Of a stretch of DNA of 64,000 nt, positions 1 to 64,000 are shown piece by piece. Position numbers and translations under genes: made by a program. Source of the stretch: Manis javanica (lineage: Eukaryota; Chordata; Mammalia; Pholidota; Manidae); contig NC_133174.1 in assembly GCF_040802235.1 (NCBI RefSeq), forward strand, positions 108,319,647-108,383,646, read 5' to 3'. Within the stretch, counting starts at the first letter, position 1; each line of letters opens with the position of its first letter. The notes below the pieces were generated by a model. The model did no database searches and had not been told where the DNA came from. It saw nothing but the letters and a program-made list of their open reading frames with translations.

Positions 1-239
1 CTTTTGTTTTTGCATCAGGGGCTTATGACAAGGGAAGTTCTGCCTTAGTGGGAGATCAATTGATTTTGCAACTAACAAGCGGTGAGGGGACTCTTTTTGA
101 GAATCTGCTGTGGCCTAAGAACTTAAAACATGCCCAACTGGCAAATGGGAAGGGTCTACTGTGAATTTTTTCTTGGTATTCTTAGAAGCAGAAATTTTAT
201 TCATAGGTGTTATTTGAACAATGGTCTGATTAGAGAGAT

Positions 240-492
240 GGTAGAGTGCAGTGATGCAAGAGTATGGGTGCTGGACTCAAGTGGCGCTGCTGTTGAGTCC
301 TGGCTCTGCCACTTAACCAAATGTGGGAACTAGGACAGTGGGTTTAATGCCTCTGAGCCTCCACTTTCACTTCTGTAATGTGGGGGTTAGAGTGGAATCC
401 ATCTCATAGTGTTGTTAGGAGGATTAAATGAGATAATGCCTGTAAGTACTTAGCACGTTGCCAGGCACAAATGTACTCAGTAAACATTATAA
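240..492 (+). repeat. MIR SINE
   Basis: Ancient tRNA-derived SINE. The order of motifs fits MIR: a tRNA-like head (gtagagtgcagtgatgcaag), the core (gagtcctggctctgccactt), and the tail with gaggattaaatgagataatg and gccaggcacaaatgtactcagtaaa. It is diverged, as expected for a repeat shared by all mammals. No function is implied. Confidence 0.85.
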
Positions 493-1644
493 ACAGCATT
501 CTGTTGTATAGAGGCTAAATTATTATCTGTTATATGTAAACTTTATTTATGGCTCTATCTTGTGTCAGAGTTTTACATAAAGGCTAAATTCCTGAGCTAA
601 GCTCCTTGGGGGAAGAATGCTTGTCTGATTCACATGCTATAGAGCCTAACACAATGAGGCCGCACTAAATGGTAGGTGAAACTGGTAGCTATTAAGCATG
701 TTTGACCATGGCCCAAAGCAAGATGTATATATTTTACATAATAACTGAATACATACACATACTTGAACTTAGATTTACAAGACAAACTTTACTAATATGT
801 AAGCAGTCTAATACTTTCTTTTTGTTCTATTTCATCCCTTTAAAAAACAGTCTCATCTTGATTGACTAAATTTGTCTCAAAACTCACTAATGGATCTCAA
901 CTTGTGGTTTTTGAATCCCTTGCTGGACAATGAAGCAGCCTTGAATCTCCCCACCAAAGTTAGTGGAAGCTAACAGAAAGGCAGGGCAAGAGCCAAATGG
1001 TGGCTGCTTTCAGGACCCTTAGGGACCAAGTCCAAATAGTAGAGATGAGGCAGATCAAAAATAGCAAGGATGGGGATGAGAGGGCTTTGACTTGGAAATG
1101 CTGAGTTTTGAAGGTGAAAGCGTCTAATACAGAGCTGGGTCATTCCAGCAGTTCTATTCAAAACAAAGAAAGGGAAAAAAAATAGGAATAGGGATCAATT
1201 CCCTGGAAATAAGGCTGATAGGACAAAAGGCCAGGTGGGCATCAGTGTCTCTCCTATCCCCGGAACTCTTCTTTTTCCCAAATTTTTCTTTTCCTGTCAA
1301 AAATAGCTTTTGAGTGATTTTTTTAAAACGTGGAAGGTAACACTATAAAGTGTGAATGCATGCACACACACATACCCTTCACTTTACAATCCTGCTTAGT
1401 TGTCTTGTGCCAATTCAGTAGATTCAACAACCCCCCCTCCCTTCCTCCCTGCTTTTTCCATTAGTCTAAACTCCACTTTTCTCTGTCTCATTTTCCTTCA
1501 CATACTATTTTGGTCTAAGAGCTTTTGCCTCTATAGCCTCCTATCTTTTTCAAAGCCCAGACCATTTTACAATCACATCTGTAGACTTCTTTTCAACTTC
1601 AATTTCTTTTTGCTTTCATTGGATCCTTTTGCACAAGTTAGTTT
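493..1644. other. Non-coding stretch, no gene seen
   Basis: No exon-like frame or RNA gene was recognised. A weak L2-like 3-prime end may lie around 585-690 (ctaagctccttgggggaag followed by a decayed tail). A CT-rich patch lies near 1430-1640. The rest looks like unique or unrecognisably old DNA. Confidence 0.5.
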
Positions 1645-1960
1645 CATTCCATTCGTTCATTCATTTCGTCTTCTCAATTTGTTGACACATGCTACATGCT
1701 GCTGAGGTAGCAGTGAACAAAAACAAGTTCCTTAATATCATGGAGTTCACAGTTAGGTAGGGGAAGCAGAAACTCATCCTGGGTTTCACACAAAGATATA
1801 AAAACAGCCACAGTGACATATGCTGTAGAGGAGAGGTATGTGACAACTTGAGAGTATTTGTAAATCTTTGGTCAGGAAAGTTTTCTTTGGGGAAGTGATT
1901 GGATCATAGCTTTGTTACTGCAGGTCAACCAAACTAAGTCACAAGGAGTAGAGTTGATTT
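1645..1960 (-). repeat. LINE-2 (L2) 3-prime fragment
   Basis: Reads on + as a decayed reverse complement of the L2 3-prime end: cattcattcatttcg, then gtagcagtgaacaaaaacaag, catggagttcacagttaggtag, and ggtcaggaaagttttctttg. This order is typical of L2 in reverse orientation. Confidence 0.7.
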
Positions 1961-2104
1961 GAATTGCAGGAGGAGTCATATCCGTCTTTTCTAGAAATCC
2001 TTCTTGCCCTGCTCCTGAGATGTCACTTGCTCAGATTTTCTACTTAGACTAGTCTGTGCCTCTTCCCAACCTGGTTCAGAAGGTGGAGGTGGAATATTCA
2101 AAAA

Positions 2105-2290
2105 GTACATGGATTTTGGAATCAGAGAAATCTGCATTTAAATCCTGACTAAAGGACCTCAGGAAAGGTACTTCACCTTTCTCCAGTTTCCTAATGTGTG
2201 AAATCATGACTACATCCTACCCCTTGGAGGACTGAATGAAGTATAATACATACGGGCATCTGGTAATGCACCGGTATTCATTAAGTATGA
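2105..2290 (+). repeat. MIR SINE
   Basis: Diverged MIR with the core tttggaatcagagaaatctg, followed by the tail block in which cacctttctccagtttcct, gaggactgaatgaagtataa and attcattaagta can be followed in order. Confidence 0.7.
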
Positions 2291-3340
2291 GCTTCTCTAT
2301 CTTTCTTTCCTTCTGTGTGTCTCATCATAGCTGTTCTGAGGCTGTTGGACCCTCTGAAGCATTTGCGTTTTACTATCATTAAAGAGTCCCATGGCTCACT
2401 CAATGGTGCCACATTAACTTTCAGACCACCGGGATTGTGTGTGATTCATTATTGCTTGACTAGCTCAGTTAATATTAACTGAGAATTTATTACGTGAAAG
2501 GCACCACAGGAAATGTAAATCCACCCCATTTCTGACTCTTTACTTTGGGCTGACTTACCTACCCTTCAACACACCCTGTGGGCCTGTGAAGCCAGACCCA
2601 AAAGCTAGCAGGCATTCCAGGCAATTGCTATGGTGTCTCTTGCCCCTGTTTAGTCCTGATCTGCTTTTGCTTGATCTTGTCTCCCTGGTTTTCTCCTTTT
2701 GCTGTGTACTCTGATTTTGATCATGTGCATCTTTGACCCCCACCCTTTCCAGGCCTTGATCTTTCCCTAACTTTCCGGTTGGCATTTGGACTTTGACTGG
2801 CATCCCTTCTGTCTTGGCTCACTACTTTGGCTCGAGAGTTTTCTATTGCCTCAGGTGAGAGTACTTCCTTCTTCATCCAGTTTTCCTGCCCGCTGGGTTC
2901 CTCACACTTTCCCAAGTGTGAATTCTGTCTAGCTGCATGAGTCATGGGGGCCCAGGGTGAGGGTGGGGTGAGCTTAGGGGTGTGCTATCAATTAAAAATT
3001 ATGCAACATAGCTTCCCACCCTCAGGGAGCTCACAATTCATTTAAAGAAAAAGAAATCAACCTTTTTTTTTTTTTTAAAAAAAGCAAGGAATGAATGGTA
3101 AGATCAAATAATTGATAATAGAAATACAACTTAATGTTAAAATTATCATCTAGTATTTAAAAAAATAGATCAGCTGAAAAATTATGTAACTATCAGAGGT
3201 GCCTGATTTATGAATTCAGCTCTCTTGGACAAATTGGGTCAATATGCTTTGCGGTTTTTAAATAATTTTATGATCAGTTTTTCTTATTTTATCACAAAAT
3301 ATTTTTTGTAGCTCATTTTCCTGTTAAGATCTTAATTTTA
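2291..3340. other. Non-coding stretch, no gene seen
   Basis: No gene or clear repeat family recognised. It contains a 16-base T run at about 3063-3078 followed by A-rich sequence. The last 200 bases before the old L1 are A/T-rich. Confidence 0.4.
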
Positions 3341-3489
3341 AATAAGCAAGTGGGACTACATCAAACTCAAAAGCTTCTGAACAGTGAGGGAAAACATCAA
3401 CAAAACGAAAATGCAGCCTACTAAATGGAAGAAGGAAGGTATTTGCAAATGATACGTATGATAAGGGGTTAACCTCCAAAATATATAAA

Positions 3490-3501
3490 TTCATACAACT
3501 C
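3490..3501 (+). repeat. Target-site duplication, left copy
   Basis: ttcatacaactc is repeated exactly at 9221-9232, directly after a poly(A) run. If two A residues before each copy are counted, the duplication is longer, but that part is ambiguous with the tail. Removing 3502-9232 restores a continuous old L1, which fixes the edges of the inserted element. Confidence 0.93.
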
Positions 3502-3748
3502 GAGCCAGGATGGCAGCGTGAGTAGAGCAGTGGAAATCTCCTCCCAAAAACACATAGAGCTATGAAAATATAACAAAGAAAACTCTTCCTAAAATAGAGA
3601 CCAGAGGACACAGGACAACATCCAGACCACATCCACACCTGCAAGAACCCAGCGCCTTGCGAAGGGGGAGAGGAAGGCCACAAACCAACAAGAAGGGAAG
3701 CTCTTCCAGCGGTCACTCGTAACAGCTCTGCAAACTATCTCTATCACC
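3502..3748 (+). promoter_or_regulatory. L1 5-prime UTR with internal gap (probable splice scar)
   Basis: In L1s this region carries the internal promoter. Here it is only 247 bases, while the related copy on the minus strand has about 1240 bases between the same start and ORF1. The first 166 bases and the last 80 bases have counterparts in that copy; the GC-rich middle is missing. The change falls in the G run at 3664-3668, where the other copy reads into GTAAGA (positions 50141 to 50136 on the minus strand). This fits loss of an intron before reverse transcription. Confidence 0.65.
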
Positions 3749-4608
3749 ATGAAAAGGCAAAACTACAGGCAGACAAAGATCACAGAGACAACACCTGAGA
3801 AGGAGACAGACCTAACCAGTCCTCCTGAAAAAGAATTCAAAATAAAAATCATGAACATGCTGACAGAGATGCAGAGAAAAATGCAAGAGCAATGGGATGA
3901 AGTCCAGAGGGAGATCACAGATGTCAGGAAGGAGATCACAGAAGTGAAACAATCCCTGGAAGGATTTATAAGCAGAATGGATAAGATGCAAGAGGCCATT
4001 GAAGGAATAGAAGCCAGAGAACAGGAACATATAGAAGCTGACATAGAGAGAGAGATAAAAGGATCTCCAGGAATGAAACAACACTAAGAGAACTATGTGA
4101 CCAAGCCAAAAGGAATAATATTCATATTATAGGGGTACCAGAAGAAGAAGAAAGAGGAAAAGGGATAGAAAGTCTCTTTGAAGAAATAATTGCTGAAAAC
4201 TTCCCCAAACTGGGGGAGGAAATAATCGAACAGACCATGGAATTACACAGAACCCCCAACAGAAAGGATCCAAGGAGGACAACACCAAGACACATAGTAA
4301 TTAAAATGACAAGGATCAAGGACAAGGAAAGAGTTTTAAAGGCAGCTAGAGAGAAAAAGGTCACCTATAAAGGAAAACCCATCAGGCTAACATCAGACTT
4401 CTCGACAGAAACCCTACAGGCCAGAAGAGAATGGCATGATATACTTAATGCAATGAAACAGAAGGGCCTTGAACCAAGGATACTGTATCCAGCACGACTA
4501 TCATTTAAATATGATGGCGGGATTAAACAATTCCCCGACAAGCAAAAGCTGAGGGAATTTGCTTTCCACAAACCACCTCTACAGGGCATCTTACAGGGAA
4601 TGCTCTAG
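3749..4608 (+). pseudogene. L1 ORF1 relic (nucleic-acid-binding chaperone protein)
   Basis: ORF1p is the trimeric RNA-binding chaperone that coats L1 RNA. The start ATG at 3749 follows ctatcacc and opens with MKRQ, as does the other copy here. An N-terminal heptad-rich coiled coil runs to about residue 95. An RRM-like part (NNIHIIGVPEEEE, from about 4111) and the C-terminal domain (ARREWHDILNAMKQKG, then YPARLSFKY) follow. The frame breaks near 4045-4054 in a GA-dinucleotide run. The reading moves from the first frame, which stops at 4085-4087, into the frame that ends at 4608. A two-base expansion explains this: 860 bases minus 2 gives 286 codons. No other nonsense change was seen. Confidence 0.85.
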
Positions 4609-4801
4609 ATGGGAGCATTCCTAAAAAGAGCAGAACAAAACACACAACATATGAAGAATGAAGGAGGAGGAATAAGAAGGGAGAGAAGAAAAGAATCTCC
4701 AGACAGTGTATATAACAGCTCAATAAGTGAGCTAAGTTAGGCAGTAAGATACTAAAGAAGCTAACCTTGAACCTTTGGTAACCACGAATCTAAAGCCTGC
4801 A
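4609..4801 (+). other. L1 inter-ORF spacer
   Basis: About 190 bases between the ORF1 stop and the ORF2 ATG, A-rich, with a stop-containing frame. Reading upstream from ORF2, the open frame extends to 4775 without an ATG. The ATG at 4802 (MAISTY) is chosen because the other L1 copy has its ATG at the same place. Confidence 0.6.
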
Positions 4802-7800
4802 ATGGCAATAAGTACATATCTCTCAATAGTCACCCTAAATGTAAATGGACTTAATGCATCAATCAAAAGACACAGAGTAATAGAATGGATAAAAAAGCAA
4901 GACCCATCTATATGCTGCTTACAAGAAACTCACCTTAAACCCAAAGACAAGCATAGACTAAAAGTCAAGGGATGGAAAAACATATTTCAGGCAAACAACA
5001 GTGAGAAGAAAGCAGGGGTTGCAGTACTAATATCAGACAAAATAGACTTCAAAACAAAGAAAGTGACAAGAGATAAAGAAGGATACTACATAATGATAAA
5101 AGACTCAGTCCAACAAGAGGATATAACCATTCTAAATATATATGCACCCAATACAGAAGCACCAGCATATATGAAGCAAATACTAACAGAACTAAAGAGG
5201 GAAATAGACTGCAATGCATTCATTTTAGGAGACTTCAACACACCACTCACCCCAAAGGATAGATCCACCGGGCAGAAAATAAGTAAGGACACACAGGCAC
5301 TGAACAACACACTAGAACAGATGGACTTAATAGACATCTATAGAACTCTACATCCAAAAGCAACAGGATATACATTCTTCTCAAGTGCACATGGAACATT
5401 CTCCAGAATAGACCACATACTAGCTCACAAAAAGAGCCTCAGTATATTCCAAAATATTGAAATTCTACCAAGCAATTTTTCAGACCACAAAGGTATAAAA
5501 GTAGAAATAAATTCTACAAAGAAAACAAAAAGGCTCACAAACACATGGAGGCTTAACAACATGCTACTAAATAATCAATGGATCAATGAACAAATCAAAA
5601 TAGAGATCAAGGAATATATAGAAACAAATGACAACAACAACACTAAGCCCCAGCTTCTGTGGGACGCAGCGAAAGCAGTCTTAAGAGGAAAGTATATAGC
5701 AATCCAGGCACACTTGAAGAAGGAAGAACAATCCCAAATGAATAGTCTAACATCACAATTATCGAAACTGGAAAAAGAAGAACAAATGAGGCCTAAAGTC
5801 AGCAGAAGGAGGGACATAATAAAGATCAGAGAAGAAATAAACAAAATTGAGAAGAATAAAACAATAGCAAAAATCAACAAAACCAAGAGCTGGTTCTTTG
5901 AGAAAATAAACAAAATAGATAAGCCTCTAGCCAAACTTATTAAGAGAAAAAGAGAGTCAACACAAATAAACATAATCAGAAATGAGAATGGAAAAATCAT
6001 GACAGACTCCACAGAAATACAAAGAATTATTAAAGACTACTATGAAAACCTATATGCCAACAAGTTGGAAAACCTAGAAGAAATGGGCAACTTCCTAGAA
6101 AAATACAACCTCCCAAGACTGACCAAGGAAGAAACACAAAAGTTAAACAAACCAATTACGAGCAAAGAAATTGAAACGGTAATCAAAAAACAACCCAAGA
6201 ATAAAACCCCGGGGCCGGACGGATTTACCTCAGAATTTTATCAGACACACAGAGAAGACATATATACCCATTCTCCTTAAAGTGTTCCACGAAATAGAAG
6301 AAGAGGGAATACTCCCAAACTCATTCTATGAAGCCAATATCACCCTAATACCAAAACCAGGCAAAGACCCCACCAAAAAAGAAAATTACAGACCAATATC
6401 CCTGATGAATGTAGATGCAAAAATACTCAATAAAATATTAGCAAACAGAATTCAACAGTATATCAAAACGATCATACACCATGACCAAGTGGGATTCATC
6501 CCAGGGATGCAAGGATGGTACAACTTTCGAAAATCCATCAACATCATCCACCACATCAACAAAAAGAAAGACAAAAACCACATAATCATCTCCATAGATG
6601 CTGAAAAAGCATTTGACAAAATTCAACATCCGTTCATGATAAAAACTCTCAGCAAAATGGGAATAGAGGGCAAGTACCTCAACATAATAAAGGCCATCTA
6701 TGATAAACCCACAGCCAGCATTATACTGAACAGCGAGAAGCTGAAAGCATTTCCTCTGAGATCGGGAACAAGACAGGGATGCCCACTCTCCCCACTGTTA
6801 TTTAACATAGTACTGGAGGTCCTAGCCATGGCAATGAGACAAAACAAAGAAATACAAGGAATCCAGATTGGTAAAGAAGAAGTCAAACTGTCACTTTTTA
6901 CAGATGATATGATACTGTACATAAAAAACCCTAAAGACTCTACTCCAAAACTACTAGAACTGATATCGGAATACAGCAAAGTTGCAGGATACAAAATTAA
7001 CACACAGAAATCTGTAGCTTTCCTATACACTAACAATGAATCAATAGAAAGAGAAATCAGGAAAACAATTCCATTCACCATTGCATCAAAAAGAATAAAA
7101 TACCTAGGAGTAAACCTAACCAAAGAAGTGAAAGACTTATACTCTGAAAACTACAAGTCACTCTTAAGAGAAATTAAAGGGGACACTAATAGATGGAAAC
7201 TCATCCCATGCTCATGGCTAGGAAGAATTAATATCATCAAAATGGCCATCCTGCCCAAAGCAATATACAGATTTGATGCAATCCCTCTCAAATTACCAGC
7301 AACATTCTTCAATGAATTGGAACAAATAATTCAAAAATTCATATGGAAACACCAAAGACCCCGAATAGCCAAAGCAATCCTAAAAAAGAAGAATAAAGTA
7401 GGGGGGATCTCACTCCCCAACTTCAAGCTCTACTACAAAGCCATAGTAATCAAGACAATTTGGTACTGGCACAAGAACAGAGCCACAGACCAGTGGAACA
7501 GATTAGAGACTCCAGAAATTAACCCAAACAAATACTGTCAATTAATATTTGATAAAGGAGCCATGGACATACAATGGCAAAAGGACAGTCTCTTCAACAG
7601 ATGGTGCTGGCAAAACTGGACAGCTACATGTAGGAGAATGAAACTGGACCATTGTCTAACCCCATATACAAAGGTAAACTCAAAATGGATCAAAGACCTG
7701 AATGTAAGTCATGAAACCATTAAACTCTTGGAAAAAAAACATAGGCCAAAACCTCTTAGACATAAACATGAGTGACCTCTTCTTGAACATATCTCTCCGG

Positions 7801-8612
7801 GCAAGGAAAACAACAGCAAAAATGAGCAAGTGGGACTACATTAAGCTGAAAAGCTTCTGTACAGCGAAAGACACCATCAATAGAACAAAAAGGAACCCTA
7901 CAGTATGGGAGAATATATTTGGAAATGACAGATCCGATAAAGGCTTGATGTCCAGAATATATAAAGAGCTCACACGCCTCAACAAACAAAAAACAAATAA
8001 CCCAATTAAAAAATGGGCAGAGGAACTGAACAGACAGTTCTCTAAAAAAGAAATAAAGATGGCCAACAGACACATGAAAAGATGCTCCACATCGCTAATT
8101 ATCTTAAAACTACAATGAGGTATCACCTCACACCAGCAAGGATAGCTGCCATCCAAAAGACAAACAACAACAAATGTTGGCGAGGCTGTGGAGAAAGGGG
8201 AACCCTCCTATACTGCTGAACAATGTAAATTAGTTCAACCATTGTGGAAAGCAGTTTGAGGTTCATCAAAATGCTCAAAACAGACCTACCATTTGACCCA
8301 GGAATTCCACTCCTAGGAATTTACCCTAAGAATGCAGCAATCAAGTTTGAGAAAGACAGATGCACCCCTATGTTTATCGCAGCACTATTTACAATAGCCA
8401 AGAATTGGAAGCAACCTAAATGTCCATTGGTAGATGAATGGATAAAGAAGATGTGGTACATATACACAATGGAATACTACTCAGCCATAAGAAGTGGAAA
8501 AATCCAACCATTTGCAGCAACATGGATGGAGCTGGAGAGTATTATGCTCAGTGAAATAAGCCAAGCGGAGAAAGAGAAATACCAAATGATTTCACTCATC
8601 TGAGGAGTATAA
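4802..8612 (+). pseudogene. L1 ORF2 relic (endonuclease and reverse transcriptase)
   Basis: ORF2p nicks target DNA and primes reverse transcription there. Domain order is visible. The endonuclease lies near 4802-5520 with [31 protein letters not shown] and SDHKG, all expected catalytic-site motifs. A linker follows, then reverse transcriptase with [26 protein letters not shown] and [12 protein letters not shown]. The catalytic FADD box reads FTDD, the Thr codon being 6900-6902. A C-terminal Cys-bearing domain continues past 8160. Breaks are: one extra base in 6259-6268; an A8 run at 7732-7739 that gains one A; a loss of about 14 bases near 8098-8106; and an early TGA at 8601-8603, three codons before the usual TAA at 8610-8612. 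The total span of 3.8 kb is normal for the family. Confidence 0.9.
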
Positions 8613-8678
8613 GAACAAAGGAAAAACTGAAAGAACAAAACAGCAGCGGAATTACAGAACCCAAAAATGGACTAACAG
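8613..8678 (+). other. Stub of L1 3-prime UTR
   Basis: This aligns with the start of the 3-prime UTR of the minus-strand L1 (44210 down to 44146): aacaaaacagcagc, then cagaaccc and atggactaacag. Alignment ends abruptly after actaacag at 8678. The other copy continues with ttaccaaaggg and about 260 more bases of normal L1 tail that are absent here. Confidence 0.8.
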
Positions 8679-9208
8679 AAGATCAAGGCCTAGCTTGGAT
8701 ACCCAGAAAATGAACTAAGATACGATATGAGGAGGAGCTTCCGGCATCAGCACTCTCTGGAGGACTTGTGCCAGGGGGATGATCAACAAACAGCCTCCAC
8801 AGGGATCTGGGCGATGCTGCGGTTGTGGCTGCATCCACCCCACCATTTCCTGGACTTGCCATTGGAATGAGGAGGGAGATGTCTAGGCTGGCATGTGCAT
8901 ACAGTGAGACAACGAATTTGACCGGATCTGCACTGTTGGAACTCAACCAGGAGTTGGGAAGTGTGCAAGTTGTAGCACTCCAAAATCTTATGACTATAGA
9001 CTATCTACGGTTAAAAGAACATATGGGATGTGAACAGATCCCAGAAATGGGCTGCTTTAATTTGTCTGATTTCTCTCAGACTGTTCAAGTACAGTTGGAC
9101 AATATCCATCATATCATAGATAAATTTTCACAAATGCCTAGGGTGCCTAAATGGTTTTCTTGGCTTCACTGGAGATGGATGGTAATTATAGATTTGCTTT
9201 GTTTATGT
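8679..9208 (+). pseudogene. Retroviral envelope transmembrane-subunit-like fragment fused to L1
   Basis: This sequence is unlike any L1 tail. One frame is open from 8783 into the poly(A), with a TGA just before it at 8780. Seen in order: a small hydrophobic stretch rich in Ala, Pro and Gly (fusion-peptide-like); a heptad-like helix with ELNQELG and ALQNLMTIDYL; a disulfide-loop motif GCEQIPEMGCFNLSD; a second helix; and a Trp-rich end WFSWLHWRW. That order is the usual plan of retroviral envelope transmembrane ectodomains. The family normally shows C-X6-C-C; here the first Cys of the pair is Gly. The membrane anchor and cytoplasmic tail are missing: the segment ends in poly(A). No AATAAA lies just upstream. 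Family placement is by motif memory only. Confidence 0.7.
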
Positions 9209-9232
9209 AAAAAAAAAAAATTCATACAACTC
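9209..9232 (+). repeat. Poly(A) tail and right target-site duplication
   Basis: Twelve A residues (9209-9220) are followed by ttcatacaactc (9221-9232), the exact copy of 3490-3501. The tail directly abuts the env-like part, not L1 sequence. Confidence 0.92.
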
Positions 9233-9416
9233 AACACCATAAAAACAATCCTATTGAAAAATGGACAGAGGAAGTGAACATTTTGCCAAAGAAGATGTAC
9301 AGATGGCCAACAGACACATGAAAAGATGCTCAACATCACTAACCATCAGCAAAGTGCAAATCGAAACTACAATGAGATACCACCTCACACCAGTCAGAAT
9401 GGCCACTATCCAAGAG

Positions 9417-9421
9417 ACAAG
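9417..9421 (+). repeat. 5-bp target duplication of solo LTR
   Basis: acaag at 9417-9421 is repeated at 9843-9847 on the other side of the LTR. Deleting one copy plus the LTR gives caagagacaagaaataatg, the expected continuous old-L1 sequence. Confidence 0.85.
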
Positions 9422-9842
9422 TGTCTTGCCAATGGGTTTCAGCCCTGGACAAGTTCACTGTGCATTCAATGTGACCAAAGAAATGACAGTAGAATGTTCT
9501 TGGGGTGAAAGGGTTATACCTACCCAACTTTATTCCCACGGTGGCAGGTCAATCACTAGAATCTCATCCACCCAGAGTGAGTCTACATGCAGCAAGCTGG
9601 TCTCTGCCTCTGGGCCTCTCTGACCCCACAGCCATCTCAGTCTCTGTCCTTGGCACTGCCACCACTCCAGTCTTGTCTCTGCTCTCCTGTAGCCTTGCAG
9701 CCCTGCCACCATGTCACTCAGAGCACTCGGTGGAGCTCTTTATATAGAGTCAGTAACAATGTATTGCCCACACGTGTGTAGTGAGCTAGCCAACTAGGGC
9801 CAGTTGAGAATCCTGGCTACAGGAACCTTCACTTTATCCACA
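9422..9842 (-). mobile_element. Solo LTR of an endogenous retrovirus
   Basis: A 421-bp insertion into the old L1 with TG...CA ends and a 5-bp duplication. On the minus strand a TATATAAAG box (9746-9738) precedes an AATAAA signal (9534-9529) by about 205 bases, the normal promoter-to-polyadenylation order, so the LTR points left. No internal retroviral sequence remains, so it arose by recombination between two LTRs. A 5-bp duplication is commonest in class III elements but is not decisive. Family not assigned. Confidence 0.85.
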
Positions 9843-10506
9843 ACAAGAAATAATGACTGTTGGTGAGGATGTGGAGAAAAGGAAACCCTCGTGCACTGTT
9901 GGTGGGAATGTATATTGGTGCAGCTGCTATGGAAAACGTATGGAGGTTCCTCAAAAAATTGAAAAGAGAAATACCTTGTGACACAGCTATTCCACTTCTG
10001 GGTATTTATCCAAAGAAAATTCAATTTCAGAAGACATATGCATCCCTATGTTTATTGAAGCATTATTTATAGTTATACATTCTATACATTCCAAGATATG
10101 GAAGCAACCTAAATGTCCATCTATAGATGAATGGATAAAAAGGATGTGGTACATATGTACAATAAGAGTATTACTCAGCCATAAAAACAATGAAATCTTG
10201 CCATTTGTGACAACATGGATGGACCTAGAGTGTGTTATACTGAGTGAAGTAAGTCAGACAAAGACATATACCATATCATATCACATACATGTGAATCTAA
10301 AAAAAAATTGAACAAACACAAAAACCCAGAAACAGACTCAAATGATTCATAAATACAGAGGGAAAACTGCTGATTGCCAGAGGGGAGGTGGGTTAGACAA
10401 TAGGTGAAGCAGATGAAGAGGATCAAGAGGTACAAACTTCCAGTTACAGAGTAAATAAGTCATGGGGTGAAAAGTACAACACAGACAATATAGTCAATTT
10501 TGTAAA

Positions 10507-10984
10507 AAAGATCTTAGTGATTTTAGAATATGTGATTCTCACACCAAGACTGTTCCTTTGCAGGAGGGCTAGAATAATTGAGACTTATTAGCAGAAATAT
10601 CAGGCTGTATTATTATTTACAGTGTATGCTTTTCAGGTTTTTCTACAGGATGTAGCTGAATCCATGCTCAAACCTGGATATATATTCAGCTTTATGAAAA
10701 TATGGTATTCAGGAATCTGACCTTGCAGAACAGGTAAGTAGGACTGTTCATATTACTATTGGACCATTCACTTTTACTTTTTTTTTCCTTTTCATCTACT
10801 GCCATAACCTGTGCAAGCTGGCACAGGCTAGCGGGGAAGTGGTGGAACCTGAGGAAGAAACAGGAGAACTAAGCAGTCTGTATACTGACTCTCAAGGATA
10901 AAGAAATTGAATGGGAATGGGTATTGGAATAGAAAGCATTTCAGATAGTGTTGTGATATTGTGATTTCTAATAGGAAATATATA
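10507..10984. other. Non-coding stretch, no gene seen
   Basis: No frame or repeat could be named. It lies between the end of the old L1 and the ancient LTR and may include the decayed 3-prime tail of the former and the 5-prime part of the latter. Confidence 0.4.
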
Positions 10985-11775
10985 TTTGATCTTCTCCATT
11001 TCTGTCATAGAGCTCCTAAAACCCTTACAATTTCCTGTGAGGAGAGCAATGAAGGTGTCCTTTGTTCTGTCAATGAGGTGACTTTTGGACCACACCTAAA
11101 GATGGGGTTGGTTGCCAGGTGAACAAACCACATGATTAAAGGGTTAGAACTTTCAGTCCCATCCGTCTGCCTCCGGGGAGGGGAAAAGGCCTGGTGGTTG
11201 AATCAGCTGCCAATGGCCAATGATTTAATCAATCATGTCTATGTAATGAATCTTCCATAGTAGTCCAAAATGACAGGATTCTGAGAGCTTCCAGGTTGTT
11301 GAACAAGTGGAGATTCAGGGGAGGGTGGTGTTACTGAAGAGGGCATGGAAGCTCCCTGCCCTTTCCCCATATCTTGCCTTATGTATATCTTCCATCTGGC
11401 CATTCCTGAGTTATTTTCTTTTATTGTAAACTGGTAATCTAATAAGTAAATTGTTTCTTTGAGTTCTATGAATTGTTCTGGCAAATTAATAGAACCTAAG
11501 GAGTGTGTCAATTGGAATTTATAATCGATAGCTGTTTGTCAGCAGCACTGTCTATCGCTGGTTGGTCAGAAGCACAGGTAATAATCTGAAATGGTGAGTG
11601 GGGGTTGAGAGGGCAGTCTTGTGGGGCTGAGCCCTTAAGCAGTGGAATCTGATGCTATTTTCAGGTGGGTAGAGTCAGAATTGAGTTAAATTGTAGGATA
11701 ACCACCTGTGTCCAGAGACTTGCTTCTGCTTGTGAAGGAGCTCTATATTGACCACACACACACTGGAATTGGGTG
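10985..11775 (+). mobile_element. Ancient mammalian LTR
   Basis: Recognised by ordered blocks that recur in mammalian genomes as one LTR family: agagctcctaaaacccttac, gaggtgacttttggaccaca, gccaatggccaatgatttaa, gagggcatggaagctccctg, then ggtaatctaataagtaaa and a terminal block with gggcagtcttgtggggctga. A primer-binding-site-like sequence follows the 3-prime end (ggaattgggtgcagaatc). I cannot name the family with certainty. Edges are approximate. Confidence 0.6.
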
Positions 11776-12359
11776 CAGAATCCAAAGTAAGTGTTTAAAT
11801 GGCACAGCAAATTCTAATCCTGAAGAACATCCATATGGTGATGTTTGGAGTCAGACAGATAGTTGCTGTTTGTAGGTTGAAACAGGCCCAGTTCATGGGG
11901 TAAGAGGAGCATCTGGACTCTGGTCAAGTAAGTTGAGGTCCAGGGAAGGCACTGAGCCTCAAATTCAAGAACTGGAGTGCAAAGCAAGAATCCAAGGCAG
12001 GAAGTCACTTTTCTAGACTGAGCAAATCCAGTGAGGATTAGAAGGATAATTAGGTGTGAGTATACGCAGGCTTCCCTTCATGTCTGCTGGTTTTAAGAAG
12101 AGCAAGACTTCTCTCAACCAACAATCCTCCAGGCTTTAAGTTTAGGGTAACCTAACCTACCCTTACTTGCTGAGTTATAAACCTACCCTACTTATTGAGT
12201 TATTGTATATCTCTGTTTGGATTGCCTCAGGGAGTAGCAGGGCTGAACTATATAGGTTGAAAGTGGCCTTAATTTGAGAAGTCCCATGGGTCTTCTATCT
12301 ATAAAAATCCACTTTTCAAAAACATCACCACTGCTTAAGAAATTGTTGAGGATTAGTTG
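11776..12359. other. Non-coding stretch, no gene seen
   Basis: Possibly some decayed internal retroviral sequence next to the LTR. No open frame of note. A short inexact duplication, cctaacctacccttacttgctgagtt against acctaccctacttattgagtt, lies at about 12150-12205. Confidence 0.4.
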
Positions 12360-12685
12360 TTATGATGGTTAATTTCATGTGTCAACTTGGCTAGGCCATG
12401 GTACCCAGATATTTGGTCAAATATTATTCTAGACGTTGCTGTGAATGTATTTTATAGATAAGATTAACATTTAAATCAGTGAACTGAGTAAAACAGGTTG
12501 TTTTCCATAATGTAGGTGGGCCTCACCCAATCAGATGAAGGCCTTAATAGAACAAAGATTGACCTCTCTGCAGGAAAGAGGAATTCTGCCAGCAGACTGA
12601 CTTGAGTTTCAACATTGTTTCTTCCTGAGGTCTCCACCCTGTTGGCCTCCACAGTTGTATGAGCCAAACCAATTCCTTAAATCTC
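12360..12685 (+). repeat. Medium-reiterated repeat, copy 1
   Basis: Shares long blocks with 58035-58382: ggttaatttcatgtgtcaac, atatttggtcaaa, agattaacatttaaatcagt, gtaggtgggcctcacccaat, gaattctgccagc, and a final block ending in ccaattccttaaatctctct. Both copies are followed by a TA-rich microsatellite. Family name not assigned. Confidence 0.75.
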
Positions 12686-12735
12686 TCTCTCTCTCTCTCT
12701 CCATATGCATATATATATATATATACACACATACA
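12686..12735 (+). repeat. CT and TA microsatellite
   Basis: A (CT)n tract is followed after ccatatgc by (AT)n and a short (AC)n. It sits on the 3-prime end of the repeat at 12360-12685. Confidence 0.9.
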
Positions 12736-14519
12736 TATATCCTAATATGAATTTATGTGACTATCACTCCATTAAGGAATATCACTTATAATGTCATGCT
12801 TCCTTCTAAACTATTCCATTAATAGCATCTCTACCCTAGTTCTCTACCTGGTTCTATCATAAGGATAATAGAGAAAAATAACAAAACTGGAAAAGTACAT
12901 ATTAATTGCATTTAAAAAACTTTTACTTTCAAGACCTCCTTATCTTTGACATCAAAATTTGGCCATAATCTTAATGATGTGTGGAAAAGTATTCACTTGA
13001 GAATGAAATATTGAACCCTGAAGGATATTAAAAGACATTGTGGACATACCTGTTTGAACAGATTTCAGCTGTGAACGTTCTTTCAAATGACTGGGAGGGG
13101 GATACATAAATGCAAATGGTGATCTCATGGTTGACCAAGCCCACCTTCTGGCTTTCTATGCAGCATAATGAATGCTGTGTCTTTGCTTTGAGTTGTAATT
13201 TCTCTTTGGGGCATGTGTTAGTTTGTTCGTTTGTTACTTTGTTAGCTCAATACAAGTTAATATTAAAATTCCTGTGTGGTCTTTGTTTTACAATGCACTT
13301 GTGTCCATCACATCATCAATATATTTATAAGCTTGAAAAACGGACTAGTGAGGTAACTTAAAATATGAGCAGTTCTACTGTGAATTTAGGTCAGATACTC
13401 TCTTAGTAACAAAGCTGCTAAGTGTTGAAACTCCTTTTTCCCTGAAGACATTTCAATCTTAGTTTTGGTTGGACATCTTCCTGGTGTTGCTGAAAGCTAG
13501 TAACTATGACATTCCTAAAGATGTTTTCTCAAGTTTCCTGTATTTTTCTTTTCTTTGACTTCACATTTGTTCTTTCCAGCTGTGGGTTTTGATCAGTTGC
13601 TTTCTAAATATTCAGTTTCTTTTAACATGTTCAGTAGAAAATTTGGATTTCTTGGTTGGAGAATACGTTTATAGAAATTATTTTAAATAAATAAATGAAA
13701 TTAAATAAATTTATTATAAAATTAGAGTCATCTGTTGAACTCTACCTTTGGTTTCATCATCCTATATTGATGTTCTTATATGAGATACACATATAGGCAG
13801 CACCTAGAATTGTGTTTGAGAGAAGACTCAACAAATACTTGTTCAGTTAACTTAGTTAATAAAACTCAAGCATACATATATGGTTTTACTAGTTTACATG
13901 TATGTATGTATGGATGTATGTTTAACCTTATATACATACATTTACCACTTGAAAATCCATACATATATGGTTTTACTAGTTTAGCTTGCAAACAAAAAAA
14001 TCATTTTAAAGAAACTATGGAAGGATACATAAGAAGTGAATTATAATGGCTATGTGGGGCTAGGGGTACTCAGTGGACAGGACAGAAATGGGAAGACTTT
14101 TTCATTGTATATCATTTGATAATTTTTTGGTTTTGAACCTTATGAAATTAATCATTGTTCAAAAATTCATATTAGGTAGACAAATCACATTCTGAAACTT
14201 TAATGTCTCATTGAAGTGGCTGGTATGAAGTTTCGAGGATAATCTAATCAGAATATAGGATACTCTCATGAATGTGTGCTTCACTTTTTGAAAATCTGAG
14301 AATATTTAGATAGAAACTGAGATTTTGCCCTTTCTATGGAAAAATAAAAGTATGGCCAAGAACATCAGTATTATAAGTAAGATTGCATCAGGAGCATATA
14401 AAATACTTAAAAGAATAAACAGTTGATACATTCTTTTAGGTACAATTGGCAGGGTAGTACAGTTAGTCCATCACACAATATTACTTAGTGGCTTGAATTA
14501 ATAAATTAAATCAACAGCA
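12736..14519. other. Non-coding stretch with a local direct repeat
   Basis: No gene seen. A perfect 26-base direct repeat is present: 13871-13896 and 13958-13983, starting catacatatatggttttact. Between them is a tatg/atgt-rich tract. The rest is A/T-rich and unassigned. Confidence 0.5.
13871..13983 (+). repeat. 26-base direct repeat pair
   Basis: Two identical 26-base units, 87 bases apart start to start, separated by microsatellite-like gtatgtatgtatgg. It looks like a local duplication, not a mobile element. Confidence 0.9.
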
Positions 14520-14765
14520 CTCCCAATTTACCTGGCTTTATTTGAGACCCGGGGATTCAGAAATGAATAAGACAGATCTGGTCCTTCCCTTCATGGGACT
14601 TACATTCTAGCAAGGAAGATAAATAATACTTTACATTAACAGGATGACATTATTCGAGGAGTACACTTGCTTTGGGAATGTTCTAGAAATACTCATTGTA
14701 GTCTAGGATATGAGGAAAGATCTTCTGGAGAAAAACATTAAGCTGAGACCCGAAGCACATGGGAT
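14520..14765 (-). repeat. L2 fragment
   Basis: The reverse-oriented L2 3-prime signature is clear: ggggattcagaaatgaataa, gacttacattctagcaagg, and a later ggagaaaaacattaagctga block. Confidence 0.75.
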
Positions 14766-15246
14766 GACTTAGATGCCTTCCTTGGCTGACTGTCTTTCTG
14801 ATGAATAGAGCAAATCTGTCAGCAGCTTCTATCAACTCTTTCCCAATCTAATTTGCATCTCTCTATATACCTGAAAGTAAGACAATTGTTTTTCCTAAAA
14901 ATATCCTGATCCCTATCTTCACAAATTCAGGCAAAGCATTGCTGTAATTTTTTTAAATGGCTTCTGTTCTAAACTTGATACATTCAGTAGGTAATTCCTG
15001 CTGCCTTCTTTGCATGTGGATTGCTCTTCCACATGTAGTCCAAATCCTTTACCATTTTCATATTTTTCTAGATAACATTGACTATGGTATCACATTACTA
15101 CATGATGGCATTGTAGGTTATTAAGCGGGACTTCACAAAACCTCTAATGTCTCACCAATGAAAAGTTTCCACATTTTCCATGTCATTTCCTATACTCATA
15201 GGGCATTGTATAAGGGGAGTGGTGTTAGAAAGAATTCTCTGGCATA
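14766..15246. other. Non-coding stretch, no gene seen
   Basis: No repeat family or frame recognised. Confidence 0.4.
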
Positions 15247-15317
15247 GTTATATATATATGTATATATGTAAATTTATATATTATATATATATTCATATAT
15301 ATATGTGTGTGTGTGTA
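15247..15317. repeat. TA/TG microsatellite
   Basis: About 70 bases of alternating AT with interruptions, closing in (GT)n. Confidence 0.9.
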
Positions 15318-15334
15318 TAAAATTTCAGGTTACT

Positions 15335-15690
15335 TCACTAAACCAGATCTGTGGACCTGCTACTGCACAGTAGCCACTAGCCACATGTGCCTGTTGAGCA
15401 CTTGGAGTGTGACTAGTCCTAACTGAGATGTGTTGTAAGTATAAAACACACACCAGATTTCAAATCATAGTATAAAAAAGAGGAATGTAAAATAGCTCAC
15501 TAATTTATTTGGTAGTGATTACATGTTGAAAATATTTTGGTTTTATTGGATTAGATAAAATATATTATTAAATTAATTTGGCCTATGTCTTTTACTTTTT
15601 AAGATGTGGCTACTTGAAAATTTACTATTGCATAGGTGGCTAACATGGCTCGTGCTGTATTTCTATTGGCTAATGCTGCTCTAGACCTCT
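15335..15690. repeat. Non-autonomous hAT-type DNA element, family not assigned
   Basis: The block cagtagccactagccacatg, followed by gagcacttggagtgtgacta, an A/T-rich middle, then aagatgtggctacttgaaaa and a partly inverted end, matches a common mammalian element of this type. No clear 8-bp duplication was found. Confidence 0.5.
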
Positions 15691-15787
15691 TTATTTTGTG
15701 TATGCTGGCAAAGTCTGAGGCTATTCAGAAGGCTTGGCTAATGTGTTACGGCTGTTAGTGAGCATGAGGAGTCCTCACTGCTGTTTA

Positions 15788-15804
15788 GGGAATGTTTGAC
15801 TTTT
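15788..15804 (+). repeat. 17-bp target-site duplication of L1 fragment
   Basis: gggaatgtttgactttt at 15788-15804 is repeated exactly at 16536-16552. Confidence 0.95.
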
Positions 15805-16535
15805 TTTATTATTGATATACAATCTAGCATTAGTTTCAAGTGTACAACACAGTGGTTAAACAGTTACCCATATTATTAAATCCTTACTCTGACTAGTGCG
15901 GTTACTATCTGTCAATGTAGGAAGATGCTACAGAATCATTGGCTATATTCTCCATGCTGTACTACCATCCCTGTGACCAACTTATATTATGATTGAGAAT
16001 TTTTGTGTCCCTTTATCCCCCATACCCTCCCCTCCCAACTCCAACCCCTCCCCCATGGTAACCACCAGTCATTTCTCGGTGTGTATGAGTCTACTGCTGT
16101 TCATTTTGTTTTGCTTTGTTTTTATATTCCACAAATAAGTGAAATCATATGCTCTCTTTCTCTGCTTATTTCACTTAGCATAATAATTAATTAATTGCTT
16201 ATTCCACTTAGCATAATACCCTCTAGGTCCAACCATGTTGTTGCAAATGGCAGGATTTCTTTTTTTAATGGCTGAATAATAATCCATTGTGTATATATGT
16301 ACCACATCTTCTTTGTTCATTAATCTGTTGTTGGACACTAAGGTTGCTCCCATATCCTAGCTATTGTAAATAGTGCAGCAATAAACATAGTGGTGCATAT
16401 GTCTTTTCAGATCAGGAATTTTGTTTTTTTTCTGGTTAAATTCCCAGAAGTGGAGTTACTGGTTCAAACGGTAGAAAGTTTTAGTTTTTTGAGGAACCTC
16501 CATACTGATTTCCACAGTGGCTGCACCAATTGATG
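15805..16535 (-). mobile_element. 5-prime-truncated L1
   Basis: Reverse-oriented L1: the 3-prime UTR is on the left (ttattattgatatacaatct) and ORF2 C-terminal sequence on the right, ending in caccaattgat. Diagnostic blocks read on + are cccctcccccatggtaacca, tagcataataccctctagg, gtaccacatcttctttg and aggaacctccatactg. Exact 17-bp duplications mark both edges. The same L1 type recurs at 62682-64000. An internal duplication is described separately. Confidence 0.93.
16164..16219 (-). repeat. Internal duplication within the L1 fragment
   Basis: tgcttatttcacttagcata (from 16164) is nearly repeated as tgcttattccacttagcata (from 16197), joined by attaattaattaa-like sequence. Other L1s here have this block once. 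Confidence 0.8.
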
Positions 16536-16552
16536 GGGAATGTTTGACTTTT

Positions 16553-17376
16553 AAACAGAATCAGTTAGTGACATGGGTCAAAGTCTGTGGATGCAACGGA
16601 GACTTTGTTGGGATGAGGGGAGGGACTGGAGGAAGAAACCTGATCACATGCTGCTCAGGTGCTACCTAATGATAAGAGGAAATTCCTAATCATGTCATGG
16701 TTATGGGATTGGGACCATTGTTTCCAAGGAGTTCATGCTGCTTAGTTTGCCCATGGAACATCAAGGCAAGCCCGAAGAAAGAGGTGTAATTTTTCATCAG
16801 AAGAAATTTAACCTGAAGAAATAGAAGCTGAGCCTCCTTATAAACAAAGTTGCTATACTCACATTTACTATCACCAAGCATAAAGAAGGCAAATCCTGTC
16901 AAAAATACTTTGCAATTCTGTGGAGCATTTCATCCTAAAAGTACCTTAGTAACATTAATTCATTCATCAGAATTTGTAAAATGTTGCATAGTGAGCACTA
17001 CAATCCCATTTATGGATTAGGGTAGAGTCAGTGATGGTCAAACACTTGCCAGAGTTACGTAGTGTTTCGGAGAGCTCGCCTGTCAGCATGGAAGAAGTGA
17101 AATGTAAAGCCAAAAGGCAGTTTTGAGACAGGATTAAAAAGGATGTGGTAGAATAGTGCATTCCCACTTTCTCCATTCCCTTGACTAACAGAATTGAACA
17201 ATTGTACGAGAGTTTTGTAGATGGCCATTGATTTAAATGTCCCTGGTGGGCTTAACATTTAAAGCATGTAAAATGCACAGACATGAATGTATTCAGTTTG
17301 TTTTTGTAATGGTCTTTTTTGGGATCTAGTTTGTTTAGAGTAGGGATTACTTGTTTGTCACATACAATCATTCTGA
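16553..17376. other. Non-coding stretch, no gene seen
   Basis: No frame of interest or named repeat. Base composition is ordinary. Confidence 0.4.
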
Positions 17377-17929
17377 TGCCGGGGTTCTTCTTCATGAAGC
17401 CGAAGAATGAGCTTCACAAACACTCAAGGTAGGAAAGCAAAGTACAAGCTTTTATTTAGAGATAAAGTGAAAGGACAGAGCTCCCGGCTCACACCAGGAG
17501 GGGACAAGAAAGTGCGTAGTGGTGCATTGTCTAGGGGGTTTTATAGGCAGTTGAGGATTTTTTGAGAACATGAAAAAAACTTAGGGGTGTGGACTTGCAT
17601 CACCTGCCCTGTCCTCAAGGTGAGCTGGGTCATAGCCTGATTGCTGGGGCTGACAGCGGAGTCATGAGTTATGCTGATACCCTTGCGGAACACTCAAGCA
17701 TTCTAGGCCAAATTGCTCCTGGCCTTTTGACCTTTAACTGATCTCACTGAAGATGTCTATATCTTTATCCTAGAGAATTAGTGTGACCTTGACTTTGCAT
17801 GATGCTTAGCACAGAGTTTCAGAAGGGACTTCTTTGCCCATTGTTACATTGCTCTGACTGTAAATATTCTGCCCTGCTTTTCCCAGAGGCCCTCACCCTA
17901 CTCTGACTACACCCACCATCCGGGTCTCA
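17377..17929 (-). mobile_element. Solo LTR, gammaretrovirus-like layout
   Basis: A 553-bp segment with ends tgccggggtt on the left and cgggtctca on the right, so the minus strand starts TGAGACCCG and ends CCCCGGCA (TG...CA). On the minus strand a TATAAAA box (17545-17539) is followed 83 bases later by AATAAA (17456-17451), with a CT-rich stretch between, as in gammaretroviral-type LTRs. No internal genes remain. A flanking duplication is not clear: aaat against tgat or gaat, depending on where the edge is drawn. Class is inferred from layout only. Confidence 0.75.
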
Positions 17930-17934
17930 ATTTC

Positions 17935-18560
17935 TTTATCCCACAAGCATTTACTGAGGACTCATTATTGCCAGGGTGAATTGGACATCTTTCCTGACCT
18001 TGGGAAACTTATAGTCTGGTAGGAAGAGGCAGGCAGGTGAAAAATACCAGAAAGTGTTTCAAGTGCTCTGATGAGAGGAGTACATCCAAGATTGATAGTA
18101 TCTAAGACTTAGGTAGCACTTTCTATGTACCAAGCACTGTTCTAAAGTGCTTTTATGTATAATAACTTATTTAACCTTCAGGAGAATCCTACAGATAAGG
18201 AATTATTTGTAGTCCCATTTTACAAAATACCACAAATGGGCAAAAAGAGACTCAGTGATTTGCCCAAGGTCACAGTGAGGGATTCAAACCCAGGAACCTG
18301 TGCCACCTGGTGGGACAGAAAATGTTTGCTAGGGAAAATGATACTTGAGCTGAGTCTGGTAAAAGGAGAAGCTCTTTGCTAAGCTGGCACGAATGGGGGC
18401 ATTCTTATTACGATGATTATATGAGCAAAGACCTGCCAAAATGAAGCACTTAGCTCAAAAGAAAATGGTTCAGAGAACGGAGAGGGAAAGGTGGAAAGAG
18501 GAGGGAATAGAGTAGGCCAACCAGAACTACAGGGAAGGAGGAGGCTGGAAAAGAGGAAAT
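17935..18560 (-). repeat. L2 fragment interrupted by a MIR
   Basis: Left part 17935-18095 has cccacaagcatttactgagg and cttatagtctggtaggaag. Right part 18310-18560 has tgatacttgagctgagtctg and gagcaaagacctgcc. Both are reverse-oriented L2 blocks in the right order, with a MIR between them. Confidence 0.65.
18100..18305 (-). repeat. MIR SINE
   Basis: Reverse MIR: accaagcactgttctaaagt, then cccattttacaaaatacc, gatttgcccaaggtcacag and gattcaaacccaggaacctg. Confidence 0.85.
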
Positions 18561-18659
18561 TTGAAACTTGACAAAGTTTGTTCAGTAGAATATCTCAGGA
18601 TTCATTTACCAAAGCTCCTGCATTCCCCTTTAGCAGAGACAGCTGAAAATTTAACTATG

Positions 18660-18795
18660 TTTGAGCCACTGATTGTGCGACTGGGAAAATCAGTTTAATT
18701 CTCTGGGCCTCAGTTTTCTCATCAGCAAAATCAAAGGCCAAGCCAAAATGGTCTTTGCATTCCCCTCCAGCACTAGTCTCATGATTTCTGTGAGT
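18660..18795 (+). repeat. MIR core fragment
   Basis: Contains ctctgggcctcagttttctc followed by atcagcaaaatcaa, the MIR core order. Confidence 0.65.
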
Positions 18796-19339
18796 TCTAA
18801 TGTGCAAAGAAGAGGCCAATTTTAAACTGATAAATGATTTCCATTTCAGAAAGTTGAAACTATTTTATATAATAATACCATGGTAAATTTTAGAAAAGGC
18901 ATCTTAAGCTTTAAAATCCAACACTTGCTCTAGACACTTCCACTTGGAGAGTGTTACCATGTTCCCTGTGGGAGTAAATGCCCCTCAATTCCTCTTCTAT
19001 GTTTAACACAACTGCCTCTCCATTGGTTCTGATGTTCTCTTGTTTCTTACTTGGAGGTGACCTCTTTTCCTTCCCACTGATCTTCGGCATCTCTTCTGGC
19101 AACTAAGTCTTCTGTGAGTCTAAGTTCCCCTGAGTTTTCTTAATTGTTTCCATTGTTTTAACTACTATCTTTACATAAATATCTTCCAATTAAGTGCTCT
19201 AGTTCTGTATCTCTAGTGGATACCATCCCATCTAAAAATGACAGGGCTAAAAAATAACTCTGCATCAAAAGTTCTCCAAGGCCTTTCCTCCTTAATATTA
19301 ATAAACCACATTATTTTCTTCTTCCATTCTCAGTACAGA
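18796..19339. other. Non-coding stretch, no gene seen
   Basis: No recognisable repeat or exon. Confidence 0.4.
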
Positions 19340-19680
19340 AAGGTCAGAAACTACAATAAGCAAAAGAATATAATCACCCCCATAATCCTACACACCGAAT
19401 GGATACTCAGTATTACTATCTTGCTGTAGTTTTCTAAATAATCTTCTCTTATGTATATATATGTGTGTGTATTGTAGGGGTCCTACATATTGTTTTGTAA
19501 CCTGCCATGAACATCTTTCCATTTCAACACATGAAATCATACGCTGTTTTGAAAGACTGTGGATTATTCAATTATATACTCATATAATATGGTTAACCAA
19601 ATTCCTGACATTTGGGAATTTATTTTCAACTTATGGACATGAGAAACAGTACTTATATGAATTCCCATTGCTTGTATTAT
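19340..19680 (-). repeat. Probable old L1 3-prime end
   Basis: Blocks such as tattgttttgtaacctgcca, catgaacatctttccatttc and ggttaaccaaattcctga resemble the reverse-oriented 3-prime end of old L1 families. Short TA/GT tract at 19453-19471. Weak call. Confidence 0.4.
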
Positions 19681-19769
19681 GCATGTCACTTATCACACAC
19701 AGCTGGTATAATGGTTATGTAAGCTTTGATATATCTCCCCCAAATGTTTTAATACTTTTTGAGACCACG

Positions 19770-19862
19770 TCTTATATTTCTTTGTGTCTCTCATAGAGTT
19801 TAGCATTGGCTTTGCATATGGGATACATTCAATAAATACTTGTTGAATGAATGGAGAGATGA
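19770..19862 (+). repeat. L2 3-prime end
   Basis: Ends in gggatacattcaataaatac followed by ttgttgaatgaatg, the L2 terminus. Confidence 0.75.
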
Positions 19863-21049
19863 GGTTCCAAGCTTGGGTGACGGGGAATGATACATTTATT
19901 GACAAAAAGAGGGGCACTGGTTTGGGGAAGAGAGAAGATGAATTTGATTTAAACATGTTAGTTTGAGGTGACGGGTAGTCTCAGTTTAAAAAAAATATTT
20001 TTTAACAAGTGGAACACTTTAGTCAGTTGCCTGTCAATTTTATTTCAGTAGACTCAAGCTAAAGGACAATTCCAGAAACCTTTAGTGTTAGGTGGCATTC
20101 CAGAGTCCTTACTACAGCAGCTTGGTTACTTATAGTGAGAATGCTACTCTCTTTTTGAGTTGGTCAATTTGATTAAGAGCTGGCATTTGAGGGCTCTGTC
20201 CTTTCCCATATTGAGATGTAATTGACATACAGTGAATTGCACATATTTAAAGTGTTATCTATTTAGTTGTCTTAACTTCACAGCTTTGTGGAAAACTATG
20301 TGTAAGGTGAACGTAGAGGATAGGGACCTCCTTTTTCTAATTTCTGAATGCCCCTGTTACATAATCCATTAATCATGGTGTTACTGGCTCTGCAATGAGA
20401 ACCATGAATATATTTGTGTAGCAACAGGATGCATCAGGAAGCCCTTTTGTGGAAACTTAGAAATTGGCACTCTTTATCTAATATGTCTGACTTTTCCCTG
20501 GTATCTCTCATTATAAATGCCAGATGATTTAGTTAGAACTCTTGGTTAGAAGTAACAAAACCTTCTTGGAGCTAACTGAAAGCTCCAATAGTGACCTAAA
20601 GTCATGAACACTGTTTTACCAAATTCTTAATAGCTAGGCGAAGACTTTCCCTATCTAGTCTAGATTCCACCCAGGCCAGGTATTAGTTAATGATCAGAAA
20701 GTGAGTAGCTGATATAAAAGAACCAATCAGAGACCCTCTGATGGACAGTGGGACTGAGTTTTAGAGATCCTAGCTTCAGTTTGGTTGGTCTCTTGAATAG
20801 AGGAGACATAACCTAAGGCTTGTGGCCAATCAAGTCCTACCGGGCAGCCAGGAAAGCACAAAATGCCCATCCGTAATAAGACAGAACAAGGAAGTAGATT
20901 CCCTGATAACATACAGAAACAAGACATGGAGATAGTCCTGCCCGCATTCTGGTCTCTGATTTCATTGAATTCCTGAGTCTTGACTGTCTCCATTTTTGTG
21001 TTCTTACCCGCAGAGAGGGAAGAAAATAGAGATGCTGCAGTTTGTCAAG
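19863..21049. other. Mostly unassigned DNA with a short old-L1 piece
   Basis: At 20205-20290 a decayed reverse L1 3-prime UTR can be seen (gagatgtaattgacatacag). Nothing else is recognised. No gene. Confidence 0.4.
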
Positions 21050-21392
21050 ACCCATTAACAGCTTTATTGAGCTATAACTGACATTCAATGCACTGCACAC
21101 TGTAATAGTGCACAAATACTGATATCCATATACACTTGTAAATCCATTACTGCAAAAGTGAAAATGAGTATAACCACCAATCCTAAAAGTTTCCTTGTAC
21201 CCCTTTGTCTTTCCTACTTTTCCTCACTCCCTCTTCTCATCCTCAGCGATCTGTTTCAATCACTCTAGACTCATTTTCCTTTTCTAGACTCTCATGTAAG
21301 TAGAATCATACAGTATATACCCATTTGCATGGCATCGTTCACTTAGAATAGTAATTTTGAGATTCATCCAGGTTAAGTGTATCATGTTGGTG
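21050..21392 (-). mobile_element. Old L1 3-prime fragment
   Basis: Reverse L1 signature: gctttattgagctataactg, cactccctcttctcatcctc, then gtaagtagaatcatacagta and cacttagaatag. Confidence 0.75.
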
Positions 21393-21689
21393 GGGAGACA
21401 AACAACAGTTAGGCGCCATATCTTGTATAAGCCTGGCAGCGAGGACTCTCTATTGCAGAGAATCTATTCTGAGACTTTGATGCATACAGCCTGGCCTGCT
21501 TGGTCTCTCTCCTTGAATACATCACAGACAAATGTCACATGTCTGAAATGGAACTCCTGATGAAACTCTCTCCTGCTAACAACAAAAAATAAAAACTTGT
21601 CTAAAACCTCGTTGCTCTAGTCTTTCCCAAGTTAGTAAATGACATCATCTTTCATCTTCTTGAATGGGTCTTCCTAGTTGCTGGGCCCT

Positions 21690-22090
21690 TTTCCTCAGTT
21701 TCACTCTAATGCATCTGCCTTTTTTTTCTGAATCTATTGCCGCCACCCTATTCTAAGCTGCACCATCACTTGTCTACCTTCCACAGCCTTCTTACCAGCC
21801 TCTCTGCTTTTGCTTTTGCTTCCATCCAAATTGGAGAAGCCATGGTGATTCTAAAACACACATTGCCTCTTACTACCCTCATGCTTAAAACCCATCGATG
21901 GTATCCTTTGCATGCAAAGTAAATTGCAAACACTTTACTATGGCCTGCAAACCCCTACAGGGTCTAGCCTTTGCCAGCATCTGTAACTTCATCACATTTT
22001 CCTCCTTTACTACTCCCTGGCCTCCTTCCACTCTTCAAATGCACCAAGCTCTTTCCCCTTTCATGGCCTTTTCCCTTGATAATGTTTTTG
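21690..22090 (+). repeat. L2 fragment
   Basis: Ordered L2 blocks: cttgcttaaaacccatcgatgg-like sequence at about 21880, gcaaacccctacagggtcta, ccaagctctttcccctttca and tggccttttcccttgat. Confidence 0.8.
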
Positions 22091-22689
22091 TATGATTGGA
22101 GAGACAAAGAAGAGAGGCTTGCAATTAGAGGGCTAAGAAGGGGAAAATTAAGAGGGAGATGTGCATGTTGTTGAAGACAGAGAAGTCAGTCAAGGCAGAG
22201 AAATTGAGGACCCTTTTTGGTAGTGGGGGTTTCTGTGGGTACATAGTTCTCTGTGGGGTTGGGACACAGGCTGGAGCATCTAGGTAAAGAGAGGAGATCA
22301 TTCCATAGCATTATTTTTAGAACCTGTGCTTTCAGAATGCCCAGGAAATGTTTGTTTCCTAAACTTCCAAATCTGAGCTCCTTTTAATTTCATAGGAGCT
22401 GTGTTGAGAAGTCAGCTCTGAAAAGTTTTGACAGAAGAGAGCAGGGTTAGAATGTTCTCAAAGTTCTCTGCCCCCGTCCCCCTGACAAAGTAGTGTTAGT
22501 CTAGTTTATGGCTAGGGTCATCCTTGAAATTTGAAAATCTGTACAGATATTTTAGATATTTTCCTTCTTCTGACTGTTCAAGCTCAGTCTTGACTTCTCC
22601 TTGAAGCCCAGCTAAGAGATAACTTATTCTAGAACTCCTTTTCTGACTAAGGGGATGGGAGCATGTTGGTTTCTCTTCAGTTAGCAAGT
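22091..22689. other. Non-coding stretch, no gene seen
   Basis: No repeat family or exon was recognised. Confidence 0.4.
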
Positions 22690-23070
22690 GTGTATTTACT
22701 TCTGAATTGCAACCCCCACCCTCACCACCACCCCACCATATATGCGTATTTTTTTTCTGGCTACTTGTCTAGACTAGTTTGTGAGCCCCAAGGGAACAGA
22801 AATGTTTTTCCTTATTCTGTTCCTTATACTCTATGTAGTGAGTAAAAGGCTAAGCAGACACCCTGTGGGCTTTCCATAAATTCTGGTTCCACTCAATAAT
22901 GGACCAGTTGAGTGTTTTGAAGAAACACACATTGAGCAGAGAGGCAAAAAGGGGGTCTAATACTTTCTAATTTGCTCTTTAATCAGAGTTAATGCAATTG
23001 AAATCCTTTGGTTTCACAGTAGGCACACAGCACACTCACAAATGCTTCTTGAGTGAGCAGGCATCAGCCA
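22690..23070 (+). repeat. Probable decayed L2 3-prime region
   Basis: tagactagtttgtgagcccc followed later by cacagtaggcacacagcaca and aatgcttcttgagtgagcag matches the L2 end in order but is diverged. Confidence 0.45.
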
Positions 23071-23091
23071 TGGCTTGGTGCTCTTTGTGGC

Positions 23092-23114
23092 GGTGTGTGT
23101 GTGTGTGTGTGTGT
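23092..23114 (+). repeat. (GT)n microsatellite
   Basis: A short run of perfect GT units after ggcg. Confidence 0.9.
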
Positions 23115-23200
23115 ACATGTTGTCCATATCTGCTCATATGGTCTTGGTGAATTTTTATAAATACATAATAAACCTGGTGCTGTCAAACCTTTAGGGAGTA

Positions 23201-23727
23201 TGGTAGGCAGAACTCTAAGATGACTGCCAAGATTCTTGTCCTCTGGTGTTCATGCCCTAATATTCCCCTCTCCTTTAGTGTAGTTGAGCCCTGTGCTCAA
23301 TGCTGGGAGATTACTCTGATGATTAGGTTACATTATACGAGAAAAGTTAAGAGATTTTGAAAGTGTAATTAAAATCGCTTCCAGAAGAGAGCGAAGTTCT
23401 GCCGACCTTGACAAAGCATGCAACATGTTGTAAACTACCATGGAGGGGGGCAATCTCTAGAGCCTGTAGATGCTAAGAGTCTCAGTCCTACCACCATGAA
23501 TAGAATTCAGGCAACATGAGTGAGCCTGGAAGAAGGCTCTGAGCTCCACACGTGAATGCAGCCCAGAAGACAACTTGATTGAAGCCTTATGAGACCCTGA
23601 GTAGCATACCCAACTCAGACACGCCTGGACTCCTGACCCTCAGAAACTGAGAAATGTGTGCAGTTTTAGGCCGACCACCAGGTTTGTGGCAATTTGTTAC
23701 ATAGCAATTAACAATAACGAATACAGA
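23201..23727 (+). mobile_element. MaLR-type LTR (MLT1-like)
   Basis: Starts near tatggtaggcagaactctaa. Carries ggagattactctgatgatta in the middle. Ends with agaaactgagaaatgtgtgc, aggtttgtggcaatttgtta and aataacgaatacag. That is the standard MLT1-like LTR order. Confidence 0.85.
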
Positions 23728-23763
23728 GGATACTTGAGCTGGTATCTAAAACATTTGACACTG

Positions 23764-24175
23764 TATTAGTTTGTTGGAGCTGCCATAACAAAGAACCATA
23801 GACTGGATGGCTTAAACAATTGTAAACAAGAAACAGAAATTAATTTTCTCACAGTTCTCATAGAGGCAATGTGTCCAAGATGCAAAACTACCATGTTTGG
23901 TTTCTTCTGAGGCCTGTCTCCTTGGCTTGCAGGCAACCACCTTCTTGCCGTGTCCTCACATGTTCTTTCTGCTGCATGAATGCATGTATGTATCCTAATT
24001 TGCTCTTCTAATGAGGACAACTGTCATGTTGGATTCAGGGCCATCCTAAAGACCTCACTTTAATTATCTCTTTAAAGAATCTATCTATAAGTAACATTAC
24101 ATTCTGAGGCACTGGGGATTCAGATTTCAGCATATGAGTTTTGAGGTGAGGGGACACAATTCAGCCCATAATAGC
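23764..24175 (-). mobile_element. MaLR-type LTR, reverse
   Basis: Begins tattagtttgttggagctgc, continues ttctgaggcctgtctccttg and cgtgtcctcacatgttcttt, and ends ggggacacaattcagcccat, which is the reverse complement of a MaLR LTR. It lies 36 bp from the + strand MaLR LTR. Confidence 0.85.
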
Positions 24176-24399
24176 CATCATGCTTTGCTGTAGTCTTCTC
24201 ACCACTGACGTTTTCGACTTGTTTTCTTATTCCTTGAACCTCCATTACTTCTTGCTATTCTTCAGATTTTTACTATACTATTGTATTCCAAGTGCCTTTC
24301 CTAGTTCTTGACATTTTTGACTGTAGGTTAACATGTAAAATCCTTCATAATTACAACCTTAGTTTCTAGTGGCCAGTCTAATATTAATAAAAACATCAC

Positions 24400-24625
24400 C
24401 TTACATTTGTATTTATTTTTTTACAAATTTACAAGATATTTTCACCTCCTTTATTTTATTTGAAGCCCAGAACAATGCTGTGAGGCAGGTCAAGTCAATA
24501 TTATTATTATTCACACTCTGAATTCAGGAAAACACACTCAGAGAGGTGATGGGGCTAACAGTGTCATATAGCACACTATCTTCTGACTCCAAGTCAGCAT
24601 GCTCTGTCCACTAGAGTAATTATTC
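24400..24625 (-). repeat. MIR SINE, diverged
   Basis: ctgtgaggcaggtcaagtca, tattattattattcac, aaaacacactcagagaggtg and catgctctgtccactagag follow reverse MIR order. Confidence 0.65.
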
Positions 24626-25692
24626 AAAGCATCCTAACCCAAACAGCAACTAATTCCTACTGGATAAGCATATTTGTAATATCTTATTCCTATCTGATTA
24701 TTCAAATGCAGATTCTATAATTGCCACCACCCTTGCTATGTACTGTGAAGGGTTTTCTCATTGTGTGAATAAGAGTTGCTAGGGCCACACATCCATTTAC
24801 CCCATTTTTCGGTCATTTCTGTTTTAGAACTTACTGTAGAACAACCCCACTTGAACCTTTTTGTGGCAGGCATGAAACAATGGCTTGGATGTGTATCAAT
24901 TCAGTTTATATTTGCTTATTTATTTTTAACCTATGTGCCAGATTTTTAATACATTCTGAAATTGCTTTAAACCTATCTCCTCAATGAGACTGTAAACTGT
25001 GACAGGTGCTTTTCAACTAATAGGCATTTTGTGTGTACTGTAGGTATATACTATTTATTGCATAAACATGGTGGAGAAGCCAATGAATGCATTCCAGTTA
25101 ACAAAGATGAACTGTGTCCAATATACTGACAGGTAAATGATAGTGCAAATTCCATTGCATTTGGAGTTCTTATCTTTTCACCAGTGTGATAAAGCCTAAC
25201 CACGTGGTCCTATCTTTAGTTCTAGCAAGTTTTGGAGTAGCTGATTATTACCAAAGTTACCTAAAACCGACTACTAGAATTTCAGTGTATGGAATTTGAA
25301 ATACCAAGTCAGCAGTGTTGAGATCTCAGATCCCTGATGGGTTTACTGGTAGGCAAAGGGAGAAACATTAGGAAATGTAAAGGACTACAGTATCCACACT
25401 CACCCCATCACCTTCTCAAAAAGGGGAAAAAACCTGAGTAAACTGGCTGCTAGCAGTAAGCTCCCATTATTTTTCTAAGGAGGAGTCTGGAATTAATGAA
25501 GTAGAAAAGGGGAAGGAAGAAGTATTGGAAGGTGGCCCCAGGTCATAAGCGTCAAGAAGGCAAAGAATGAATTGGGACCTGCTAGGGGAAAAACAGGCTT
25601 GACTGGGGTTTTTGTTGGGGGCCAGTCTGACTGAATTGGTAGGGGAGAGTCAAGATTCTGAGGTAGGATAGCAGTTCCTTCAGAGCTGGGAA
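24626..25692. other. Upstream flank of the CpG island, no repeat seen
   Basis: No repeat or exon recognised between the MIRs. Being just upstream of a promoter, it may hold distal regulatory DNA, but nothing in the sequence proves it. Confidence 0.4.
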
Positions 25693-25900
25693 GCGGGAGA
25701 GCACAGTGGTTAAGAGCTTGGGATCCTGGGTCCTCCTCTGCCCCTGAGTAGCTGCGTAACCTTGGGCAATTTGTTTGACCTTTAGGCCCTGGTTTTGTCA
25801 CTTGTAAAATGCAGACACTGTAGACCTCGTGGACTAGCTGTGAGAATTAAGTGAGTTAACAGTCAGCCCTCGGTTCGGCGTAAACGCTCAGTAAAATGTT
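25693..25900 (+). repeat. MIR SINE
   Basis: A near-complete MIR: gagcacagtggttaagagct, ctgagtagctgcgtaacctt, tgtcacttgtaaaatgcag and gagttaacagtcagccctc. It abuts the CpG island and has itself kept several CpGs, suggesting it lies in an unmethylated zone. Confidence 0.85.
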
Positions 25901-26422
25901 AAACTGCGGTATGTGTTGTTACTCTTCCTCTTTCTTAATTCTTTTACTCCCGCGGGGAGGGGGAGAGATGAAGGGCTCACGGCACCAGAAGAGGGATGAA
26001 CAGTTGTGTGAGAGCCGGGGTCAAGCTTATTCTGAGGCGCGTGCCGCTGCGAGAAGCGGCCCTGTTTCCAGAGCACAGCCTGTGCCCAAGCCCTCCGTGG
26101 GCACAACGGGTCAAGATAACCACTGGCAGGAGGCCCAAGTGGCCCTCCTCTTGGAGTGGCAAACCTGGGGAGGGCGCGCTGCTGTCCCCGGATACTTGAC
26201 AGTTTTCACCTCTCCTGCCTCCGGGGCATTAGAGACCATGTGTGCTCTAACTAGAGCGTCCCAGTTTCGGAGGCTTGAGGGCCACTTGGCGGTCACCTCC
26301 ACTCCCGGCCCATGCTGGCCGCACGTCGACTACGGCCGAGTTCTGCTCGGACCCTATACACTGACCTAGCCCCAGCTCCCGCCGCCTCCCGCGCAGGCGC
26401 CGCCAGGGCCACCCCCGTCGCC

Positions 26423-26596
26423 ATGTTTCCCCCGCCCCCGCGCTCCCTCCCCCTCCCCCTCCCCTCCTCAGCTGGGCTCCCGCCCCCTCCCTCTCCCCCC
26501 ACCCCCTGGTGCGGTCAGACGGAGGCTCTGCCGCGGCGGTCGCGGCGGCTCAGCTCCTACTCCAGGGAAGCCTGGAACGCTGACTTTTGGAAATAA
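26423..26596 (+). CDS. Candidate upstream open reading frame
   Basis: The ATG at 26423 sits in gtcgccatgt, a fair initiation context apart from the T after ATG. It opens a 57-codon frame rich in Pro, Ser and Arg, ending TAA at 26594-26596, before the splice donor. If the transcript starts upstream, this could act as a uORF that dampens translation of the main protein. It may equally be chance, since a C-rich tract gives Pro codons in any frame. No domain is recognisable. Confidence 0.25.
   Translation: MFPPPPRSLPLPLPSSAGLPPPPSPPTPWCGQTEALPRRSRRLSSYSREAWNADFWK
26425..26512 (-). promoter_or_regulatory. C-rich tract, G-quadruplex potential on minus strand
   Basis: A run of pyrimidine blocks (cccccgcccccgcg, ccctccccctccccct, ccccctccctctccccc). 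The minus strand therefore has well over four G-runs of four or more with short loops. Such tracts at promoters can fold and bind zinc-finger factors; the sequence only shows potential. Confidence 0.6.
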
Positions 26597-26950
26597 GTGG
26601 AGCGGCGTTCGGGTTAGGGTCCGCGCTCGCCGCCTGCGCGAGAACTGCGCGAAGTGACCGGAGCGAGCAGGGCGTGCGGAGGTGTGGGGCTGGTGCCTCC
26701 CGGCAGGAGGGAGTCCCGGCTGCGCCGCGCCACTCGCTCTTTGGCCCTCGGAGCGCAGCAGCGGGCTGACGGGCAGCGGGACGCGGGGACGCGGCAAACA
26801 AGGTGAGGCAGGGTCCTGAAGTCGCAGGGGCTCCTCCTTCAGCCGCCTCGCCGCCTCCGGGGACCTGGCGCGGCCAGGCGGCGCGCGGTAAGGAGTTGCC
26901 ATCTGCACCAGGGGCAGAGAGACAGGGAACCAGCTTCGCTCTTTGCACGT

Positions 26951-26962
26951 CCCCCCCCCCCC
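26951..26962 (+). repeat. C12 homopolymer
   Basis: An uninterrupted run of 12 C just downstream of the putative exon, within the island. Confidence 0.9.
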
Positions 26963-27130
26963 TTTCTCGCGTGCGGGTGCGCGCCCTCACCCCTACACCT
27001 TTTCATGCCTATCTCCCGGACTCGCAGGCTTCGCCAGACGCCTGGGTTCTTTCCGGACCCCAGAACCCAATTTTCCTTGGCTTCTTTGTTATCCCTCCGA
27101 GATCTTCACGTGTGGGCTTCGCAGTCTCTG

Positions 27131-29364
27131 CCGTGGGTCTGGGTTCCCTCTACCCGCTTCGGCCCCACAGTCTCTTGCCCTCCAGCAGTTTCTGCTTGGT
27201 GCCACCCAACTCATCCCTTCCTCAGAGTCTTCTAACTTGGGAAGCTTCGCTGCTGGCTCTTGAGTCAGGAGCACACTTCTTTTCCTCGAAGCTTTGCTTT
27301 TAACTCCGCTGTGAACATTTTTCTCTCTGAATGGCTTGGCTTCTTTGATGTAATCACAGTTGGCTAATGATTTTCCTGGAAGCTCTCCGTAGCCTACGGT
27401 TTACTGAAAGTGATGGGAACGATCCTCTAGTATATACTTGCTAACGAACTTAAAAGTTTCTTTCTAGGTTTCAGTAACTTTGTCCAAGAACCACAGCCAC
27501 TTGAAATGTGTGTATATATGTTTGTATGTAATCCTAGCACATGGCCCTCAATCTGATTCTACCCCTCATGCTGAGCAGGCCCGAGAGAGAGAGAGTGGTT
27601 GGGACTTTGATGCCTGGCTCCACTTTTCCATCTGCCAACTGGGATGTTCATCGTTTAAATGTAGTCAGAGGACCCGAATGGTGTGGGATAAAGTTACTCA
27701 ACTAGCATAGACTAGTTACTAAGCACATTGAATGGGAACTGAGAGACTCAGGGGTTTAAAACTGCCTCTGTTGGGAAGGAACCTGCCTTTTTTTTTTTTT
27801 TTTAAGAAGCCACAGTTTCTTATTCTACACCTCATATTTGTAAAGCCTCAAGAAGCAGCACTGAAAAACTAACTATGTAGTTAAAAAAGAGGCTACTTTT
27901 CTGTCGACTGGAAATTTAGTTTGCTGATGGTGATTTCACACAGCACCAGTTACTCTGCGATATCACCTTCTCCCCATGCAGTTACCCTGTTAGCTCCCAG
28001 GTTCTCCCCATGCAGTTACCCTGTTAGCTGAGGTTCGCTTACTCTGAAAGTGAAGGCAGATACAGTGAACTAGCACATGCTGACATTGCCGCTGTTTTTG
28101 GAAATGGGGTATAGACGTCTAGTGCTCAAATTTTAAAACTGAGAAAAATGAAATAATAAAGTGATGACATCATTTTACATTTAAAAATATTTGCTCCCTT
28201 CATCCAAGTTCCTATTGATATCATTCTGTGTAACACTGATACAGTTGTTTGATACATTACCAAGTGTTGCCATTAACCTAGTGGGCACTAATTGGCAGTG
28301 ATCTCAGAAGAAAGCAAGTGTGAATGAAGATAGCAGCTAAATCTCACTGTCCTGGTAGCACTTCTTTTGGCAGTGAGACAATGAATGTAGTTTCTGCTGT
28401 AACATCAAGTGATGTATGTCGAAAACAGATAAATAAGAGCCTTAATTTCCCAAGGTTTTGAAATCTGTATTGTTATAAGCACATTTTGAAAAGTGTAGTG
28501 GGACTATATAGAGTTTTAAGTTGATGTTCTGAAGAAAGTGATTTTTACAAGAGCAGGAAAGACTATTTGATTATCAATTTAGTTAGATGGTTCACAGATG
28601 ATTTGTAGTTTCTCCCATTCATTTGGTAAATTCTTGACTTCACTTGGGTTATATTAAAAAATAGGATATAGTAGGGAAAGGGGATTTGTGCTAATAGGGT
28701 CACCCTTCCATACCTGTAATTTCCTTGGCAACCCATTCTGGGACAATGTATAAACTTGCAAACTGTTTCAAGGAAAAGAGTTGTATCATTGTTTTATTTT
28801 TCTTTTGTGATTACTATTGATACTATGTCTAAGCTAAAATTGCCATTAGTGTGAACTATTTATGTTTAGCCAAAAAAAATAAAGGTGAACGTGAGCCCTT
28901 CATAGCATGTTGCTCTGAATCTTTTCAATATGTCTCAAATATGTTCTTGAAAACCCACCTGGTACACCTAGAGGCTGTCAGACTGGATATTTTTGATAAT
29001 ACTAAACATAGCTGCAGTTGCTATTGAATTCTTTTTCATTTTCTTCACATTTTAAATTCTTTTTCTTCATGTAATTTGACTTACAGTAATGAAATGAGAT
29101 TAACCAATTTTCAAATTGTTTGATTTTGTTGATTTTATTGACATTTAATAAACAATTACAACCTCTTCAAAGTATTTTTCCTTAAATACGTTAGTTGAAA
29201 CTCACCTATTTTCATTGGTGCAAAATAGCACAACAACTTTGCAGGTGTTTTCAGGTTTCAGAAACTATAGAAGAAGTATGGAAAAATGAACAGCCCTATA
29301 GAAAGCATCTCAAAATTAGGCAAAAAAGGTTTTTTTTCAAATTACTGGCATTCATAGCAATAAA
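27131..29364. other. First-intron-like DNA with few repeats
   Basis: No interspersed repeat was recognised over about 2.2 kb, except a T18-like run near 27788-27805 and a 34-bp tandem duplication at 27968-28029. Such repeat-poor DNA just inside a gene often carries regulatory elements, but no exon could be supported. Confidence 0.4.
27968..28029 (+). repeat. 34-bp tandem duplication
   Basis: Unit ttctccccatgcagttaccc... at 27968-28001 is followed at once by a second copy, identical for its 28 bases (28002-28029) before it diverges. Confidence 0.92.
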
Positions 29365-29945
29365 ATATTTTGTTCATTCATTTAGTGATTTATTTGTCAA
29401 AATCAGTTGAGCACCTTGCATGTGCCTGGACCCTCTACTAGGCACAAAGCCCTGTATCATTACAAAGCATGATCCTTGCTCTTGTGGAGTCTCACAGAGG
29501 CTATATTCCACCGAAAGATATAGCCAATAAGTAGGTAAATGTGGACGATCCTTCTAAATTTTAGTAAGGACAATGAAGGAAATAAGTAGCCAAAAGTGAT
29601 ATAGAGAACTAGGAAAGGCCTTTTTATTAGCAAGGGTGGTCAGGAAAGGCGTCTCAGCAGTGAAGGTGACCTTTGAGCAGAGACCTGAAGGAGAAGACAG
29701 TGAGCCTACCTTGTGAAGAGCAGAGAGATGGCGTAAGAACCGAGGCCTGGAGGCAGAAAAACAGACTTGGAGTGTTTGAGGAACAGCAAGCAACCCAGGA
29801 TGGCTTGCAGCCTAGTGAGGTGGATTGGGGGAGTGGTTAAAGGTGCTCCAGAGCCTAGAGGTAGTCAGATAATAATTACGGGTCTGGAGATTCTAAGAAT
29901 TTGGGTTTGACCTCAGAACAGGGGGAAGCCATTAAAGAGTTTTTG
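29365..29945 (-). repeat. L2 fragment, long
   Basis: Clear reverse L2: tgagcaccttgcatgtgcct, atgatccttgctcttgtgga, ggtggtcaggaaaggcgtct, tgagcagagacctgaaggag, gagtgtttgaggaacagcaa and ggggaagccattaaagag, in order. Confidence 0.9.
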
Positions 29946-30095
29946 TTAACTCCTTTTCTGGGGAAGGTCACTAAAAAAAATTAGTGGGAATATATTGAAA
30001 AATTGGTTTTCAGAGGATAAATAGAAAAGCTATTCATTAATTGCATTAATATCTGAGAATAAAAAGCTTTCCTATATGTGCTGAATAAATATGTA

Positions 30096-30431
30096 CAGTT
30101 GACCCTTGAACAACATGCTGTTAGGAGTACTAACTCCCCTTGCAGTTGAAAATCTGTGTACAACTTTTGGCCACCCCAAAACTTAACAACTAATAGCCTG
30201 TTGTTGACTGGAAGCCTTACCAATAGCATAAACAGTTGATTAACATATATTTTATATATGTATTATTATATACTGTGTTCTAACAACAAAGCAACATAGA
30301 GAAAAAAATGTTTTTTCAAATTGTTGCAAATCTTCAAAATATTTTCCAATATCTTTATTGAAAAAAATCCACGTATAAGTGGATGCACCCAAGCAGTTCA
30401 AACCCATGTTTTGTTGCTCAAGGGTCAACTA
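30096..30431. mobile_element. Tigger-type (mariner-like) MITE
   Basis: Terminal inverted repeats cagttgacccttgaacaac (30096) and gttgctcaagggtcaacta (to 30431), flanked by TA on both sides (30094-30095 and 30432-30433), the mariner-type duplication. At 336 bp it is internally deleted and carries no transposase frame. Subterminal blocks such as actaatagcctgttgttgac and ccacgtataagtgga fit the Tigger1 group. Confidence 0.88.
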
Positions 30432-30433
30432 TA

Positions 30434-30959
30434 ATTCAGTTCTTCCACTCTGTTTAGATAAGGGGGTAGGGGAATTGGAACTCTGAGGTGAGTATGGTAA
30501 AAAGAAGTTTACTGTCCACTGTCACACTGTCACTTGTCCTTGAGATAGGTTGTCACCAAATTCATTAAAAATCAGATCATTGTGTAATGTAAGGATTTGT
30601 TTTTCAAAGAATGATGTTTTATTTTCGCATAGAAATATGTTTCCTTTGGAAGGCTGGAAGGTTCACTTGTATATGCAGGAATAACTTAGGTCTTAGAAAT
30701 GGCCTTTGGGATTTTAAGAGTAGCTTTCCATTTTCCTTTACCTGATGCCTTTTCCAATGTGTCCAAATTGCCATACCTTTATTTTTTGAGAGATTATGGT
30801 TGCTCTATTCCTTGAGGCTTAAATGCATTTAGACTTGGCATTGATTTTGTTGTGCTGAACCCTTGCTTGAAAGCAATCCAGCTTTGAGGTCTAGTTGGCT
30901 CCAAACAGGGATTCAGGTAGTCACTGACATTCCATAGGGGTAAGTCCTAATATTGTGTG
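30434..30959. other. Non-coding stretch, no gene seen
   Basis: No repeat or exon was recognised. Confidence 0.4.
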
Positions 30960-31500
30960 TCAATAACCTTTCAGTGACTCCTGCTGGGTCTAGTTCCAAC
31001 TCTTAGCACTCAAGGATTCTCCATGATTTGTCCCAGCCTACTGTCCACATGTCCTTATTATTCTCTTATGCAAATCTTCTGCTGGTTTAAACAGATTTTT
31101 CTCAGTTTGGAACTTTTGTGCTTGGTATTGTCCTTGGCATAGAGTAGGTGAACAATAACTGCTTGCTGAAAAGATGCCACACCTTCATCCATTTGAAAAG
31201 CCATTCCCTTTCCTTTTTGTCATTGTAAATCCCAATACTAGTCAAGGAGCAGTTCCAGTCCCATGTTCTATTTTACACCATCCTCTGCTGACCTGCTCTC
31301 TTCCACTGAACACGAACAGGAGGCACCCACCTGCCATGTGTATCATAATTATGTTTTTTGATACCTCTCCATCTCCCCGCTGGCCTCTTGGCAGCATGAA
31401 GGTAGCCTGGACCTTGTCTGATTTATTCATTGTAGTATCCTGAGCACCTTGCATATGGTATATGCCCTCTTATACAAAATTGTTGAATAGCAAATAAATG
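30960..31500 (+). repeat. L2 3-prime region
   Basis: L2 blocks in order: tgactcctgctgggtctagt, gattctccatgatttgtccc, gcagcatgaaggtagcctgg, and the end atcctgagcaccttgcatat then ttgttgaatagcaaataaat. Confidence 0.8.
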
Positions 31501-31599
31501 ATGATTTGTGATGTTTCTCCTGTTATTGTTTTGGATACTTAAATAGTTGAATACTGTTCTGCTCTTCACATCTTTGCCTGGTATTCTCAAGTAGTGTCT

Positions 31600-31808
31600 G
31601 AGAGGAACACAGCTGTTAAGAGCCTGTGTTATGTGGGGCTAGGCTTTCTGGGTTCCAGTTTTGGCTAGACTTACTAGCTGTGGGACGCTGGGTGAATTTA
31701 GTTAACCTCTTTGTATCTGAGATTTCTCATCTGTAAAATTAGAATAACAGAACTTACCTCTTAGGGAACTTGTAAGGATTAAATGAATTATCTAGGTCTA
31801 TAATACCT
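31600..31808 (+). repeat. MIR SINE
   Basis: Good MIR: cagctgttaagagcctgtgt, cttactagctgtgggacgct, tctcatctgtaaaattagaa and aacttgtaaggattaaatga. Confidence 0.88.
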
Positions 31809-34319
31809 TGTTTCCAATTTTTAAATTTTAAAAGCTCTGAAAATGGATAAAAACTGTATTTGGTAGGTTAGGTGTCAAAACTCAGGTGTTGACAGGTCTG
31901 GCTTGAACTGACATGAGGGTCTTTATAGTCTTTTATTCTACTTAATGTTTAATCTTTATTTGGTTTTCCATAGAATTAGTAACATGTTTATAAGGTAGTA
32001 TCTCGGACTCTACTGGGGCATTAAATAATATATAATATATGCAAGTTATTGCCTATCCAAAAGTCTGGACATTTCTGAATTTGGAAGTACATCTGGCACC
32101 AAGGTTTTCAGATAAGGGATTGTATAATTTACAGCAAAGTGCTTAAATTAAGGCCTTTGCATGTAGTGAGTTTTTCTTGGTGACGAAGATTAGAGAGGTA
32201 AATACACTATTTTAACCTTCCCAATGCCTTGCTTTAATGGTTACCATGTAAATACATGCTGATTTATTCATGCAATAACTCTGAAAAGCGGGCTGTCTGT
32301 ATGAGCCTCATTTTATCATAGGAAAACAGATATGTCTCTGGATCACATGATTGAAATGAGCCAAGACCCAGGTTTTTTAGTACTCTCTCATCTAGTACCA
32401 TTAAGAATATTTATTTATTTTTTCTTCTGTTATTTAAACCAAAATGCTTCTTTAAGGCAAGCCTTTTGTTTGCAGGGGAGGGGGTGCAGAGGGAGGATTC
32501 GATAAAAAATTTGTTTAATATGATTAGACACTTGCTCTTTGCAGTCGCTAAACATTTATTGAACTTGTGTGTAAAAATTGGTATTAAAAGCAGGAGAAAG
32601 GTGTAAAACAAATGAGGCATGGTTCCTGGTCTTCAGTAGTTCTAGCACCATGCATGATTACACAGGAACAATGGTGTTCACTATAATTCCTTATTTTCCT
32701 CTGTAAGTTTGCACTCATTAATATTAAACACATACAAAGGAAAACACGAGATAATTGAAAAGTCATCTTAGTGTCCACTATATGGAATTGGTTTTTAATC
32801 ATCCTCGCCACCCTCCGCTCCCAGAAATAAAATCCCTATATGACATCCTGGCCACCTTTTCTTTCCAACTGATCAAAATATGGTTTTTATTGTTCTCCCT
32901 TATCAATATTTGTAAATTACATATTTAATAATATTTGAACAAATTCATATACATTGTGATTTAGAATATGATATTCATACGAAAATTTGGGGTAAAACCC
33001 AGTACTTTAGGTAAACCAAATCTTGCTTGCAAGGGAAGCTATGAAACCCCTGGGGTGACCCTTTGAAAAGCACCGAGGCCATGCTGTGTGAGTCTGTTTC
33101 TTTAGTTAAATACCCATGCACTTTCATAACCTTAAATTTCCATGGACGTATATAAAAGGTAGTAGACATTAATTCCCCCCTCCCCCATGTTGCCTAATTC
33201 CTTTTAGTTCAAGGGAACACTCTGGTTCCCTTGCACAGTTAAAACTTGTGGCATACTATAGGAGCTTTGCTATTTATATATGAACCAGAAATGTGAGGGA
33301 AAATTGTGTCTGTTCCTTATCTTGCCTTAACCCCAGCTTTGATGCTATTTTTTGAACATATTTCTCTTAAATTGTTAGTAGACCACTATGAAATAACACC
33401 AGTTTTCTGACAGACAAGAACGTATATGGTAAATGCTTGGCTTATTTTTTATTCAAAGATGGCATCATATTGAATACAAGGAAAATATCAATTTTTAGTA
33501 CAATTGGCCCAGTATATAATTTAAATACAATATTGTTTAACTTAATAGAATTAAGCATTTTAACCATTTTGAAGCGAAAGGGAGCTACAGGAAGATATAC
33601 ACAACAATCTGGTCTTTTAAACATGACTTTTGGTGTCCAGATAATCAAAGAGATCATACATTTTCCTGACTTAACTTTATTCCAGATTTCAGGTCCTCAA
33701 AGAAGCACACATTGAAATATTTATAATAATTAAGCCACTGTGAAGAGGGGTAATTCTGTTTGAATGCTGTTTTCTATAGTTTTTTGAACTGTTATGGCTC
33801 TCTTAAGCTTTTACTATAGTTACGATAGCAAGAAATCAAATAACAGCTTAGAGATGATAAAAATTCAGTAGCAGTTTCGATAAATTAATAGAGAATTCTC
33901 AATAGACCACCGAGAGCAGCTTCAGGTGTTAGAAGGTTTGTCTAAGCTTTTGAGTTGGAAGTACAGGAAGGTAGCATTGTGCTCTCCCATGTTCCACTGT
34001 TGTCCTTTGGTTCCAATGTCAAAGGTGCACAGAAGAGAAAGAACCAGAACAGATTGCTCAAATACTGTATATTCACAGAGTTTTGTGAAGATTATTATAA
34101 TAATGTACATTCAAGTACTTGAGGAGTCTAGCTCACCATACTAACAATGTATTTATTAAGAGTGTACCTGCATTTTTGGACAGTCATCATCATCAGGATC
34201 GTGTTTGATCAGGAAAAAGCAACATTCAGGAGTATTTTTAGACTTATTCTACCCTCAGGTAATGAGCTCAAATGTTACAGGTAATGTTCTTCATTTGTAG
34301 AGCAACTTTCTTTTGAACC
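31809..34319. other. Repeat-poor intron-like DNA
   Basis: Two and a half kb with no named repeat. The region contains several short runs (T11 near 33448) but no splice-bounded frame I could defend. A possible host of conserved non-coding elements. Confidence 0.35.
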
Positions 34320-34462
34320 ACAGTTAATTATCCTTATTTTATTTACTCTGGGGGAGCAGGCACAGTAAGGGTAAATGAATTGCAGAAGGTCACATTGTCT
34401 GAGGTGGAGCTAGGAGCAGAATGTAGGGCCATTGGTTTCTAACCTGGTGCTTTTGCATTACT
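34320..34462 (-). repeat. MIR SINE, diverged
   Basis: acagttaattatccttattt, gcacagtaagggtaaatgaa, gcagaaggtcacattgtctg and ggtttctaacctggtgctt run in reverse MIR order. Confidence 0.6.
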
Positions 34463-34669
34463 GACATAAATGACCCTCTAGCTGGAGGGATCCTTTCATA
34501 TTCCTAGTCTTTCAATTGATGGATGAAACCACAACTTCAGCGGTAGAGATAACAACCATCATTCTATACCTGTATACCTTCTTCTACAATTTGGCATTTA
34601 TCAAAATAAGTTTTGGATTTATTAAGGAATTTTCTAAGCACTTTTGGCATCATATACATGTGGTATTTA

Positions 34670-34805
34670 AACATTCATGAGCAAGCATTTGAGTAGTTAT
34701 ATAAAGCATTCTCCTAGGAGGGAGAAAATGTACCCACTGCCCTGAAATATCTTATAATCTAGCAAGGGTAACAGAGAAGGTGAAGCACCTGGATATCAAC
34801 CAATA
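34670..34805 (-). repeat. L2 fragment, short
   Basis: gcattctcctaggagggaga followed by aatatcttataatctagcaa resembles the reverse L2 block. Weak. More L2-like sequence may follow at 35110-35300. Confidence 0.4.
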
Positions 34806-34869
34806 CTAATACCGATTAGTAATTTATAAATTGTTATAGCACCTACCTGGTACTAATAACAATTGATAA

Positions 34870-35105
34870 TTAATTATTATAGCATCCACCATGAGTATGG
34901 CCTCATTCTAAGTGCTTTATATGCATTAACACATTTAAACCACATAACGCTATCAAGTAGGGACTATTATAATCCCCACTTTACAGGTGAGAAAAACTAG
35001 CCACAGAGAAGTTAGAGAACTTCCCTAAGGTTACACACCTCATAAGTGAAAGCGGTAGCATTAAGATCCACGTAACTGAGGTCTCAAAGCTGTGATTTTA
35101 ACTAC
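34870..35105 (-). repeat. MIR SINE
   Basis: Strong reverse MIR: ctaagtgctttatatgcatt, aacacatttaaaccacataa, ccccactttacaggtgagaa, cctaaggttacacacctca and gatccacgtaactgaggtct. Confidence 0.9.
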
Positions 35106-35388
35106 ACTTCCTTTTATTTTAGCTCTGATAGGGGACATTATATAAGAGCATGATAGCTAAACAAGGCATATTAGAGATCATTCTGGAACTAGACAGAGGA
35201 ATGATCAGAGAGGGGGATAAATTTGGCAAGTTATTTTGAATAAGGCATTTTTGAAGGGGATCTTATTGAAAAGCAAGGAAAGTATTCTGAATATTTTAAT
35301 ATCCAAAGCTGTGTGCACGTATGTTGCATGTGTGTGCACTGGTGTGCATGTGTGTGGGAAAAAACTCTTCAAGGGTAAATCAAATTAA

Positions 35389-35393
35389 GAATC

Positions 35394-35443
<50 letters not shown>

Positions 35444-35460
35444 TTTGGGAATCCTTTATA
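35389..35460. repeat. (TA)n plus T-run flanked by a 12-bp duplication
   Basis: gaatcctttata occurs at 35389-35400 and again at 35449-35460. Between them is only (TA)n and a T run (35401-35448). This looks like a target-site duplication around the remnant of a poly(A) tail in reverse orientation, later grown into a microsatellite. Confidence 0.8.
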
Positions 35461-35529
35461 TTGACAGCTAATGAGAGTTCTATGTTTATGTATATTTGGC
35501 TTCACAAACATGTCTTTTAAAATATGTAA

Positions 35530-35690
35530 CAACTTCAATGAATTTTACCAAAATTCAACTACCATACAATTCACCCCTTTAAAGTATACAATTCAATGGT
35601 TTTTAGGATATTCACAGTTGTGCAACCATCACCACAATCAATTTTAGAACACTTTCATCACCCCAAAAACAGAAATAAGTGTTTTGAAAC
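35530..35690 (-). mobile_element. Old L1 3-prime UTR fragment
   Basis: Reverse signature accatacaattcaccccttt, agtatacaattcaatggttt and gtgcaaccatcaccacaatc. Confidence 0.75.
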
Positions 35691-38600
35691 AAATGTGGCC
35701 ACAAAGGAGATGGAACTAGAGTGCCTATTGGTACTACTGCTTTCCTGTCAAAATTCACAGATCCCTGCTCTGTGTAACTCAGATCTTATACTATTTTATT
35801 TTTTGCAGTCTAGCTCCAAATTGCTGTAAAATGCCACCTTATTTTAATTACATTTTGATTGTGACTGTTGAAGGATTATGTATTTATCTGATTTTGAATT
35901 CTCAATCCAAATTGTTTGTGTAAATTTCTTTATTATGTATTTCTCACAAGTGTATTGATATTAGTACTGCATAACAAACCAGACTTGTATTTAAAAACAA
36001 AACTGCTAAAACCACTAGTTAATGGCTACCTCCTTGTCTAAGCATGCTTCTAGAGGGGGCCAGAGATGCCTGATAAATTTTATGTGTACACACTGGCATA
36101 TTTTCGTATTTCTGAAGGTTATGTCTGATATAGGTTACTAGTGGATAGGTGGTTGAGATAAAAGCTTTTTATTTTCTTGGCTGAGGTGTATAGTATTGGG
36201 GTATGTGTTATGGAAAGTGTGTTATTAAATGTGTTCCATGATACTGTGTACAGATATTGTGAAATATTTGTCCTTTTTGGAAAAAAAATATGAAAAGATT
36301 GGTCAGCCAGTCAGACTTCACCAAAATATGGTCATTTGTTAGAGTCAAGGACTACATTTCTGTCTGGTGGGAGTTATCCAAATATCTGCATGTGTGGTGC
36401 AGGAGGGAGCAGGCTGTTTCCAGTCTTCATTACAGTAACAAGTGATAGTCAGTGTTATTTTGCAGGCTAAAGAATGGTCGTCTATTTTTTATTATTAAAA
36501 TAATCTTTGGACATAGTTCAGATGTCTTGAAGAACATGGGTGACTTTTAAAATGAGTTAATTTGGATTTGTCTCTTGGTACTTCTGATTTCACCTACTTT
36601 TTCTTTCAAAATGATTTTGAAATGTTATTTTATACTTCTTCAGTATTTTTCTATGCTTATTATATACTTTAGTGTCCATTCAGGGGCCAAAGTAGTTTCA
36701 TTTGAAATTGAAGTGGCTTGATTCACTCAAAAAGATTTGCTGTGAATCTTGAATATATTTTTTATTTGCCCACATGGACTCTCTGCTCATCATGTGTGAC
36801 AATGGTGTGCTCATGTTGCTGCTGGGGGATAGGATGGAATCAGATAAGATGGCATTAAGGTCACTGGAGCAAGCAAACTAAGTATAACTTTGTATTTATT
36901 TGGTGAAAGCACGTCTTTATCATGGAGATTAATAGTTCACATGGCCTCAGGGCAGGGAATCAGGTGCTGTGGAGTTAAAAAGAAAAGATGCTTGATTAAG
37001 GAATTTCCGTTTCTATATTAAGCCTTTTTTTCCATTGCTAATTTTGTTTTTCTAACCTACTATGATGCTGGGCCATGTGGGGTTTGAAATCTGTTCATTT
37101 AAGGAAGTCTAATTGGTCTGGTTTAAGAGGGCCATCGTGAATGAGAAAGTATCACACCACGGAGAAAAGAGAATCTAGAGGAATGCAAATATTGGGTTTT
37201 CTGAAATGACTTGAGATCTAACTCAGTGATTTTAAAAGATGAATCCATTACCATATACCTATAATCTATTACTTCACAATAATTTGATCTTGTGCTTAAG
37301 TTAGTGCCAAAGATGGTTTACACTCTTAAATTGTTTAGAATGGCTTTAAGGGGCTCTGCATGTGGGCGAGGTCCATCTACCTCTTTTAAAGATGAATCTG
37401 CTTTATCTCTAGATAAAGGAGACTCACTGACTTTTATTAACCTTACTATGTATGACAGCATTATTTCTCTGATGAGATGAAATGAGGTATTTCACTGAAA
37501 TTCATTCAAGAAAAATTAGTGAGCCCCTTCTTACTCAGGTTTTGGGAATGAAGTGGTCAATAGGCAAAGTCCTACTTTCATTGTCAGAGACACTCATAGT
37601 ATGCTGTCCATCCTCTTTGTTCTTCTGAAGAGCTGGGGAAAGGCCTTCTAAGGTCTAGTGTGTCTCTCCTGGTACGCTTTGGTGAGAGTCAGTATAACTA
37701 TAAGAAGAAAGAGTAAATTGCTCTCTAGCTCCATCAAGCTGAAGTGCTGCCTTTAGTTAAAAACCCTTGTTCTTTCCTTGTGTGCCCGAAGTACCTTCTA
37801 AGTTATTACCTGTATCCCTTTCCAGTGGCTTAAGTGGAGATTATAAGATCACAATTGTGACAACCATCATTTAACATTCAATTGGAGAAACAGTGGAAAT
37901 ACAAGCTGCCAGGGGACTTGTATAGGAATAGATGATTTCCATGGTATGGCATCACATGACAGGCACCTAGTGGCCCTGCCTGTTTTAAAAATATTACTTC
38001 CAAAGGTACTGCAGTCTTATAATTTGCTTGACGTTTCCACTGTTTGGTTGGACTTATGTATGCTAAAGATTTGTTTGGATGGTTTGATTTTGGTTTTTAC
38101 TTAACAGAGCCACTTTTTAAAAATCCAACCAAATGAAGGCTAGGTACTTGGCTCTGGCAGATTAAAATGGGTTTCCACAAAGCCTTAGCATTGTCTTCTT
38201 TAACCTTTTCTTCTTTAATGTGGAATAGCTTACTTGATATGTAATTATCATTCTTGGAAGATACCAAGAGCCTCGCCATGAAGAGGCATTTCAGTATGCT
38301 GGCAAAAGGGATGGATGGAAATTAGTATTGGAGGGCAGCTTGAGGTCCTGGCAGTGCAGGGTTAGCTATGCTGGCATGTCCCTAAAGTACTTCTCGGGCT
38401 CCTGTGTAGAGCTTGCTGTGTTAGGAATGACATGTGCAGGGCCACCTGAGTCTCCTGAACACCTATTATACATAGTAACTTTCACTTCACTAGTTTGAGA
38501 ACCTTAGAAATCAATTTTCTTAGTTAGGGGACATGAATACTGCTAAATCCAGGCATGAATGTTGTTCCTTTCTCTCCTGTGTCATCTTCAGTGATGAGAA

Positions 38601-38939
38601 CTTTTCTATCAGTTAAAAAAGCACTGATTCTGCATACTAGACTAGGAATTTAAGGATCATAAAAATTAACACAAGCCCATTGCTGTACTATCCGAACTAT
38701 GTTATTTAGGTGATTTATGTTGATAACTCACTCTTTCCTTCTGTTCATGTTCACTGCATTAAATTGTTTTAACACATTACATTCTGATAACCTACACAGT
38801 CTCACTTAATCTTGAAGGATGTGAATTCTAGAACTCCTTTTTAAAACTCAGTTTGGTTTTATTGGTAAATATAAGCAGTTCTTGAGTCCTTCAGATCCAG
38901 TTTTGAATTTCACAGCATATTCATGTGGATACAGGTTAA
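35691..38939. other. Repeat-poor intron-like DNA
   Basis: Over 3 kb in which I recognise no interspersed repeat, promoter, RNA gene or splice-bounded exon. It may hold old or conserved non-coding sequence. Decisive test would be cross-mammal alignment. Confidence 0.35.
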
Positions 38940-39395
38940 GCTGTTGTGAGGAGACCTCCAAATACAGTGCCTTAATCAAGATATTTCTTTGTCATGTAAC
39001 AGTCAGCTGAACAGGCCAGGGTTGGATGGCAACTCCTCAGTTATGTGGTACCCAGGCTCCTTCTGTCCTCTTCTCCATCATCACTAAGCAGCTTCCATCT
39101 TGTGAGCCTAGGTGGCTGCTCTAACTCACTGTCACATTCTCATTCCAACAAGAGGGATGGGAAAAGAGGCGGGAGAAAAGACACTCATTCCATGTAAGGA
39201 TATAGCTTAGCAATTGCTTACATCACTTCCACACATATCCCATTGGCCAGATCTTAGTCACATGGCTAGCTCGAAGGGAGGCTAGAAAATCAGTCCTTAG
39301 CTATGTGGCCATGTGTCCAGTCAAAATTATAATTACTATCTAAGAAGGGAAGAATAGATACTGGGGAACAACTAACAGTTTCTGCTATGGGCTAT
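38940..39395. repeat. Medium-reiterated mammalian repeat, family not assigned
   Basis: Blocks gtacccaggctccttctgtc, cattggccagatcttagtca, catggctagctcgaaggga, gtccttagctatgtggccat and actggggaacaactaacagt match an interspersed repeat I know from other mammals but cannot name reliably. Confidence 0.55.
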
Positions 39396-39459
39396 TTCTA
39401 ATGTAAAACTTGAATCTTTGGTCAGTTTATTTGGAGATACTATTTCCAGAATGTTGGCT

Positions 39460-39950
39460 ACCCATTTGCTTCAGGATAAGAACCTAAACTTGTCAGTATG
39501 ACATAACAGCCCATCATCATTTTGACTCCTGCCTTTCCCTCTGGCTCCTCTCTCACTTCTCCTAAAGTTTGCATTCTGAATTGCACTTCTCCAAACTTGC
39601 TGCATTCTCCTAACCTCCCACTTCTGTTGTTGCAATTCTCCCTGAAATGCTGACTACTTCTTGTCCTTCAGTGTTCAGTTTGGTTTTCACCTGTCCTGGG
39701 AACATTTCTTTGAGGTTCTTCTACTTCATGACCACAGTGAGGTGTTTCTTCCATGTAACTCTATAAAATCATGTGTGCCTCTCTTAGCAATATTTATTAT
39801 AAGTAGTGCTTTTACTTCTCTATTCCTCCCACTGGATTATGAGTTCCTTGAGGGCAGGGGCCAGTCAGTCATCTCTGTGTTGTCTGGGATGATACCGACC
39901 CTAATGTTTAATTAGTGTTTGTTGAGTGAGAAAATGAATGAATAGATAAT
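39460..39950 (+). repeat. L2 3-prime region
   Basis: Ordered L2 blocks from gcttcaggataagaacctaa through ggctcctctctcacttctcc to tgagttccttgagggcaggg, then gtgtttgttgagtgagaaaa. Confidence 0.85.
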
Positions 39951-40084
39951 TAGCTTACTGATTATGTCTGCTTGATTCATCTGGCATCTCTTCTTATTTG
40001 CCATCTTGAAATTGTAATACTTAGAATATTTTCCAGTAGCCAGGACTGGGTAATTTTATAATAGACTGGTAAAATCAGATAGAC

Positions 40085-40720
40085 AGCTTGAAATATTTAT
40101 GAGATGACTACAATATACATGTTGCAGGAGGTACAAGAAATAGAGGTACAAATTTTTAGAACCAGGAGGAGCCCTAGGGATCATTTAACCCACCTCTTCT
40201 AATTTTAAAAAGATACCTAATCCAAAGGAGAGGAAGAAAAGTATTTGCTTAAGGGTCTCAGTTTCCAAGGAGCTTGCAGTGTCATTGGGTGAATGAAATG
40301 TACAGACATGGAAAAGTTGATTTAGAAAAAAGTCCAAAGAAATCGAAAAGACTGGACTAGTCAAGGTAGGTTCAACCAAGGATTTAGGCTTTGAGGTTAG
40401 CCTTGATAGCTGGGTGGGATTTTGATATGAGAAGACATTCCAGGTGTAGGAAATGTATAAATCAAAAGTGCAAAGTTAAGAATGTAGATGACTGTTGGGA
40501 TCTGTTGAGCTGAGTGGTATTTAATAGAGAGAAAGCAGAAAAGTGGAATCAGAAAGTGAAGGGATTTGAATTTGAATACCAGGGTGCAGAGAGAAGCCAC
40601 TGACAGTTTTTGAGTAGGTAAGTGATAGAATGCAAATGATTTTTGCATGTTTTATTTGACTGATAGGTGAACTGGGTTGAAGGTCAAATGGATCATGAAG
40701 CTGGCACATTGTCTAATATG
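40085..40720 (-). repeat. L2 fragment, diverged, with a possible small nested repeat
   Basis: Reverse L2 order: ccaaggagcttgcagtgtca, aggtagccttgatagc-like region, gaagacattccaggtgtagg, gaagccactgacagtttttg. Near 40155-40220 a block (aaccaggaggagccctaggg) looks CR1/L3-like and may be nested. Confidence 0.65.
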
Positions 40721-41999
40721 CCAATTAAAAAATATGAACTTAATGGATTTTAAAGTTTTTGCTCAAAGGCAAAAACATGATACCCACAAATTCCCGTGAT
40801 AATTCACATAACAATGTCAGCATTTTTCTTAATGGAAAAAGTAAGCCCAAGGAGCAAGCTTGTAATGTAAGTAATGTGCATGTATTAGTCATGACATACT
40901 GTAGATAATTGTATAAACTCTCACGTTACTCCAATAAACTGTAAAAATTCCTGAAGTAACTGAGAACATGGTAGCAGCTGCAGCATTAGACTTTGCCATT
41001 TTGCCAGTCTGGCAAATGAGCATGAAGTGGCATGAGCCTTCTCAATGCATTTGGGAGTCATTCTGTTCAAAAATGGTTTTTTAGAAAGCTAAAACAGAAT
41101 ACTGTATTTTGGTACAAAACATAGGCAAAGAAAGAACAATAAGCAGAGATCAACACTAAATAAAACTCTATCTAAAAATGAAAAACCTTTGCACAGTCAG
41201 GAATGAGTATATTTCTTTAAGGACAATAAACATGTGCATGTGGAAGCTACCTGTAGGTGGCTTTAATTTAGACTTGGGAAGGTCTAAGTTTACAGCTTCA
41301 GAAACATAATGAATGCTGACTCCTATTTCAAGGACCTATATAAGAGCAATTTGTATTCTCATTTATTTATATTTCTCCTAAGAAATACAGGGGAATTTCC
41401 AATTAAATGGTTTATCAAAGTTGTATTGATTTGAGCCTGGCATATTTGTGAAACATTTTTGGGAGGCTAGACAAAAAGTATTTGTTTCAGATGGTGTACA
41501 ATTAAAGGTGTCTATACCTATTTTGCAATATTTTGGTAACATAATTTAAAATTCACTTTATGTTGTTTTGAAAATTAAAAGCATTTTAGCACATAAAAAA
41601 GTATAATTTTTCTGTGATTTTCTTCCTACTCTGTTAGGAAGTCTGGTAAACTTTAGCCCATCATAAACTTCTTATGCCTGTATAACAACATGAAAATCTG
41701 TAACAGACAGTTTTTGGCATCATACACCATTGTAAGACTTATTGTCAAAATGTTGTAGGGAAGTGCTAGTTGTATGTGCCTTAAGACATAAAATTGGTTC
41801 CTATGTTGTCCTAGCTATAATCTATTGAAAAACATTTATTTTCTCTAGTCCCCAATCAGATTAAAATCATAATTGAAATACTTAAAATAATCTGCAATGT
41901 ATGATTTAATAGGAATCAGTCAGTAGATAATCTTCACATGTCTATCCATTACATAAAATAGCACTTAAGGATTCTGGACTTAGAGTTACAGTGTAGTAG
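40721..41999. other. Repeat-poor intron-like DNA
   Basis: A/T-rich, no recognised repeat, exon or RNA gene. Confidence 0.35.
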
Positions 42000-42215
42000 T
42001 TCTGAAGAGTATCAGCTCTAAACCTAACTTAAAATCAGACTCTGACACTTGCTATTTTTGTGTTAATAAGAAACAGGTTACTTCATTTCACTGAGTCACA
42101 GCGGCCTCATCACAAATGGGGAAAACAAGGACTTTTATAGGAATTATATAAAATACTTTGAGTATTTAACCAGTTCCTAAAATGCCATAAGGTACAATGA
42201 ATGCTAGGTATTATT
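42000..42215 (+). repeat. MIR SINE, diverged
   Basis: tcagctctaaacctaact, tcactgagtcacagcggcct and ccataaggtacaatgaatgc fit MIR order. Confidence 0.6.
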
Positions 42216-42314
42216 TTTATTTTATATACATAGTATCAATTGATTCTCAAAGGAACTTTGGCTGTTAGCTTCAAATTTATTTTTTTAGCTATTTTATTTG
42301 AAGCAAATGTCTAC

Positions 42315-42608
42315 ATCATAAAAACAACCAACTGTTGGTTATCATAAGAGAGAGGAGAAGGAGGATGGTGAAATAAGAGAAGGGGATAAAGAAGTACAGA
42401 CTTCAAGTTATAAAATAAGTTAGTCACAGGAATGGAAGTACAGCATAGAGAATATAACCAGTAATATTGTCATATCTTTGTATAGTAACAGGAGGTATCT
42501 ACACTTACTGTGGTGAGCATTTAGTAATGTATGTGCTTATTGCGTGGCTATGTTGTACATCTGAAACCAATATGATATTGTATATCAACTACATTCCAAT
42601 AAAAAATA
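42315..42608 (+). mobile_element. 5-prime-truncated L1 with target-site duplication
   Basis: L1 3-prime UTR: aaggggataaagaagtacag, tacatctgaaaccaatatga, actacattccaataaaaaat. Flanked by aagcaaatgtctac at 42301-42314 and 42609-42622, an exact 14-bp duplication. Confidence 0.92.
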
Positions 42609-42839
42609 AAGCAAATGTCTACAGAAGAAGAAATATCAAAAGAATGAGGTTAGTGACATCAGCAACTCAATAGTTATCAAGTAATAAGGGGCACTTTTAA
42701 CAGGTAAATTGTTATTGTCAATTATTTGAACAAATAAAATGACAGAATTAACCACCAGACTATGCTTGACTTTGCTTTTAACTTTTATAGGGTTTTTAAA
42801 AATTGCCTCAGTATTACTTAGGGAGTAACCTTATTGTGA

Positions 42840-43090
42840 TTAGAATTTTTAAAAACTTTATTTTAAAATAATTACAGATTCACAGGTACTTGCAAAGATA
42901 GTATAGAGGGGTATCATATACCCTTCATCCTCTTTTCCCCAGTGTAACTATAGAACATTACCAAAGCCCAGAAATTAACATTGGTACAATGTGTGCGTAT
43001 AGTGCTACGCCATTTTATCACATTGTAGATGTGGGTAACCACCTCTGCATCAAGATACAGAACTATTCCATCACCACATACATAATTTAG
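42840..43090 (-). mobile_element. Old L1 3-prime fragment
   Basis: Reverse signature: aattacagattcacaggtac, gatagtatagaggggtatca, attaacattggtacaatgtg, caagatacagaactattcca. It may belong to the same old element as 43120-43857 after an internal deletion. Confidence 0.7.
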
Positions 43091-43119
43091 ACAACTCAAG
43101 AGGAGAAAGAAGAAAGAAA

Positions 43120-43857
43120 ATCTATTGTATTTACCCATGTTTCTTAACATGGTCTTTCTATTCTGCTGTTGAGCCTATCTGTTGAGGATTTTATTATGGT
43201 TATTGTGTTTTTCAGTTTTAAAAGTTCCATTTGGTCCTTTATAGATTCTATTTTTTTTGCTGACGCCATCTATTTTTTTTTCCATTTGTTTCAAGCATGG
43301 TCATCATTGCTCACTGAAGCATTTTTATGATGGCTGCTTTAAAATCCTTTGTCAGATATTTTTAACATGATAGTCATCTTGGTTCATAATTGTCATATTG
43401 ATTCTTTTGCCATGCAGCTTGAGATCTTTTCTGACAGTATGGCAAATCGGTGTGCCATGTGATTTTATTGATGGGGGACCTGGATATTGTGGGCATTATG
43501 TCATGAGATTTTGGATCTTACTCACACTTTGTTTTACCTGGCATCTTCTGACACCGCTCTTTCAGGGATAGGGACCATGCTGCCGCATTACTGCCAGGTG
43601 GGTTTATAGTCCAGGTTTCCCATTTGACCTCTGTGTCACTTGAGGGGTGGTTCCTTTTGGCTCTCTGCATGGCCTCCACTAACACCATGAAGGAAGGTGG
43701 CCACATTACCCCTGGGCAGTGGTGAAAGTCCTGGCTCTCCACTAGTACCTTCTGGTGCCACCTCAGTAGTGTCAGAGGGAGGAGGTGTGCCTCATCACAG
43801 CCTTGTGGGTGGAAGTTTAGGCTCCTGCTAAACCTTTGGAGAAGTGAATATACTCAC
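43120..43857 (-). mobile_element. Old L1 5-prime region, left piece
   Basis: Read on +: aggattttattatggttatt, tttaaaatcctttgtcagat, tggatattgtgggcattatg and repeated compositional blocks with actgccaggtgggtt, gtggtgaaagtcctggctct. These are the reversed 5-prime UTR/ORF1 border of old mammalian L1s. The continuation is at 50314-50700, beyond the younger L1. Confidence 0.7.
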
Positions 43858-43885
43858 ATTTATTTTTTATTTTTTTTAATTTTAG

Positions 43886-44210
43886 CATCATTAATCTACA
43901 ATTACATGAAGAACATTATGTTTAGTAGGCTCCCCCCTTCACCAAGTCCCCCCAATGCGCCCCTTCACAGTCACTGTCCATCAGCGTAGTAAGATGCTGT
44001 AGAATCACTATTTGTCTTCTCTGTGTTGCACAGCCCTCCCCATGCCCCCTGGCATTATACATGCTAATCATAATACCCGCTTTCTTTTTCCCACCCTTAT
44101 CCCTCCCTTCCCACCCATCCTCCCCAGACCCTTTCCCTTTGGTAACTGTTAGTCCATTTGTGGGTTCTGTGAGTCTGCTGCTGTTTTGTTCCTTCACTTT
44201 TTCTTTGCTC
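43886..44210 (-). other. L1 3-prime UTR, intact form
   Basis: Contains the short purine-rich block typical of L1 3-prime UTRs: on the minus strand aagggaaagggtctggggag and gggaagggagggataagg, a G-rich tract able to form a quadruplex. The position at 44146 is where the chimeric L1 on the plus strand leaves L1 sequence. Confidence 0.8.
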
Positions 44211-47200
44211 TTATACTCCACATATGAGTGAAATCATTTGGTACTTGTCTTTGTCTGCCTGGCTTATTTCACTGAGCATAATACCCTCTAGCTCCATCCA
44301 TGTTGTTGCAAATGGTAGGATTTGTTTTCTTCTTATGGCTGAATAATATTCCATTGTGTATATGTACCACATCTTCTTTATCCATTCATCTACTGATGGA
44401 CATTTAAGTTACTTCCATTTCTTGGCTATTGTAAATAGTGCTGCAATAAACATAGGGGTGCATCTGTCTTTTTCAAACTGGGCTGCTACATTCTTAGGGT
44501 GAATTCCTAGAAGTGGAATTCCTGGGTCAAATGGTATTTCTATTTTAAGCATTTTGAGGAACCTCCATACTGCTTTCCACAACGGTTGAACTAATTTACA
44601 TTCCCACCAGCAGTGTAGGAGGGTTCCCCTTTCTGCACAACCTCACCAACATTTGTTGTTGTTTGTCTTTTGGATGGTGGCAATCCTTACTGGTGTGAGG
44701 TGATATCTCATTGTGGTTTTAATTTGCATTTCTCTGATGACAAGTGATGTGGAGCATCTTTTCATGTGTCTGTTGGCCATCTGAATTTCTTCTTTAGAGA
44801 ACGTCTATTCAGCTCCTCTGCCCATTTTTTAATTGGATTATTTGCTTTTTGTTTGTTGAGGTGTGTGAGCTCTTTATATATTTTGGATGTCAACCCTTTA
44901 TCAGATCTGTCATTTATGAATATATTCTCCCGTACTGTAGGAGACCTTTTTGTTCTATTGATGGTGTCCTTTGCTGTATAGAAGCTTTTCAGCTTGATGT
45001 AGTTCTACTTGTTCATTTTTGCTTTTTTTCCCCTTGCCTGGGGAGATATGTTCATGAAGAAGTCGCTCATGTATATGTCCCAGAGATTTTTGCCTATGTT
45101 TTTTTTTCTAAGAGTTTTATGGTTTCATGACTTACATTCAGGTTTTTGATCCATTTCAAATTTACTTTTGTGTATGGGGTTAGACAGTGATCCAGTTTCA
45201 TTCTCTTACATGTAGCTGTCCAGTTTTGCCAGCACCATCTGTTGAAGAGACTGGCATTTCCCCATTGTATATCCATGGCTCCTTTATCGTATATTAATTG
45301 ACCATATATGTTTGGGTTAATGTTTGGAGTCTCTATTCTGTTCCACTGGTCTGTGGCTCTGTTCTTGTACCAGTACCAAACTGTCTTGATTGTTGTGGCT
45401 TTGTAGTAGAGCTTGAAGTTGGGGAGCGAGATCTCCCCCCTTTATTCTTCCTTCTCAGGATTGCTTTGGCTATTTGGGGTCATTGGTGTTTCCATATGAA
45501 TTTTTGAACTATTTGTTCCAGTTCATTGAATAATGCTGTTGGTAATTTGATAGGGATTGCATCGAATCTGTATATTGCTTTGGGCAGGATGGTGATTTGG
45601 ACAATATTAATTCTTCCTAGCCAAGAGCATGGGATGAGTTTCTATTTGTTAGTGTCCTCTATAATTTCTCTTAAGAGTTTCTTGTAGTTTTCAGGGTATA
45701 GGTCTTTCACTTCTTTGGTTAGGTTTATTCCTAGGTATTTTTTTCTTTTTGATGCTATTGTGAATGGAATTGTTTTCCTGATTTCTCTTTCTATTAGTTC
45801 ATTGTTAGTATATAGGAAAGCCACAGATTTCTGTGTGTTAATTTTATATCCTGCAAATTTGCTGAATTCCAATATCAGTTCTAGCAGTTGTGGAGTGGAG
45901 TCTTTAGGGATTTTTTATGGACGATATAATGTCATCTGCAAATAGTGACAGTTTGACTTCTTTACCAATCTGGATTCCTTGTATTTCTTTGTTTTGTCTA
46001 ATTGCCATGGCTAGGACCTCTAGTACTATGTTGAATAACAGTGGGGAGAGTGGGCATCCCTGTCTTGTTCCCGATCTCAGAGGAAAAGCTTTCAGCCTGT
46101 CGCTGTTCAGTATGATTTTAGCTGTGGGTTTATCATATATGGCCTTTATTATGTTGAGGTACTGGCCCTCTATGCCCATTTTGTTGAAAGTTTTTATCAT
46201 GAATGGATGTTGAATTATGTCGAATGCTTTTTCAGCATCTATGGAGATGATCATGTGGTTGTTGTCCTTCTTTATGTTGATGTGGTGGATGATGTTGATG
46301 GATTTTTGAATGTTGTACCATCCTTGCATCCCTGGGATGAATCCCACTTGGTCATGGTGTATGATCCTTTTGATGTACTTTTGAATTCGGTTTGCTAATA
46401 TTTTGTTGAGTATTTTTGCATCTACATTCATCAGGGATATTGGTCTGTAGTTTTCTTTTTTGGTGGGGTCTTTGCCTGGTTTTGGTATTAGGGTGATGTT
46501 GGCTTCATAGAATGAGTTTGGGAGTATTCCCTCCACTTCTATTTCTGGAAAAGTTTAAGGAGAATGGGTATTATGTCTTCTCTGTATGTCTGATAAAATT
46601 CCAAATAAATCCATCTTGCCCGGGGGTTTTGTTCTTGGGTAGTTTTTTGATTACCGCTTCAATTTCGTTGCTGGTAATTGGTCTGTTTAGATATTCTGTT
46701 TCTTTCTGGGTCAGTCTTGAAAGGTTGTATTTTTCTAAGAAGTTGTCAATTTCTCCTAGGTTTTCCATCTTGTTAGCAATAGGTTTTCATAGTATTCTCT
46801 AATAGTTCTTTGTATTTCTGTGGGGTCTGTTGTGATTTTTCCTTTCTCGTTTCTGATTCTGTTGATGTGTGTTGTTTTTCTTTTTCTCTTAATTAGTCTG
46901 GCTAGAGTCTTATCTATTTTCTTTATTCTCTCAAAGAACCAGCTCTTGGTTTCATTGATTTTTTCTATTGTTTTATTCTTCTCAATTTTATTTATTTCTT
47001 CTCTGATCTTTATTATGTCCCTCCTTCTGCTGACCTTAGGCCTCATTTGTTCTTCTTTTTCCAATTTCAATAATTGTGACATTAGACTATTCATTTGGGA
47101 TTGTTCTTCCTTCTTTAAATATGCCTGGATTGCTATATACTTTCCTCTTAAGACTGCTTTCGCTGCGTCCCACAGAAGTTGGGGCTTTGTGTTGTTGTCA

Positions 47201-48027
47201 TTTGTTTCCATATATTGCTGGATCTGCATTTTAATTTGGTTGTTGATCCATTGATTATTTAGGAGCATATTGTTAAGCCTCCATGTGTTTGTGAGCCTTT
47301 TTGCTTTCTTGGTACAATTTATTTCTAGTTTTATGCCTTTGTGGTCTGAAAAGTTGGTTGGTAGGATTTCAATCTTTCGGAATTTACTGAGGCTCTTTTT
47401 GTGAGCTAGTATGTGGTCTATTCTGGAGAATGTTCCATGTGCACTTGAGAAGAATGTGTATCCTGTTGCTTTTGGATGTAGAGTTCTATAGATATCTATT
47501 AAGTCCGTCTGTTCTAGTGTGTTGTTCAGTGCCTCTGTGTCCTTACTTATTTTCTGTCTGGTGGATCTGTCCTTTGGAGTGAGTGGTGTGTTAAAGTCTC
47601 CCAAAATGAATGCATTGCATTCTATTTCTTCCTTTATTTCTGTTAGTATTTGTTTCATATATGTTGCTGCTCCTATATTGGGTGCATATATGTTTATAAT
47701 GATAATATCCTCTTGTTGGACTGAGCCCTTTATCATTATATAATGTCCTTCTTTTTCTCTTGTTACTTTCTTTGTTTTGAAGTCTATTTTGTCTGATAGT
47801 AGTATTGCAACACCTGCTTTTTTCTCCCTGTTGTTTGCATGAAATATCTTTTTCCATCCCTTGACTTTTAATCTCTGCATGTCTTTGAGTTTGAGGTGAG
47901 TCTCTTGTAAGCAGCAAATAGATGAATCTTGCTTTTTTATCCATTCTATTACTGTGTGTCTTTTGATTGGTGTATTCAGTCCATTTACATTTAGGGTGAT
48001 TATTGAAATATATGTACTTATTGCCAT
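44211..48027 (-). pseudogene. L1 ORF2 relic, second copy
   Basis: ATG at 48027 (MAISTY) and TAA at 44213-44211 give a span of 3817 bases, close to a full ORF2. The endonuclease is intact up to about 46770 with [30 protein letters not shown] and SDHKG. Reverse transcriptase motifs remain: [29 protein letters not shown] and an intact FADD box near 45930-45945. Frame breaks occur near 46770-46790, 46540-46575, 45880-45905, 45640 and 45277-45300, among others. It is more decayed toward its 3-prime half than the plus-strand copy. Confidence 0.9.
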
Positions 48028-48218
48028 TGCAGGCTTTAAGTTTGTTGTTACCAAAGGTTCAAGGGTAGCTTCTTTACTCTCTGTCTAATTTAACTCACTT
48101 ATTAAGCTATTATAAATACAGTCTGATGATTCTTTATTTCTCTCCCTTCTTATTTCTCCTCCTCCATTCTTCATATGTTGGGTGTTTTGTTCTGTGCTCT
48201 TTCTAGGAGTGCTCCTAT

Positions 48219-49070
48219 CTAGAGAAGTCCCTCTAAAATATCCTGTAGTGGTGGTTTGTGGGAGGCAAATTCCCTCAACTTTTGCTTGTCTTGGAATTGT
48301 TTAATCCCTCCTTCGTATTTAAATGATAATCATGCTGGATACAGTATCCTTGGTTCAAGGCCCTTCTGTTTGATTGCATTAAATATATCATGCCATTCTC
48401 TTCTGGCCTGTAGGGTTTCTGTTGAGAAGTCTGATGATAGCCTGATGGGTTTTCCTTTGTAGGTGACCTTTTTTCTCTCTCTGGCTGCCTTTAATACTCT
48501 GTCGTTGTCCTTGATCTTTGCCATTTTAATTATTATTTTTCTTGGTGTTGTCCTCTTTGGGTCCCTTCTGTTGGGAGTTCTGTGTGCCTCAGTGGTCTGA
48601 GTAACTATTTCCTCCCCAAGTTTGGGGAAGTGTTCAGCAATTATTTCTTCAAAGACGCTCTCTATCCCTTTTTCTCTCTCTTCTTCCTCTGGTACCCCTA
48701 TAATGCAGATATTGTTCCTTTTCGATTGGTCACACAGTTCTCTTAATATTCTTTCATTTCTGGAGGTCCTTTTATCTTTCTCTGCATCAGCTTCTATGCA
48801 TTCCTGTTCTCTGGTTTCTATTCCATTAATGGCCTCTTGCATCCCGTCCATTCTGCTTTTAAGTCCTTGCAGAGATTGTTTTATTTCTGTAGTCTCCCTC
48901 TGTACTTGCTCCTTTAGCTCTTGCATATTTCTCTGCAGCTCTGTCAGCATGTTTATGATTTTTATTTTGAATTATTTTTCAGGGAGACTGGTTAGGTCTG
49001 TCTCTGCAGATCCTCTCTCAGGAGTTGACTGGACTATTTTGGACTGTACTAAATTTTTCTGCCTTTTCAT
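48219..49070 (-). pseudogene. L1 ORF1 relic, full length in one frame with two nonsense codons
   Basis: ATG at 49070-49068 (MKRQK) and TAG at 48221-48219 give exactly 284 codons with no frameshift. Two stops interrupt it: TAA at 48974-48972 (codon 33), where the other copy has GAA; and TGA at 48332-48330, where the other copy has CGA, a typical methyl-CpG decay. The coiled-coil region, the NNICIIGVPEEEE segment and the ARREWHDIFNAIKQKG C-terminal segment are all visible. It encodes the L1 RNA chaperone in active relatives. Confidence 0.92.
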
Positions 49071-50313
49071 GGCGATAGCGGTGGCTCTAGGCAGGTTGTG
49101 GATGTATCAGCTGGGAGGAGAAAGTCCTTTCCTGCTTGCTGGACACTTTGCCCTTCTCTGCTGCCTGTGTCGATTTCCCGCACTCCCGGAACAGCCACCG
49201 GGTTAATCTCCTAACCTTCTGTGAGCGGGGTCTCTGTCAGAGCAGTGCAGAGCCCTGCGGGGAGTGGGAGGCATGCCGGGTACACTCCTCCATGATAGCC
49301 GCGCCCCTGCCAGGGACCTGTGTCCCAGCAGCATCCTTTGGGTCTGGCCCAGGTGGCTGTGCGTCGGGCTGGGATTCCAGTCGGCTGCTGGGAGCGTGGC
49401 TGCTCCCTCTGGCACCGCTGCAGTTGTGCACGGGCCTCTACCGTGCCCCTCTGGCGCCATGGTCGCTGGCACATGCGGGCTGCTCCTGGGCCACTCAGTT
49501 GCTGCGGGCTCACATGGACCTCTCCCAGGCCCCTCTGGCACTGCAGTTGCTGGTGCACGCAGGCCGCTCCTGGGCTGCTTGGTCGCCACTGCGGCAGGCT
49601 TGCACGGGCCGCTCCCGGTCCTCTGTGGCGTAGCTGGCATGCACGGCCTGCTCCTAGTCCCCTCTGGCGCCACCACCCCTGGTGCACGCTGCCACTCTTC
49701 CACTACTGTGTTGGTGTCCGTTCCAGTTGGGGGAATGACTGGCAGGCTGCTTAGTGCTGTGAGGGGCTTCAGAGCTTCGCTGCCACCCAGGGAGTTAGGG
49801 TGCCTAACATTCCCTGGGATTCCCAGCTGCTGGCTAAGTGTGCCGGGACGACTTTGTCCAGCTGTGGGGTCCCTGTCACTTTAAGACTTGCAAAAAACAC
49901 TCGCTTTTCTTTTTTCTCAGGGGCGCCAGTTGCAGGGACCTGTCTGCAGGTTTTGCTTTTCCATTTCTCTAATATCCAGCCCCCCGTGCACCTTGTGTCT
50001 ATTCTCTGGATATGGATTTCTAGAGCTGGTTGTTTAGCAGTCCTGGGCTTTCACTCCCTTCCCATTCTGACTCCTTTCTTCCCGCTGGGTTCTGGGGTGG
50101 GGGAGTGTTCGGGTCCCACCGGTCTGCGGCTTATATCTTACCCCCTTTGTGTGATGTTGAGTTCTCACAGATGTGGATGTATACTGGCTGTTGTACTGTA
50201 TTCACTGGTGTCTCTTTTAGGAATAGTTTTATTTATTGTATTTTCATAAATATATATGTTTTGGGGAGGAGATTTGCACTGAACTACTCACGCCGCCATC
50301 TTGGCTCGGCCCC
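49071..50313 (-). promoter_or_regulatory. L1 5-prime UTR, long form
   Basis: 1243 bases upstream of ORF1. G+C is far above the surroundings in 49130-50150. It contains a block of short tandem monomers (49401-49693), a GTAAGA splice-donor motif at 50141-50136 and a plausible acceptor (ggcag|cagag) at 49161/49160. In L1s this region drives transcription. It has open frames on both strands without an ATG start at their outer ends, best explained by G+C richness. Confidence 0.8.
49401..49693 (-). repeat. GC-rich tandem monomers in the L1 5-prime UTR
   Basis: About seven imperfect units of 39-47 bp, starting near 49401, 49446, 49493, 49532, 49578, 49622 and 49662. On + each has cctctggc or a variant, then a tgcacgggc-like motif, then gctcctggg-like. 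The frame read on minus shows a repeating Pro-Ala-Thr, Glu-Gly, Arg-Gly-Pro-Cys pattern. Confidence 0.8.
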
Positions 50314-50700
50314 TAGTGACATTTTTACTGTGGTGTTGGGCAGGAGCAGAGTGGTTATTTATTTAAAAGTGTTCTGTCCTGCTTAGCTGCCCCTTCCTGG
50401 TCCTTTGGCTGGAAAGAGCAGGCTTTTCTTAGGCCTTTCTTTTCTGCACACTGCGCTCATTCTCATTCCTAGGTTGCCAGCATCTTTAGCTTAGTGTGAA
50501 ATATATGAGGCCAAAAGAAAGCCCAGGGCACTCACCACTTTGTCATTCTGTGGGTCCCAGGGTCCCCAGCTACTCTGCCTCCTCTCTTCACCTTTCAGAG
50601 CTTTCTTGTATTTGTTTTATATATAATGTCCACAGTTTTTAGCTGTACTTTGTAAGAGGAATAGGGAGAAGTACATATACTTCATCATTCCAGAAGCAGA
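50314..50700 (-). mobile_element. Old L1 5-prime region, right piece
   Basis: Continues 43120-43857: gttgggcaggagcagagtgg, gagctttcttgtatttgttt, ataatgtccacagtttttag and catcattccagaagcagaag on +, the reversed 5-prime end of an old L1. Confidence 0.7.
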
Positions 50701-51429
50701 AGTATGATTTACTTTTGGCCTTTCTGAATTCTTGTTAGTTATTAAGATTTCATTACATTTTAGAACTTGAAATGAGACTTATTCTAATTGAGACACTTTG
50801 GTAATAATACTATTTGAAAGTATGTTTATATAGGAAACATTTCTTTATTTTGTAAGGCAAAGTGCTCAGTCTCTTTACCTTACATGTACCACAGAGATAA
50901 GAGTCTGTTATACCTTTAAGAATTTACTTGCATTACCAAAAAACCTGTTTGATAGAGCTATAAAAGTAGAAGGATGTCCTCTGTACATGACTTATATTTC
51001 ACAGAGAAGAAAATCTTGGAGTCAGAGTGTGGGACTTATGTCATACAGAATTTAGTAATGTGATTATAATGATGATTAAGCTTGCATGTTATTGCAGCAT
51101 CAGTTAACCAGTAAGCATAGAACTCTCATTAAGATCCTTAATAATCATAAGCCTTGAAACAGTAAATATAGATTGGATTGAGAAAGTCTTTCTGCTCTAA
51201 CAGTAAATTTCCTCAGTACTTCCATATCTTAGTGGGCTTTACTTTGTCTTTCCCGTTGTGTTCCTCTTAAGAGAGAGAGCATGGCTTCATAATAACAGCA
51301 GGCCCAAAGCTTCCCCTTCCCCTTGAGTTGAGGCCCATGGATAAAGGGGTAGAAAGGTCTATTGGTGACCACATAGATAAAATTTAACTTAAGAGAATAA
51401 AATATTCAGAGCTGAATGTTACCATGTAT
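50701..51429. other. Non-coding stretch, no gene seen
   Basis: No repeat or exon recognised. Confidence 0.4.
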
Positions 51430-51565
51430 ATCAACCCTCTCAGTTTAGAGATGAAAAAAAGCCCTGAAGCCCAGAGATGTTGAGAGACCTGGGAACGGTA
51501 ACAAGCTATTTAGAAAGAACTGGGCCTTGAACTCAGATTCCCTGATCTTGGGGCCATTGTGTTTT
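51430..51565 (-). repeat. MIR SINE, diverged
   Basis: ctctcagtttagagatgaaa, gaagcccagagatgttgaga and ccttgaactcagattccctg fit reverse MIR. Confidence 0.65.
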
Positions 51566-51928
51566 CAGTGGGCTGGTAAAGTGAGGGGAGACTCAGAACT
51601 GGAGCCTGCTCTTCAAGAGTCTAGTGGAGGGAGATGGCAAGGGCAAAAGTAATACAGTACGTGGCAGAAAGTGACAGTTCTCATAAAAGAGGGTCACATA
51701 AAATTCTGTGAAGTACAGTTCTTCAAGCATTTAACAGTATTCTTCAATTCTATGAATACATTAGGAAAAGGAAAGAAGTCAGAAATCTTGTTATTTCCAA
51801 ACTCTTTTAGAGAAAAACATCCCCAAATTTCTTAACTTTTATTTGAAAAAAGTACACTGCCAGGATAAAAATATGGATAATGATACTTGGTTTAGAATTT
51901 TTCACAATTTATTTAACCCAAAATAAGT

Positions 51929-51959
<31 letters not shown>

Positions 51960-52649
51960 TTGTGTAGACACACACATATGCATATATATAATGAATGTAT
52001 AAATGTATATACACATAAGTTATATATGTATAATTTTAAGACTAGATTCAGTAGGTAGAAGCTTCAAAGAGCTAGACATCACCTCAGTATAAGAGAGATT
52101 TTCTAATAAAGCTATTTGAAGATGGAATGGGCCATCTCAGAGTACAGGGAGTTCCTGTCACTGCAAGTGATCAAGGAAAGGCTAGTTGACCTCTTGGCAG
52201 GGATTATAGTTTAGAGGGTAATTAAGCACTGTGTAGGTGGTGGGACACAGATGATCTATTAAATTCCCTTGCAATTTAAAGATAATTTTATTTAAATTAT
52301 TTTAGTTGTTGCCTAAACCTTGGAGACAGAGGCATAATTTAAATATTTTATTTTTCGCTGAAGAAATCCTTTATTTCCTGGTTTTTGGAATACTAAAGTG
52401 TCATGTCTAACAGTAAAAAAAAAAAAGAGTTTATCATTATGCAGTAGCATTCTCAGTCTGTAAGGATTGTATTATATTACATTAGGAATGACCAAGTCTT
52501 TATTTCATCACACGTGCATATAGGACTAACACATTTTAGTACATATCTCGTGGACTGGAAGAATTTAAGCAGAAGGCCAGGTTGAGCCAGTGCACTGATT
52601 TCCCACTATAACAAGACATGCATGTATTTTCACTCCCTTTTCAGTAGTA
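51566..52649. other. Non-coding stretch with a microsatellite
   Basis: A TA/TG/CA microsatellite occupies 51931-51990. An A12-like run lies near 52415. No exon seen. Confidence 0.45.
51931..51990. repeat. TA/TG microsatellite
   Basis: (TA)n then (TG)n then (CA)n and (TA)n. Confidence 0.9.
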
Positions 52650-53155
52650 GTCAATGTTCCTTCTCAATACAGATATTTCAGGTATTTTCTAGTTTTATTA
52701 TAAGAGTAATGCACACAAATGGCAAAAGACTTAAAAAACAAAAAGTATCTAACTGTCTTCTCTCCCTAGTGGCAGGCATTGTTCATTTTTTTTGTCTGTA
52801 TGCTGACAGATATTTTCTATGCAAATAAAAGCATGGGTGTATATCCTCTTTTAAATACAAATAAGAACACATGTTACAAACTACTCAATGCATACTTTAA
52901 AAAAAATTTTGGTATCATTAGTCTACAATTACATGAGGAACATTATGTTTACTAGACTCCCCCCATCACCAAGTCCCCCCCGACAAACCCCATTATAGTC
53001 ACTGTCCATCAGTGTAGTAAGATGTTGTAGAATCACTACTTGTCTTCTCTGTGTTGCACAGCCCTTCCTGTGCCCCTGCTACATTATACATCAATGCATG
53101 CTTTTTAAAAAAGAAAACTTACTGTAATTATAAATCTTTCCATATCAGGACATAA
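52650..53155 (-). repeat. Probable old L1 3-prime end, interrupted
   Basis: Left 52650-52884 (ttttattataagagtaatgc, aaaagcatgggtgtatatcc) and right 53105-53155 (aaatctttccatatcagg) resemble an old L1 end. A younger L1 piece sits between them. Confidence 0.4.
52899..53090 (-). mobile_element. Very short 5-prime-truncated L1 of the younger type
   Basis: 192 bp of L1 3-prime UTR identical in type to the L1 at 43858 (ggtatcattagtctacaatt, accaagtccccccc, cactgtccatcagtgtagta, cttctctgtgttgcacagcc). Flanked by tcaatgcatacttt (52885-52898) and tcaatgcatgcttt (53091-53104), a 14-bp duplication with one mismatch. Confidence 0.92.
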
Positions 53156-53159
53156 ATAC

Positions 53160-54790
53160 CTTGTATGATTTTTTGAAGTTGAGATAAGATTTACATACCT
53201 AAAATTCACCCTTTTCAAATGAACAACTTAGTGGAATTTTTAGTACGTTCACAAAGTTGTGCAACCATTAGCACTAATTCCAGAATATTTTCATAAAAAG
53301 AAACACTATACCCATGAGCAGACACTTCCCATCTCCCTTCTATCCCTGTATCTAGTATTCACTAACCTGCTTTCTGTCTCTATGGATTTGCTTATTCTAG
53401 ACATTTCATATAAATGAAATAATGAAATACGTGGCCTAATGTATCGGGCTTCTTTCACTTAATACAATGTTTTCAAGGTTTCTTTATGTTATATAACATC
53501 TATCACTATTTAATTCCTTCTGTTACTGAATAATATTCCGTTGTATGGATATACCACCTTTTTTTGATCCATTGATTCTTTGATGGACATTTGGATGGTT
53601 TCTACTTTTGAGCTATTATAACTAATGTTGCTATGAATATTCATATACATGTTTTTATGTGGCATGTTACCTGTTTTTAATAACTCCATATTAAGCCATC
53701 ATGTAAATATGCTATAGTTTATCTAAATAGTCTGCTTCTTAGGGACATTGCAAACTGTCTTGCACATATCTTTCTCTGTATGTTTGTGAGATAACATTAT
53801 AAGAGGTGGAATTACACATATCTTTACATCTAAAGATATGTGTAATTATTAATTTTGATTTATATGTTGCCTCCTTGGCCCCCAAAGAGGTTTCATCAGT
53901 TTATGCATCTAAGTATCTGTATCCCCACAGCCTTTCTGGTTGTCTTTTTAATTTCTGCAGTATTTATAATGTTCACTTTTACTCCTAATATATTCGTGCT
54001 ATCTCTCTTTTGCCATAAGTTTGTCACAATTTTTAGGTTAAAAAAAAACAACACCCAACAACCCAGCTTTCAGTTTTCTTGATCTTCTGTTGTTTTTATT
54101 TTCCATTTAATTTATTTTTGCTTTTCATTATTTCTATACTTGTAGTTTCTCTATTTTTTCTAGCTTATGAAACTGGATGCCTACTGTATCTATTTTTAGC
54201 CATTGCTTTTTAATGTAAATATTTATAGCTATAAATTTCTCTCTAAGCTTTGCTTTAGCTATACCTCAAAAGTTTTGCTATTGTTCAGTTTTAAGCAACT
54301 TCTTGTTTCCATTATGATTACTTCTTTGACCCCATGTGTTGTTTGGAAATATTTGTTAATATCCAAACATGCGTATTTTTACTTATCACTTATTACTGGT
54401 TTTTGGCATAATTGCAGAATGATTAGAGAAGATACTCTGATTTTCAATCCTTTTGATATTTGTTGAGACTGACTTTATGGCCCAGTATGTGGTCCACTTT
54501 TGCAAATGTTCTGTCTGTGCCTGTGAAAACAAAGTGTTCTCTCCATTTGATGAAATAATCTTCTATGTATACCCAATAGATTAAACTTGATAATCTATTC
54601 AAATTATATATAACCTTACTCTTATCACTCTTGTCTGCTTGTTCTGTCAGTAACTAAAAGAGGTGGTTTAAAATATTCCATTCTAATTGGTGGATTTTTC
54701 AGTTTCTTAGTTGTATAGGTTGTTCAGTCAGTTTTGCTTTATATATTTTGAAGCTATGTATTAGGTGCAAAAATTTTATAAATGTTTTAC
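53160..54790 (-). mobile_element. Old L1 with internal deletions
   Basis: 3-prime side at left (gtgcaaccattagcactaat, tgaataatattccgttgta). ORF2 linker and endonuclease at right (agtatgtggtccacttttgc, gtgttctctccatttgatg, gctttatatattttgaagct). The centre of ORF2 is missing. Many stops. Confidence 0.75.
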
Positions 54791-54799
54791 CTTCTGTCA

Positions 54800-54985
54800 G
54801 GGAGGTCACTCTAGAATCAAACCACACAATTTCAAAGCTGGGAGGGAACTTAAGAGGTTTTTGACCTGTCCCTTTCCATCCTCAGTACACTGTATAGATA
54901 AGGAAACTGAGTTCCTTGTATGTGAATTAACGTTTTCAGATTTATACCTTTTAGTAGAGTGGCAATTAGAAACAAAGCCCCCTTT
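54800..54985. repeat. CR1/L3-like fragment
   Basis: tttcaaagctgggagggaac followed by ataaggaaactgagttcctt resembles the end of ancient CR1-type LINEs. Moderate call. Confidence 0.45.
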
Positions 54986-56079
54986 CTGACTCCCTTGTAC
55001 TGTATTTCCTGCTTTTTTCTGCTTGAAGTTCTCATTATAATCATAGACCTAGCAATGTGCTGAATTACTGGAATGTTCTACCTATATAAACTACTACAAA
55101 CTGGTTCTTCTTTGTACACTCTGGACAAAAGGACACTATGACCTCGGCTGAAATGTTGGTTCTACCTTTGTTTGTGAAGTACAAGCCTCAACCATAAATC
55201 TGCCAGCTCTTTTCAGTTTAACAACTCTTGCAGGTTGAGAACAAACGGTACTCAAAGGGTCTAGAACCTCTTCAAATGCATATTTATGCATCTGACCTGA
55301 CAGCAAGCTTTCTTACGTATTTCATCTTGTGAAATGAATTTATTGGCTTCATCCTGCTGTTGTGGTTCCACTGTATTGTTTGTAATAAATTGCTTTTTCC
55401 TCACTTTTCATTCAAACTGCCAGGATACTTCACATGGATGTTAGCATTTCTTTGTGTTATGCCAGTGCTTGGTGTGTGAGCTCGTGGGGGCAGGTGGACT
55501 TACCATTATGGTAAATAATGTATGTCTTCAAACAGGCCATTGAACTTATGCCCATGGCAAATATTTTTCCACTGATGATTTTGTGAGAATTTATCAAGTT
55601 GTAAACTCCATGTAAAAGCTCTGTGCCCATAATTATTACACCTTTTTGAAGACTGGGGTCTAGTAAATTCATTTTTTGCTTTACACTCCCACACCAACTC
55701 CCAGAATCATAGTCTGATAAGATATCCTTGATTTGTGTGGCTGGTTCTCTCTCCTTTCTGCTCCCTTGCCCCACCATGTACACTTTGAATTATCTCTAAG
55801 CTTCCCCTTCCCTTCTAAGAGAGTCACTGCACCAGTACATCTAGAGATCTAGAGATATACTGACAGTTACTGATGGAATGCACGACACAAATAAACAGTA
55901 TGGGAGAAGATAATCCTTTGAAAACTACTGGTCCATCCCCTTTGGGTCAGAGAATTGTTTAGATCGTCTATGAGGCTTTTGTTTCAGTAGCTCAGATCCC
56001 AAGCTCAAGACACTATAGTTAATATTCTTGAGTTGTTAAAGCTTCTCAGAGGTGAAGAAGACTGATTTCAGTCTTTATT
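54986..56079. other. Non-coding stretch, no gene seen
   Basis: No repeat or exon I can defend. A small inexact duplication catctagagatctagagata lies near 55838-55858. Confidence 0.4.
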
Positions 56080-57230
56080 AGACAGTGTGTAGGAGTTAAC
56101 TAGGCAAAGTGGGGGATGGAGGGGCATTCCAGACTGAGGCAGCCATATAAGGGAGATAAAACATGAACTAGGGCAAGGAACTCAGTTTGTGTGCTGAGGG
56201 TGGAATGTGATTAGAATTAGCAAGTGACCATGTCCTCACTAAAAGGTTTACATATAACTCCAAAAAGTTTAGATTTCATACTGATGACATTGGGGAGCTA
56301 CTGCAATATTTTTAAGCAGAGGAGTGACTTCAGAATAGCCTTTTAGCAATGTAACTCAGGCTGCACTTTGTAGAAAGAACTAAAGGCAGGAAAGTCCCAA
56401 GATTAATAAAGAGATTATTTAGATGGCTGATAGGGTAATCCAAGGTAAAGAGAAAGTGTCTGAACTAAGGTCTAGTAGAGAAAAGAGAGAAGGTGAGGGA
56501 TGGATTTGAAAGTCAGTTGTAGGCTCCACAACTTGAATGGATGAAGGAGTGAGAAAGTGGGGAGGAATAAAGGATGAAGTCCTGGTTTCTGGCTTACACT
56601 TACTTGGTGGAAGATGTCCCATTCCTAGTGCCAGAGAATACAAGAGGAGGGGCAGTGGTAAAAAGCAAATCATGTAGGTAGGATGAGGGGTTAAATTCTG
56701 GACACATTAAGATCAAGGCATTTGTGTGCCATCCAAGCTATTTCGTAGACATTTGGATATGTGGTTCTGGATCTTGGAAGAAGTCGTGGCTTAGAAACAT
56801 AAAACATTTTTATGTTAGGTGTGTTTTACCACAATCAAAATAATTTAAAAATAAAATAAATGTTTTAAAGAATGTGTTTTAGAAGTCATCAACAAACAGG
56901 TGGTAGTTGAAGCCAAGGAGATGCATGAGATTGCTTGCCCAAGAAGAGTATGTAAAGTGTGAAGGGCAAAAATATGAGACAGGGTTAAGGGAACCACCAA
57001 CACTGTTGACAAGAGCTGTGCAGAGAAGAGATCTAAAATAGTGGTGTGAGGCAACCTAGGAGACTAAGAGGGTGTGGATTTAGGATGTGGTAGAAGAGAT
57101 GTTTAATTGAGGGAGTGGTCTTCAGTGTCATGTTCCAGAGATGGCAGGTCTAAAAGGAGTGAACATGCTCACTGACTTGGATTTGGTTATGAGAGCTTCT
57201 TAGTGACGTTGGCTGGTGAGAGCTGTTGCT
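56080..57230 (-). repeat. Long L2 fragment
   Basis: Reverse L2 through most of 1.1 kb: gggcattccagactgaggca, gcagaggagtgacttcagaa, ggctgcactttgtagaaaga, then upstream L2 sequence to tggtagaagagatgtttaat. An A-rich patch at 56810-56875 may mark a small insertion. Confidence 0.7.
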
Positions 57231-57269
57231 GGTAATGCATTCTTTTGCAATTATATTTCACTAGTCTTC

Positions 57270-57350
57270 TCCACTGGAGACGTCTTGGCATTGTCCACAG
57301 TAAGCACTCAGTAAATATTTGTTGAGTTAATAAATTTGAATGTCATCTTC
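57270..57350 (+). repeat. L2 3-prime end
   Basis: cattgtccacagtaagcact followed by cagtaaatatttgttgagtt. Confidence 0.7.
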
Positions 57351-58034
57351 CCTACCTTCAGGAGAAATCCTAATGCAAGGTGGATATGCTTTGCTAAAAG
57401 TTCAGTATTTGGTGGATAGAGTAGTCTGCTCGATTCTGCCTGTCAGAAGATACTTGTGTAAAAAATCATACAATTCTTAGTTAAAATAGGTAAGACTGTT
57501 TCTAATTTTATGTTTTATTTGAGCATTAGGGGATTTTAGCATTCAAGATTATTAATACTTCCACTTTATTTTGCAACAGTTTTTCTTTCTTCTGTTTCTT
57601 GCTTGATATGTTGAAACCCCAGTTTCAGTTGAGGTCACTTGTACCTTATTTAGAAAGAGCAGCATAGGAAGAAAATGTAGTGTGCTCTAGGAGTAATGTT
57701 ATTTTGAAATGAATTTTTCTGTGATTTTTTTTAGTACTCTGCAGTGTAACAAAATTAACATAAATTGCAATGTAAATTATTATACACAATTTGGGCTTAT
57801 CTGCAACTTTAAAAGAGCTTTGTAACATTTTTGTAATTGGATAATTTGTTTGGTTTATGTGACCTTAGTTACTTGGGTTTCTGGAACATCATCACCCAGT
57901 TAGAACTTAGCAGGAGCTTGTATGCCTTAGATAAAACTTTCTTTTTAAAGGATGTGGCTCCTGTTGCACTAACAGCACTTGGGAGATTTGGGAGGAGAGA
58001 GGTGTGAAGTAGTATGTGGAGAAAAGGGGGTATT
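57351..58034. other. Non-coding stretch, no gene seen
   Basis: No recognised repeat or exon. Confidence 0.4.
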
Positions 58035-58382
58035 ATTTTTAATTTCATGTGTGAATTTGGCTATTTGGTCAAACATTAATTCTAGGGGTTTCTTTGGAGG
58101 CATTTTTTTAGAGGAGATTAACATTTAAATCAGTAGACTTTGAGTGAAGCACATTACCTTCCTTAACGTGGGTGGGTCTTACCCAATTATTTGAAAGCCT
58201 TAATGGGAAAAGACTGATCTACTCCAGAGAAAGGAGAATTCTGCCAGCCAGCAGCCTACCTTCAGCCCTAGCTTCAAACTTCACCATCAGCTTTTCCCTG
58301 GATGTCCAGCCTGCTAGCCTCTACAATCATATAAACCAATGCCTTAAAATTTCTCTGTTTGTGTATTTTATATTCTATTATG
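58035..58382 (+). repeat. Medium-reiterated repeat, copy 2
   Basis: Same family as 12360-12685: taatttcatgtgtgaatttg, tatttggtcaaacatta, gagattaacatttaaatcag, gtgggtgggtcttacccaat, gaattctgccagccagcagc. It also ends in a microsatellite. Confidence 0.75.
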
Positions 58383-58414
58383 TGTATATATATATATACA
58401 CACATATATATATA

Positions 58415-58498
<84 letters not shown>

Positions 58499-58505
58499 TA
58501 TATAA
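58383..58505. repeat. Compound TA/CA microsatellite
   Basis: About 120 bp: (TA)n, (CA)n near 58424-58457, then a long (TA)n. Any apparent frames through it (alternating Ile-Tyr-Ile or His-Thr) are artefacts. Confidence 0.95.
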
Positions 58506-58689
58506 TCTTTAATTGCTTCTTTTTCCATAGAGAACCCTGATGCAGGGGAAACATACTTTTTGCTTTACTATTTTGAGTATTTTGCTTTCCATGTGTACCT
58601 CTGTGTTTCCTCTTGGTTTGGTGCTTTCTGGAATTAGACCATGCAACCTGGTTACAGATGCAGTTCAGCAAAAGTGCTGAGACATTTCT

Positions 58690-59060
58690 GTGTATACAAC
58701 AAGGTACACTGCTAGCCACTGTGGTGGCTCCTGGATGAGCAAGGCTATGCCTCTGCTCTTGAGGAGTTTAAGACTGGAAGTGATGAAGCATCTATGGGAC
58801 AAGGCAGACTCATCAATTCTGTAAGAGAAAGCTAAGCAGCATGCAGTGGACACAGCAGGTAGTGATGAACTCTGCTTTGGCGATTGGGGAAGTTTGGGGC
58901 TGGTCATTGAGGATGGGCGGGGATTAAATTACTGTCTTGTGGTGGAGGAAGTTGGGTTTGTAACAAGGTATCTCTGGAAGAGGGAGCACTATGAACAAAG
59001 GTCTGGGACTGAGGAAAGTAGGGAGTGCGTGGGGACTATGAAGCAATGTTGCTGTTATTT
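58690..59060 (-). repeat. L2 fragment, diverged
   Basis: ctctgctcttgaggagttta, then gggcggggattaaattact and ggagcactatgaacaaaggt suggest reverse L2 order. Confidence 0.5.
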
Positions 59061-59369
59061 TGTAGAATCAATCACTCTCTAGGGAGATAGCTTCAGAGTG
59101 AAAGGGAGCCTAGAAAAAAGACAGCCTGCTGTTTCCTCTCAGCAGCTGCTGCTACAAATGAATGCAAATGTGTGCAAAAGTTTGTATACACAGTCTCTGA
59201 TTTCTTCCACTAGAGTTGCTTCTGTTTGGAAACACCCACAGCCTTATCATCTAATCTGGTCTATTCTACTATCTTGAATTGACTCAATTTTACCTCTTGG
59301 TTAAGCATCTCTTAGGGATGGAAAGAAAATGAAACTTGGCGTTGACAATTCCTACCTCACAACTGTACT

Positions 59370-59530
59370 CAGGGCTTATCTCACAGTGGCCCTTGGGGCT
59401 TGTGGCTTCCTGGAAACATGACTGGTGAAGCCCTGTGAGGTGAGGCATTTTGTCATAACTCAAATGAGATGGCATATATGAAAGTACTTTATAAACTCTC
59501 AAGTATTGAACAGATGCAGGCATTATTATA
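59370..59530 (+). repeat. MIR-like fragment
   Basis: aaatgagatggcatatatga and agtattgaacagatgcaggc fit a MIR tail. Weak. Confidence 0.4.
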
Positions 59531-59825
59531 GGTGTTTTTTTTTCCTAGAAACAATGGATACTATGTCAGTATCATAGTTAAGTTCTTGAGCAAGGGCCTT
59601 ATAGTGTCCATAGTTGAATATTGGTATAACAACTTTTGTTTAAAAAAGTTACTTTGTTTTCCTGATTATCCATTTTTGAATCTCGTTCAAAGGCTTTAAT
59701 TAGTAGAGACTGCAGAAAGAATTCTTTATAATTTAGTGTCATCTGTAGCAGTCCTGTGGCATGTTTACCTTATTTCATAATCCCTACACATCAGTCCACT
59801 TTATAATCCAAGTCACATGGATTTA

Positions 59826-60686
59826 GTTTTTAAACACTTTTACTTAGGTTTATTGAGGTGTAATTTATATATAGAAAAACATTCACCCTTTTAAGTGTAC
59901 AGTTCTGCATTTTGACAAACATATAATAGTCATGTTACCACCACCACAATGAAGATACAGAATAGTCTATCACCACCTAAATTCACTTGATGTATAGTGA
60001 GCCACTTCCCTCACCCCTGGCCTCTGGCAAGCACTGATCTGTTTTCTGTCCCTATCGTTTTGCCTTTTCCAGAATGTCATATAAATGGAAGCATACAAAT
60101 TTACTCTTTTAAGTCTGGCTCCTTTTACCTAGTTAGCATAATATCTTTGAGAGTCACTGAATTTGTTACATTTATCAGTAGTTTCTTACTTTTTATTGCT
60201 AGTAATATTTTTGCTATGACTGTACCTCTGTTTATCCATTCACCAGTTGCTTGTTTTCAGTTTGCGGTGATTATGAATAAAGCTGTCTTAAATGTTTGTG
60301 TACAGATTTTTCTGGGAATGTAGTTTTCACTTTATAGGATAAGTAACTTGGAATAGTATTGATGGGTCATATAGTAAATGTAAGTTGAACTTTATAAGAA
60401 AATGCCAAGCAGTTTTCCAGGGTGGGTGTGCCACTTTGCATTTCTACCTGCAATATGTTAGAATTTTAGTTGCTCAGCGTCCTTGCCAGCACCTTGGTTA
60501 CTGTATTAAAAAAAAATATTAGCCATTCTAGTAGGTATGTATTGGTATCTTTTGTATATTTTTTTAAGTGAATGAGTCTTATTGTAAGTAAATTATTCCC
60601 TGATAGCACCTAGGTATGGTCAATGCTTTTTTTTTCAAATTTTAGCCATTTTAGTAAATAGTAATGGTGTCTCACTGCATTTTTTA
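59826..60686 (-). mobile_element. Old L1 3-prime fragment
   Basis: Reverse L1: ggtttattgaggtgtaattt, accaccaccacaatgaagat, cactgatctgttttctgtcc, ttgatgggtcatatagtaaa, and gtcctt-gccagcacctt near 60480. The left of a nested pile. Confidence 0.75.
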
Positions 60687-62681
60687 AAAATGATTTTTAA
60701 AACTTTTCATAATTGAAGTATAGTTGTGATATAATATCATATTAATTTCAGACATACAAAATTGTGATTTGGCATTTATTTGCATTACAAAATGTTCACC
60801 ACAGAAGCATAGTTACCATCTATCACTATACAAAGTTATTATTGACTATATTCTCTATGCTGTACTTTTCATCCCCATGTCTTATTTATTTTATAACTGA
60901 TTTAGCTTGCTTTATAAGAGGAAGTTTGTACCCTTTTGGCCCCTTTACCTATTTTGCCCATTCCCTCACCCCCTGCCTCTGGCAGCCACCAGTTTATTCT
61001 CTGTATTTATGAGTCTATTTCTGTTTTGTTTTTGTTTGTTCATTTCTTCTGTTTTTTAGATGTCACATATAAGCAAAATCGTATGATATTTGTCTTTCTC
61101 TGATTTATTTCACTTAGCATAATACCCTCTAGGTCCATCCATGTTGTCACAATGGCAAGGTTGCACTCTTTTTTTATGGCTGAGTAATATTCCTTTGTGT
61201 ATATGTACCACATCTTCTTTATTCATCAATGGGCACTTAGATTGCTTCCATATCTTGGCTATTGTAAATAGTGCTACGATAAATATACGGATACATGTAT
61301 CTTCTCAAATTAGTGTTCTCATTTTCTTCAGGTAAATACCTAGAAGCAGACTTACTGGATCATATGTTATTTCTATTATTTAATTTTTTTGAGCAACCTC
61401 AATTCTGTTTTCCATAGTGGATGCAAGGGTTTACATTTCTACCAACAGTGCACAAGGGTTCCCTTGTCTCCACATCCTCACCAATACTTGTTATTTCTTG
61501 TCTTTTTCATATTAGCCATTCTGATAGGTGTGAGGTGATATCTCATTGTGGTTTTGATTTGCATTTCCCTGATGATGAGTAATATTGAGCATCTTTTCAT
61601 GTGTGTTTTGGTTATCTGTACATCTTCTTTGGATAAATGTTCAATTCCTCTCTCCTTTTTTTAATTGGATCATTTGGTTTTTTGCTATTGAGTTGTACAA
61701 GTTCTATATATATTTTAGATATTAACCCCTTATTGGATATACCATTTGCAAATATCTTCTCCCATTCAGTAGGTTGCCTTTTCACTTTGTGGATGGTTTT
61801 CTTCACTTTGCAAAAGTGTTTTAGATTAGTAAAGTCCCAGTTGTTTATTTTTACTTTTGTTTCACTTGCCTTGGGAGACATCCAGAAAAAAATTGCTAAG
61901 GCCAATGTCCAAGAGGTTACTATATGTTTCTTTTAGTTTTATGTTTTTAGGCCTTTAGTTTTATTTTGAGATAATTTTTTTTGTATGGTATAAGAAAGTG
62001 GTCTACTTTGATTCTTTTGCATGTAAGTGGTCCAGTTTTCCCAACACCATTTATTGAAGAGATTGTCTTTTTCCTATTGTATATTATTATCTCCTTTATT
62101 GTAGATTAATTGGTCATATAAGCAGGGGTTTATTTTGGGCTCTGTTCTGTCCCACTGATCTACATGTGTATTATTGTGCCAGTACCATACTACTTTATTA
62201 CTATAGCTTTGTAGTATAGTTTGAAATTAAGGAATGTAATACTGCCAGTTTTGTTCTTCTTTCTTAAGATTGCTTTAGCTATTTGGGATCTTTTGTGGTT
62301 CCACACAAATTTTGGGATTAGTGTTCTTGTTCAGTGAAACGTGCTGTTGGCATTTTGATAGAGATTGCAGTGAATTTGTAGATTGCTTTGGGTAGTGTGG
62401 ACATTTTAATAATTTTAATTATTCCAGTCTACCAGTGTAATATATGTTTCCATTTATTTTTGTCATCTTCAGTTTCTTTCATCAATGTCTTATAGTTTTC
62501 AGATTATAGTTTTTTTTCACCTCCTTGATCAAATTTATTCCTAGGTATGTTTTTTCTTTTTGATGCAATTGTAAAAGCGATTGTTTTCTTAATTTCTCTC
62601 TATGCTAGTTTGCTATTAGTGTATAGAAAAACTACAGATCTCTGTGTATTGGTTTTGTATCCTGCAACTTTACCAAATTCA
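60687..62681 (-). mobile_element. 5-prime-truncated L1
   Basis: Reverse L1 3-prime UTR and ORF2: tagcataataccctctaggt, gtgaggtgatatctcattgt, gattaacccctta-like ORF2 block near 61720 and ggtttt-gtatcctgcaac near 62650. It is cut on the right by the next L1; any continuation would lie beyond the window. Confidence 0.85.
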
Positions 62682-64000
62682 TTTTTTTAATTGAAGTATT
62701 GTTAATATGCAATCATATTGGTTTCAAATATATAACACAGTGATTGAACAGTTACCCATATTATTAAATCCTCACCCCTTCTAGTCCAGTTATTATCTGT
62801 CAGCATAGGAAGATGTTATAGAATCATTGGCTATATTCTCCTGACTGTACTACTATCCCAATGATCAACTTACATTATGACTGAGAATTTTTGTGTGCCT
62901 TTATACCCCTCACCCTCCCAACCCACCCACCCCAACCCCTCCCCCATGGTAACCACCAGTCATTTCTCAGTGTCTATCAGTCTACTGCAATTTTGTTCAT
63001 TTTATTTTGCTTTGTATTTACATTTCACAAATAAGTGAAATCATACAGTATTTGTCTTTCTCTGCCTGACTTATTTCACTGAGCATAATACCATCTAGGT
63101 CCATCCATGTTGTTGCAAATGGCAGGATTTATTTTTTTAATGGCTGAATAATATTCCATTGTATATATGTATCACATCTTCGTCATCCATTCATTTATTG
63201 TTGGACACTTAGGTTGCTTCCTTATCTTGGCTATTGTAAATAATGCGGTGATAAACATAGGGGTGCATATATCTTTTTGAATCAGGGATTTTGTGGTCTT
63301 TGGATAAATTCATAGAAGTGGAATCACTGCCTCAAACGGTATTCTATTTTTAGTTTTTTTGAGGAACCTCCGTACCACTTTCCACAATGGCTGCACCAGT
63401 TGACATTTCACCAACAGTGTAGGAGGGTTCCTATTTTTCCACATCCTTGCCAATACTTGTTAGTTCTTGTCTTTTGGATAAAGACCATTCTAACTGGTGT
63501 GAGCTGATATCTCATTGTGGTTTTGATTTGCATTTCCCTGATGATTATCAATGTGGTGCAGCTTTTCATGTGTGTTAGCCATCTGTATTTCTTCTTTGGA
63601 GAAGTGTCTGTTCAAGTCCTCCACCCATTTTTTGATTGGGTTATTTGTTTTTTTTGTGTTGAAGTATATGAGTTCTTTATGTATCTTGGATGTTAATGCC
63701 TTATAGGATAAATCGATAATGAATATATTCTTCCATACTGTAGGTTGCCTTTTTGTTCTGCTGATGGTTTCCTTTGCTGTACAGAAATTTTTTGGTTTGA
63801 TGTAGTCCCAGTTGTTCATTTTTTATTTTGTTTCCCTTTCCTGAGGAGATGTGTCCAGGAAAAAATTGCTCATGCTTATGTTCAAGAGATTTTTGCATAT
63901 GTTTTCTTCTAATAGTTTTATGGTTTCATGTCTTTGTAGTAGAGCTTGAAGTTGGGGAGCATAATCCCCCAGCCTTGTTCTTCTTACTCAGGATTGCTTT
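62682..64000 (-). mobile_element. L1 continuing past the window end
   Basis: A second L1 3-prime end begins inside the previous L1, at atttttttaattgaagtatt. It then repeats the whole 3-prime UTR/ORF2 order (cccctcccccatggtaacca, gagcataataccatctaggt). Near 63930 ggtttcatg jumps to tctttgtagtagagcttgaa, skipping several hundred bases present in the L1 at 43858, so it has an internal deletion. Same type as 15805-16535. Confidence 0.88.

Follow-up and report, generated by a model that had tools for sequence, protein, structure and literature searches.

In L1 3′ transduction, non-L1 sequence comes to lie between an L1 and its poly(A). Chimeras of two RNAs are also on record. Passages of two reports (PMC13174262, PMC4476161) describe U6/L1, U6/pseudogene and LINE-1 chimeras in which same-sense RNAs occupy one insertion flanked by target site duplications (TSDs) and ending in a 3′ poly(A), with the L1 or retrocopy as the 3′ part and the partner placed 5′ or inverted. 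For U6 joined to the 5′ side of an L1 or of an mRNA retrocopy, LINE reverse transcription with template switching is the explanation given in portions of PMC4476161 and PMC13174262, the latter also giving ligation as an alternative. The same part of PMC4476161 treats internal switching as inferred for U5 and as never seen for U6/L1. Human SpIREs are L1s with an intra-5′UTR deletion, splice-site edges, a kept ORF1 start and a TSD, as described in passages of PMC5860796. HERV-W processed pseudogenes are ERV RNAs copied by the L1 machinery, with poly(A) and TSD, and L1 mobilisation among HERV groups is said to be limited to HERV-W (both in excerpts of PMC5537654). The nearest arrangement noted is a pangolin ERV in which an L1 insertion separates env from the 3′ LTR (part of PMC12584738); it differs from the one presented below. 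The avian gamma-type (alpharetrovirus) TM was called bird-specific in 2013 (in a section of PMC3758190). No title or abstract opening among the literature matches listed concerned an L1 that ends in ERV env sequence.

We present here a locus of that composition, found in the window, that is, the whole 64,000-nucleotide stretch of Manis javanica DNA that was analysed. Like the U6/L1-type and LINE-1 chimeras, for which template switching or ligation is likewise proposed in the passages cited above, it combines what appear to be two same-sense RNAs in one TSD-flanked insertion with a 3′ poly(A). In contrast to them, it places a near-complete L1 on the 5′ side and an ERV env fragment on the 3′ side. 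The locus resembles L1 3′ transduction in having non-L1 sequence before the poly(A) and differs from it in that most of the L1 3′UTR is absent. It shares the intra-5′UTR layout of SpIREs, with about 980 nt absent, splice-like edges, the ORF1 start kept and a TSD, whereas SpIREs are human and the L1 here is non-human, has sites of its own and carries an env 3′ end. The likeness to HERV-W pseudogenes lies in an ERV RNA that would have been copied by the L1 machinery, with poly(A) and TSD; here, however, no LTR part was recognised, and an internal env fragment is joined to L1. The features are as follows (window coordinates, strand, description).

3488..3501, +, left TSD AATTCATACAACTC, an exact repeat; the joined flanks form a continuous old L1
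3502..3668, +, putative L1 start: 5′ end and first part of the L1 5′UTR (exon-1-like), 81% over 150 nt to the minus-strand L1 5′ end (50307 downward)
3669..3748, +, last part of the L1 5′UTR (exon-2-like), best fit to the pre-ATG stretch of the minus-strand L1
3749..4608, +, L1 ORF1 region, broken by a frameshift (ORFs 3593-4087 and 4042-4608; 4120-4545 matches the ORF1 part of protein P0088)
4748..8612, +, L1 ORF2 region (endonuclease and reverse transcriptase) in several frames (PF03372, E 9e-24; PF00078, E 1.5e-46)
8613..8678, +, first 66 bases of the L1 3′UTR, after which homology to normal L1 stops (L1 comparison)
8679..9208, +, retroviral env piece from the SU/TM border to the start of the membrane anchor, with a frame change near the border (protein and profile matches)
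8783..9208, +, open frame of the TM ectodomain (ORF and protein matches)
9209..9220, +, poly(A) of 12 bases, the last two common with the TSD (A-run in the sequence)
9219..9232, +, right TSD AATTCATACAACTC, an exact repeat
43860..50307, −, comparison L1 with a long 5′UTR and an ordinary 3′UTR (alignment to the insert)

The window is rich in L1, and its L1s mark it as mammalian DNA. Positions 3502-9208 are one L1-type insertion in plus sense, and the host sequence is an older L1. The TSD is an exact 14-base direct repeat at 3488-3501 and 9219-9232, and this one pair encloses L1, env and poly(A) together. The initial annotation had reported exact duplications at 3490-3501 and 9221-9232, each of which proved two bases longer. 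Its reading of a single insertion, with L1 and env in the same sense and then poly(A), agrees with the one TSD pair, the 12 A at 9209-9220 and a continuous empty site. Joining the flanks 3340-3501 and 9233-9421 gives 351 nt of one uninterrupted old L1, with which four other L1 stretches in the window can be aligned along 350-351 nt at 73-78% identity. The longest word common to both insertion edges is 15 bases (the TSD plus one more A); a shared word of at least 15 was found in 10 of 20000 random same-size window pairs, overlapping and repeat pairs included, with a maximum of 26. A TSD and poly(A) around a single insert are the marks of an L1 TPRT insertion and, as judged within the window, L1 and non-L1 sequence were inserted together, in the order L1 then env instead of with L1 at the 3′ end and a partner at the 5′ end. 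By eye, the target reads TATAT/AAATTC or TATATA/AATTC, a loose fit to the TT/AAAA endonuclease site. Farther right within the older L1, a 421-bp segment (9422-9842) starts with TG, ends with CA and has the 5-bp repeat ACAAG on both sides; it may be a solo LTR.

The L1 of the insert is a dead copy, since ORF1 and ORF2 (3749-8612) are broken into several frames. The minus-strand L1 (49004-44146) is 89% identical to it over 4901 columns, and the match stops exactly at 8678. Past that point the minus-strand L1 has an ordinary 3′UTR leading into an A-rich end near 43885-43860, which puts the insert some 260-285 bases short. The in-frame TAA of the ORF2 frame, at 8610-8612, stands at the same place as the stop in the other L1 and thus leaves 66 bases of 3′UTR; the insert itself has an earlier TGA at 8601-8603. 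These results bear out the earlier claims that the L1 departs from its own 3′UTR after 66 bases, that some 260 bases are missing and that ordinary 3′ transduction, in which the complete L1 3′UTR is retained, does not fit.

Could the joint reflect unrelated events? The initial annotation had allowed that 8679-9208 might be the normal 3′UTR of a common L1 subfamily. Two other L1 3′ ends in the window (43878-44062 and 52905-53091) are 86% alike, ordinary and different from it, and we rejected a normal L1 tail. A nested env insertion was rejected as well, because the insert holds no remnant of the L1 3′UTR downstream of env and only one TSD pair is present. The same two observations stand against separate L1 and env insertions followed by a later exact loss of the L1 tail. 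Nothing was found in support of separate insertions or of a normal tail, and we regard this whole class of explanation as very improbable.

The insert starts where homology to the 5′ end of the minus-strand L1 starts, and relative to that L1 about 980 nt of 5′UTR are absent between 3668 and 3669. The best split alignment (score 171) places the gap within 1-2 nt of GGGG/GTAAGA on the left and CAGCAG/A on the right. GGG/GTAAGA is the top donor among 56 GT sites, at 7.7 bits on a donor scoring table (maximum, 12.6 bits). A second split 17-18 nt further on, near CCG/GTGGGA (rank 4, 6.1 bits on the same table), scores 169, and the acceptor side has no strong pyrimidine tract. Compared with the minus-strand L1, 3669-3744 fits best, of some 1240 positions, at the pre-ATG stretch, with 48 of 65 aligned bases identical; none of 1000 shuffles was as good, the global score itself being low (−13). 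The locus thus has the 5′UTR deletion with splice-site edges of a SpIRE, the edges being placed within 1-2 nt, beside a near-equal second split and against one comparison L1. Because the gap lies at the best-scoring donor, the L1 part was probably copied from a spliced L1 mRNA. A short-5′UTR L1 subfamily is a possible alternative to splicing, as a single long L1 served for comparison.

The 530 bases at 8679-9208 derive from env, in line with the roughly 530 bases of TM-envelope-like ectodomain reported earlier, and are truncated at LLCLC, the start of the membrane anchor. The frame at 8783-9208, for which a protein search had been proposed to place the env family, matches ASLV TM chains in PDB (phmmer E 1.5e-8), and a profile of 36 sequences matches ASLV TM at E 6.1e-16, which identifies an alpharetrovirus-like TM. 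Weaker PDB matches were the GP2 ectodomain chain 4n21, which we take to be snake arenavirus GP2, filovirus GP2 and syncytin-2. The env-derived part starts upstream of the 8783 frame, in another frame, where RYDMRRSFRHQHSLED at 8718-8765 resembles MKKNFQHQHSLEES of relatives; the first 39 bases (8679-8717) had no match to a relative. Homology to a solved TM places the segment with the gamma-type proteins, including the avian form. In common with that form, the best PDB matches are ASLV TM, and in the relatives P0050, P0072, P0075 and P0077 inspection by eye reveals a fusion peptide that lies internally, with cysteines on either side. In contrast to it, the host is a mammal, and the window has C-X6-G-C (CEQIPEMGC), the first C of the CC in CX6CC being replaced; relatives such as P0004 keep the CC. 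Cysteines also flank a likely internal fusion peptide, by eye, in P0076 as in P0050 and P0075, and P0081 has an ASLV-like TM sequence. The sources of P0050, P0075, P0076 and P0081 are a relative of the window env and records named Rhinolophus ferrumequinum (a bat) and Rhinophrynus dorsalis (a frog).

No Pfam family passed the cut-off for the env TM pieces, and Rfam at the gathering threshold gave no matches in the window, where no tRNA was found either. By tblastn with 101 proteins, the window holds no second env copy; the matches beyond 8600-9300 came from the L1 portions of P0088 and P0099. In the viral contigs, a viral set and not a test of the host, query A1, the joint pattern and P0054 were all without a match, and the window frame gave one weak match (L001, 38%), which was set aside. 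P0004 had no match in the genome contigs. In the protein collection, 35 of 46 candidates were 58-92% identical to the env frame, all of them from ENA contigs of 502 to 3481 bases; the profile retrieved 97 relatives of 3156, and the SU/TM border profile 53 of 6775. In a tree of 53 rows, the window env groups with P0003, P0010, P0014, P0035, P0042 and P0055 (support, 0.90); P0035 has a long branch, part of whose length is U6 and not env. These relatives and this grouping indicate a multicopy element with several subfamilies. A similar frameshifted tail, SS[ST]VGQY..YHR, closes four env copies (P0024, P0026, P0029 and P0042), a hint that coding ability was lost before copying or that frameshifts recurred.

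Scanning the 97 proteins for a motif yielded 25 rows, from which P0082 was excluded as a chance match. By this count, which covers motif-caught relatives only, 24 relatives reach the end point of the window env: 23 continue into the anchor and tail and P0088 into L1 ORF1, and none has an A-run (lysine run) there. It follows that the poly(A) is no feature of the family but an addition made to an RNA. This bears on the possibility that an existing chimeric source was copied, either an L1 whose 3′UTR had been lost by DNA deletion or a ready chimera beside a same-sense env, its transcript being polyadenylated in env; ordinary 3′ transduction and one member of a chimeric family are variants of it. 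A single RNA would account for same-sense L1 and env in one TSD pair, and L1/env neighbours do occur. P0088 is an env TM fused in frame to a 5′-truncated L1 ORF1 (Pfam E 7.6e-18), and P0099 is an env fused in frame to an L1 3′UTR that agrees with the minus-strand L1 at 35 of 53 residues (tblastn E 1e-18), which ties at least the contig of P0099 to an L1 lineage like that of the window. In both, however, env precedes L1, the reverse of the order in the window, and either may have arisen by nesting of an L1, so they were not counted as proof. A source or family with this 3′ end is also at odds with the lack of poly(A) in all 24 relatives, and a source that shared the 5′UTR gap should have a weak promoter, as in human SpIREs (according to passages of PMC5860796). 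Copying of an existing chimera is thus conceivable, and we consider it unlikely.

For the 3′ joint, the initial annotation had proposed a spliced read-through RNA or a template switch. In the former, an L1 upstream of an env locus would have had its 3′UTR spliced to an env acceptor, and the RNA would have been polyadenylated and copied in cis. It is in favour of this that the same RNA seems to be spliced in its 5′UTR and that cis- or trans-splicing is proposed for L1 chimeras, at their 5′ side, in portions of PMC13174262. At the 3′ joint, however, normal L1 reads ACA/GTTACC, which scores −2.7 bits (maximum, 12.6; one normal L1); farther downstream in the normal L1 3′UTR, the same table gives 4.5 bits for a site 31 nt away and 5.8 bits for one 51 nt away. 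A usable donor is thus lacking at the joint in this one normal L1, which speaks against splicing there, and read-through splicing appears distinctly unlikely. Template switching, the other option of the earlier proposal, or RNA ligation would need no donor site at 8678, and such joining is supported by a second fusion in the same env subfamily.

That fusion, P0035, is one protein from a 682-base contig. Its N-terminal part is an in-frame reading of U6 snRNA, identical to U6 at 34 of 35 residues as far as the U6 3′ end, where env TM sets in at once. This match scores 179 against a maximum of 45 in 500 shuffles; no other of the 97 proteins scores so, the next reaching 31. The N-terminus of P0035 had no match in PDB, and the passages available for the literature matches listed contain no mention of U6 joined to env.

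We favour, at a probability of roughly 0.55, a fusion at the RNA or cDNA level between an env RNA and a spliced L1 mRNA, in one insertion event. The L1 reverse transcriptase would have made the insertion in one target-primed event from two RNAs, starting synthesis on an env transcript fragment with a short A-tail. The second RNA would have been an L1 mRNA with about 980 nt of its 5′UTR spliced out. The two may have been joined by a template switch from the env RNA 5′ end to the L1 RNA at 8678, or a cut L1 RNA may have been ligated to the env RNA fragment beforehand. Several points weigh against this reading. A template switch would have to land within the L1 3′UTR, an internal position in the L1 RNA. 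The canonical poly(A) signal AATAAA is absent from 8679-9208, where the scan for variants found only GATAAA (9119) and AATGAA (8709). The second 5′UTR split is near-equal (169 versus 171). P0035, finally, could be the product of a retroviral rather than the L1 reverse transcriptase, since snRNA copies tied to LTR retrotransposons are on record (in part of PMC4476161).

Beyond the initial annotation, the analysis adds the spliced-looking L1 5′UTR, the poor donor at the 3′ joint and the U6/env fusion in the same subfamily. In the described chimeras L1 lies at the 3′ end, which, we infer, is consistent with priming on its poly(A). An almost complete L1 on the 5′ side instead implies either that the machinery began on the other RNA before going on to copy an entire L1 mRNA, or that ligation placed L1 RNA ahead of that other RNA. 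We tentatively suggest, as a possibility that we hold to be rather unlikely, that the RNA of this ERV env subfamily is a recurrent substrate of the L1 machinery in this mammal, recombining with U6 (P0035), with spliced L1 mRNA (the window) and perhaps with other L1 RNAs in the other order (P0088, P0099). If so, HERV-W would be joined by a further ERV group that L1 mobilises, and L1 would here supply the 5′ part of a chimera in place of the 3′ part. Either way of joining would be a route for L1 to gain a foreign 3′ end and for env pieces to spread without their LTRs.
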